A stretch of 34,698 nucleotides of DNA from an uncultured Actinomycetes bacterium (GTDB taxonomy: Bacteria > Actinomycetota > Acidimicrobiia > Acidimicrobiales > RAAP-2): positions 1 to 34,698 of the forward strand of contig CAIORQ010000039.1 of NCBI GenBank assembly GCA_903860745.1, written 5' to 3'. The position numbers and the translations under genes were made by a program. Below are positions 1-34,698 of this stretch, piece after piece (the first letter of the stretch is position 1; every line of letters starts with the position of its first letter). Under the pieces are notes generated by a model, which ran no database searches, was not told the origin of the DNA, and saw nothing but the letters and a program-made list of their open reading frames with translations.

Positions 1-489
1 GGTGGCAACAGCGGCCTGGAGGAGGGGCTCTTCCTCACCCAGTTCGCCGACCAGGTCACCGTCGTGCAGGCGCAACCCACGCTCACCGGCAATCGACTCC
101 TCCAGGACAAGGTGCTGGCGCACCCCAAGATGGACGTCCTCTTCAACACGTCGATCCAGTCCTTCAACGCCGACGAGGCGGGGAAGCTCGAGTCGCTGTC
201 CCTCGTGCGCGACGGGCAGACGTTCGAGCACCGAACGAGCGGGGCCTTTGTCTTCATCGGTCTCGATCCCAACACCGGTTTCCTCGACGGTCAGTTGGCG
301 GTGGACGAGCGGGGCTTCGTGACGACCGACGCGCTCTTCCAGACCTCCCTGAAGGGTGTCTTCGCCGCGGGGGACGTTCGCAGCGGGTCGACCAAGCAGA
401 TCGCCTCGGCCGTGGGTGAGGGCGCCGCGGCCGCTATCCAGATCCGCTACTTCCTCGAGGCCTTCGAGGAGGAGAGGTCCGTCGGCTAG
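1..489 (+). CDS. Thioredoxin reductase-like FAD/NAD(P)-dependent oxidoreductase (C-terminal part)
   Basis: This reading frame is open from the first base and ends at TAG 487-489, so about 162 C-terminal residues are present and the start lies outside the window. The visible part begins inside the NAD(P)H-binding Rossmann motif (GGNSGLEEG, expected GGGNSA-type) and ends with the FAD-contact segment GVFAAGDVR followed by a helix rich in alanine, as in the thioredoxin reductase family. The redox CxxC of true TrxB, if present, would be upstream, so I cannot tell thioredoxin reductase from a ferredoxin/flavodoxin reductase or an alkyl-hydroperoxide reductase F-type protein. The protein should be cytoplasmic and move electrons from NAD(P)H via FAD to a disulfide or small redox protein. 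An MFS gene follows 88 bp downstream with its own near-leaderless promoter, so co-transcription is not required. Confidence 0.8.
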   Translation, partial: GGNSGLEEGLFLTQFADQVTVVQAQPTLTGNRLLQDKVLAHPKMDVLFNTSIQSFNADEAGKLESLSLVRDGQTFEHRTSGAFVFIGLDPNTGFLDGQLAVDERGFVTTDALFQTSLKGVFAAGDVRSGSTKQIASAVGEGAAAAIQIRYFLEAFEEERSVG

Positions 490-577
490 GGACCGAAGGG
501 TCCGGCCCGGCGCGCGGAGCCAGAGTGCCGTGGCGGCGCCCGTGGCGGATCACGCCCGTGACTAGTCTGGTCTGCTG

Positions 578-1837
578 ATGGATTTCGCCGATCGCCTGAT
601 CCCCGTCGACTTCCGGTCCGAGGTGCGAGGGCCCCTGCGTCGCCTCTACGTCGCGACCCTGATCAACTGCTTCGGCAATGGCATGGCCTTCGCGATGTTC
701 GTGGTCTACCTGCACAACGTCCGGGGATTCTCCACCACCTTCGCCACCCTTCTGCTCGCCGGCACCGCGGTCGTCGGCCTGGCCATGGCCCCGTTGGGGG
801 GCACCTTGGTCGATCGCTGGGGCCCGGGGCCCGTCGGCTTCGGCTCCTACGTGATGTCGGCCATCGCACTCACGTTGTGGACGGCGGTGCGTACCAGACC
901 CGAGGCCGTCGGGGTCGCCCTCGTCCTCACCATCTCCCAGGGGGCGGGATGGGGGCCGGGCATGGTCATGATGACCAGAATGGTGTCCGAGGAGCATCGC
1001 CAACGCGCCTACGGGGTCAACTTCATGTTGGTGAACCTCGGCATCGGCGGTGGACTACTCGTCTCGGCGTCGATCGTGAGCCTCGCGCACCCGGGGAGCT
1101 TCACCGTCCTGTACCTCCTGGACGCCGCCGTCACACTGGGCGCCGCCGCGGTCTTCGCGACCATCATCCGTCACGGTCGGCCACTCCAGGAGGGGTCGAG
1201 GGAGAAGAGCGCCTCGGAGGGTTGGCGGGTCGCCCTCGGGGATCGGCGCCTGCGCCTGTACGTGATCGCGACCATGGTCCTCATCCTCGGCGGCAACGGT
1301 TCCGTGGACGCGGGACTCAGCCTCTTCGTGGTCAACAATCTCCACGTGTCGATCCACCTGATCGGTGTGGCCTTCTTCTTCAACACGTCCACCATCGTCC
1401 TGGGGCAGCTGTGGATCCTGAACCGGATCGAGGGCCGCAGCCGGACCAGGTCGATGGCCCTGGTGGGTCTGCTGTGGTTCGTCTTCTGGGCGGCGCTCGG
1501 AGCCTCCCTGGCGGTTCCGGTGGTCGTCGCGGTCATCGCGCTGTGCGCGACCCAGGTGCTGTTCGCCATCGGCGAGACCATGCTCTTCCCGGCGGGATCG
1601 GCCATCGTCAATCACATCGCCCCGGAGCACCTTCGGGGGCGATACAACGCGGCCGCCGGTGCGGCGTGGGGCGTGTCGAGCACGCTGGCCCCGGCCATTG
1701 CCGGGGCCTACTTCGCGCTACACCTCGGGAACTGGTGGCCCCTCGGCACGGGCATCACCGCGCTGATCGGCGGAGGGTTGATGCTACGACTTCACCGGGC
1801 GCTCACTCCCGAGGAGGATGGCGTCACGACGAAGTGA
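578..1837 (+). CDS. MFS transporter
   Basis: The 419-residue protein has about twelve hydrophobic segments in two halves, and a loop after TM2 with GGTLVDRWGPGPVG that matches the MFS motif A (GxLaDrxGrkxxl). It should sit in the inner membrane and move a small solute, probably outward by proton antiport; the substrate cannot be read from sequence. The start ATG at 578 lies nine bases after TAGTCT (563-568), a good actinobacterial -10, so the mRNA would have almost no leader and no ribosome binding site is visible. The basic soluble linker around residues 205-215 fits the central MFS loop. The C-terminus ends in a short acidic cytoplasmic tail. A multidrug or sugar exporter are both possible. 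Confidence 0.85.
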   Translation: MDFADRLIPVDFRSEVRGPLRRLYVATLINCFGNGMAFAMFVVYLHNVRGFSTTFATLLLAGTAVVGLAMAPLGGTLVDRWGPGPVGFGSYVMSAIALTLWTAVRTRPEAVGVALVLTISQGAGWGPGMVMMTRMVSEEHRQRAYGVNFMLVNLGIGGGLLVSASIVSLAHPGSFTVLYLLDAAVTLGAAAVFATIIRHGRPLQEGSREKSASEGWRVALGDRRLRLYVIATMVLILGGNGSVDAGLSLFVVNNLHVSIHLIGVAFFFNTSTIVLGQLWILNRIEGRSRTRSMALVGLLWFVFWAALGASLAVPVVVAVIALCATQVLFAIGETMLFPAGSAIVNHIAPEHLRGRYNAAAGAAWGVSSTLAPAIAGAYFALHLGNWWPLGTGITALIGGGLMLRLHRALTPEEDGVTTK

Positions 1838-1981
1838 TCCGCAGGCGATCCGGTCGGGTCACGGCCACGCCGGTGGTGGTCCGTCGAAGAACCGCGTTTG
1901 GTCTCCGCGACGGTCTAAGTTGCTGGTAAACCATCACCGAAGTGCGTTGACCGCGACGCGCCGACGAAAGAGGAGGCAGGA

Positions 1982-2536
1982 ATGGAACGCAGGCTCCGTT
2001 GGACGTTGTGGCCGGTCCTAGTCATTGGAGTGGTGCTCACCATCGCGCCCTTCGCGATCTCGTTGCCGTCGAAGGGGGCGGCCGGGCAGAGGATGCTGGA
2101 TAACTTCCACTCGCTGATGCAGCCCAAGGCGGTCGCGACCACGGTGAACTACTTCACGTACTTCGAGGACCTCAAGCCAGTGGCGCAGGCGGGACCGACC
2201 GCGGCCACGGAGATCCCTTCGATGTTCCAGGGTCTGGCCACCGCCATGCACCTCAATGAGACGCAGCTCGCGGGCATGATGGAGAAGAACTACCCCGCGC
2301 TCGCCCAGATGCTGGCCGGTTTCCCGCAATTGGCTCCCGTCTTCAAGGAGGTCGGAGCGGGTCTCGACTGGTACAAGCCGATCATCGCCACGATGGCGGC
2401 CAACCAGGCGAACTACGCCTCCGTCGACAGCCTTCCCAACTTCAACGACTTCACCTGGTTCTTCGTGGTACCGGGCATCTTGTTGATCCTGCTCGCCGGA
2501 GCGGGGTTGCTGTCACTGCGGCGCACGACCTCGTGA
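1982..2536 (+). CDS. Hypothetical two-TM membrane protein
   Basis: The 184-residue product has an N-terminal hydrophobic segment (about residues 9-29, VLVIGVVLTIAPFAISL), a mostly helical polar middle of about 120 residues, and a C-terminal TM segment (about 157-177) followed by RRTTS. This predicts a protein anchored at both ends, with the central domain probably outside. A strong Shine-Dalgarno AGGAGG sits at 1971-1976, five bases before ATG 1982, which decides the start. I do not recognise the family. Just 35 bp after its stop lies the left end of an IS1380 element, so its natural downstream neighbour has been displaced or lost. Related double-anchored proteins are seen in mycobacteria and other actinobacteria, but no function can be claimed here. 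Confidence 0.75.
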   Translation: MERRLRWTLWPVLVIGVVLTIAPFAISLPSKGAAGQRMLDNFHSLMQPKAVATTVNYFTYFEDLKPVAQAGPTAATEIPSMFQGLATAMHLNETQLAGMMEKNYPALAQMLAGFPQLAPVFKEVGAGLDWYKPIIATMAANQANYASVDSLPNFNDFTWFFVVPGILLILLAGAGLLSLRRTTS

Positions 2537-2571
2537 GCGCGGCGCTGGTGGTCGAGTCGCCGCCGAACTAG

Positions 2572-2589
2572 CCCCAATCGTTCACGAGT
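2572..2589 (+). repeat. IS1380 left terminal inverted repeat
   Basis: CCCCAATCGTTCACGAGT. It pairs with 4237-4254 with three mismatches and is preceded by the CTAG at 2568-2571. Confidence 0.88.
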
Positions 2590-2768
2590 GATCTGAAATC
2601 GGTGTCAATTCGGTTTTTCACGTCGCCAAAGGTGTCTCTGGACTGATTGGGTTGATGTCACGGCCTTCCTGGTTTGCAAACGCGATTTTCGACCATGCAA
2701 AATGACTCGAGAGGCGTGTTGCGACGGCGCTGGTCCATCGTGGTCGTGCTGAGGGGAAGATGTTTCGC

Positions 2769-4136
2769 TCAAGTGAGTAGTGCGATGCGCTGATAGGCGC
2801 CGAGCAGGACATCGGTCGTCGGCCAGCCCTCGAGGAGGCGGACGATCCGACGTCGTGAGCGGTAGACGAGACGACCCGGCGCGTGAAAGATCTCCCAGCG
2901 CAGGGCCTTGGGGCGCGCGTCCTTCCAGGGTCCCTTCAGACACAGCAACTGGAACCAGCGAACGAGGTCACCGGAGAGGGCGACGATCATGAGCCAGTTG
3001 CTATTGGCCTCGAAGTTGGTGAAGGGGAACCGGTTGAGCCCGGACTCTTTGAGTCGTTGGATATGACTCTCGACGTGGGCGTGGGCGCGCATGGTCACGT
3101 CGAGGTCCACCGGGTCGCCTACTTGGTCGGTGTAAAAACCCCAGTAGCGAAACTCATGGCTGGGAAAGAGACTTCGTTGGGCTCCGGGGTGCAGTGGTTC
3201 TCGTCGCACAATCAGTCGCGTGCCCTCGGGCATCGAGGAGAGATTCACGTAGGTGGTGAGCTCACAGACCCCCGCCCCCTCGCGCAGTTCACCGTCTTGG
3301 GTGAGTGACGGTTGCCAGAGGTCGGCTTCCTCGAATGTTTGATAGAGAGCGCCCGTGATCTGGGCGTTCGACCGCGCCGCGACGAAGAATCCAACGTTTC
3401 GTGTCCGACAGGCACTGAGGAACTCTTTGGTGCAGCCCGCGCTATCGGCGCGCGCGATGACCTTGCGTGTGGTCGTCGTCGGATGCTCACCCACGTGGTG
3501 TCCTCGCGTGATAGCTGAGGGAAGTTGGTCAAGTGCCGCGTCCAAGAGTTCGACGTGGTCACCCGCGTTGTTGGCCGTGGCGTTACCCGCGCGCAACTTG
3601 GCCCCCAAGGTCTCACCAGTCAGGTCCGCGAACACGAACAGAGGGTGGAACCCGAAGCCGCCCTTGTAGTTGGGGGCTGCGTACTCCTTCAACTCCGAGT
3701 GCACGTCCACCAGCGACGCGTCGAAGTCGAGGATCACTGGTTCACTGCGCCGTTGGTCCAACTTCTTCCAGACCTTGGCGCGCACCTCGGCCAGGGCCTG
3801 AAGGAGTTCGCTTCGCTGCTTCGCGTCGAACTCGTGCAGGGTGCGATACACCGTCGAGTCCGAGGGGACCGATCCGAACAGCTCTTGTTGGCTGCGCAGG
3901 TGTTCAATGTCCGCACAGCTCTCACCGCCGCCAGCGAGCACGAGAGCCAACTGCACCAGCACCTTGCCCCGGTCGTGCAACGGCGCTCGTTCACCGCGTT
4001 GAGCAATACGTGAGGAGAGCGACGCGCCCAGCCCTAACTGGTCCGCCAAGGTGCCCAAGGCGTGAAGCCCGACGTGGGCGGCGACGCCGTGACCACCGGA
4101 TTCCACACTGACGCAATTCGTTGAAGTATTCTGCAT
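2769..4136 (-). CDS. IS1380-family transposase
   Basis: The 455-residue protein (from ATG 4134-4136; an upstream in-frame ATG at 4205 would add 23 residues and lies in a hairpin arm) is a DDE transposase. It has an N-terminal helical region, the first catalytic Asp region VILDFDASLVD (about residues 134-144), the conserved GYHP-like stretch seen here as FGFHPLF, the second Asp in IARADSAG (about residue 231) and the glutamate in AHVESHIQRLKESGL (about residue 356), followed by the C-terminal NSNWLMIVALSGDL segment typical of the family. It would cut and rejoin the element's ends in the cytoplasm. No frameshift or internal stop is seen, so it is likely functional. I prefer the inner start because the outer one falls upstream of the likely promoter. 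Confidence 0.92.
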   Translation of the reverse strand: MQNTSTNCVSVESGGHGVAAHVGLHALGTLADQLGLGASLSSRIAQRGERAPLHDRGKVLVQLALVLAGGGESCADIEHLRSQQELFGSVPSDSTVYRTLHEFDAKQRSELLQALAEVRAKVWKKLDQRRSEPVILDFDASLVDVHSELKEYAAPNYKGGFGFHPLFVFADLTGETLGAKLRAGNATANNAGDHVELLDAALDQLPSAITRGHHVGEHPTTTTRKVIARADSAGCTKEFLSACRTRNVGFFVAARSNAQITGALYQTFEEADLWQPSLTQDGELREGAGVCELTTYVNLSSMPEGTRLIVRREPLHPGAQRSLFPSHEFRYWGFYTDQVGDPVDLDVTMRAHAHVESHIQRLKESGLNRFPFTNFEANSNWLMIVALSGDLVRWFQLLCLKGPWKDARPKALRWEIFHAPGRLVYRSRRRIVRLLEGWPTTDVLLGAYQRIALLT

Positions 4137-4143
4137 CTGAGAG

Positions 4144-4205
4144 GTGCCCTTCGTTCGCGGTGACTGGTTGAGTGATAACTCCAGTTTTCCTTGTGCGAAG
4201 GGCAC
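4144..4205 (-). promoter_or_regulatory. Inverted repeat at the transposase leader (possible read-through guard) with candidate promoter inside
   Basis: GTGCCCTTCG (4144-4153) and CGAAGGGCAC (4196-4205) form a perfect 10-bp inverted repeat separated by 42 bp, just upstream of the transposase ATG at 4136. On the minus strand a possible -35 TTCGCA (4199-4194) and -10 TATCAC (4177-4172), 16 bp apart, would start RNA near 4165. That RNA would lack the outer arm, while read-through RNA would carry both arms and fold over the GAAGG that could act as ribosome binding site. Confidence 0.4.
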
Positions 4206-4236
4206 TTTCGTGTATTGCGGTCAGTTGATCACGCGA

Positions 4237-4254
4237 ACTCGTGAAGTATCGGGG
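4237..4254 (-). repeat. IS1380 right terminal inverted repeat
   Basis: Reverse complement reads CCCCGATACTTCACGAGT. It is followed outward by CTAG at 4255-4258, the presumed target-site duplication partner of 2568-2571. Confidence 0.88.
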
Positions 4255-4256
4255 CT

Positions 4257-6155
4257 AGCTACGACGCCTTCGACGCCGTGAGTTGCCCGAGCGTCGGGAA
4301 CTGCCTGGCAATCGGCACGGACTCCGGCGTGTCCTTCTACGCCAATGAAACCGGTGGCACCTGGGACACGGCCGTCACACTGGTGGCCAACTCGCCGTCA
4401 CCGTCCACCGCCTACTCGTCGGTGCAATGCGTCAGCGTCGGCAATTGCGTCCTGGCGGGCTACGACCAGGACCTCAGCGAGCGTGTCGCGGTGACCGAGA
4501 CGGCAGGGGTCTTCGCCGCGCCGGTCGAGTTGACGTCGGCGACGTCGTACTCCTTCTTCAGCGGCATCGGTTGCAGCGACCTGCACGATTGCGTGGCCGT
4601 CGGTGAGGCGGTCAGCGGACGCCTGGCCATGTACGACGTCGAGACGGCGGGTTCGTGGGGCGTCACGGTGGAAATGACGACGCCGGGAGCGTCGGGCCAG
4701 GGTCAGTTCACCGGGGTGAGTTGTCCGAGCGAGGGTAACTGTGTGGCGGTGGGCAACGACATGGCCAACGGCGAGATGGCGGTCGCCACCGAGGCGGGAG
4801 GCCAGTGGGCGCCGCTCATCGACGTCGCGAGTCTCGACACCGCGGGGACCTTCAACGCGGTCAGCTGTCCGAGCGTGGGCGACTGCGTCGCGGTGGGCGT
4901 CGACACGAGCGATGGCGACCCCCTCTACGACGTCGAGACGGCTGGATCGTGGGCGGCGCCCGTCGAACTCTCCCAGAGCGGAGCCTTCAACGCGGTGAGT
5001 TGTCCGAGTGTGGGCAACTGCGTAGCGGTCGGCGCGGAGACGGGCGTGGCGCCCGTCGCGCTGACCCTCACGGAGATCGGCGGCACCTGGGGCGGCCTGC
5101 AGCCCATCGGAACCTCGAGGATCGTGCTCCTCGGCGTGAGTTGCGTGAGCGTCACCGACTGCGAAGCGGTGGGTGAGTCCCTCAGCCCCCTCGCTCCGAT
5201 CACCGTCCACGAGACCGGCGGTGTCTGGGGGCCCGCGGTCACCTTGACGTCGACCTCGCCCTCCTACTCGCTGGCGGGTCAGGAGCTCAACGCCGTGAGT
5301 TGCACCTCGTCGGGTAATTGCGTCGCCGTGGGCGGCACGCCCTGGTCGCAGTTCACCAACGACGGCTTCGTGGCGACGCAGACGCAGGGACAATGGGTGA
5401 CGGGCAGCAAGCTCTTTGACGGACCGTTGACGTCGGTGAGCTGTCCGACGCCAAACGACTGCGTGGCGGTCGGGAGCACCCCGACCTACGTCCCGACCTA
5501 CGTGAGTGAGATCGACGGTGTCTGGTTCCTCTCGGTGACCATGAGCACGCCGGCGAGGACGAGACCCGCTCTGGCGGGAGCGTCGTGCCCGTCGGTCGGA
5601 GCGTGCATGGTCGTGGGCGAGAACCAGTACGACGTCCACCCCGACTTCGATGCGGTGTTCCTCGCCCAGCACTCGATCAATCTCGTCGGGACGGCGAGCA
5701 GAAGCGTCGCGGGAACACCCGTCGCGCTGATCGTCTCGGGTGCCTCCTCGGTGGTCGCTCCCTCCTTCGACGTGACGGGACGAGGATGCTCGACCCGGGG
5801 TTCAGAACTCTCGGCGACGCTTGCCACCACCTGTCTGGTCACCGCCTTCTACCCGGCCCACGCCTTCGTCCCCGTCGTCTCCTCGACGCCAGTCTCGGTG
5901 CGCTTCACGTCGGCGGCCCAGCGCGTCCTCAAGGTGACGGCGACCACGACGCACGGCGCGGTGACGGTGGCGGTGTCCGGCGGCTCGGGGAGAGGCCGGG
6001 TCGTGGTGAAGGTCGCCGGAAGGGGATGCGTCCTGCACGGACTGCGCGTGAGCGCTGCGAGGACGACGACCTGTACCGTGACGGCCACGAAGGCCGCGCA
6101 GGGCGTCTACGCGGCGACGACCTCCAAGCCGCTCAGGGTCAAGGTCACGAAGTAG
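4257..6155 (+). pseudogene. Cys-repeat secreted-type protein, 5' end missing at the IS junction
   Basis: From the IS edge the frame reads SYDAFDAVSCPSVGNC and runs to TAG 6153-6155. The first candidate start inside is GTG 4278, but this codon is the valine that precedes the cysteine in every other repeat, so it is probably not a true start. Ten tandem units of about 45-53 residues follow, each opening with a C-x5-C motif (SCPSVGNCVAVG and variants) and carrying ETGGTW-like hydrophobic strands. These resemble beta-propeller blades each held by a disulfide. After residue ~470 come two Ig-like segments with further cysteine pairs. There is no signal peptide, though such a cysteine-paired protein should be exported. 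The 35 bp left of the IS contain no plausible start for this frame (it meets the stop TGA 2534-2536). The 5' part is therefore lost, and expression is doubtful unless translation begins at GTG 4278. Confidence 0.75.
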
Positions 6156-6177
6156 GCCGCGTCGCTGCGACGGGCCG

Positions 6178-6723
6178 TCACGGTGACATGGCGGGACAGC
6201 CCACCACCCCCACGTCGATCGTCTCGATGCGGTCCGCTCCCGTGGGCGTCCGTCCCGTACTGGGGGTCAAGAAGCCGTCGATGCGCCCCGTGGTCGTGGC
6301 CGCGAACCAGACCCCGCCCTGGGCGTTGGAGTCGGTGAGGCGTTTGCCGTAGAGGGCGCGGGCCCGGCTCAGCGTGTCGCCGAGGGTGAGGCCGGTGGCG
6401 GTGCGAACCAGTGGGTCGTGTCCGGGACCGAAGGAGAATCCGACGACCCGACCGTGGTCGAAGTACGCGGTCATCGCGTGCCAACTGGCGGTCGCGGCCA
6501 CGCCGCACCTGGTGATGCCGGGCGAAGGCGTGACCTTCGTGGTGGGTGTCCCGAGCAGGCGATCGAGCGAGGCGACCGCGCTGGTCTGACCCGTTCCGAG
6601 GTGGACCTGGGCGAGACCCCGACCACTCACCGTGAGGGGCGGTGAGGCGCCCGCCGGCGCCGCCAGGCCCACCGTGATCGCGGCGACGCTGGCCAACGCG
6701 GCGGCGCGCAATGTGATTCGCAT
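6178..6723 (-). CDS. Hypothetical secreted protein
   Basis: The 181-residue product begins MRITLRAAALASVAAITVGL and has a clear Sec signal peptide with a likely cut after PAGAS (about residue 27). The mature part, about 155 residues, has two cysteines (in TRCGVAAT and VGCPAMSP) that could form a disulfide. Its GLTLGDTLSRARALYG segment resembles a helix-turn seen in small periplasmic or lipoprotein domains where a threshold-like GxTxG(D/S)T motif precedes a helix. I do not recognise a named family. The start ATG 6721-6723 has GAGGTG ten bases upstream. It is convergent with the Cys-repeat gene, 22 bp apart, and diverges from the EamA transporter. Confidence 0.65.
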   Translation of the reverse strand: MRITLRAAALASVAAITVGLAAPAGASPPLTVSGRGLAQVHLGTGQTSAVASLDRLLGTPTTKVTPSPGITRCGVAATASWHAMTAYFDHGRVVGFSFGPGHDPLVRTATGLTLGDTLSRARALYGKRLTDSNAQGGVWFAATTTGRIDGFLTPSTGRTPTGADRIETIDVGVVGCPAMSP

Positions 6724-6826
6724 GAGACACCTCGATGGTCGTCGATGTTGACTTCTCTTCTACACCAGTGTTGTCGCGACGGGGCCCATCCTTACCGGGT
6801 CGACCGGTGCCCCGGTGCGCCCGACC

Positions 6827-6832
6827 TAGCCT
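6827..6832 (+). promoter_or_regulatory. -10 element of a leaderless start (EamA-type gene)
   Basis: TAGCCT followed by exactly six bases and ATG 6839. Transcription would start on the A of the start codon; no Shine-Dalgarno is present. Confidence 0.5.
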
Positions 6833-6838
6833 CGGGGC

Positions 6839-7720
6839 ATGGCCTCCGCCTCCGCTACCCACGACGCCCTCGCCATCCTCTGGGCGCTCTTGACCGCCCT
6901 GTCCAACGCGGTGGCGGTGACCACCCAGCACATCGCCAGCACCTCCTCGCCCTCGGGGTCGCGTGGATGGCGATTCATCTCCTACCTCGCGCGCCATCCC
7001 CTGTGGCTACTGGGGTGGCTGGCCATGGGCGGGTCCCTCCTCTTCCAGTCATTGGCCCTGCACTTCGCGTCCCTGTCGCTGGTGCAGCCCCTCTTGGTGT
7101 CGGAATTGATCCTGGGGCTGTTGCTGCGGCGTCTGTGGCTGCGACAAGTGGTCAGCCGTCGAGCCTGGGCGACGGCGGGGGTGACGGCGGTGGCGCTCGC
7201 CGCCTTCCTCCTCGCCGTCACGGGTTCGTCCCCCTCGTCGTCCGCGGCGGCGAACTGGACCACGCCGAGCGTCTGGAGTGCGCTCGTCGCCGCCGTCTTG
7301 GTGCTCGGCGGTCTGCGGGGGTCCCCGGGTCGCCGGGCCGCGCTGCTCGGCTCGGCCACCGCGGTGCTGTGGGCCCTCGAAGCGGCCTTCATCAAGGAGT
7401 GCACCGACGTGATCACCGGCTCGGGCTACGTGTGGCTGCTCACGCACTGGTCCTTCTACGCCTTCGTCGTGTGCGGGATCGGTGGGCTGGTCTGCGAGCA
7501 GTCCGCGCTGCACGTGGGGCCACTGCGCAATTCCCAGACGGCCATCGTCGTGGCCGACCCGGTGGTCAGCGTGGTGCTGGGGGCCTGGATCTTCCACGAG
7601 CGCCTCGGCCGGTCGCTGCCTGACCACGCCGGAGCGGTCGTGGCGCTGGGCGTGGCCCTGGTCGCGGCGGGCGCCCTGATCCGTGCGATACCCGCGACGA
7701 TGGAGCGCCGCGCCGCGTGA
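6839..7720 (+). CDS. DMT/EamA-type membrane transporter
   Basis: The 293-residue protein has nine or ten hydrophobic segments arranged as two similar halves, as in the drug/metabolite transporter superfamily. The second half contains the conserved DPVVSVVLGAWIFHERLG block, matching the EamA P-x-x-x-x-x-x-x-x-E motif with the glutamate of HER. The first half has ALHFASLSLVQPLLVSELI in the equivalent place. It should lie in the inner membrane and export or import a small metabolite; the substrate is unknown. It starts at ATG 6839 as a leaderless-type gene. A secreted phosphodiester glycosidase gene follows 70 bp downstream. Confidence 0.82.
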   Translation: MASASATHDALAILWALLTALSNAVAVTTQHIASTSSPSGSRGWRFISYLARHPLWLLGWLAMGGSLLFQSLALHFASLSLVQPLLVSELILGLLLRRLWLRQVVSRRAWATAGVTAVALAAFLLAVTGSSPSSSAAANWTTPSVWSALVAAVLVLGGLRGSPGRRAALLGSATAVLWALEAAFIKECTDVITGSGYVWLLTHWSFYAFVVCGIGGLVCEQSALHVGPLRNSQTAIVVADPVVSVVLGAWIFHERLGRSLPDHAGAVVALGVALVAAGALIRAIPATMERRAA

Positions 7721-7790
7721 CCCAATGGTGAGTCCATCACGTGCCGGGGGCGGTGGGCCACCTCCGTTAACGTGGTGCGAGAGAGGAACC

Positions 7791-8840
7791 ATGTCACGAC
7801 GCGCCCGTCACATCACCGCACCGTCCCCGTCACGTCGCGTCAGGCGATTGGGTCGCGGCGCGACGACCGCACTGGTCGCCGCCACGACCTTCGGGACGCT
7901 GTTCGCGGCGTCGTCGGGTGGGGCCCAGACCCGGGTTGAGCCGAGTGGCGCAGCGGGCGCCCGACTCGCGCGTGTCGTGTCCACTCCCGCGCCGGTCTGT
8001 CAGAGCGTGGCGGCCACCGCCACGTCGAAGGCCAGGACCTCGTGCCTGGCCTGGTCGGTGCGCGACACCTGGGCGGGTCACGAGCCGGTCGTGGCGGTGC
8101 TCGACTTCCACCCCCAGGGCCAGGCCGCTGGGGTCTACGCCTACGCCGGATGGATGCGTACAGCGGCCACGGTGCTCGGCCTCTACCTGGGCTACGAGGG
8201 GCCCGGTACCACGACCCTGTCGAGGGGGCCCGAGGAGGTACCGGCCACGGGGCTGTCGCGACTCCTGGCCACCTTCAATTCGGGCTTCTACGAGAAGGAC
8301 GGCGCGGCGGGCTTCTTCACCAATCACACCCTGTACTACCCGATGATCAAGGGTCTCGCCACCGTGCTGCGCTACACCGACGGCACCGTGGGCATCACGC
8401 AGTGGGAAGGGGGGCCCACTCCAGGACCCACCGTCGTGATGGCGCGACAGAACCTCCCCCTCCTGGTCAACAACTCCGCGCCCACGCCCTCGACCGCCAA
8501 CAACTACGCCTGGGGCCTGACGCTGCACGGCGTCGCCGCGGTCTGGCGCTCGGCGTTGGGCATCGACCGCAACGGCAACCTGATCTACGCGGCCGCCCCG
8601 GCCCAGACCGCGGCCTCCATGGCGAGCGTCATGGTCCAGCTGCACTGCGTGCGCGCCATGGAGCTCGACATCAATCCCGAATGGCCGATCTTCGTCACCT
8701 ACGCCGGACCGGGCGCGAGGAGCCCGACGCTCGACGTGCCCAACCCCAACCAGATCCCCAACCGCTTCCTCTACACCAGCACCAAGGACTTCTTCGCGGT
8801 CTTCCTCTCGCGCGGGCCGGGTGACCCGCAGCCGTGGTAG
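7791..8840 (+). CDS. Phosphodiester glycosidase family (NAGPA-like) secreted protein
   Basis: The 349-residue protein starts at ATG 7791, seven bases after GAGAGG; the longer frame from 7683 runs into the upstream gene and lacks support. An arginine-rich N-terminus (RRVRRLGRGATTALVAATTF) and hydrophobic core ending near SSGGAQT form a signal peptide. The mature part matches the family of mammalian NAGPA and bacterial DUF2233: LATFNSGFYEKDGAAGFF, the middle block YAWGLTLHGVAAVWRSALGI, GIDRNGNLIYAAAP, and the signature RAMELDINPEWPIF with the aspartate in LDIN. Members cleave sugar-phosphate diester bonds, for example in wall polymers or mannose-phosphate modifications. The stop overlaps the GTG of the CapA-like gene by seven bases, so the two are probably translated together and may act on the same envelope polymer. 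Confidence 0.78.
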   Translation: MSRRARHITAPSPSRRVRRLGRGATTALVAATTFGTLFAASSGGAQTRVEPSGAAGARLARVVSTPAPVCQSVAATATSKARTSCLAWSVRDTWAGHEPVVAVLDFHPQGQAAGVYAYAGWMRTAATVLGLYLGYEGPGTTTLSRGPEEVPATGLSRLLATFNSGFYEKDGAAGFFTNHTLYYPMIKGLATVLRYTDGTVGITQWEGGPTPGPTVVMARQNLPLLVNNSAPTPSTANNYAWGLTLHGVAAVWRSALGIDRNGNLIYAAAPAQTAASMASVMVQLHCVRAMELDINPEWPIFVTYAGPGARSPTLDVPNPNQIPNRFLYTSTKDFFAVFLSRGPGDPQPW

Positions 8841-9976
8841 GCCGTCACGCGGCTCCGCGGCGTTCTCGGGTCCCCTGGTTCCTCGCCGGCGCCGTCGCGG
8901 TCCTCGTCGTCGCGGCGGGCGCCGTGGTGGCCGTGAGACCGAGCCACGGTATTCCCGCGACCATCGCCACGACTAGCACGACCGTCGTGGCGCGGCCCAC
9001 CACGACCCTGCCCGCGGTCACGTCCTTCACCCTCTCGGCGGTCGGCGACAGCGACCTCGGCAACATCCCCCAGGTCCCGGTCAACCCGACCGCCTACCTC
9101 GCGCCGATCAAGGCCGCGGTGGCGGCCGACGTCGTCTTCGCCAATCTCGAGGGCACGATGACGACCCGGGGCTACTCCAAGTGCGGGGCGGGCTCCACCG
9201 AGTGCTACGCCTTTCGCGTCCCGCCGTCCTTCGCCGCCGCCTACCGCGCCACGGGCTTCACCGTGCTCAACAGCGCCAACAACCACTCCTACGACTTCGG
9301 CGCCCAGGGGCAGGCCGACACCTCGGCGGCCCTGGCGGCGGTGGGGATCGTCCAGGCCGGGCTACCGGGTCAGATCGGCCTCGTGCACGTGAAGGGCGTG
9401 TCGGTCGCCTTCGTCGACTTCGCCCCCTACACCTTGACCAACGACATGCTCGACACGACGCAGGCCGCGGCGCTCATCGCGCGGGCCCGGCGCGAGGCGA
9501 AGGTCGTGGTGGTCTACATGCACTCCGGTGCCGAGGGCTCCGACGCGGACCACGTCACGCGCCAGAGCGAGTACTACTTCGGGGAGGACCGGGGCAATCC
9601 CTACGCCTTCGCCCACTTCGCCATCGACGAGGGTGCGGACCTGGTGTTGGCCAGCGGACCGCACGTCCTGCGGGGCATGCAGTGGTACAGGGGTCGCCTC
9701 ATCGCCTACTCCCTGGGCGACTTCGCCAACTACGACGCCTTCGCGAGCGGGGGGAACCTCTCGCTCTCCGCCGTCCTGCACGTCACGATGAGTTCCCAGG
9801 GACGGATCCAGAGCGCTTCCGTCGTGCCCATCACCATCGATTCGGGCGGTCAGGCCTTTGTCGACCCGACCCACGCCGCGTGGAACTTCATGAACCAGCT
9901 CTCGCGTGAGGACTTCGGAACGAGCGCGGCGCTCATCGGCGCAGCCGGCGCGGTAACGGTGCCGGCGGGGGCCTAA
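8834..9976 (+). CDS. CapA family protein (metallophosphatase-fold, PGA_cap)
   Basis: The 380-residue protein starts at GTG 8834, overlapping the previous stop. One N-terminal TM (about residues 14-34, VPWFLAGAVAVLVVAAGAVV) follows a basic stretch, so it is membrane-anchored with its catalytic part outside. The domain carries the CapA/PgsA metal-site motifs in order: VGDSDLG, VVFANLEGTM, NSANNHSYDFG, VVVYMHSGAEG, and ASGPHVLRGMQ ending in IAYSLGDFANY. Family members take part in poly-gamma-glutamate or capsule synthesis, and the fold is that of calcineurin-like phosphoesterases. No PgsB/PgsC or CapB/CapC genes are nearby, so poly-glutamate production is not supported here. The pairing with a phosphodiester glycosidase suggests envelope-polymer trimming. 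Its TAA overlaps the stop of the convergent gene. Confidence 0.85.
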   Translation: MVGRHAAPRRSRVPWFLAGAVAVLVVAAGAVVAVRPSHGIPATIATTSTTVVARPTTTLPAVTSFTLSAVGDSDLGNIPQVPVNPTAYLAPIKAAVAADVVFANLEGTMTTRGYSKCGAGSTECYAFRVPPSFAAAYRATGFTVLNSANNHSYDFGAQGQADTSAALAAVGIVQAGLPGQIGLVHVKGVSVAFVDFAPYTLTNDMLDTTQAAALIARARREAKVVVVYMHSGAEGSDADHVTRQSEYYFGEDRGNPYAFAHFAIDEGADLVLASGPHVLRGMQWYRGRLIAYSLGDFANYDAFASGGNLSLSAVLHVTMSSQGRIQSASVVPITIDSGGQAFVDPTHAAWNFMNQLSREDFGTSAALIGAAGAVTVPAGA

Positions 9977-10596
9977 CAGCCGCCGGCCGGTCCGGCGACC
10001 CCGCGTCCGAGGGTGGGCGTGTCGACGGTGCCGATGTTGAGGGGACGCGGGTTGGGTCCGAGGTGAACCACGTACCACTGACCGTGCCAGGAGATCAGCG
10101 AGGCGACGGCCACCGAGCGCACGACGTGGTCCTGGGAGTAGACGAGGCGCACTCCGGGCAGGTGCCAATAGCCGATGGAGTTCTCGCACCAGCCGGGCTC
10201 GATCCACGCCGCGTCGCCCGGGTTGACGTTGATCCCGAGGTAGGCCACGGGCCCGTGGCCGAAGATCGAGGCGTGGTAGGCGGCGAGGTCGAGCCGGTAG
10301 AAGGCGATGAGCCGGTCGGCGTAGTCCGACGCGGGGTAGGCGATCTCGTGGGTCTTCATCGCGACGTAGGCCGATTCGGGGAAGAACAGGCCCTGGGCCC
10401 GGGGCAGGGAATCGAGCGAGATGTCGTGGAACAAGCTCGCCATGCGCGCGCCCAGCGACGCGCCGAAGGGGGGCTCGACCACCTGGGCGCTCTGCGCTCC
10501 CGCGGTCGGTGCCGGAACGGCGAGGAGCACGGCGAGCATGGCGGCGCCGAGGGCACCTCGAGCGCGCCAGTGGCTGAAGCGACGTCGAACTATCAC
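9973..10596 (-). CDS. Hypothetical secreted protein with palindromic leaderless promoter
   Basis: The 207-residue protein has a signal peptide (about residues 1-34, cut near PTAGAQS). The mature part contains a SLFHDISLDSLPRAQGLFFP start and two clear patches, AYLGINVNPGDAAWIEPGWC and WHGQWYVVHLGPNPRP, suggesting a small beta-rich globular domain. There are two cysteines, one near the middle and one at the very C-terminus, so a disulfide is possible. I do not recognise the family. The start is GTG 10594-10596, six bases after TAGGCT on the minus strand (10608-10603), so the mRNA is probably leaderless. The promoter lies inside a perfect 11-bp inverted repeat. Its stop codon overlaps that of the convergent CapA-like gene. 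Confidence 0.65.
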   Translation of the reverse strand: MIVRRRFSHWRARGALGAAMLAVLLAVPAPTAGAQSAQVVEPPFGASLGARMASLFHDISLDSLPRAQGLFFPESAYVAMKTHEIAYPASDYADRLIAFYRLDLAAYHASIFGHGPVAYLGINVNPGDAAWIEPGWCENSIGYWHLPGVRLVYSQDHVVRSVAVASLISWHGQWYVVHLGPNPRPLNIGTVDTPTLGRGVAGPAGGC

Positions 10597-10620
10597 GCCA
10601 CCAGCCTACGGTGGCGTGAT
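10592..10620. promoter_or_regulatory. Perfect 11-bp palindrome over the -10 and start codon of the secreted-protein gene
   Basis: ATCACGCCACC (10592-10602) and GGTGGCGTGAT (10610-10620) are exact reverse complements with a 7-bp spacer. The spacer holds the minus-strand -10 TAGGCT, and the left arm contains the GTG start at 10596. A dimeric repressor bound here would block RNA polymerase directly. Confidence 0.55.
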
Positions 10621-10720
10621 CGGCGCCCACCGAGATCGAGGGTCGGAATTCTTAGGGGGTTCTTCGGCGGCACCCGGGTGCTTCACAGCTCTCGCCTCGA
10701 GCGTCGCGAGTCGACTTCGC

Positions 10721-10740
10721 TAGGGTGTACGAAACGAGGA
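10721..10740 (+). promoter_or_regulatory. -10 element and ribosome binding site of the 276-residue secreted protein
   Basis: TAGGGT (10721-10726) is a plausible -10, placing the transcript start near 10733. GAGGA ends at 10740, nine bases before ATG 10750, and decides this start over the longer upstream frame. Confidence 0.45.
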
Positions 10741-10749
10741 GTTCGCCCC

Positions 10750-11580
10750 ATGTCGCAGTCAGTACGCCGTTTCGCCGTCCTCGGATGCCTGGTGCTCGCC
10801 AGCCTCGGACCCGTCGTGGGACCCTCCGACGTCGCCTCCGCCGCGTCCACGACGGCGACGAGCCCCGTGTCTCTGATCTTGAACAAGACCGACGGCTACC
10901 TGGCCAAGGTGCGCGCTTACTTCTTGTGCAATACGGCCACCTGCAAGAAGGACCGCAGCACCCTGCTCGCCAGCGCCCGTTCGTCGATGACCTCGTTGTG
11001 GGGCCTCTCGAACGAGGCGGCCAGCGCCAAGGTCCAGTCCAAGTACCACGCCGTGCTCTCCCAGTACGTCAGCGACATGCGGGCCCTGAAGACCTCCTAC
11101 TCGGAGTTCTTCGTGACCGCCTCGCGGGTCACCCTGTCGGGTCTGGTGGGGAACATCTTCTACCAGACCTCCGACGTCGCGTCCGACGTCAACGTCCTGC
11201 GCGCCCTGGAACAGAAGAAGACGGTCGCCTTCGACCTGTGGGTGGAGGGCGAGGCCGCCACCCTGGTCGCCATGCAGACCGACGCCTCGGCGCTGCAGTC
11301 GTCCTCGGCGACGACCGCCATCGGCATCTACGCCAACCAGTTGCTCGAGGCGGAGAGCCACTCGTTGATCTCCCACGCCCACGGTCCGGTCGCCTCCTTC
11401 AACGCGCAACTGGTCACCTTTGCGAACAACCAGCTGCGCATCTCGGTGAGCGAGGTCCTCTACCTCCAGGGCAAGAAGGCCCCGATGAGTGAGACCCAGG
11501 TGGCCAACCTGAACGTGAGCGTCTCCAAGGAGTTCGCGGCCCTGATCACCGCCGAGACCAAACTGGTGAAGAAGAAGTAG
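10750..11580 (+). CDS. Hypothetical secreted helical protein
   Basis: The 276-residue protein starts at ATG 10750 with GAGGA nine bases upstream. It has a signal peptide (MSQSVRRFAVLGCLVLASLG, probably cut after ASAAS near residue 35). The remainder is almost all helix-forming, with one close cysteine pair (FLCNTATCKKD) near residues 58-63 and a lysine-rich end, KLVKKK. Hydrophobic spacing suggests a long helical bundle, perhaps adhesive or wall-associated. I do not recognise a family. The open frame extends upstream to 10063, but that part is antisense to the convergent secreted-protein gene and lacks a ribosome binding site, so I reject it. Confidence 0.68.
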   Translation: MSQSVRRFAVLGCLVLASLGPVVGPSDVASAASTTATSPVSLILNKTDGYLAKVRAYFLCNTATCKKDRSTLLASARSSMTSLWGLSNEAASAKVQSKYHAVLSQYVSDMRALKTSYSEFFVTASRVTLSGLVGNIFYQTSDVASDVNVLRALEQKKTVAFDLWVEGEAATLVAMQTDASALQSSSATTAIGIYANQLLEAESHSLISHAHGPVASFNAQLVTFANNQLRISVSEVLYLQGKKAPMSETQVANLNVSVSKEFAALITAETKLVKKK

Positions 11581-11596
11581 CCCCGGGGAGACCGTC

Positions 11597-11893
11597 ATGA
11601 CCCAGGCCCCGTCGGTGATGGACTCGCACAGCGGCGTCGTGGGGTGCGTCGCCCTCACGCACGAGGACCTCCTCGACGGCCTCGACGCGCCAAGGGTCGT
11701 CGCGCGCGACCGTGGCGCGCTGTTGAACGGCGTCGCCACCGACTGCGTCCCGGTGGCCAGGCGCGGGCCCCTCGTCCCGGACCACGACCTCACCGCCGAC
11801 GACCCCGGGGCCCCACGGATCCCCACGGGGTGGGTCGTGCCCCGTTCCACCATGGTCGCAGGCGCGCAGCACCGGATCGCGACGCCGAGGTGA
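11597..11893 (+). CDS. Possible small ORF coupled to the PfkB gene
   Basis: This 98-codon frame fills the otherwise empty 309-bp gap between the helical secreted protein and the PfkB kinase. It starts at ATG 11597 with GGGGA nine bases upstream, and its TGA (11891-11893) overlaps the kinase GTG at 11890, a classic coupling arrangement. Third positions are more than 90 percent G or C and first positions are G-rich, as in its neighbours. The product (starting MTQAPSVMDSHSG) has two cysteines, no TM and no motif I recognise. The opposite strand is also open across this stretch, so it may be a chance frame in GC-rich DNA. Without a homologue I rate it doubtful. Confidence 0.35.
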   Translation: MTQAPSVMDSHSGVVGCVALTHEDLLDGLDAPRVVARDRGALLNGVATDCVPVARRGPLVPDHDLTADDPGAPRIPTGWVVPRSTMVAGAQHRIATPR

Positions 11894-12846
11894 GCGCGAC
11901 GCGTGCCCGCGTGGTGTGTCTGGACACCGTGATGATCGACTTCGCGTTGAGCGTCGACGTGCTTCCCGCGCGTGGAGACGACGCGCTGTCGAACAAGCGA
12001 TTGGTGACCGCGGGCGGGGGGTACAACATGATGAGCGCCGCCCGCCGCCAGGGCCTCGAGGCGCTCTACGCCGGCCAACTGGGGCGAGGGCGTTTCGCCG
12101 ACATCGCTCGCGCCGTCCTCGAGGATGAGGGCATCGTGGTGGGCGTGGAACCACGTGGCGACCAGGACCTCGGTGTCTGCGTAGTGCTGGTCGAGGCCAG
12201 TGGCGAACGTACCTTCATCACCTCGCCCGGAGCCGAGCTGACCCTGAGCCGCCAGGAGCTTGCGGCGATCGAGTTGCGGTCCAGCGACGTCGTGTACGTG
12301 TCGGGCTACAACGTGGTCTACCCCGAGCTGGCGGCCACGGTGACCCACTGGCTGAGCGCCCTGCCGGCCGAGGTGGTCGTGGCCTTCGACCCGGGGCCGC
12401 GCGCCGCGGACATCGATCACGGGGTGATGGCCCACGTGTTGGGTCGCACGGACTGGCTCTTGTGCAACGCGGCCGAGGCCCGCCACATGAGCGCGCAGAC
12501 CCAGACCGCGCGCTGCGCGACGGTGCTGCACGAGCGCTGGGGCTTCGACCAGGTCGTGGTGCGCGACGGGGCCCGGGGCTGTTCGGTCGCCAGTGACGAC
12601 GGCGTCTGGGACGCACCGGGCTTTGTGACGGAGGTCGTCGACACCAACGGCGCCGGCGACGTGCACAACGGCGTGGTCATCGCGGAGCTCTCCCTCGGGG
12701 CATCGCTCGAGGAGGCGACCCTGCGCGCCAACGCCGCCGCCGCCATCGCCATCGCGACCTTCGGGCCGGCCACCTGTCCCGGGCGCGACGAGGTCGACCG
12801 CCTCCTCTCGGACCAGCCGCGCCGGGTGACGCGCCGCGGGGCCTAG
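11890..12846 (+). CDS. PfkB-family carbohydrate kinase
   Basis: The 318-residue protein starts at GTG 11890. It has the ribokinase-fold pattern: an N-terminal VVCLDTVMIDFALSVD strand, the glycine-rich substrate motif GGGYNMMSAARRQGLEALYAG (about residues 39-59), and the C-terminal PfkB signature DTNGAGDVHNG (about residues 251-261) with the catalytic aspartate in GAGD. It should transfer phosphate from ATP to a sugar or nucleoside in the cytoplasm. The sugar is not readable; the GAGDVHNG end deviates from the more common GAGDxFxxG. The longer frame to 11644 is unlikely, as it would overlap the preceding ORF for 250 bp. It is convergent with the TrmO-like gene, and their ends overlap by four bases. 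Confidence 0.8.
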   Translation: MSATRARVVCLDTVMIDFALSVDVLPARGDDALSNKRLVTAGGGYNMMSAARRQGLEALYAGQLGRGRFADIARAVLEDEGIVVGVEPRGDQDLGVCVVLVEASGERTFITSPGAELTLSRQELAAIELRSSDVVYVSGYNVVYPELAATVTHWLSALPAEVVVAFDPGPRAADIDHGVMAHVLGRTDWLLCNAAEARHMSAQTQTARCATVLHERWGFDQVVVRDGARGCSVASDDGVWDAPGFVTEVVDTNGAGDVHNGVVIAELSLGASLEEATLRANAAAAIAIATFGPATCPGRDEVDRLLSDQPRRVTRRGA

Positions 12847-13301
12847 AAGTAGTTCTCGCCGAGTTCCTCGCTCCAGGCGGGTGCGCGAACCTCGCCGCGG
12901 GGCACGCTCCAGCGGAACACCGGCTTGATGTCCAGCACCGGCGTGCCGTCGATGCCGTCGAGACCCCGCACGCGCAGAGACCGCTCGGTGACCTCATCGA
13001 GCTCGACCGTGGTGAGCAGGATGCGGTTCGGACGGTCCTTGTTGCGCTGGGCGAAGACGCCCACGTCGGGCCAGTTCTCGTTGCCGCGGGGACGCCGGTG
13101 CCACGGAGCGGGCGGCACGTCCTCGGCCCAGTCGGCGAAGAAGACGATCTCGACGTGACTGAACTCGCCCAATCCCGTCAGGGCCTCGCTGGGGACGTCG
13201 GTGGCCAGTTCGACCGTGGACACGATGTCGTCCCAGTTGTCGTCGAGCGCCTCGCTGCGCTCATTGCGGATGTAGGCCACTGCTCGCATGGGGAGGTTCA
13301 T
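12843..13301 (-). CDS. TrmO/YaeB (TsaA-like) family tRNA methyltransferase
   Basis: The 152-residue protein matches the UPF0066/TsaA beta-barrel fold: VAYIRNERSEALDDNW at the N-terminus, GEFSHVEIVFF, then GVFAQRNKDRPNRILLTTVE and the end block GLDGIDGTPVLDIKPVFRW. In E. coli the family member TrmO uses S-adenosylmethionine to methylate N6-threonylcarbamoyl-adenosine 37 in tRNA. This protein lacks the C-terminal domain of E. coli TrmO and is the short form common in archaea and actinobacteria. The GVFA-R-RPN-I core is present, although the usual GVFATRSPxRPNPI reads QRNKDRPNRI here, so the exact substrate may differ. The start ATG 13299-13301 is six bases after TACGAT, a leaderless-type start. 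Confidence 0.75.
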   Translation of the reverse strand: MNLPMRAVAYIRNERSEALDDNWDDIVSTVELATDVPSEALTGLGEFSHVEIVFFADWAEDVPPAPWHRRPRGNENWPDVGVFAQRNKDRPNRILLTTVELDEVTERSLRVRGLDGIDGTPVLDIKPVFRWSVPRGEVRAPAWSEELGENYF

Positions 13302-13307
13302 GGGACC

Positions 13308-13313
13308 ATCGTA
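13308..13313 (-). promoter_or_regulatory. -10 element of a leaderless start (TrmO-like gene)
   Basis: Minus strand reads TACGAT, then six bases, then ATG at 13301. No ribosome binding site is present. Confidence 0.45.
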
Positions 13314-13378
13314 GTGAACGGACCTGGCCCGGAGAGGCGACGGAGTAGGGTGGTGCGCGCATGGGGAGCGGGGATGGA

Positions 13379-13981
13379 ATGGGCGAACTGACTTTCACGT
13401 ACGGCACGATGGCGGCGGGCAAGTCGACCCTGGCCCTGCAACTGTGCTGGCAACTGCGCCAGACGCGCTCGGACGTGGCCCTGTGGACCTTCGGCGACCG
13501 CAGCGACGCGGGCATGGTCACCAGTCGCATCGGTATCGAGGCCCACGCCGACGCCATCGTCCCGGGTGAGGACCTGACGGTGCACATCCGGCGCCTGCTC
13601 GACGAGGGTGACAACATCCTGGTCATCGACGAGGCCCAGTTCGCCAGCGTGGAGCAGGTGGATCAACTGGCCGAACTGGTCGACGAGCACGGCCTCGACG
13701 TCCACGCCTTCGGCCTGTCCGCCGACTTCCTGCTCAACGTCTTTCCCGGCTCGGCTCGCCTCTTCGCGATCGCCGACCGCGCCCAGGAGCTGCCGCTGGC
13801 GACGACCTGCTGGTGTGGCCAGAAGGGGCGCTGCAACGCGCGCGTCATCAACGGGGCGATCACCCGCGAGGGGTCGCAGTTCCTGACCGGCGACGTCAGC
13901 CACGGCGTCATCCACTACCAGGTGCTCTGCCGCAAGCACTACCGCCTGGGGCAGTTGGGACCCGAGGGCGACGAGGCCTAG
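13379..13981 (+). CDS. tdk: Thymidine kinase
   Basis: The 200-residue protein is a type II (TK1-like) thymidine kinase: it phosphorylates thymidine to dTMP with ATP in the salvage pathway. The P-loop GTMAAGKS lies at residues 9-16, the Walker-B-like VIDEAQF at about 82-88, and the zinc-lasso cysteines appear as CWCGQKGRC (about 144-152) with VLCRKHY near 182-188. I chose ATG 13379 because MGELTFTYGTM matches the family start. ATG 13361 in the same frame would add six residues (MGSGDG) and sits nine bases after a TAGGGT, so it cannot be excluded. The stop overlaps that of the convergent phosphofructokinase gene. Confidence 0.92.
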   Translation: MGELTFTYGTMAAGKSTLALQLCWQLRQTRSDVALWTFGDRSDAGMVTSRIGIEAHADAIVPGEDLTVHIRRLLDEGDNILVIDEAQFASVEQVDQLAELVDEHGLDVHAFGLSADFLLNVFPGSARLFAIADRAQELPLATTCWCGQKGRCNARVINGAITREGSQFLTGDVSHGVIHYQVLCRKHYRLGQLGPEGDEA

Positions 13982-15009
13982 AAGAAGGCCGTGCAGAGCT
14001 CGTAGATCTCGCGCGGCACCTGGCGCTGGCCGGTGGCCACCGCCGTCAGCGGAGCGAGGACGACCTCGTTGCCGCGCACCACGGGGATGACGCCGAAGGT
14101 GCCCGCGGCCACCGCGTCGTAGGCGGCCGCTCCCACGCGAGTGGCCCAGATGCGGTCGTAGGCGGTCGGACTTCCGCCGCGCTGGAGGTGGCCCAGCACC
14201 GTGGTGCGCACCTCGAAGCCGCCGTGCGCGTCGATCTGGGAGGCCAGGAACTGTCCCACGCCGCGCGTGGCCAGGCGTACGCCGCCGATGCCCTCGGTGG
14301 GGACCCCGTTAAGCTCGGTGCCGCCCAGGGTCTCGAGGTTGATGCCCTCGGCGACCACCACGATGGAGAAGCCGTAGCCCGTCGCGCGCCGCATCACCAG
14401 GTGGTCGATGATCTGGTCCATGGTGAGGGGGAACTCGGGGATCACGATGAGGTCGGCGCCTCCGGCGAGACCGCCCATGGCCGCCACCCAGCCCGTCGCG
14501 CGCCCCATGGTCTCGACGACCATGACGCGGTGGTGCGAGGCGGCGGTGGTGTAGAGCCGGTCGAGCGACTCACAGACGATGGACACCGCCGTGTCGAAGC
14601 CGATGCAGTAGTCGGTTCCCACGAGGTCGTTGTCGAGGGTCTTGGGGACCCCCACGACGTTGGCGCCGTGGTCGGCCAACCAGTTCGAGATCCTCTGGGT
14701 GCCGTCGCCTCCGATGGCCACCAGGGCGTCGAGGTGGGCGTCGATGGCCTCGAGGACCCGTTGGCGTCCGCCAGCGGGTTCGTCCAGGTTGTACCGCGCG
14801 GTGCCCAGCAGGGTGCCGCCCTGAGCCAACACGTTGCCGAAATCGTTCTTTTCTAGGCGTCGACCAGCGTATTCGTCAGCCAAGCCGGCCCAGCCGTTGG
14901 CGATGCCGATGACCTCGTGGCCGTCGCGAACGGCCATCTGGCCGATCGCTCGGATGGCCGCGTTCAGTCCGGGGGCGTCTCCACCAGCGGTCAGCACACC
15001 AATACGCAT
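13978..15009 (-). CDS. pfkA: 6-phosphofructokinase (PfkA family, ATP or PPi dependence unclear)
   Basis: The 343-residue enzyme phosphorylates fructose 6-phosphate in glycolysis. Visible motifs are GVLTAGGDAPGLNAAIR (residues 4-20), GGDGT (100-104), PKTLDNDL (122-129), the substrate block METMGR-like VVETMGRATGW, and GHLQRGGSP near the C-terminus. In classic ATP enzymes, residues 104 and 124 (E. coli numbering) are both glycine; in PPi enzymes they are aspartate and lysine. This protein has glycine at the first and lysine at the second, the mixed pattern of the actinobacterial group III PFKs, which include both ATP and PPi users. The start ATG 15007-15009 has GAGGTGGAG upstream. It diverges from pstB across a PHO-box-like region. 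Confidence 0.93.
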   Translation of the reverse strand: MRIGVLTAGGDAPGLNAAIRAIGQMAVRDGHEVIGIANGWAGLADEYAGRRLEKNDFGNVLAQGGTLLGTARYNLDEPAGGRQRVLEAIDAHLDALVAIGGDGTQRISNWLADHGANVVGVPKTLDNDLVGTDYCIGFDTAVSIVCESLDRLYTTAASHHRVMVVETMGRATGWVAAMGGLAGGADLIVIPEFPLTMDQIIDHLVMRRATGYGFSIVVVAEGINLETLGGTELNGVPTEGIGGVRLATRGVGQFLASQIDAHGGFEVRTTVLGHLQRGGSPTAYDRIWATRVGAAAYDAVAAGTFGVIPVVRGNEVVLAPLTAVATGQRQVPREIYELCTAFF

Positions 15010-15027
15010 CTGTCTCCACCTCGTCGA

Positions 15028-15056
15028 TTGCTACCCCCGCGAACACTTTACGTTAA
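15028..15056 (-). promoter_or_regulatory. Candidate pfkA promoter
   Basis: On the minus strand TTAACG (15056-15051) and TAGCAA (15033-15028) are 17 bp apart, ending about 19 bases before the pfkA start. The surrounding DNA is AT-rich for this window. Confidence 0.4.
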
Positions 15057-15123
15057 TTGGCTTTTGGTGGACCCGGGTGTCACGGAACCTAGGCAGATGC
15101 TCGGTATCTGCGAGGTGGGTGGT

Positions 15124-15158
15124 TGAACGTTCGGTGACGTGAGGTCACCGAAAGTTCA
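15124..15158. promoter_or_regulatory. 35-bp near-perfect palindrome between pfkA and pstB
   Basis: TGAACGTTCGGTGAC (15124-15138), spacer GTGAG, and GTCACCGAAAGTTCA (15144-15158) pair with 14 of 15 matches. It overlaps PHO-box-like 11-mers on both strands, so a regulator could face both genes. Confidence 0.55.
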
Positions 15159-15175
15159 TCTGGAGTTCGCAGTCT
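15143..15175 (+). promoter_or_regulatory. PHO-box-like direct repeats upstream of pstB
   Basis: Three adjacent 11-mers, GGTCACCGAAA, GTTCATCTGGA and GTTCGCAGTCT, follow the G(G/T)TCAYC-type pattern of actinobacterial PhoP sites. The third unit is weak. A likely pstB -10, TAGACT, is at 15224-15229 with no good -35, as expected for an activator-dependent promoter. Confidence 0.45.
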
Positions 15176-15289
15176 CGACGCGTGGACGTTGCTTTTCCCC
15201 GGGGGCGTCACGGGTGGGGTCCGTAGACTTTTGGCAGAGAGATTTCGCGGCGGTGACGCCTGGTCACGTCGCCAGGATCGGAGAACCAG

Positions 15290-16138
<849 letters not shown>

Positions 16139-16165
16139 GCCCTCGAAGCCACTAGCGTCGCGAGC

Positions 16166-16618
16166 GTGGATCTGGTCCTGCGCGGCATCCAACGTGACGA
16201 GGTGGGCGCCGCCGTCGCCCTGATCGAGGAGTCGACCCTCACCCCGGGTGTCGAGGACCCCGAGCGGCTCGACCTGTACTGGGAGGCGGTCCTCGAACTG
16301 CGCCGTCGCGACGGAGAGCTCGTGGTGGCCCTGGTCGACGGCGAGGTGGTGGGGATGTGCCAGATCATCATCTTTCGCCACTTCCAGCACACGGCCGGTT
16401 GGTGCTGTGAGCTCGAGACCGTCTACGTGCGCTCCGACCGGCGCTCGGGGGGGATAGGGGGAGCGATGCTCGACTTCGCCGAGGGTTTCGCGCGCGCTCG
16501 TGGGTGCTACCGCGTGCAGCTGACCAGCCGCAATCCGCGCCTCGACGCGCATCGCTTCTACGTCAACCACGGCTACGAGCAGAACTCCCAGGGCTTCAAG
16601 AAGCTCCTAGTCGACTGA
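16166..16618 (+). CDS. GNAT family N-acetyltransferase
   Basis: The 150-residue protein has the GNAT fold: LVVALVDGEVVGMCQIIIF (beta2-beta4), ETVYVRSDRRSGGIGGAMLDF with the acetyl-CoA pyrophosphate-binding R/Q-x-x-G-x-G/A loop (about residues 91-100), and a C-terminal RNPRLDAHRFYVNHGYEQNS, typical for the N-x-x-A-x-x-x-Y-x-x-x-G-F/Y end. It transfers an acetyl group from acetyl-CoA to an amine, of unknown identity. GTG 16166 lies seven bases after TAGCGT (16153-16158), so the mRNA is probably leaderless. The coding end overlaps the end of the convergent carbonic anhydrase by 12 bp. Confidence 0.85.
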   Translation: MDLVLRGIQRDEVGAAVALIEESTLTPGVEDPERLDLYWEAVLELRRRDGELVVALVDGEVVGMCQIIIFRHFQHTAGWCCELETVYVRSDRRSGGIGGAMLDFAEGFARARGCYRVQLTSRNPRLDAHRFYVNHGYEQNSQGFKKLLVD

Positions 16619-17101
16619 GACCTCGCGCAGGTCGCCGTCGTCGACGCCGAAGACGAAGCCGCGTATCTCGGTAGTGTCGACGAAGGGACTCTCACGCAGC
16701 GCCGCGACCGTGGCGCGCACGTCGGCGTCCGCGTCTCGGTAGGCGCCAAGTCGAAAGGGCGCCCGGGTGCCGAACTCGACCTCGAGCTCGTCCTGGAGCA
16801 CGTCCTCGTCGAAGGTCTCGAGCCCGCAACGCGAGTGGTGGATGACCATGATCGAACGCGTCCCCAGCAGTCGCTGACTGAGCAGCAACGAGCGCACCGC
16901 GTCGTCGGTGGCGATGCCGCCGGCGTTGCGGATGAGATGGACCTCGCCCAGGTCCAGCCCGAGGGCCCCGAAGAGGTCGAGGCGCGAGTCCATGCAGGTC
17001 AGCACCGCCAGGTGCAGGCGCGGTGCCGTGGGCAGTTCGCGATGTCCGTGCCCGGCGACGTAGGCGCGGTTGCTCTCCAGGAGGTCGTCGATCACGGTCA
17101 T
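16607..17101 (-). CDS. Beta-class carbonic anhydrase
   Basis: The 164-residue enzyme interconverts CO2 and bicarbonate in the cytoplasm. Zinc ligands and active-site residues are visible: LTCMDSRLD with Cys36, Asp38 and Arg40, and VIHHSRCGL with His89 and Cys92 (H-x2-C). LIRNAGGIATDDAVRSLLLS lies between. The length and the CMDSRLD form match the short actinobacterial type seen in mycobacteria. I start at ATG 17099-17101, with AGGA eight bases upstream; the longer frame to 17356 runs across the divergent gene. It shares a 54-bp intergenic region with the AhpD-like gene, which carries a 17-bp palindrome that may control both. Confidence 0.88.
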   Translation of the reverse strand: MTVIDDLLESNRAYVAGHGHRELPTAPRLHLAVLTCMDSRLDLFGALGLDLGEVHLIRNAGGIATDDAVRSLLLSQRLLGTRSIMVIHHSRCGLETFDEDVLQDELEVEFGTRAPFRLGAYRDADADVRATVAALRESPFVDTTEIRGFVFGVDDGDLREVSVD

Positions 17102-17123
17102 GGCCCATATCCTAAGGAGTGGT

Positions 17124-17140
17124 GTGTTCGTTTCGAACAC
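17124..17140. promoter_or_regulatory. 17-bp palindrome between carbonic anhydrase and AhpD-like genes
   Basis: GTGTTCG-TTT-CGAACAC is a perfect 7-bp inverted repeat, in a divergent 54-bp gap. It resembles a dimeric regulator site. The arm order is the reverse of the actinobacterial SOS box, so it is not LexA-like. Confidence 0.45.
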
Positions 17141-17155
17141 GGAAGAGGGGTCCTG

Positions 17156-17521
17156 ATGAAACACTCCCACGACGTCCGAGACGAACTCCGGGCGCCGTCC
17201 TTCGACCTGCGGTCCATGATCCCCGAGGTCATGCGCGCCCACGGCGAGCTGTCGCGCGCGGCCATGGCGCCCGGCCAGCTCTCCTCCGACACCAAGGAAC
17301 TGCTGGCCATCGTGATCGCCATCACGCGCGAGTGCGACGGCTGCATCGTCGCGCACACCCGCTCGGCGGTTCGCGCGGGAGTGACCCGCCAGGCTTTGGC
17401 GGAGGCCATCGGCGTCGCCATCGCGATGAACGGGGGACCGGGTACCGTCTGGGGCCCACGGGCGCTGCGCGCCTTCGACGAGGCGGTGGCCGACATCTTG
17501 AAGGACGAGCCCACGACCTGA
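17156..17521 (+). CDS. AhpD-like / carboxymuconolactone decarboxylase family protein
   Basis: The 121-residue protein has the AhpD core: TKELLAIVIAITRECDGCIV followed by AHTRSAVRAGVTRQALAEAI. The E-C-x-x-C-x-x-x-H motif is complete (Glu59, Cys60, Cys63, His67), as in alkylhydroperoxidase-like members, which use the cysteine pair in thiol peroxide reduction with a histidine relay. ATG 17156 has GAAGAGGGG just upstream, which rules out the longer frame from 16835 antisense to carbonic anhydrase. It could protect against peroxides. Fifty-four bases separate it from the divergent carbonic anhydrase, with a palindrome between. The next gene, an Nfu-like protein, is 37 bp downstream and has its own start signals. 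Confidence 0.85.
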   Translation: MKHSHDVRDELRAPSFDLRSMIPEVMRAHGELSRAAMAPGQLSSDTKELLAIVIAITRECDGCIVAHTRSAVRAGVTRQALAEAIGVAIAMNGGPGTVWGPRALRAFDEAVADILKDEPTT

Positions 17522-17546
17522 GGGTCACGACGGCGCTCCGGCACGG

Positions 17547-17552
17547 CAGACT
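17547..17552 (+). promoter_or_regulatory. -10-like element of a leaderless start (Nfu-like gene)
   Basis: CAGACT, six bases, then GTG 17559. It departs from TANNNT at the first base, so it is weaker than the others. Confidence 0.3.
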
Positions 17553-17558
17553 GGTGGG

Positions 17559-17891
17559 GTGAGCGAACTCTCGGACCTCGAACGCGCGTCGCGCCTGACG
17601 GCACTGCGCAACCTCATCGACCTCATGCGCCCGGCGGTGCAGGCCGACGGGGGAGACTTGGTGCTCGTGCGCGCCGACGTCGAGTCGGGCGTCGTCGAGG
17701 TCCAACTCCAGGGCGCCTGTTCGAGCTGCGCCATCTCCTCTGACACCCTCCAAGGCGGAGTGACCAGGATCTTGACGGACCGTCTCAAGTGGGTCACCGA
17801 GGTCCTGGGAGGGGTCGACGAGAGCATCGACCTCGTCGAGTCGGCCTCGCTGGGCGTGGGCGGTTACGTGCCGCGCTACCGCGAGCTCTAG
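17559..17891 (+). CDS. NifU C-terminal (Nfu) domain iron-sulfur protein
   Basis: The 110-residue protein matches the Nfu domain: LIDLMRPAVQADGGDLVLV (about residues 19-37) and QLQGACSSCAISSDTLQGGV with the conserved CxxC at Cys54 and Cys57. Such proteins carry a [4Fe-4S] cluster, bridged between two subunits, to target enzymes. No A-type or SUF gene is nearby. GTG 17559 is likely leaderless. The tail from residue ~85 (DESIDLVES to PRYREL) is outside the domain. A hairpin follows the stop, at 17898-17919. Calling it a stand-alone Nfu carrier is supported; its client is unknown. Confidence 0.88.
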   Translation: MSELSDLERASRLTALRNLIDLMRPAVQADGGDLVLVRADVESGVVEVQLQGACSSCAISSDTLQGGVTRILTDRLKWVTEVLGGVDESIDLVESASLGVGGYVPRYREL

Positions 17892-17897
17892 AGCACC

Positions 17898-17919
17898 GTC
17901 ACCCCGTGGTCCGGGTGAC
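17898..17919 (+). terminator. Hairpin after the Nfu-like gene
   Basis: GTCACCC (17898-17904) and GGGTGAC (17913-17919) pair perfectly around an 8-base loop, seven bases after the stop. There is no U-tract, so it may be a GC-rich non-canonical terminator or just a structure. Confidence 0.35.
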
Positions 17920-17943
17920 ACGGGAGCCGCTGGAGCCATTATT

Positions 17944-17964
17944 ATTTAGTTAGGTGAACTAAAT
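17944..17964. promoter_or_regulatory. MarR-type operator overlapping the start codon
   Basis: ATTTAGTT (17944-17951), spacer AGGTG, AACTAAAT (17957-17964) is a perfect 8-bp inverted repeat. It is AT-rich in a GC-rich window, covers the ribosome binding site (AGG in the spacer) and overlaps ATG 17963, so the MarR protein probably represses its own operon here. Confidence 0.65.
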
Positions 17965-18388
17965 GGATAATGAACTGACTGACATCGCGGTCCGGCTCCG
18001 ACGCAGCGTGGCCCGACTGAACCGGCGGCTGCGACTCTCGGCGACCGGATCGCTGTCGGCGCCCCAGGTGTCGATCCTGGCCCTGCTCGAGAAGAACGAG
18101 AGCCTGACCCTGGGCGAGTTGGCCGCGCTCGAACAGATGCGCCCACCCTCGATCACCCCGCTGGTCCGTGGTCTCGAGGCGGCCGGGCTGTTGTCGTGCG
18201 TCAAGGACGAGACGGACCGACGCGCCACGCGGGTGCGCCTCAGCGAGCGGGGACGTCTTGAGCTTGACGCCGACCGCCAGCGACGCAACGAATTCCTCGA
18301 ACGGCGCCTGGCGGCGCTCTCGCCGGTTGACCGACGACGCGCATCCCAGCTCGTCACCTTCCTCGAGAACCTGCTGGAGGAGTCGTGA
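17963..18388 (+). CDS. MarR-family transcriptional regulator
   Basis: The 141-residue protein is a winged helix-turn-helix repressor of the MarR type: helix 1 RLRRSVARLNRRLRLSA, core LSAPQVSILALLEKNESLTL, recognition helix RPPSITPLVRGLEAAGLLSC, and the wing KDETDRRATRVRLSERGR with the conserved D-x-R-x3-x-R/V pattern. It should bind DNA as a dimer and release it on binding a small ligand. ATG 17963 overlaps an inverted repeat that looks like its own operator. The last four bases overlap the GTG of an MFS exporter, so the two genes form an operon. The usual meaning is ligand-induced efflux; the ligand is not known. Confidence 0.92.
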   Translation: MDNELTDIAVRLRRSVARLNRRLRLSATGSLSAPQVSILALLEKNESLTLGELAALEQMRPPSITPLVRGLEAAGLLSCVKDETDRRATRVRLSERGRLELDADRQRRNEFLERRLAALSPVDRRRASQLVTFLENLLEES

Positions 18389-19632
18389 ACGCGCGCGCCT
18401 ACTCGTCCAAGACCTTCGCCGCGCTGGGCGTGCGCAACTTCCGCCTCTACTTCTTCGGTCAACTCGTCTCGGTGTCGGGTACCTGGATGCAGTCGGTGGC
18501 CCTGGGTTGGCTGGTGCTGCAGACCACCGGCTCCTCCGTCGACCTGGGCTACGTGGTCGCGCTGCAGTTCGTCCCGATGCTGGTCGCGGGACCCTACGGC
18601 GGAGTGGTGGCCGACCGTCGTCACAAGCGACAGATCCTCTACGTGACCCAGAGCGTGTCGGGCCTCTTGGCCCTGGCCCTGGGGCTGGCGGTGACCTGGC
18701 ACCAGGTCTCGATGCCCCTCCTCTACGTCATGGCCGGACTGCTCGGCCTGGTGAACCTCTTCGACAACCCCGCGCGCCAGTCCTTCGTCCAGGAGATGGT
18801 GGGGCCCGAGCTCATCGCCAACGCGGTGAGCCTCAACAGCGTGCTGATGAACGCCGGGCGTCTCATCGGGCCCGGCATCGCCGCGGGCTTCATCGCGGTC
18901 TTCGGTTCGGCGGTGTGCTTCTACGCCAACGCCGCCTCCTACGTGGCGGTGCTGCTCGCCCTGGTCCTGATGCGTTCGGCCGACTTCTTGCCCATGCGCA
19001 CCGTCTCGCGCGAGAGGGGTCAGGTCCGCCTGGGCCTCGCCTACGTCAACTCCCAGCCGCGCCTGCGCGAGGTGATCGTGGCGGTGGCCGCGGTGGGCAC
19101 CTTCGCCTACAACTTCACCGTGACCCTGCCGCTGTTGGCGCGCACCACCTTCCACGCCCACTCCGCATCGGACTACGGGGTGCTGATGGCCGCGATGGGT
19201 CTGGGCGCCATCCTCGGAGGTCTGGTCATGGCGTACCGCGCACGTCCCACGACGCCCCTGCTGGCGGGCCTGACCCTCGCCTTCGCGGTCGGTCTCACCC
19301 TGGTGGGGGCGATGCCCTCGTTCACCCTGGCCGCCCTGGTGCTGATCCCGACCGGCGCCATCTCGATCGCCTTCGTGTCGACGGCCAACTCCTTCCTGCA
19401 GACGAACTCGACCCAGGAGATGCGCGGAAGGGTGATGAGTCTCTACGCCCTGGCCTTCCTGGGCACGACGCCCATCGGCGCGCCGCTGGTGGGTCTCGTC
19501 GTGCACTACAGCAATCCCCGCGTGGGGATCTGGATGGGGGCCGCGGTCGCCCTCGTGACCGGCCTGTTCCTGGCGCGCACGGCGATGGTCAACCGCGAGG
19601 TGCCCCTGCGGGCCAGCGCGGCCTACCAGTAG
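18385..19632 (+). CDS. MFS exporter (EntS-like, MFS_3)
   Basis: The 415-residue protein has about 12 TM segments and the features of the EntS/MFS_3 family: NFRLYFFGQLVSVSGTWMQS in TM1 (residues 18-37), motif A GPYGGVVADRRHKRQ (about 69-83), and FDNPARQSFVQEMVG (about 126-140), which is strongly conserved in this group. Near the middle of the second half is TQEMRGRVMSLYALAFLG, the second signature. It should export a siderophore, drug or lipid-like compound across the inner membrane by proton antiport. It is translationally coupled to the MarR gene before it, so its expression is presumably induced by its own substrate. The substrate itself cannot be read. Confidence 0.9.
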   Translation: MNARAYSSKTFAALGVRNFRLYFFGQLVSVSGTWMQSVALGWLVLQTTGSSVDLGYVVALQFVPMLVAGPYGGVVADRRHKRQILYVTQSVSGLLALALGLAVTWHQVSMPLLYVMAGLLGLVNLFDNPARQSFVQEMVGPELIANAVSLNSVLMNAGRLIGPGIAAGFIAVFGSAVCFYANAASYVAVLLALVLMRSADFLPMRTVSRERGQVRLGLAYVNSQPRLREVIVAVAAVGTFAYNFTVTLPLLARTTFHAHSASDYGVLMAAMGLGAILGGLVMAYRARPTTPLLAGLTLAFAVGLTLVGAMPSFTLAALVLIPTGAISIAFVSTANSFLQTNSTQEMRGRVMSLYALAFLGTTPIGAPLVGLVVHYSNPRVGIWMGAAVALVTGLFLARTAMVNREVPLRASAAYQ

Positions 19633-19696
19633 CGTCGAATTTGTGCCGCTGCGCGGCATCGGGGAGAATGAACGTTCACGACGCGAAAGTTGGACA

Positions 19697-21067
19697 GTGC
19701 CTCAGACGATTCGTCAGACCATTGCCTCGACCAGGGAGTCCTGGGCTCGCTCGAAGACCCTCGAGATTCCTGCGCGCGTCGCCGCGCGACCCGCCGAAGC
19801 GGGCAAGACCCGCGTCGCCTTCCTCGTCTACCGCGGCAACCCCCAGTGTGGCGGCCAGGGGGTCTACACGCGCCACCTCACCCGTGAGCTGGTGCGCCTC
19901 GGCCACAGCGTCGAGGTCTTCTCCGGTCCTCCCTGGCCCGTGCTCGACGAAGGCGTGGGCTTCACGCCGGTGCCCGGTCTCGACCTGTATCGCGACCCCG
20001 ACCCCTTCCGCTGGCCGTCGCCGCGCGAGTTCCACTCGCTGGCCGACCTGGGCGAGTTCCTCATCATGCTCTCGGGCGGTTTCGGCGAGCCCTGGGCCTT
20101 CGCGCGGCGGGTTCGCGCCCTGCTGGGCCCGCGGCGTGGTGACTTCGACATCATCCACGACAACCAGTGCCTGGGCACGGGCGTCTACTCCCTGCACCGC
20201 CGGGGCTGGCCGCTGCTGGAGACCCTGCACCATCCCATCACGGTGGACCGCGCCATCGCCCTGGACCACGCCACGTCCTGGGCGCAGCGCTACAGCACGC
20301 GTCGGTGGTACGGCTTCTTGCGCATGCAGGTGCGCGTCGTGCGGCGCCTGGGCGCGGTCGTGACGGTCTCGCACAACTCCAAGGCCGACATCCACGCCCA
20401 GATGGGCGTGCCCCTGGAACGTCTCACGGTCGTACCGGTGGGAGTCGACCACGAGGTCTTCAAGCCCTACCCCGACGTCGCGAAGCGACCCGGCCGCCTG
20501 ATGGTGACGACCAGTTCGGACGTTCCCATGAAGGGCCTCGTCCCACTGCTCGAGGCCCTGGCCAAGTTGCGCACCGAGCGCGACATCGACCTCGTGGTGA
20601 TCGGTCGGCCCAAACCCGAGGGGCGCGTGGCGCGCAGCATCGAACGGCTGGGCCTGGGCGACATCGTCACCACGGTGTCGGGGGTCAGCGACGAGGACCT
20701 CGCGCGACTCTACGGTGAGGCGCAGGTCGCCATCGTGCCCAGCCTCTACGAGGGCTTCTCCTTGCCCGCGATCGAGGCGATGAGTTGCGCGGTGCCCGTT
20801 GTCGCCACTACCGGCGGGGCCCTGCCCGAGGTGGTGGGCACCGGCGGCGAAGCCGGACTCCTGGTGGAGCCCAACGACCCCGACGCCCTGGTCGCGGCGA
20901 TCCGCACCCTCCTCGACGACGCGCCGCTGCGCGCGCGCCTGGGGGCGGCGGGTCGCGAGCGCGTCATGCGACGCTTCACCTGGGAGGTGACGGCGCGGGG
21001 CAGCGCCGCGTGCTACGACGCCGTCCTGCACGGCACCGCGTTACCGGAGTCGGTGGACTTCACCTGA
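19697..21067 (+). CDS. Family 4 glycosyltransferase
   Basis: The 456-residue protein is a GT-B fold enzyme. The N-terminal half has the acceptor-side motif NPQCGGQGVYTRHLTREL. The C-terminal half holds VGVDHEVFKP, GRLMVTTSSDVPMKGLVPLL, VIGRPKPEG and EGFSLPAIEAMSCAVPVVAT with the E-x7-E motif of retaining GT4 enzymes. It transfers a sugar from a nucleotide-sugar; both sugar and acceptor are unknown. Alternative start GTG 19643 would add 18 residues; I chose GTG 19697 because a GAGAAT -10-like hexamer sits ahead of it, but the start is uncertain. The next gene begins one base into its stop (TGATG). With the methyltransferase and toroid genes it forms a tight operon. Confidence 0.85.
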   Translation: MPQTIRQTIASTRESWARSKTLEIPARVAARPAEAGKTRVAFLVYRGNPQCGGQGVYTRHLTRELVRLGHSVEVFSGPPWPVLDEGVGFTPVPGLDLYRDPDPFRWPSPREFHSLADLGEFLIMLSGGFGEPWAFARRVRALLGPRRGDFDIIHDNQCLGTGVYSLHRRGWPLLETLHHPITVDRAIALDHATSWAQRYSTRRWYGFLRMQVRVVRRLGAVVTVSHNSKADIHAQMGVPLERLTVVPVGVDHEVFKPYPDVAKRPGRLMVTTSSDVPMKGLVPLLEALAKLRTERDIDLVVIGRPKPEGRVARSIERLGLGDIVTTVSGVSDEDLARLYGEAQVAIVPSLYEGFSLPAIEAMSCAVPVVATTGGALPEVVGTGGEAGLLVEPNDPDALVAAIRTLLDDAPLRARLGAAGRERVMRRFTWEVTARGSAACYDAVLHGTALPESVDFT

Positions 21068-21783
21068 TGCTCACCGCTTCGTACGACCGCCTCGGCGTGG
21101 ACGCGGGTGACGCCGTGCTCGACCTGGGCTGTGGATTCGGTCGACACGCCTTCGAGGCCGCTCGACGCGGCGCCCACGTGGTCGCCCTCGACGCCGGACG
21201 CGACGAGGTCGAGGGGGTGCGCGCGACCTTCGCCGCGATGTTCGCGGTCGGCGAGATCGCCGCGACGACACCCGCCGTGGCGGTGCAGGGCGACGCCCTG
21301 GCGCTGCCCTTCGTCGACGGGGCCTTCGACCGCGTCATCTGCTCGGAGGTCCTCGAGCACATCGACGGGGACCTCGCGGCGATGGCCGAACTCGCGCGGG
21401 TGCTGCGCCCGGGGGGCACCCTGGCGGTCACCGTGCCGCGCGAGGGGCCCGAGCGCATCAACTGGGCGCTGTCCGACGAGTACCACAACGTCCCCGGAGG
21501 TCACATCCGCATCTATTCGCGACGCGTCCTCGAGGAGCGACTGGCCTCGGTGGGTCTTCGCGTGAGCGGGCACCACTACGCCCACGGGCTGCACAGCCCC
21601 TACTGGTGGCTCAAGTGTCTGGTGGGAACCACCAACGAGACCAACTGGTTCGTGCGCCAGTACCACCGCCTCCTGGTGTGGGACATCATGAAGCACCCGG
21701 TGATCACGCGGTCCCTCGACGCCGTGCTCAATCCGCTCATCGGCAAGTCGCTGGTGGTCTACGCCCGAAAGCCGGCCTCGTGA
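21067..21783 (+). CDS. Class I SAM-dependent methyltransferase
   Basis: The 238-residue protein has the methyltransferase motifs: VLDLGCGFGRHAFEAARRGA (motif I, residues ~17-36), VVALDAGRDEVEG (motif II region), AVQGDALALPFVDGAFDRVI (motif III), and CSEVLEHIDGDLAAMAELARVLRPGGTLAVTVPRE. The C-terminal third is specific, with HIRIYSRRVLEERLASVGL and a conserved WWLKCLVGTTNETNWFV stretch that probably binds acceptor. It may methylate a sugar or lipid-linked sugar made by the glycosyltransferase just before it. The ATG overlaps the stop of that gene and its own stop overlaps the GTG of the toroid gene, so all three are translated together. An upstream start in the same frame, inside the GT gene, is not needed. 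Confidence 0.88.
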   Translation: MLTASYDRLGVDAGDAVLDLGCGFGRHAFEAARRGAHVVALDAGRDEVEGVRATFAAMFAVGEIAATTPAVAVQGDALALPFVDGAFDRVICSEVLEHIDGDLAAMAELARVLRPGGTLAVTVPREGPERINWALSDEYHNVPGGHIRIYSRRVLEERLASVGLRVSGHHYAHGLHSPYWWLKCLVGTTNETNWFVRQYHRLLVWDIMKHPVITRSLDAVLNPLIGKSLVVYARKPAS

Positions 21784-22856
21784 GGGCGACCGACGTCCTG
21801 GGGGGCGTGCCGGGGGTCTTGACCGAGCAGGAGGTCGCCACCAGTGCGCGCCACCTCGCTGGACTGCAACTGGGCTCGGGGCTGATCCCCTGGTTCCCCG
21901 GCGGGCACGCCGATCCGTGGAACCACGTCGAGTGCGCCATGGCGCTCACCGTCACCGGCCACTACGACGCCGCCGACGCGGCCTACGAGTGGTTGGCGCG
22001 CAACCAGTTGGGCGACGGCAGCTGGTTCAACTACTACCTGGGGGCGGCGGTGAAGGACCCGCGCCTGGACACCAACGTCTGCGCCTACGTGGCGGCGGGC
22101 GTCTACCACCACCTGGTGGTCACCGGGGACGTCGACGCCGCCGCGGCCCGCTGGCCGATGGTCGAGCGCGCCATGGACTTCATCGTGCGCTTCCAGCGCG
22201 CCGACGGTGCGGTCACCTGGTCCCTGGACGCCTCGGGACGCCGGGAGTCCTACGCCCTCTTGACCGGTTCCTCGTCGATCTACCACTCCCTGCGCTGCGC
22301 CGTGGCGCTGGCCGAACGACTCGACCACCACCGGCCGGCCTGGGAGATGGCGGCCGGGCGCCTCGGCCACGCCGTGGTCCACCACCCCGAGGCCTTCGCG
22401 CCCAAGGACGAGTTCGCCATGGACTGGTACTACCCGGTGTTGGCCGGCGCGGTGCTCGCCGACGCCGCCCACGAGCGCCTCGACGCCGGGTGGTCGCGCT
22501 ACGTGATGGACGACTACGGTGTGCGCTGCGTGTCGAGCAATGACTGGGTGACCGCCGCCGAGACGGCGGAGACCGTCTTGGCCCTGGACGCGCTGGGGCG
22601 CCGCGACGAGGCCCTGGGACTCCTCGCCCAGACCGGGCGACACCGCAACGACGACGGCTCCTACTTCACCGGTCTCGTCTATCCCCAGCGAGTGACCTTC
22701 CCGGGGCTCGAGACCAGTTCCTACACCGCCGCCGCCATCCTGCTCGCCGTCGACGCCGTCACCGACTCCTCGGCCGCCGCGGGTCTCTTTCGACACGGCG
22801 TGCTGCCCGACACCCTGGACTGGCCCGAGTCGGGCTGCTCGCTGGGGGCGATCTAG
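21780..22856 (+). CDS. Alpha/alpha-toroid protein, prenyltransferase/squalene-cyclase-like
   Basis: The 358-residue protein starts at GTG 21780, overlapping the preceding stop. It is built from repeated helical pairs of about 50 residues: GSGLIPWFPGGHADPWNHVE, YEWLARNQLGDGSWFNYYLG, FIVRFQRADGAVTWSLDASG, and TGRHRNDDGSYFTGLVYPQ. The QxxDGS/GxW-like turns resemble QW motifs of terpene cyclases and prenyltransferase beta subunits. There is no DxDD catalytic motif of squalene cyclases that I can see, and no signal peptide. The middle has YYPVLAGAVLADAAHERLD. The repeats also fit a glycoside hydrolase-like alpha6 barrel. Its position in one operon with a GT4 and methyltransferase suggests a role in the same modification pathway; I do not know its chemistry. 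Confidence 0.75.
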   Translation: MRATDVLGGVPGVLTEQEVATSARHLAGLQLGSGLIPWFPGGHADPWNHVECAMALTVTGHYDAADAAYEWLARNQLGDGSWFNYYLGAAVKDPRLDTNVCAYVAAGVYHHLVVTGDVDAAAARWPMVERAMDFIVRFQRADGAVTWSLDASGRRESYALLTGSSSIYHSLRCAVALAERLDHHRPAWEMAAGRLGHAVVHHPEAFAPKDEFAMDWYYPVLAGAVLADAAHERLDAGWSRYVMDDYGVRCVSSNDWVTAAETAETVLALDALGRRDEALGLLAQTGRHRNDDGSYFTGLVYPQRVTFPGLETSSYTAAAILLAVDAVTDSSAAAGLFRHGVLPDTLDWPESGCSLGAI

Positions 22857-23477
22857 AGGCGTTGGAGCCAGCGCAGGGAGCCGCAGGCCTCGCGTTCGAC
22901 GAAGGCGCCGCTGGCCAGCGCCGCCAGGTAGATCTCGTGGGGCGCACGACCGCCGTCGGCCGGGTCGGCGAAGACGTCGTGGATCAACAGGGCTCCACCC
23001 CCCACCACCTTGGGGGCCCAGGCCTCGTAGTCCCCCCACGCCACCGCCTCGGCGTGACCCCCCGTCGATGAAGAGCAGGTCGAGGGTCTGTTCGAAGTGG
23101 GCTGCGACGACGAGCGAGGGACCGACGAGCCCGACGACGACGTCCTCGAGGTCGGCGGCCGCGATGGTGCGCTGCCAGAAGGGCAGCGTGTTGAGGCGTC
23201 CGTCCACGGGGTCGACGAGGCTCTCGTCGAAGTACTCCCAGCCCCGCTGGTTCTCCTCGGAGCCGTGGTGGTGGTCGAGGGAGTAGAGCACCGCGCCACG
23301 GCTCTCGGCGGCCGCGCCCAAGAACACGGCCGACTTGCCGCACCAGGCCCCGATCTCGAGCCAGGTGCCCGCGGGGCGCTGGGCGAGCCCGGCGCGGGTG
23401 AGGGCGCGCCCCTCTGCGGGGGGCATGAAGCCCGCGACCCCGTCGGCCAGCGCCAACAGCTCGTCGATGCGGTTCAC
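22853..23477 (-). pseudogene. Class I SAM methyltransferase (Methyltransf_24-like), frameshifted at a six-C run
   Basis: Reading from GTG 23477 the protein has a methyltransferase N-terminus: AGTWLEIGAWCGKSAVFLGA (motif I), YSLDHHHGSEEN (motif II) and DLLFIDGG (motif for the aspartate near the cofactor). Exactly after FIDGG the frame is lost. The rest of the domain, HAEAVAWGDYEAWAPKVVGG and GALLIHDVFADPADGG, continues in the next frame and ends at TAG 22855-22853. The break is at C23058-C23063, where five C's instead of six would give GG-HAEA and a normal protein of 207 residues. A single-base sequencing error, a recent mutation, or a phase-variable tract are all possible. It overlaps the GDT1-like gene by four bases (GTGA) and faces the toroid gene with overlapping stops. 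Confidence 0.85.
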
Positions 23478-24067
23478 GAGGCGGCCAGGCTCACGAAGGT
23501 GTAGACGCCCAGCGCGAGGAAGACGAGTCCGCCACCGAGTCGGATGCGCGCCAGGGGCACCACTCGTTGAAGGCCCTGGCCTGCGAAGGCCCCGAGGAAG
23601 GCCACGGCGATGAGCGCGGCCGAGCAGGCGGCGAAGATCTCGAGGGGCTGGTGGAACTTGGCCTCGAAGTTGGCCGCCTGGATCTGGGTGAGGTCACCGA
23701 ACTCGCCGACGAAGATCACGCTGAAGGCGGTGAACGCCTCGCGGCGCCACGACGAACGCCGCTCGGCGCCGCCGCGTCGTTCGCCGGACTCCTCCTCGGC
23801 CTTCTCCTTGACGAGCAGGAGGTAGGCCGCCCCACCGAGGAACAAGAGTCCCACGAGAACGTCCTTGAGGTGGGCGGGGAGCAGGGTCAGCAATCCTCCC
23901 GCGCCCACCGCGACGCCCATCTGCACGATGAAGCCGCCCGAGGCTCCCACCGCCACCGCGAGGGGACGCGCACGCGTCGACATGACCACGGTGGCGATCA
24001 TCGACTTGTCGGGCAGCTCGAGGACGACGATGAGCGCGAAGACCCCGAGCAGGCCTCCGATGCTCAC
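23474..24067 (-). CDS. GDT1/TMEM165 family membrane transporter (UPF0016)
   Basis: The 197-residue protein has six hydrophobic segments in two homologous halves. Each half carries the family signature E-x-G-D-(K/R)-(S/T): first VLELPDKSMIATV (residues ~15-27; proline replaces the glycine), second VGEFGDLTQIQAANF (~120-134). Between the halves is a charged loop (KEKAEEESGERRGGAE). Family members move Mn2+ or Ca2+ against protons; MneA, Gdt1 and TMEM165 are examples, and in eukaryotes they supply Mn2+ to glycosyltransferases. Its gene lies upstream of, and coupled to, a methyltransferase and next to a GT4 operon, so a metal-supply role is attractive but only an inference. ATG 24065-24067 is the start. 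Confidence 0.85.
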   Translation of the reverse strand: MSIGGLLGVFALIVVLELPDKSMIATVVMSTRARPLAVAVGASGGFIVQMGVAVGAGGLLTLLPAHLKDVLVGLLFLGGAAYLLLVKEKAEEESGERRGGAERRSSWRREAFTAFSVIFVGEFGDLTQIQAANFEAKFHQPLEIFAACSAALIAVAFLGAFAGQGLQRVVPLARIRLGGGLVFLALGVYTFVSLAAS

Positions 24068-24074
24068 GACGGAC

Positions 24075-26576
24075 CTAGAACTGGTCGCGTAGCGTGGCCG
24101 CGAAGGTGAGACCGACGCGCATGCGTTCGAGGTACTGCTCGACGGTGCGCTGGTCCCCGCCGACGGGGTGACTGCGGTGGAAGGCCTCGACGGTCTGCGC
24201 GAAGCCCTCGTCGGTGATGAAGGTCGGCACGCCCATCACGCTGCGCACCACCAGGCTGGGCGGGAAGGTGGCCACCGCCTCGTCCCAGCGCGTCGTGAGC
24301 TCTCGCCAGACGCTCGGACCGGTCACCGCGTTCATCGTCATCAGCCCGATGATGAGCGGCGCGTCCTGGTAGCGGAACTCGCCGAAGCAGCGACCGAACA
24401 GGTCGTGGGCGACCGTGAGGTCCGGGAACTCGGTGATCGCGAACATGTAGCGCTGCTCCTCCTGGGGCGTCGCCGGGTGCAGGTAGCGGTCGAGGAAGAC
24501 CTCGTAGTCGCCGGGTCGGTTCTGGTGGGCGACCACGCGCAGGACCGCCCGCGCGATGTCCCCGTCGAGCTCGCCGCCCTCGTAGCGACGGATGGCCTGG
24601 GCCACGACCTCGGGGTCCTCGACCACCAGACCCAGCGTGGAGATGAGGATCGAGCGCAGCTGCGGGGCGAGGTCGCCCTCGCCCGGGCGCGGGTCCCAGC
24701 CCACGCGCGCGAGTTGCGGTGCGAAGAGTTCGCGCACCTGGGCGATCAGCGTGTCGTGCTGCGCGCCGGTCAGGGCGCGGTTGGCCAGGGCGACGGAACC
24801 CGCCACGCTGCTCCAGGGATTGGGCTCGTCGCGCTCGCCCAGACCGCGTGCCGTGGTGAGCAGGTCCTGCCAGGTGATGCGTCCGGCGAGGAGCAGGGCG
24901 GACGCGTCGGCCACCAGGGTGGCTCGCTCGAGCTCCTCGAGCTCGTCGAGGTGCGGGCTCAAGGCGGCCAACTCGGCCGCGCCGTAGCGGGTGCGGAACA
25001 CGCCCGACCCGCCCGCGTTCACCACGACCGGACTGAGGTCGTCCACCGCGACGGGTGAGTCGCCCACCAGGTGGCGGTGCACCTCACCGCCGCGCAGCGA
25101 CCGGGTCAGCACGGGCACGCGCCACGAGGAGCCGATGGCGCTCTCGCCGCTGGCGGGCCCGTAGGCGAAGGGCTCCTGACGCAGCTCCCCGTTCTCGAAG
25201 GTGATGAGGGGGTGGCCGCCCTGGAGGATCCAGGTGTTCATGATCTCGCGCACCGGTTCGCCCGAGGCCGCCTCGAGGGCGTCCCAGAGGTCGGTGGTGA
25301 CCGTGTTGGCGTAGGCGTGCTTCTTCAGGTAGCCGCGGATGCCGTCACGGAAGGTGTCGGGGCCCAGGTACTGCTCAAGCATGCGCAGGACCGAGCCGCC
25401 CTTCTCGTAGGTGAGGATGTCGAACATGCCGCGGGTGTCGGAGGGGGAGACGACCTCGTACTCGATCGGTCGCGTCGCGTGCAGCCCGTCGATCTGCATG
25501 GCCGCGTCGCGGTCGATGCCGAAGCCGACCCACATCTTGAGTTCGGGCTTGAAGTGGTCGGTGCACAGGGTCGACATGAAGGTGGCGAAGGCCTCGTTGA
25601 GCCAGATGCCCTCCCACCACTCCATGGTCACCAGGTCGCCGAACCACATGTGGGCGATCTCGTGGGCGATGACGTCGGCGACGCGCTGGAACTCGATCAT
25701 CGAGGAGGTGGCCGGGTCGAGCAGCAGGGCGGATTCGCGGTAGGTCACGCAGCCGAGGTTCTCCATGGCGCCGAAGGCGAAGTCGGGGATGGCGATCATG
25801 TCGAGCTTGTCGCCGGGGTAGGCGATGGCGAAGTAGTCGCTGAAGAAGCGCAGCGCGTGGGCGCCCGCGTCGAGGGCGAGCTGGGTGAGGTGGCCCTTGC
25901 CCAGGGGGTAGACGATGCGCAGGGGTACGCCGTCCACGTCGAGCGCGGGCGTCTCCTCGAAGGCGCCCACGACGAAGGCCACCAGGTAGGTCGACATCTT
26001 CATGGTCGGCGCGAAGGTGATGGTGCGCCAGCCGTTGCCCAGGTCGGTCGAGGACGTCTCGGGGGAGTTGGAGTAGGCCGCGAGGCCCACCGGCACCGTC
26101 AGGTTGACCTGGAAGGTCGCCTTGAAGGAGGGCTCGTCGAAGCAGGGGAAGGCTCGTCGGGCGTCGGAGTGCTCGAACTGCGTGGTGGCGATGGTGTGGG
26201 ACTGGCCGGACTCGTCGGTGTAGGTCGAACGGTAGAAGCCGACCAGGAGGTCGTTGAGGACGCCGGTGAAGGCGATCTCGAGGGTGGCCGGACCGGTGGG
26301 CAGCTCGTCGTCGAAGGTGAAGGCCACCGTGTGGTACTGCTCGTCGAAGCGGGGCTCGCTCGAGCGGTGGGCCACGCCCGCACTGGTCACGGTGGCGGCC
26401 CCGATCTCGAGGTCGAGGGCGTGCAGGACCACCTGAGTGGTCGCCCGGGTCACTTCCACGTCGATCTCGACGCGTCCGGTGAAGCTCGCCGCGTCGATGT
26501 CGGGCGTCAGGAAGATGCGGTAGGTCGACGGGACGACGTCGCGGCTGAGGCGATAGGGGTTGGCTGAAGAAGTCAT
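24075..26576 (-). CDS. pepN: Aminopeptidase N (M1 family)
   Basis: The 833-residue zinc metallopeptidase removes N-terminal residues from peptides in the cytoplasm. Domains in order are an N-terminal beta saddle with DARRAFPCFDEPSFKA (about 138-153), the exopeptidase motif GAMEN (269-273), zinc site HEIAHMWFGD (305-314) with the distal ligand Glu328 in LNEAF (18 residues after the second histidine), the middle domain, and the long C-terminal helical domain from about 530. Length and arrangement match actinobacterial PepN. I start at ATG 26574-26576, eight bases after TAGGCT on the minus strand. The frame stays open upstream to 27593, but that is antisense to the PfkB gene. It shares 39 bp of divergent promoter with that gene. 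Confidence 0.95.
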   Translation of the reverse strand: MTSSANPYRLSRDVVPSTYRIFLTPDIDAASFTGRVEIDVEVTRATTQVVLHALDLEIGAATVTSAGVAHRSSEPRFDEQYHTVAFTFDDELPTGPATLEIAFTGVLNDLLVGFYRSTYTDESGQSHTIATTQFEHSDARRAFPCFDEPSFKATFQVNLTVPVGLAAYSNSPETSSTDLGNGWRTITFAPTMKMSTYLVAFVVGAFEETPALDVDGVPLRIVYPLGKGHLTQLALDAGAHALRFFSDYFAIAYPGDKLDMIAIPDFAFGAMENLGCVTYRESALLLDPATSSMIEFQRVADVIAHEIAHMWFGDLVTMEWWEGIWLNEAFATFMSTLCTDHFKPELKMWVGFGIDRDAAMQIDGLHATRPIEYEVVSPSDTRGMFDILTYEKGGSVLRMLEQYLGPDTFRDGIRGYLKKHAYANTVTTDLWDALEAASGEPVREIMNTWILQGGHPLITFENGELRQEPFAYGPASGESAIGSSWRVPVLTRSLRGGEVHRHLVGDSPVAVDDLSPVVVNAGGSGVFRTRYGAAELAALSPHLDELEELERATLVADASALLLAGRITWQDLLTTARGLGERDEPNPWSSVAGSVALANRALTGAQHDTLIAQVRELFAPQLARVGWDPRPGEGDLAPQLRSILISTLGLVVEDPEVVAQAIRRYEGGELDGDIARAVLRVVAHQNRPGDYEVFLDRYLHPATPQEEQRYMFAITEFPDLTVAHDLFGRCFGEFRYQDAPLIIGLMTMNAVTGPSVWRELTTRWDEAVATFPPSLVVRSVMGVPTFITDEGFAQTVEAFHRSHPVGGDQRTVEQYLERMRVGLTFAATLRDQF

Positions 26577-26584
26577 AGCCTTCC

Positions 26585-26609
26585 AGCCTATGGCGAAATC
26601 TTCTACGCT
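26585..26609. promoter_or_regulatory. Back-to-back promoters of pepN and the PfkB gene
   Basis: In the 39-bp divergent gap TAGGCT on the minus strand (26590-26585) is eight bases before pepN ATG, and TACGCT on the plus strand (26604-26609) is exactly six bases before GTG 26616. Both transcripts would have little or no leader, and their -35 regions overlap the other's -10. Confidence 0.5.
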
Positions 26610-26615
26610 CGCAGG

Positions 26616-27653
26616 GTGACGAATTCGCCCACGCCCGTGTCCCTGCGCGTCAAGCCCGGCCCCCACCGCCTGGCGGTGACCGGTATCGGCAACGCCATGC
26701 TGGACATCATCACCCAGGATTCGCGCGAGGTCTACCGCGAACTCGGCCTGACCAAGGCCGCGATGTCTCTGATCGAGGCGCATCAGCTCGAGACCTTCTA
26801 CAACGCCATGGGCCCCACCATCCAGATGTCGGGCGGGTCGGTGGCCAACTCCATCGCCGGCGTGGCCGCCCTCGGGGGGACCTGCGGCTACATCGGCAAG
26901 GTGGCCGACGACGAGTTCGGCGAGCGCTTCACCCACGACCTGCGCTCTTTGGGCGTGGAGCTCGACCTGGCGTTGGCCGGGACCGACGAGGGCGCCACGG
27001 GTCGCTGCCACGTCTTCATCACCGACGACGCCCAGCGCACCATGGCGACCTACCTGGGGGCGTCGAACCAGTTGCGGCCCTCGGACATCAAAGAGGACCT
27101 CATCGCCCGCTCGGAGATCACCTACGTCGAGGGCTACCTCTTCGACCTCCCGCCGGCCAAGCAGGCCATCGCCAAGGTCGTGGACTTCGCGCACCTGCAC
27201 GACTCGATGGTCGCGCTCTCGCTGTCGGACAGCTTCTGCGTGAACCGTCACCGCCGCGACTTCCTGGAGTTGGTCACCAGCGAGGTCGACGTCTTGTTGG
27301 CCAACGAGCACGAGATCCTCTCGCTCTTCCAGGTCACCTCGCTCGAGGCGGCCTACGCGGCCATCGACGACCTGGGGTTCCTGGCGGTCGTCACGCGGGG
27401 TCCTCGCGGCGCCGACGTGGCCTTCGGCAACGGCGTGATCAGCGTGCCCGCCCGCGAGGTCGAGCACGTGGTCGACCAGAACGGGGCGGGCGACATGTTC
27501 GCCTCGGGCTTCTTGTACGGACTCGCCCTGGGGGCCGACCCCGTCGAGGCCGCCGAGCTGGGCAGCCTGTGCGCGGGCGAGATCATCACCCACCTGGGCG
27601 CGCGCCCCGAGAGCGACCTCGAGGAGCTGGCCATCGAGGCGGGACTGCTCTAG
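26616..27653 (+). CDS. PfkB-family kinase, adenosine-kinase-like
   Basis: The 345-residue protein begins at GTG 26616. It has a ribokinase fold with VTGIGNAMLDIITQ at the N-terminus, the substrate-binding MSGGSVANSIAGVAALGG (about residues 70-87), and PfkB signature 2 VVDQNGAGDMFASGFLYGL (about 285-303) with the catalytic aspartate in GAGD. The GGSVANSI and DQNGAGDMF forms are typical of the adenosine kinase/ribokinase-like branch common in proteobacteria and actinobacteria. Purine nucleoside or sugar is a fair guess for substrate. It shares a 39-bp divergent promoter with pepN. CtaG lies convergent 4 bp after its stop. Confidence 0.85.
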   Translation: MTNSPTPVSLRVKPGPHRLAVTGIGNAMLDIITQDSREVYRELGLTKAAMSLIEAHQLETFYNAMGPTIQMSGGSVANSIAGVAALGGTCGYIGKVADDEFGERFTHDLRSLGVELDLALAGTDEGATGRCHVFITDDAQRTMATYLGASNQLRPSDIKEDLIARSEITYVEGYLFDLPPAKQAIAKVVDFAHLHDSMVALSLSDSFCVNRHRRDFLELVTSEVDVLLANEHEILSLFQVTSLEAAYAAIDDLGFLAVVTRGPRGADVAFGNGVISVPAREVEHVVDQNGAGDMFASGFLYGLALGADPVEAAELGSLCAGEIITHLGARPESDLEELAIEAGLL

Positions 27654-27657
27654 CGCC

Positions 27658-28497
27658 TCAGATGCCGAGGCGGTCGAGCTCGGCGTCGATCTCGGCGGTG
27701 CGCCGGGTCTCCCAGCGCACCCAGGCCACGGTGATCGGGATGCAGGCCAGCAGCATCAGGGCGTCGCCGCCGATCCACATGATCGCCCCTCCCAGGTGGA
27801 CGTTCGAGAGCATCCACGCCGGCGACGCCCCCGCGGGCGCCATGGCGGCGTAGGCGGGGAAGGGCAGGGCGCTCGACATCACCAGGGCCAGCCCGGTGAA
27901 GGTGTCGACCGGCACCGCCGCCATGACGAAGACCAGGCGCAGGCCGGGGTGCAGGGTGCGACCGCGCTCCAGGCCGAAGGCCACGCGGAAGAACAGGTAG
28001 CCCGTCACCAAGAAGGCGACCTGCTCGGCGTGGTGCACCCACATGTGCAGCATCATCTCGTTGGCCAGCCCGGTGAGGTGGGTCAATGGGATGACGACGA
28101 AGTAGGCGGCGAAACCGAAGAGCGGGTGGGTCAGCACCGACATCACCCGACCGTCGAGGACGGCTCGCAGGCGCACCCCGCCCGCCGCGTAGCACAGGTC
28201 GAGGGGCGCGCCCAGGGCGAAGAGCGGGGCGGCCACCATGATCAAGGCCAGGTGCTCGATCATGTGGGCGCTGAAGTAGGCCATGTCGTAGACGCCGAGC
28301 ACCGACTGGGTCGCCAAGAAGGTGACGATCAGCCCCGCCACGAAGGGCCAGGTGCGCGCGTTCGACCACTGCCCCGCCCGGCGCACCCCCCAGAGGTAGA
28401 GCACCAGTGCGCCGACCAAGAGGACCAGGGGCACGAGGCCGAGGTGCCACTGGTCGAGGTGGTGCCACGAGAACGGCGCGGTCATGTTCATCGGCAC
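27658..28497 (-). CDS. ctaG: Cytochrome c oxidase assembly protein CtaG (caa3-type)
   Basis: The 279-residue membrane protein matches the CtaG/CtaG_2 family, with about seven TM segments. Characteristic are DMAYFSAHMIEHLALIMVAA (about residues 70-89, with conserved histidines), MWVHHAEQVAFLVTGYLFF, and the C-terminal SNVHLGGAIMWIGGDALML. Family members support Cu delivery to the oxidase CuA/CuB sites in caa3-type oxidases. The start is GTG 28495-28497, six bases after TAGACT on the minus strand, probably leaderless; ATG 28489-28491 or 28483-28485 would shorten it slightly. It diverges from a small membrane protein. No other oxidase gene is in the window. Confidence 0.85.
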   Translation of the reverse strand: MPMNMTAPFSWHHLDQWHLGLVPLVLLVGALVLYLWGVRRAGQWSNARTWPFVAGLIVTFLATQSVLGVYDMAYFSAHMIEHLALIMVAAPLFALGAPLDLCYAAGGVRLRAVLDGRVMSVLTHPLFGFAAYFVVIPLTHLTGLANEMMLHMWVHHAEQVAFLVTGYLFFRVAFGLERGRTLHPGLRLVFVMAAVPVDTFTGLALVMSSALPFPAYAAMAPAGASPAWMLSNVHLGGAIMWIGGDALMLLACIPITVAWVRWETRRTAEIDAELDRLGI

Positions 28498-28503
28498 GCT
28501 GAC

Positions 28504-28549
28504 AGTCTAGGGACGCTCCGCGAGGGCGCTCGGGGACAAGAACTAGTCT
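28504..28549. promoter_or_regulatory. Divergent leaderless promoters of ctaG and the 126-residue membrane protein
   Basis: On the minus strand TAGACT (28509-28504) is six bases from GTG 28497. On the plus strand TAGTCT (28544-28549) is six bases from ATG 28556. The 58-bp gap contains both start signals and no ribosome binding sites. Confidence 0.55.
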
Positions 28550-28555
28550 TGTTTC

Positions 28556-28936
28556 ATGCTGTCCAAGTACTTCTCGCGGCGTGCCCTGGGCCTGCACCTG
28601 TGCCTGGTGCTGTGGCTCCTGATGTGCGTCACCGCCGCGTGGTGGCAGGTCACGAGGGCTTTCGGAGGCAACTCGCTGAGCTACCTCTACGCCGTGGAGT
28701 GGCCCTGCTTCGCGGTGCTGGGCTTCTTCGGGTGGTGGGCGTTGCTGCACAACGAGAAGCCCTCGAAGTGGCAAGAGGACGCCCGTCGCGAGTACGAGGA
28801 GCGCATGCGCGCCGAGGCCGCCGCCGCGCGCCACGTGGACTCGGTCGAGGGGGGCGAGGACCCCGAACTCGCCGCCTACAACGACCACCTGGCCGACCTC
28901 GCCCAGACGCCCAAGAAGAAGTTCTGGGGACACTGA
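28556..28936 (+). CDS. Small two-TM membrane protein
   Basis: The 126-residue protein has two TM segments, HLCLVLWLLMCVTAAWW (about residues 14-30) and EWPCFAVLGFFGWWALL (about 48-64), then a charged, alanine/glutamate-rich cytoplasmic tail ending TPKKKFWGH. Such short proteins with an acidic-basic tail occur next to cytochrome oxidase or lipid genes in actinobacteria, but I cannot name the family. ATG 28556 is leaderless-type. The TGA overlaps the ATG of the next gene (TGATG), so it is coupled to a DUF3817 protein. Its location beside ctaG suggests a respiratory or envelope context. Confidence 0.75.
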   Translation: MLSKYFSRRALGLHLCLVLWLLMCVTAAWWQVTRAFGGNSLSYLYAVEWPCFAVLGFFGWWALLHNEKPSKWQEDARREYEERMRAEAAAARHVDSVEGGEDPELAAYNDHLADLAQTPKKKFWGH

Positions 28937-29280
28937 TGGACGCCGCCTTCCGCCGCTACCGCATCATGTCCTTCGTGACCGGAACCACCTTGCTCACGCT
29001 CTTCGTCACCCTGGCGCTGCACCAGTGGGACCTGAGCCTGTGGACGAGCATCAAGCCCCTGGTGGTGGTCGACGGCGTCGCTCACGGGACGATCCTCTAC
29101 CCGGTCTACCTGATTATGTCCTTCTACGTGGTGCTCAAGGCGCGACTGCCCTTTTGGTACCTGATCGTCATGCTGCTGGCCGGCTTCGTGCCGGGCGTGG
29201 CCTTCCTCGTGGAGTGGTGGTTGGCGCGCCGGCTCTACCCCCAGGGGCTGCCCTGGCGCACGACGCCGGCCACGAGATAG
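28936..29280 (+). CDS. DUF3817 family membrane protein
   Basis: The 114-residue protein has three TM segments and the DUF3817 pattern: FRRYRIMSFVTGTTLLTLF at the N-terminus, VAHGTILYPVYLIMSFYVV in the middle (H-G motif in TM2), and a final FVPGVAFLVEWWLARRL, which resembles the E-x-x-x-R end of the family. It is found as a small integral membrane protein in many actinobacteria; no function is established. ATG 28936 overlaps the previous stop, so it forms a two-gene operon with the 126-residue protein. After its stop, 102 bp lead to the convergent bL37 gene without visible coding content. Confidence 0.8.
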   Translation: MDAAFRRYRIMSFVTGTTLLTLFVTLALHQWDLSLWTSIKPLVVVDGVAHGTILYPVYLIMSFYVVLKARLPFWYLIVMLLAGFVPGVAFLVEWWLARRLYPQGLPWRTTPATR

Positions 29281-29382
29281 GTCGAGTCAGCCCGCGGCGT
29301 CTCGCCCGGGTCCGGTGCTGGCACGGCGAAACCCCGACGGAGCCCTGCGGGCGTGGCGGGTGGTGGCGAAACGGGCAGCGGC

Positions 29383-29466
29383 TTAGCCGCGACCGCAGTT
29401 CGGCTTCTTGCCGTGGTTGGCCTTCTTCTTTGCGCGCAGCTTGCGCTTCACAGTCCGCTTCGACAT
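29383..29466 (-). CDS. Ribosomal protein bL37-like peptide (27 aa)
   Basis: This 84-bp gene is too short for most ORF filters. The product is extremely basic (13 Lys or Arg in 27 residues): it starts MSKRTVKRKLRAKKK and ends ANHGKKPNCGRG. It matches the small actinobacterial 50S protein bL37 known from mycobacterial ribosome structures, where KANHGKRPN is the conserved tail; I recall this from memory, not from a search. Codons use G/C third positions. The start ATG 29464-29466 has TAACAT eight bases upstream (minus strand), so its mRNA may be nearly leaderless. It diverges from rsmI by 54 bp. It supports the actinobacterial origin. Confidence 0.8.
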   Translation of the reverse strand: MSKRTVKRKLRAKKKANHGKKPNCGRG

Positions 29467-29520
29467 AGGTGACAATGTTAGTAGGTCCCACCCGGTCCGA
29501 GCCAAACGAGGAGACGTGCC

Positions 29521-30384
29521 ATGACTGAAGTGCTCCCCTCCGGCGGCCAGCTGATGGTCGTGGCGACGCCCATCGGCAACCTGGGCGACCTCTCGCCCCG
29601 GGCGCTCGACCTGCTGGCCAGCGCCGACGTCGTGTACTGCGAGGACACCCGTCACTCGCGCACCCTCTTCTCGGCGCACCACATCACCCCGCGCCACCGC
29701 CTGTTGGCGCTGCACGAGCACAACGAGGCGGCCCTGTCGCTCGAGGTGGTCGAGCGCGTGGCCCGCGGCGAACTGGTGGTGCTCATCAGCGACGCCGGCA
29801 CGCCGGGCATCTCGGACCCCGGAGCGCGCGTGGTCGCCGCGGTGGCCGAGGCGGGTCTGCGGGTCTCGACGGCCCCGGGGCCCACGGCCCTCGTCGGGGC
29901 GCTCACCGTCAGCGGTCTGGCGACGGACCGCTTCGTCATGGAGGGCTTCCTGGGCCGCAAGGCCGGGGAGCGGGCCCGGAGCTACGCCGCCTGGCGCCGC
30001 GAGGCGCGCACCATCGTCTTTTACGAGTCCCCCCAACGACTGGCCACCACCCTCGCCGAGTTGGCCAGGGAGTTCCCGTCGCGGCGCGTCGCGGTGGTGC
30101 GCGAGCTCACCAAGCTGCACGAGGAGGTGCTGCGCGGCACGCTGGCCGAGGTCGCCGAGGAGGTGGCGCGTCGCGAGGTCCTCGGCGAGATCGTGGTCGT
30201 CCTCGAGGGCGGCGCGCCGGCGGCGGCGGTGGACGAGGAGGTCCTGTCCGCGGCCCTGGGCGAGGCGATGGCCGGGGGTGCCACGCTGCGCGACGCCGTG
30301 GCGGGCGTGGTGGACGCCTTCGGCGTCGCGCACCGCGAGACCTACGAGTTGGCCCTGCGCCTGCGGGCCGGGGGCGCGACCTGA
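29521..30384 (+). CDS. rsmI: 16S rRNA (cytidine-1402-2'-O)-methyltransferase RsmI
   Basis: The 287-residue enzyme adds a 2'-O-methyl to C1402 of 16S rRNA, at the decoding site, using S-adenosylmethionine. Signature segments are VVATPIGNLGDLSPRALDLL (residues ~13-32), YCEDTRHSRTL, LISDAGTPGISDPGARVV (~88-105), APGPTALVGALTVSGL, and VFYESPQRL with the conserved E-S-P-x-R-L. The C-terminal stretch, from about 225, is the helical domain typical of RsmI. ATG 29521 follows GAGGAG seven bases upstream, so this gene has a normal ribosome binding site. It is followed by metG after 17 bp and diverges from bL37, making a translation-related cluster. Confidence 0.94.
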   Translation: MTEVLPSGGQLMVVATPIGNLGDLSPRALDLLASADVVYCEDTRHSRTLFSAHHITPRHRLLALHEHNEAALSLEVVERVARGELVVLISDAGTPGISDPGARVVAAVAEAGLRVSTAPGPTALVGALTVSGLATDRFVMEGFLGRKAGERARSYAAWRREARTIVFYESPQRLATTLAELAREFPSRRVAVVRELTKLHEEVLRGTLAEVAEEVARREVLGEIVVVLEGGAPAAAVDEEVLSAALGEAMAGGATLRDAVAGVVDAFGVAHRETYELALRLRAGGAT

Positions 30385-30389
30385 GTTAG

Positions 30390-30395
30390 TAGCCT
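30390..30395 (+). promoter_or_regulatory. -10 element of a leaderless start (metG)
   Basis: TAGCCT followed by six bases and ATG 30402. It lies in the 17-bp gap after rsmI, so metG can also be transcribed alone. Confidence 0.5.
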
Positions 30396-30401
30396 TGGAC
30401 G

Positions 30402-31940
30402 ATGGCGAAGTACTACATCACGACACCGATCTACTACGTGAACGACGCGCCGCACGTCGGTCACGCCTACTGCACGGTGAACGCCGACGCCATGGCCCGC
30501 TGGCACCGCCTGGCTGGCGACGAGGTGAAGTTCCTGACCGGCACGGACGAGCACGGCCAGAAGGTCGCCGACGCGGCCGCCAAGAACGGGGTGAGTCCGC
30601 GTGAGTGGACCGACCAGACCTCGCGGCGCTTCCGCGAGGCCTGGGACGCGCTCAACATCAGTTACGACGACTTCATCCGCACCACCGAAGCCCGTCACTA
30701 CGAGACCGTCCAGAAGTTCCTCACCGCGGTCTACGAGAACGGCTACATCTACAAGGACGTCTACCAGGGTCTCTACTGCGTGAGCTGCGAGGACTACTAC
30801 ACGCTCGAGTCCAGCGACGAGGGCAGGTGCCCCATCCACGGTCGCGCGCTCACCGAGATGGCGGAGGAGAACTGGTTCTTCCGCCTCAGCGCCTTCGCCG
30901 AGCCCCTCCTCAAGTACTACGAGGAGCACCCCGGCTTCGTGACCCCCGAGACCAAGCGCAACGAGGCCCTGTCCTTCATCAAGGGCGGCCTGCGCGACAT
31001 CTCGATCACCCGCACCTCCATCGCCTGGGGCGTGCCGGTGCCCTGGGACGAGGACCACGTCTTCTACGTCTGGTACGACGCGCTCATCAACTACCTCACG
31101 GCGATCGGCTACGGGCGCGGCGAGGACGAGACCGGCGCGTGGTGGCCCGTCTCGCACCACCTCATCGGCAAGGAGATCCTGCGTTTCCACTGCGTGTGGT
31201 GGCCCGCGATGTGCATGGCCGCCGGGCTCGAACCGGTCAGCCACGTCCAGGTGCACGGCTGGTTGCTCGTGGGCGGCCAGAAGCTCTCCAAGACCATGGC
31301 CGCCGAGGGCGGCGTCAAGCTCACCGACATCGCGCCGGTGGTGCTCACCGACGAGTTCGGCGTCGACCCCGTGCGCTACTACCTCCTGCGCGAGACGGCG
31401 CTCGGCAACGACGGGGACTTCTCCCACGAGGGGATCACCGCGCGCTACAACACCGACCTGGCGAACAACCTGGGCAACCTGGTGGCGCGGGTCACCACGA
31501 TCGTCGCCGCCAAGTGCGCCGGGCGCGGCCCGACACCCGAGGCCAGTGGCGAGCTCGCCGACGCGGCGGCCGCGGCCGTCGCCGAGACCCGGGCCGCCTG
31601 GGAGCGCTTCGCCCCCCAGCACGCCCTCGAGTCGACCTGGGGGCTCATCGGCGCGACCAACGCCTACCTCGAGCGCCACGCCCCCTGGAAGATGGAGCCG
31701 GGCGAGCCGCTCGAGACCGTGCTCGGCAACGCTCTCGAGGCCATCCGCCTGGTGGCGATCATGGCGACGCCGGCCCTGCCCCAGGTCTGCGCGGAGATCT
31801 GGCGGCGCATCGGTCTCGAGGGTGCGCCCGACGACCAGGTCTTCGACGAGGGCGCCCGCTGGGGTCAGTACCGGGCGGTCACCGAGATCGTCAAGGGGGA
31901 GCCGCTGTTCCCGCGCATCAAGGTGGACGCTCCGCGGTGA
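30402..31940 (+). CDS. metG: Methionyl-tRNA synthetase
   Basis: The 512-residue class I aminoacyl-tRNA synthetase charges tRNA-Met. Motifs seen are the start YITTPIYYVNDAPHVGHAYC with the HIGH box as HVGH (18-21), TGTDEHGQKV, the WYDALINYLTAIGYG block, the KMSKS loop as KLSKT (about 294-298), and the anticodon-binding helical domain after about 370. It is the short MetG form without a C-terminal tRNA-binding extension. The TGA overlaps the GTG of tatD. In mycobacteria metS precedes tatD-rpfB-ksgA-ispE in the same order, so this gene begins a conserved chromosomal segment. ATG 30402 is leaderless-type. Confidence 0.96.
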   Translation: MAKYYITTPIYYVNDAPHVGHAYCTVNADAMARWHRLAGDEVKFLTGTDEHGQKVADAAAKNGVSPREWTDQTSRRFREAWDALNISYDDFIRTTEARHYETVQKFLTAVYENGYIYKDVYQGLYCVSCEDYYTLESSDEGRCPIHGRALTEMAEENWFFRLSAFAEPLLKYYEEHPGFVTPETKRNEALSFIKGGLRDISITRTSIAWGVPVPWDEDHVFYVWYDALINYLTAIGYGRGEDETGAWWPVSHHLIGKEILRFHCVWWPAMCMAAGLEPVSHVQVHGWLLVGGQKLSKTMAAEGGVKLTDIAPVVLTDEFGVDPVRYYLLRETALGNDGDFSHEGITARYNTDLANNLGNLVARVTTIVAAKCAGRGPTPEASGELADAAAAAVAETRAAWERFAPQHALESTWGLIGATNAYLERHAPWKMEPGEPLETVLGNALEAIRLVAIMATPALPQVCAEIWRRIGLEGAPDDQVFDEGARWGQYRAVTEIVKGEPLFPRIKVDAPR

Positions 31941-32728
31941 GCTACTGGACCGACGCGCACTGTCACCTGCAGGACCGCTACCTGGGCGAGCGCGAGATCG
32001 CGGTCTCGGCGCTCGAGGCGCTGGCCCGTGCGCGCGAGGCCGGAGTCGGTCGCGTCGTCGTCATCGGGACCGACGCGCGCTCCTCGCTCGAGGCCCTGGC
32101 CATCACGGAGCTGTCGGGCGAGGTCGAGGTCTACGCCACCGTGGGCCTGCACCCCCACGACGCCCTCCAGGACGTCGAGGAGATCGTGGACCTGGCTCGC
32201 GCGCGACACCCGCGTCTGGTGGGCATCGGCGAATGCGGCCTCGACTACTTCTACGAGCACTCTCCGCGCAGCGCCCAGCACGCGGCCTTCGCCCGCCAGA
32301 TCCGACTGGCCACCGAGCTCGACCTGGCCCTCGTCATCCACTGCCGCGACGCCTTCGACGACCTCTTCACCCTCTTCGACGCCGAGGGGGTGCCGCCCCG
32401 CACGGTCATCCACTGCTTCACCGGTACGCCCGCCGAAGCGGGCGCCTGCCTCGAGCGCGGCTGCGACATCTCGATCTCGGGGGTGGTCACCTTCAAGAAC
32501 GCCGAGTCGCTGCGCGAGGCGGCCCGCCTCGTGCCCCTCGAGCGGCTCCACGTCGAGACCGACAGCCCCTTCCTCACGCCGGTGCCGCACCGGGGCCGGG
32601 CCAATGAGCCGGCGCTCGTGGGCGTGGTGGGCGAGTTCCTCGCCGAGTTGCGCGGCGAGGACGTCGAGACCCTGCGTCGCGCGACCGGCGAGAACAGCGC
32701 CCGACTCTTCGGGCTGCCGACACCATAA
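31937..32728 (+). CDS. tatD: TatD family metal-dependent hydrolase
   Basis: The 263-residue protein is a TIM-barrel hydrolase with metal ligands in TDAHCHLQDR (His8, His10), IGECGLDYFYEH (Glu), LALVIHCRDAF (His) and VIHCFTG (His), and the C-terminal ETDSPFLTPVPHRGRANEP with the conserved Asp. TatD proteins show 3'-5' DNase or RNA-processing activity. GTG 31937 overlaps the metG stop, so it is coupled to that gene; the 707-codon open frame upstream is a shadow. The next gene is a PASTA/RlpA-like secreted protein 109 bp downstream, in the place where other actinobacteria have rpfB. Confidence 0.93.
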   Translation: MSYWTDAHCHLQDRYLGEREIAVSALEALARAREAGVGRVVVIGTDARSSLEALAITELSGEVEVYATVGLHPHDALQDVEEIVDLARARHPRLVGIGECGLDYFYEHSPRSAQHAAFARQIRLATELDLALVIHCRDAFDDLFTLFDAEGVPPRTVIHCFTGTPAEAGACLERGCDISISGVVTFKNAESLREAARLVPLERLHVETDSPFLTPVPHRGRANEPALVGVVGEFLAELRGEDVETLRRATGENSARLFGLPTP

Positions 32729-32771
32729 AGGTAAGTTGAACAGGATTTATACGGCGGCGGTGGCGGACGAG

Positions 32772-32800
32772 TTGCCTTGAGGGGTTCCCTGCCCTAGCGT
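32772..32800 (+). promoter_or_regulatory. Promoter of the PASTA/RlpA-like gene
   Basis: TTGCCT (32772-32777) and TAGCGT (32795-32800) are 17 bp apart. RNA would start near 32807 and carry a short leader with a hairpin, unlike the leaderless neighbours. Confidence 0.5.
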
Positions 32801-32806
32801 TGTAGC

Positions 32807-32830
32807 ACCGGATGAGGAGAAGCATCCGGT
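32807..32830 (+). promoter_or_regulatory. Leader hairpin with AGGAG in its loop
   Basis: ACCGGATG (32807-32814) and CATCCGGT (32823-32830) pair perfectly, leaving the 8-base loop AGGAGAAG. It begins at the predicted transcript start. It is too small for a c-di-AMP (ydaO) riboswitch, which is often found before rpfB-type genes. Confidence 0.45.
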
Positions 32831-32837
32831 TGTCCTG

Positions 32838-33566
32838 TTGGAGGGTGGAGATCTGAGGACACGACCCCGTCGGGCGCGCGTGCGCCGGACGTCGCTGGTT
32901 ACCGCCGTCATCGTTGCGACGATGTCCGCGACGGTCACACTGCCTACCCTCGCGGGGGCGTCGACCTCCCACGGCTACGAGGCGATGCCCAACGTGATCG
33001 GCCTGGGCCAGAGCGAGCTGCACGCCGCCATGTACCGAGCGCAGCTGTACTACAAGACCGAAGGCCCCGGGGCCGATTCGCCGCGCTGGGTGCGCGTCGT
33101 CGGGGAGATCCCCGCGGTCGGCACCCCGGTGCCGCTCCTGTCGACGGTCATCCTCGAGGTGACCGACGTGCCCCTGGTGACCACGACGACCCGGCCGCCG
33201 GTGGTGGTGAAGAAGGTGGTCACCAAGAAGAAGCCCGCCGTCCACGTCGTCTCGGTCACTCGCAAGGGCGCCCCGACGGGCAAGCGCAAGCCCGTGGTCA
33301 AGCACGTGGCCCAGGACGCGTCCAACTTCCGCGTCGGGGTGGCCACCTGGTACGACGACCCGCACCCCTACGGCTGCGCGACGAAGTACCTGCCCTTCGG
33401 CCTCACGATCACCGTCAAGGACCTGGCCACCGGCAAGTCGATCACCTGCCTCACGGACGATCGCGAGGGGGCGGGCGGCAATCGGGTCGTCGACCTGTCC
33501 CAGACGGAGTTCGTCGAACTGGCGCCGCTGTCCACGGGCGTGGTGCCGGTTCGAGTCACCTGGTGA
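32838..33566 (+). CDS. Secreted PASTA plus RlpA-like double-psi beta-barrel protein
   Basis: The product is up to 242 residues. After a basic start and a signal sequence (TSLVTAVIVATMSATVTLPT, cut near AGAS) comes one PASTA-like domain (YEAMPNVIGLGQSELHAAMY to LEVTD, about residues 47-109), a Thr/Pro/Lys-rich linker, and a C-terminal RlpA-like barrel (FRVGVATWYDDPHPYGCATK, LPFGLTITVKDL, NRVVDLSQTEF, about 168-242). PASTA domains bind peptidoglycan or muropeptides; RlpA barrels act on or bind glycan strands. The usual NDRGP catalytic loop reads DDREG here, so lytic activity is uncertain. TTG 32838 is the listed start, but GTG 32880 would still leave the signal peptide and may be right. Its TGA overlaps the rsmA GTG. 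Confidence 0.75.
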   Translation: MEGGDLRTRPRRARVRRTSLVTAVIVATMSATVTLPTLAGASTSHGYEAMPNVIGLGQSELHAAMYRAQLYYKTEGPGADSPRWVRVVGEIPAVGTPVPLLSTVILEVTDVPLVTTTTRPPVVVKKVVTKKKPAVHVVSVTRKGAPTGKRKPVVKHVAQDASNFRVGVATWYDDPHPYGCATKYLPFGLTITVKDLATGKSITCLTDDREGAGGNRVVDLSQTEFVELAPLSTGVVPVRVTW

Positions 33567-34375
33567 CCCACACCCGCGCCGAACTCCACGCGCTGCTCGA
33601 CGCCCACGGGCTCAAGCCCTCGCGCGCGCTGGGACAGAACTTCGTGGTGGACGCCAACACCGTGCGGCGCATCGCGCGACTCGCCGAGGTGGGACCCGGT
33701 GACCGGGTGCTCGAGATCGGGGCCGGGCTCGGCTCCTTGACCCTGGCCCTGGTCGAGACGGGAGCTCGGGTCACCGCGATGGAGGTGGACCGCTACCTGC
33801 TCGCCCCACTGGCCTCGGTGGTCGAACCCCACGGCGTCGTGGTGCACCACGCCGACGCGCTCACGGCGGACTACCGCGAGGTCCTCGACGGCCCCACCAC
33901 CGTGGTCGCCAATCTGCCCTACAACGTCGCCACGCCCCTCGTGCTGCACCTGCTCGAGACCCAGCCCCTGATCACGCGGATGCTGGTCATGGTGCAAAAG
34001 GAGGTGGGCGAGCGCTTCGCCGCCCACGCCGGCGAGGAGCCCTACGGGGCGGTGTCGTTACGGGTCCAGTACTACGCCCAGGCGACCGTGGTGGGCAAGG
34101 TGGGCCCCAACGTCTTCGTGCCCAAGCCCAACGTCGACTCCGCCCTGGTCAAGATTGTGCGTCGCGAGAGCGTCGCCATCGACCCGTCCTTCGTGGGCGA
34201 GGCCGAGCTCTTCTCGGTTATCCGCACCTCCTTCGGCCAGCGTCGCAAGATGCTGCGCCGCTCGCTGCACGACTGGGCCAGCGAGGGCGTCTTCGAGCGC
34301 GCCGGGGTGGCCGAGACCCGTCGCCCCGAGGAACTCACCCTGGAGGAGTTCGCGCGATTGGCGGCGGCGCGGTGA
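33563..34375 (+). CDS. rsmA: 16S rRNA (adenine-1518-N6/1519-N6)-dimethyltransferase
   Basis: The 270-residue enzyme dimethylates two adjacent adenosines near the 3' end of 16S rRNA. It has the family motifs ALGQNFVVDANTVRRIARLA (residues ~22-41), VLEIGAGLGSLTLALVETGA (motif I), MEVDRYL (motif II), VVANLPYNVATPLVLHLLE (motif IV, NLPY), and FVPKPNVDSALVKIVRRE. GTG 33563 overlaps the stop of the preceding secreted protein gene by four bases. Its own stop overlaps ispE GTG 34372. The cluster tatD-cell wall gene-rsmA-ispE is conserved across actinobacteria, and the sequence here shows no truncation. Confidence 0.96.
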   Translation: MTHTRAELHALLDAHGLKPSRALGQNFVVDANTVRRIARLAEVGPGDRVLEIGAGLGSLTLALVETGARVTAMEVDRYLLAPLASVVEPHGVVVHHADALTADYREVLDGPTTVVANLPYNVATPLVLHLLETQPLITRMLVMVQKEVGERFAAHAGEEPYGAVSLRVQYYAQATVVGKVGPNVFVPKPNVDSALVKIVRRESVAIDPSFVGEAELFSVIRTSFGQRRKMLRRSLHDWASEGVFERAGVAETRRPEELTLEEFARLAAAR

Positions 34376-34698
34376 TCCAGCTCTTCGCCCCCGCCAAACT
34401 CACCTGGAACCTCGAGGTCACGGGTCGGCGCGCCGACGGGTATCACCTGCTGCGCAGCGAGATGATCTCGGTGGGCCTGATGGACCAGCTGGTGCTCGAC
34501 GAGGACGGCGACTACCTGCGCGTCGTGGGGGCCGGCGACGTGCCGGCCGACGCCACCAATCTGGTGCGACGGGCGCTGGACCTGGTGGGACGGCGCGCCG
34601 GCGTGACGCTCGACAAGCAGATCCCGGCTGGCGGATGGCCGAGGCGCCAGAGCCTGGGCGGGCCGGACGCCCCAAGAGTCGGGCGAAGAGGAAATCCA
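34372..34698 (+). CDS. ispE: 4-diphosphocytidyl-2-C-methyl-D-erythritol kinase (N-terminal part; end of window)
   Basis: From GTG 34372 the frame reads IQLFAPAKLTWNLEVTGRRADGYHLLRSEM, the IspE start with its AKLTxxLxVxGxRxDGYH pattern, a GHMP kinase in the MEP isoprenoid pathway. It continues as DATNLVRRALDLVGRRAGV and reaches KQIPAGG, where the ATP-binding GLGGGSADAAA should follow. Instead the last ~60 bases translate as WPRRQSLGGPDAPRVGRR, which does not fit. The kinase is thus cut off by the window end and its last part is probably mis-sequenced or chimeric. It is coupled to rsmA by the GTGA overlap. Confidence 0.85.
   Translation, partial: MIQLFAPAKLTWNLEVTGRRADGYHLLRSEMISVGLMDQLVLDEDGDYLRVVGAGDVPADATNLVRRALDLVGRRAGVTLDKQIPAGGWPRRQSLGGPDAPRVGRRGNP

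Follow-up and report, generated by a model that had tools for sequence, protein, structure and literature searches.

A probable methylmannose polysaccharide gene cluster widespread in the bacterial order Acidimicrobiales

Organization of the locus

The window, that is the whole stretch of 34,698 nucleotides analyzed here, comes from an uncultured actinobacterium of the order Acidimicrobiales and carries four adjacent genes between positions 19697 and 23477. Three of these lie on the plus strand: manT (19697..21067; GTG start; 456 aa), assigned to a GT4 alpha-(1->4)-mannosyltransferase by a phmmer match to the PDB entry 7QSG (5.6e-123); pmeT3 (21067..21783), coding for a class I SAM methyltransferase (Methyltransf_11, 2.8e-20) and putative 3-O-methyltransferase; and mmpH (21780..22856), assigned to an (alpha/alpha)6 endo-mannosidase of methylmannose polysaccharide (MMP) by a phmmer match to 7QSJ (8e-101). 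Facing them on the minus strand is meT1 (22853..23477), a 1-O-methyltransferase gene of the Methyltransf_24 type with a broken reading frame, the N-terminal piece of which has a single PDB match up to a threshold of 0.1, namely 6G7D at 1.1e-38. We take this entry to be MeT1, its name in the PDB list being only 'Methyltransferase domain protein'.

The genes are tightly packed. The overlaps joining the three plus-strand genes, which the first-pass annotation had recorded, are indeed present in the sequence as TGATG at 21065-21069 between manT and pmeT3 and as GTGA between pmeT3 and mmpH. The convergent arrangement likewise holds, with the stop of meT1 (22853-22855) overlapping that of mmpH (22854-22856), as does the coupling of meT1, through its GTG start at 23477, to the stop of a neighboring minus-strand gene for a GDT1-type cation/proton antiporter (23474..24067; PF01169, 1.3e-27). 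It had, however, gone unnoticed that meT1 is not one open frame.

Identification of the cluster

We consider it very probable that manT, pmeT3, mmpH and the convergent meT1 constitute an MMP cluster. Such a cluster, comprising manT, pmeT3, mmpH and meT1, is known from nontuberculous mycobacteria, and the structures 7QSJ and 7QSG are respectively MmpH and ManT of Mycobacterium hassiacum (PMC9883506). In phmmer searches against all PDB sequences, 7QSJ was the only match of the window's MmpH below 0.001, while for ManT the entry next to 7QSG was recovered only at 6.5e-26. An AlphaFold2 model of MmpH (mean pLDDT 94.1) likewise retrieved 7QSJ as its top Foldseek match (E 1.8e-40, TM 0.94-0.98, 1.1 A, 46-47% identity), the next PDB entry being a cellobiose phosphorylase at 1.5e-9; modeling of this protein, described earlier as an alpha/alpha-toroid, had been suggested as a check. 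The window thus encodes an MmpH orthologue, with an (alpha/alpha)6 barrel, the base Glu262 and the acid candidate Asp47 (M. hassiacum numbering), and a ManT orthologue with the GT4 donor site.

ManT has the length seen in most ManT loci of the genus, and its Gly52, His178, Lys279, Glu352 and Glu360, corresponding to Gly15, His142, Lys240, Glu313 and Glu321 of M. hassiacum, are all retained. Among the order loci covering each site, Glu352 and Glu360 are invariant in 66/66, Lys279 in 65/65, and Gly52 and His178 in 63/63. Elsewhere, L206 (family f40) has Gln in place of Glu321, and a single named locus has Ala there. Asp293 is variable, with 58 Asp, 7 Glu and 1 Arg in 66 order loci and more variation outside the order.

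The pMeT3 orthologue lies between manT and mmpH, the place of the mycobacterial pMeT3 in the gene order, and shares 50-58% identity with the gene at the same position in five loci of family f57 and one of family f84, the families whose MmpH carriers in our phylum-wide draw bear FAS-I; we infer that f57 is the mycobacterial family. By sequence its matches are only generic, and the neighbors of its modeled fold (RebM, SpnF, MitM, TleD and AtmM) are generic small-molecule methyltransferases. The predicted fold would be compatible with a sugar O-methyltransferase and proves nothing on function; mycobacterial pMeT3, too, was still termed only a putative 3-O-methyltransferase in 2023 (PMC9883506).

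The order manT-pmeT3-mmpH-meT1 in the window agrees with the locus tags of both M. hassiacum (MHAS_04402 ManT, MHAS_04403 pMeT3, MHAS_04404 MmpH, MHAS_04405 MeT1) and Mycobacterium avium, in which MAV_2755 to MAV_2758 follow the M. hassiacum order (PMC9883506). As a side observation, the methods of the same paper give M. smegmatis tags (MmpH MSMEG_6481, MeT1 MSMEG_6482, pMeT3 MSMEG_6483, ManT MSMEG_6484) that, as printed, would swap MeT1 and MmpH relative to M. hassiacum.

The orthology of the cluster, its gene order, the enzyme folds and the conservation of the main catalytic residues are hence established here, and the MMP pathway is itself already described. The Acidimicrobiales set is therefore not an undescribed pathway, contrary to the first-pass annotation, which knew of no function for this combination and saw in it no known polymer machinery: ManT is the polymerase (PMC9883506).

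Active site of MmpH and its substitutions

Residues were counted over those of the 72 order loci, the window included, that cover a given site, at least three being uncovered at each; these loci had been collected by comparing whole proteins or profiles and so provide the fair count. The putative catalytic acid Asp47 of M. hassiacum is Asp45 in the window (21912..21914, plus strand) and is kept in 69/69 order loci and 23/24 outside, the sole exception being L209, outside the order, with Asn at both 47 and 50 and an internal stop in its mmpH. Glu261 and Glu264 (22560..22571, plus strand), equivalent to the catalytic base Glu262 and to Glu265, are present in 69/69 order loci and 25/25 outside. 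Asn101, Met215 and Tyr219 are also conserved in the order.

Three positions of the M. hassiacum ligand site, 50, 102 and 315 (PMC9883506), are substituted. Asp50 is replaced by Asn48 in the window (21921..21923, plus strand), with Asn in 68/69 order loci; the 24 loci outside divide into 17 with Asp and 7 with Asn. Trp315 is replaced by Tyr315 (22722..22724, plus strand), with Tyr in 68/69 order loci and Trp in 23/23 outside. Phe102 is replaced by Val in 57/69 order loci. The figure of 80/80 for Asn50 in the named loci is biased, as these were partly chosen by a peptide pattern containing WNH; named and unnamed loci also overlap (L093 and L072, for instance, lie on equally long contigs) and were not summed. 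The M. hassiacum-type ligand site with Asp50 and Trp315 is thus absent from the window and from nearly all of the order; it does not define the family.

PMC9883506 did not decide which of the two aspartates, Asp47 or Asp50, acts as the catalytic acid. The retention of Asp47 alongside Asn at position 50 in nearly all of the order favors, on these alignments, Asp47 as the probable acid. The three substitutions together suggest some change in sugar binding, and the exact substrate could therefore differ.

Phyletic distribution and gene neighborhoods

MmpH was detected in 54/59 genomes representing one per genus of the order, and in 56/61 when the window's own genome and 60 relatives were taken. 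In a phylum-wide draw it was found in 47/296 genomes overall, in 22/22 of the order, and in 1/5 of the class outside the order. Two genomes of 97% completeness each, G043 and G045, had neither MmpH nor ManT at 1e-60, and the absence of the cluster from them looks real. A named collection yielded at least 592 encoding stretches, the best 80 of which belong to records whose titles mostly read Acidimicrobiaceae, Acidimicrobiales or actinobacterial metagenome-assembled genomes.

The core manT>pmeT3>mmpH on one strand recurs in 31/35 loci of the genus (34 genomes), 34/36 from the rest of the order, 24/25 outside the order and 77/80 named loci; the seven with an incomplete core order in the genus, order and outside sets all lie at contig ends. 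A convergent downstream meT1 follows in 32/35, 28/36, 20/25 and 76/80 of these loci, respectively. The genus, order and outside sets together leave 16 loci lacking it; nine of the genomes concerned were searched, and all nine encode meT1 farther off or in another orientation. Among the remaining seven, four are cut off by the end of the contig (L056, L078, L054 and L213), L058 does have meT1 together with an mmpH too short for scoring, L210 carries meT1 on the strand of the core, and L232 is a short contig without meT1. In the eight loci of family f52, meT1 lies some kilobases off or is absent from the stretch examined. The neighborhood comparison that had been suggested earlier recovers this set, with its gene order preserved, within the genus, elsewhere in the order and in further families of the phylum, which is more than chance would give. 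This upholds the prior view that the four genes belong together as a conserved functional unit, for which the synthesis of a methylated glycan is the best explanation.

The antiporter gene shows a different pattern. Counting matches of at least 80 bits, it adjoins meT1 in 32/32 loci of the genus and 59/76 named loci, and in just 2/30 from the rest of the order and 0/21 outside. We accordingly reject GDT1 as a core member of the pathway; it is a neighbor in the genus and its near kin.

A tree of ManT, pMeT3 and MmpH (56 rows, quick method, unrooted; ten rows in which a gene was absent, short or interrupted by a stop, L211, L203, L214, L031, L043, L044, L051, L054, L228 and L232, being left out) groups the sequences by kinship, with the window's genus forming its own supported group; it does not establish the order as a single clade. 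Nothing in these 56 rows suggests that the window's genus recently acquired the genes from the FAS-I-bearing families.

Fatty acid synthesis in the order

In vitro work links both polymethylated polysaccharides, MMP and the 6-O-methylglucose lipopolysaccharide (MGLP), to FAS-I (PMC2674218, PMC4555173). FAS-I is the proposed partner of MMP, for which a role as a carrier of fatty acids has been suggested. Sought with the single domain model PF08354, FAS-I was found in none of the 59 order genomes, one per genus. In the phylum draw the same model matched 10/296 genomes, and Corynebacterium glutamicum was the one control of 14 that it matched. FAS-I and MmpH occur together in six of those ten (G097, G109, G133, G155, G273 and G336), and 41/47 MmpH carriers of the draw are without a FAS-I match, family f52 among them. 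Within the limits of one model, MMP in the order, if made, should therefore not act through FAS-I.

The FAS-II enzyme FabF (TIGR03150) had matches in 58/59 order genomes, 10/59 above the cut-off and several only short and weak; in the window's genome (G000) the match is full-length, at 430.6 bits against a cut-off of 493.75. The model also matches 13/14 controls, including the FAS-I-bearing C. glutamicum, and is thus too unspecific to lend more than weak support to FAS-II in the order.

Alternative interpretations

The window's toroid had earlier been placed beside a glycosyltransferase and two methyltransferases as the possible maker of an undescribed, lipid-linked methylated glycoside, a terpene-cyclase-like enzyme being one way to read it. 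We give this practically no credence. The likeness to squalene-hopene cyclase domains is very weak (E-values of 0.0026 and 0.01) and falls below the curated cut-offs (PF13243, 17.3 bits against 26.1; PF13249, 15.4 against 26.2). A motif check confirmed the earlier remark that the protein has no DxDD, and this, together with its sequence and structural match to 7QSJ, rules out a terpene cyclase or prenyltransferase, even as the cluster as a whole is orthologous to a characterized one; nothing was found in favor of a lipid-linked product. A GH15-type oligosaccharide amylase (TIGR01577) was likewise rejected at 53 bits over 155 residues against a cut-off of 820.7, which points to a remote relationship and agrees with the fold similarity to GH15 described in PMC9883506. 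The state of meT1 raises another alternative, namely that the pathway is decaying, with meT1 a pseudogene and the chains no longer capped at O-1. The assembled frame is broken near 23,060, with the N-terminal part (23477 to about 23065) and the C-terminal part (about 23065 to 22853) in different frames; no second copy was found in the window's genome; and in a wider set of 161 loci with a meT1 match of at least 80 bits, the window included, the named locus L107 likewise has the gene in two incomplete pieces, and short best matches occur in L151 and L152 (both at contig ends) and L205. Nevertheless, the break, which directly follows the codons for FID, falls within a minus-strand G run, and homopolymers are frequent sites of sequence errors; the genome is assembled in 110 contigs. 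Both pieces remain close to the intact enzyme of a relative (74% and 71% identity), manT, pmeT3 and mmpH are intact, and meT1 reads through as one uninterrupted frame in 51/51 relatives' loci of one comparison set. The open frames of these relatives and the lack of another copy point to either an assembly error or a loss of the gene in the window's genome, and we regard decay of the pathway as unlikely.

Less easily set aside, though still doubtful in our estimate, is the proposal that the polymer made by the cluster in this order is chemically altered, in its length, methylation or acylation, and that Asn50, Tyr315 and Val102 are adaptations of MmpH to it. In its favor, Asn50 and Tyr315 occur jointly in 65/66 order loci covering both sites, the 66th (L049) having Asp50 with Trp315, all three altered positions belong to the ligand site, and an acetylated MMP has been reported from Streptomyces griseus (PMC9883506). 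However, ManT keeps its main donor-site residues and MmpH its catalytic base, Asp47 and Asn101, substitutions of a conservative kind may be neutral, and six loci outside the order combine Asn50 with Trp315, so that the changes are not strictly coupled.

Functional implications

In mycobacteria, MMP is made by partially conservative replication. ManT transfers alpha-(1->4)-mannose from GDP-mannose onto oligomannosides of more than three units, with methylated tetra- and pentamannosides as best acceptors; pMeT3, as the putative 3-O-methyltransferase, would methylate the units so added; MeT1 is a 1-O-methyltransferase capping the reducing-end 1-OH; and MmpH, an endo-alpha-(1->4)-mannosidase, turns mature MMP into short primers on which ManT and MeT1 build new chains (PMC9883506). 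By analogy, ManT of the Acidimicrobiales would elongate an alpha-(1->4)-mannoside chain with GDP-mannose as donor, pMeT3 would methylate O-3 of the newly added mannose units, MeT1 would block the reducing end at O-1, and MmpH would cleave the mature polymer to primers, from which ManT and MeT1 could make new chains. We infer MMP, or a polymer very similar to it, to be the product in the window's relatives, where it may bind acyl chains. With no FAS-I found in the order, any acyl-binding role would go with FAS-II-type synthesis or acyl-CoA handling.

Taking the MMP assignment further, we tentatively propose, as a scenario whose chances we put somewhat short of even, that MMP is old and nearly order-wide in the Acidimicrobiales, where it might serve as a FAS-I-independent acyl carrier in the context of FAS-II or acyl-CoA, with the Asn50/Tyr315 form of MmpH recycling a slightly different methylmannan. 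If this were true, the FAS-I-centered view of these polymers would describe a special mycobacterial case. In vivo evidence for the polymethylated polysaccharides was described as missing in 2015 (PMC4555173), and an mmpH mutant was reported in 2023 to grow slower at 15 C (PMC9883506). An order with near-universal MmpH, in which FAS-I was not found, hence offers a natural test of the link between the two, and the replacement of Asp50 by Asn in nearly all its members bears on the choice between Asp47 and Asp50 that PMC9883506 left open.

No MMP from Acidimicrobiales turned up in our literature search, which covered the main texts of mostly open papers and in which no paper mentioned methylmannose jointly with this group; the main text of PMC9883506, with its survey of mycobacteria and a few related actinobacteria, does not mention the group either. 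Within that literature, the near order-wide presence of MmpH without FAS-I and the variant MmpH site both seem unreported. The cluster is ordinary as a pathway, and moderately interesting for its distribution and for the function of MMP.

Comparison with known systems

The Acidimicrobiales cluster resembles the mycobacterial MMP cluster in all four orthologues, in the M. hassiacum gene order, in the folds of the enzymes and in the main catalytic residues. It differs in belonging to another order of the phylum, with FAS-I not found in 59 genomes of that order; in the Asp50 to Asn, Trp315 to Tyr and Phe102 to Val changes of MmpH; in the joining of GDT1 to meT1 in the window's genus; and in the frameshift of meT1 in the window itself. 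MGLP is glucose-based and made by other enzymes. It shares with MMP the character of a polymethylated alpha-(1->4) polysaccharide and a similar proposed role (PMC4555173). The acetylated MMP of Streptomyces griseus, as cited in PMC9883506 and PMC4555173, is also a 3-O-methylmannose polysaccharide.

Gene neighborhood of the methylmannose polysaccharide loci

We observed that meT1, the 1-O-methyltransferase gene, is overlapped or adjoined by a gene for a GDT1-type antiporter (23474-24067 in the window) in 32 of 32 genus loci, and likewise in 59 of 76 among the best 80 of at least 592 named loci; outside the genus and the named loci this neighbor is rare. At the other end of the cluster, an acyl-CoA dehydrogenase gene diverges from the mannosyltransferase gene manT in 26 of 35 genus loci, as at 3450-4694 (minus strand) of L038, the remaining nine comprising four with no manT match, three that are too short, and two that lack the dehydrogenase despite having room for it. 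The same arrangement is found in 40 of the 80 named loci (the best 80 of at least 592). No acyl-CoA dehydrogenase diverges from manT in the window or in the 36 other order loci, and outside the order a distant one (25-27% identity) occupies the equivalent place in 3 of 25 loci (L209, L213 and L217, all of family f35). This association possibly reflects a link to acyl-CoA, or else chance.

Reading frames and record titles

The meT1 frame is intact in 51 of 51 compared loci, whereas that of the window is broken at ~23046-23070 (minus strand), within a G run, reflecting either a sequence error or a recent loss. Two incomplete meT1 pieces are also seen in L107. In L209, residues 47 and 50 of the endo-mannosidase MmpH (M. 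hassiacum numbering) are both Asn, and that genome's mmpH match contains an internal stop. Acidimicrobiales-like methylmannose polysaccharide clusters also occur under the titles Candidatus Saccharibacteria or Acidobacteria/Acidobacteriota (L112, L089, L106 and L150); these records are probably misnamed assemblies.
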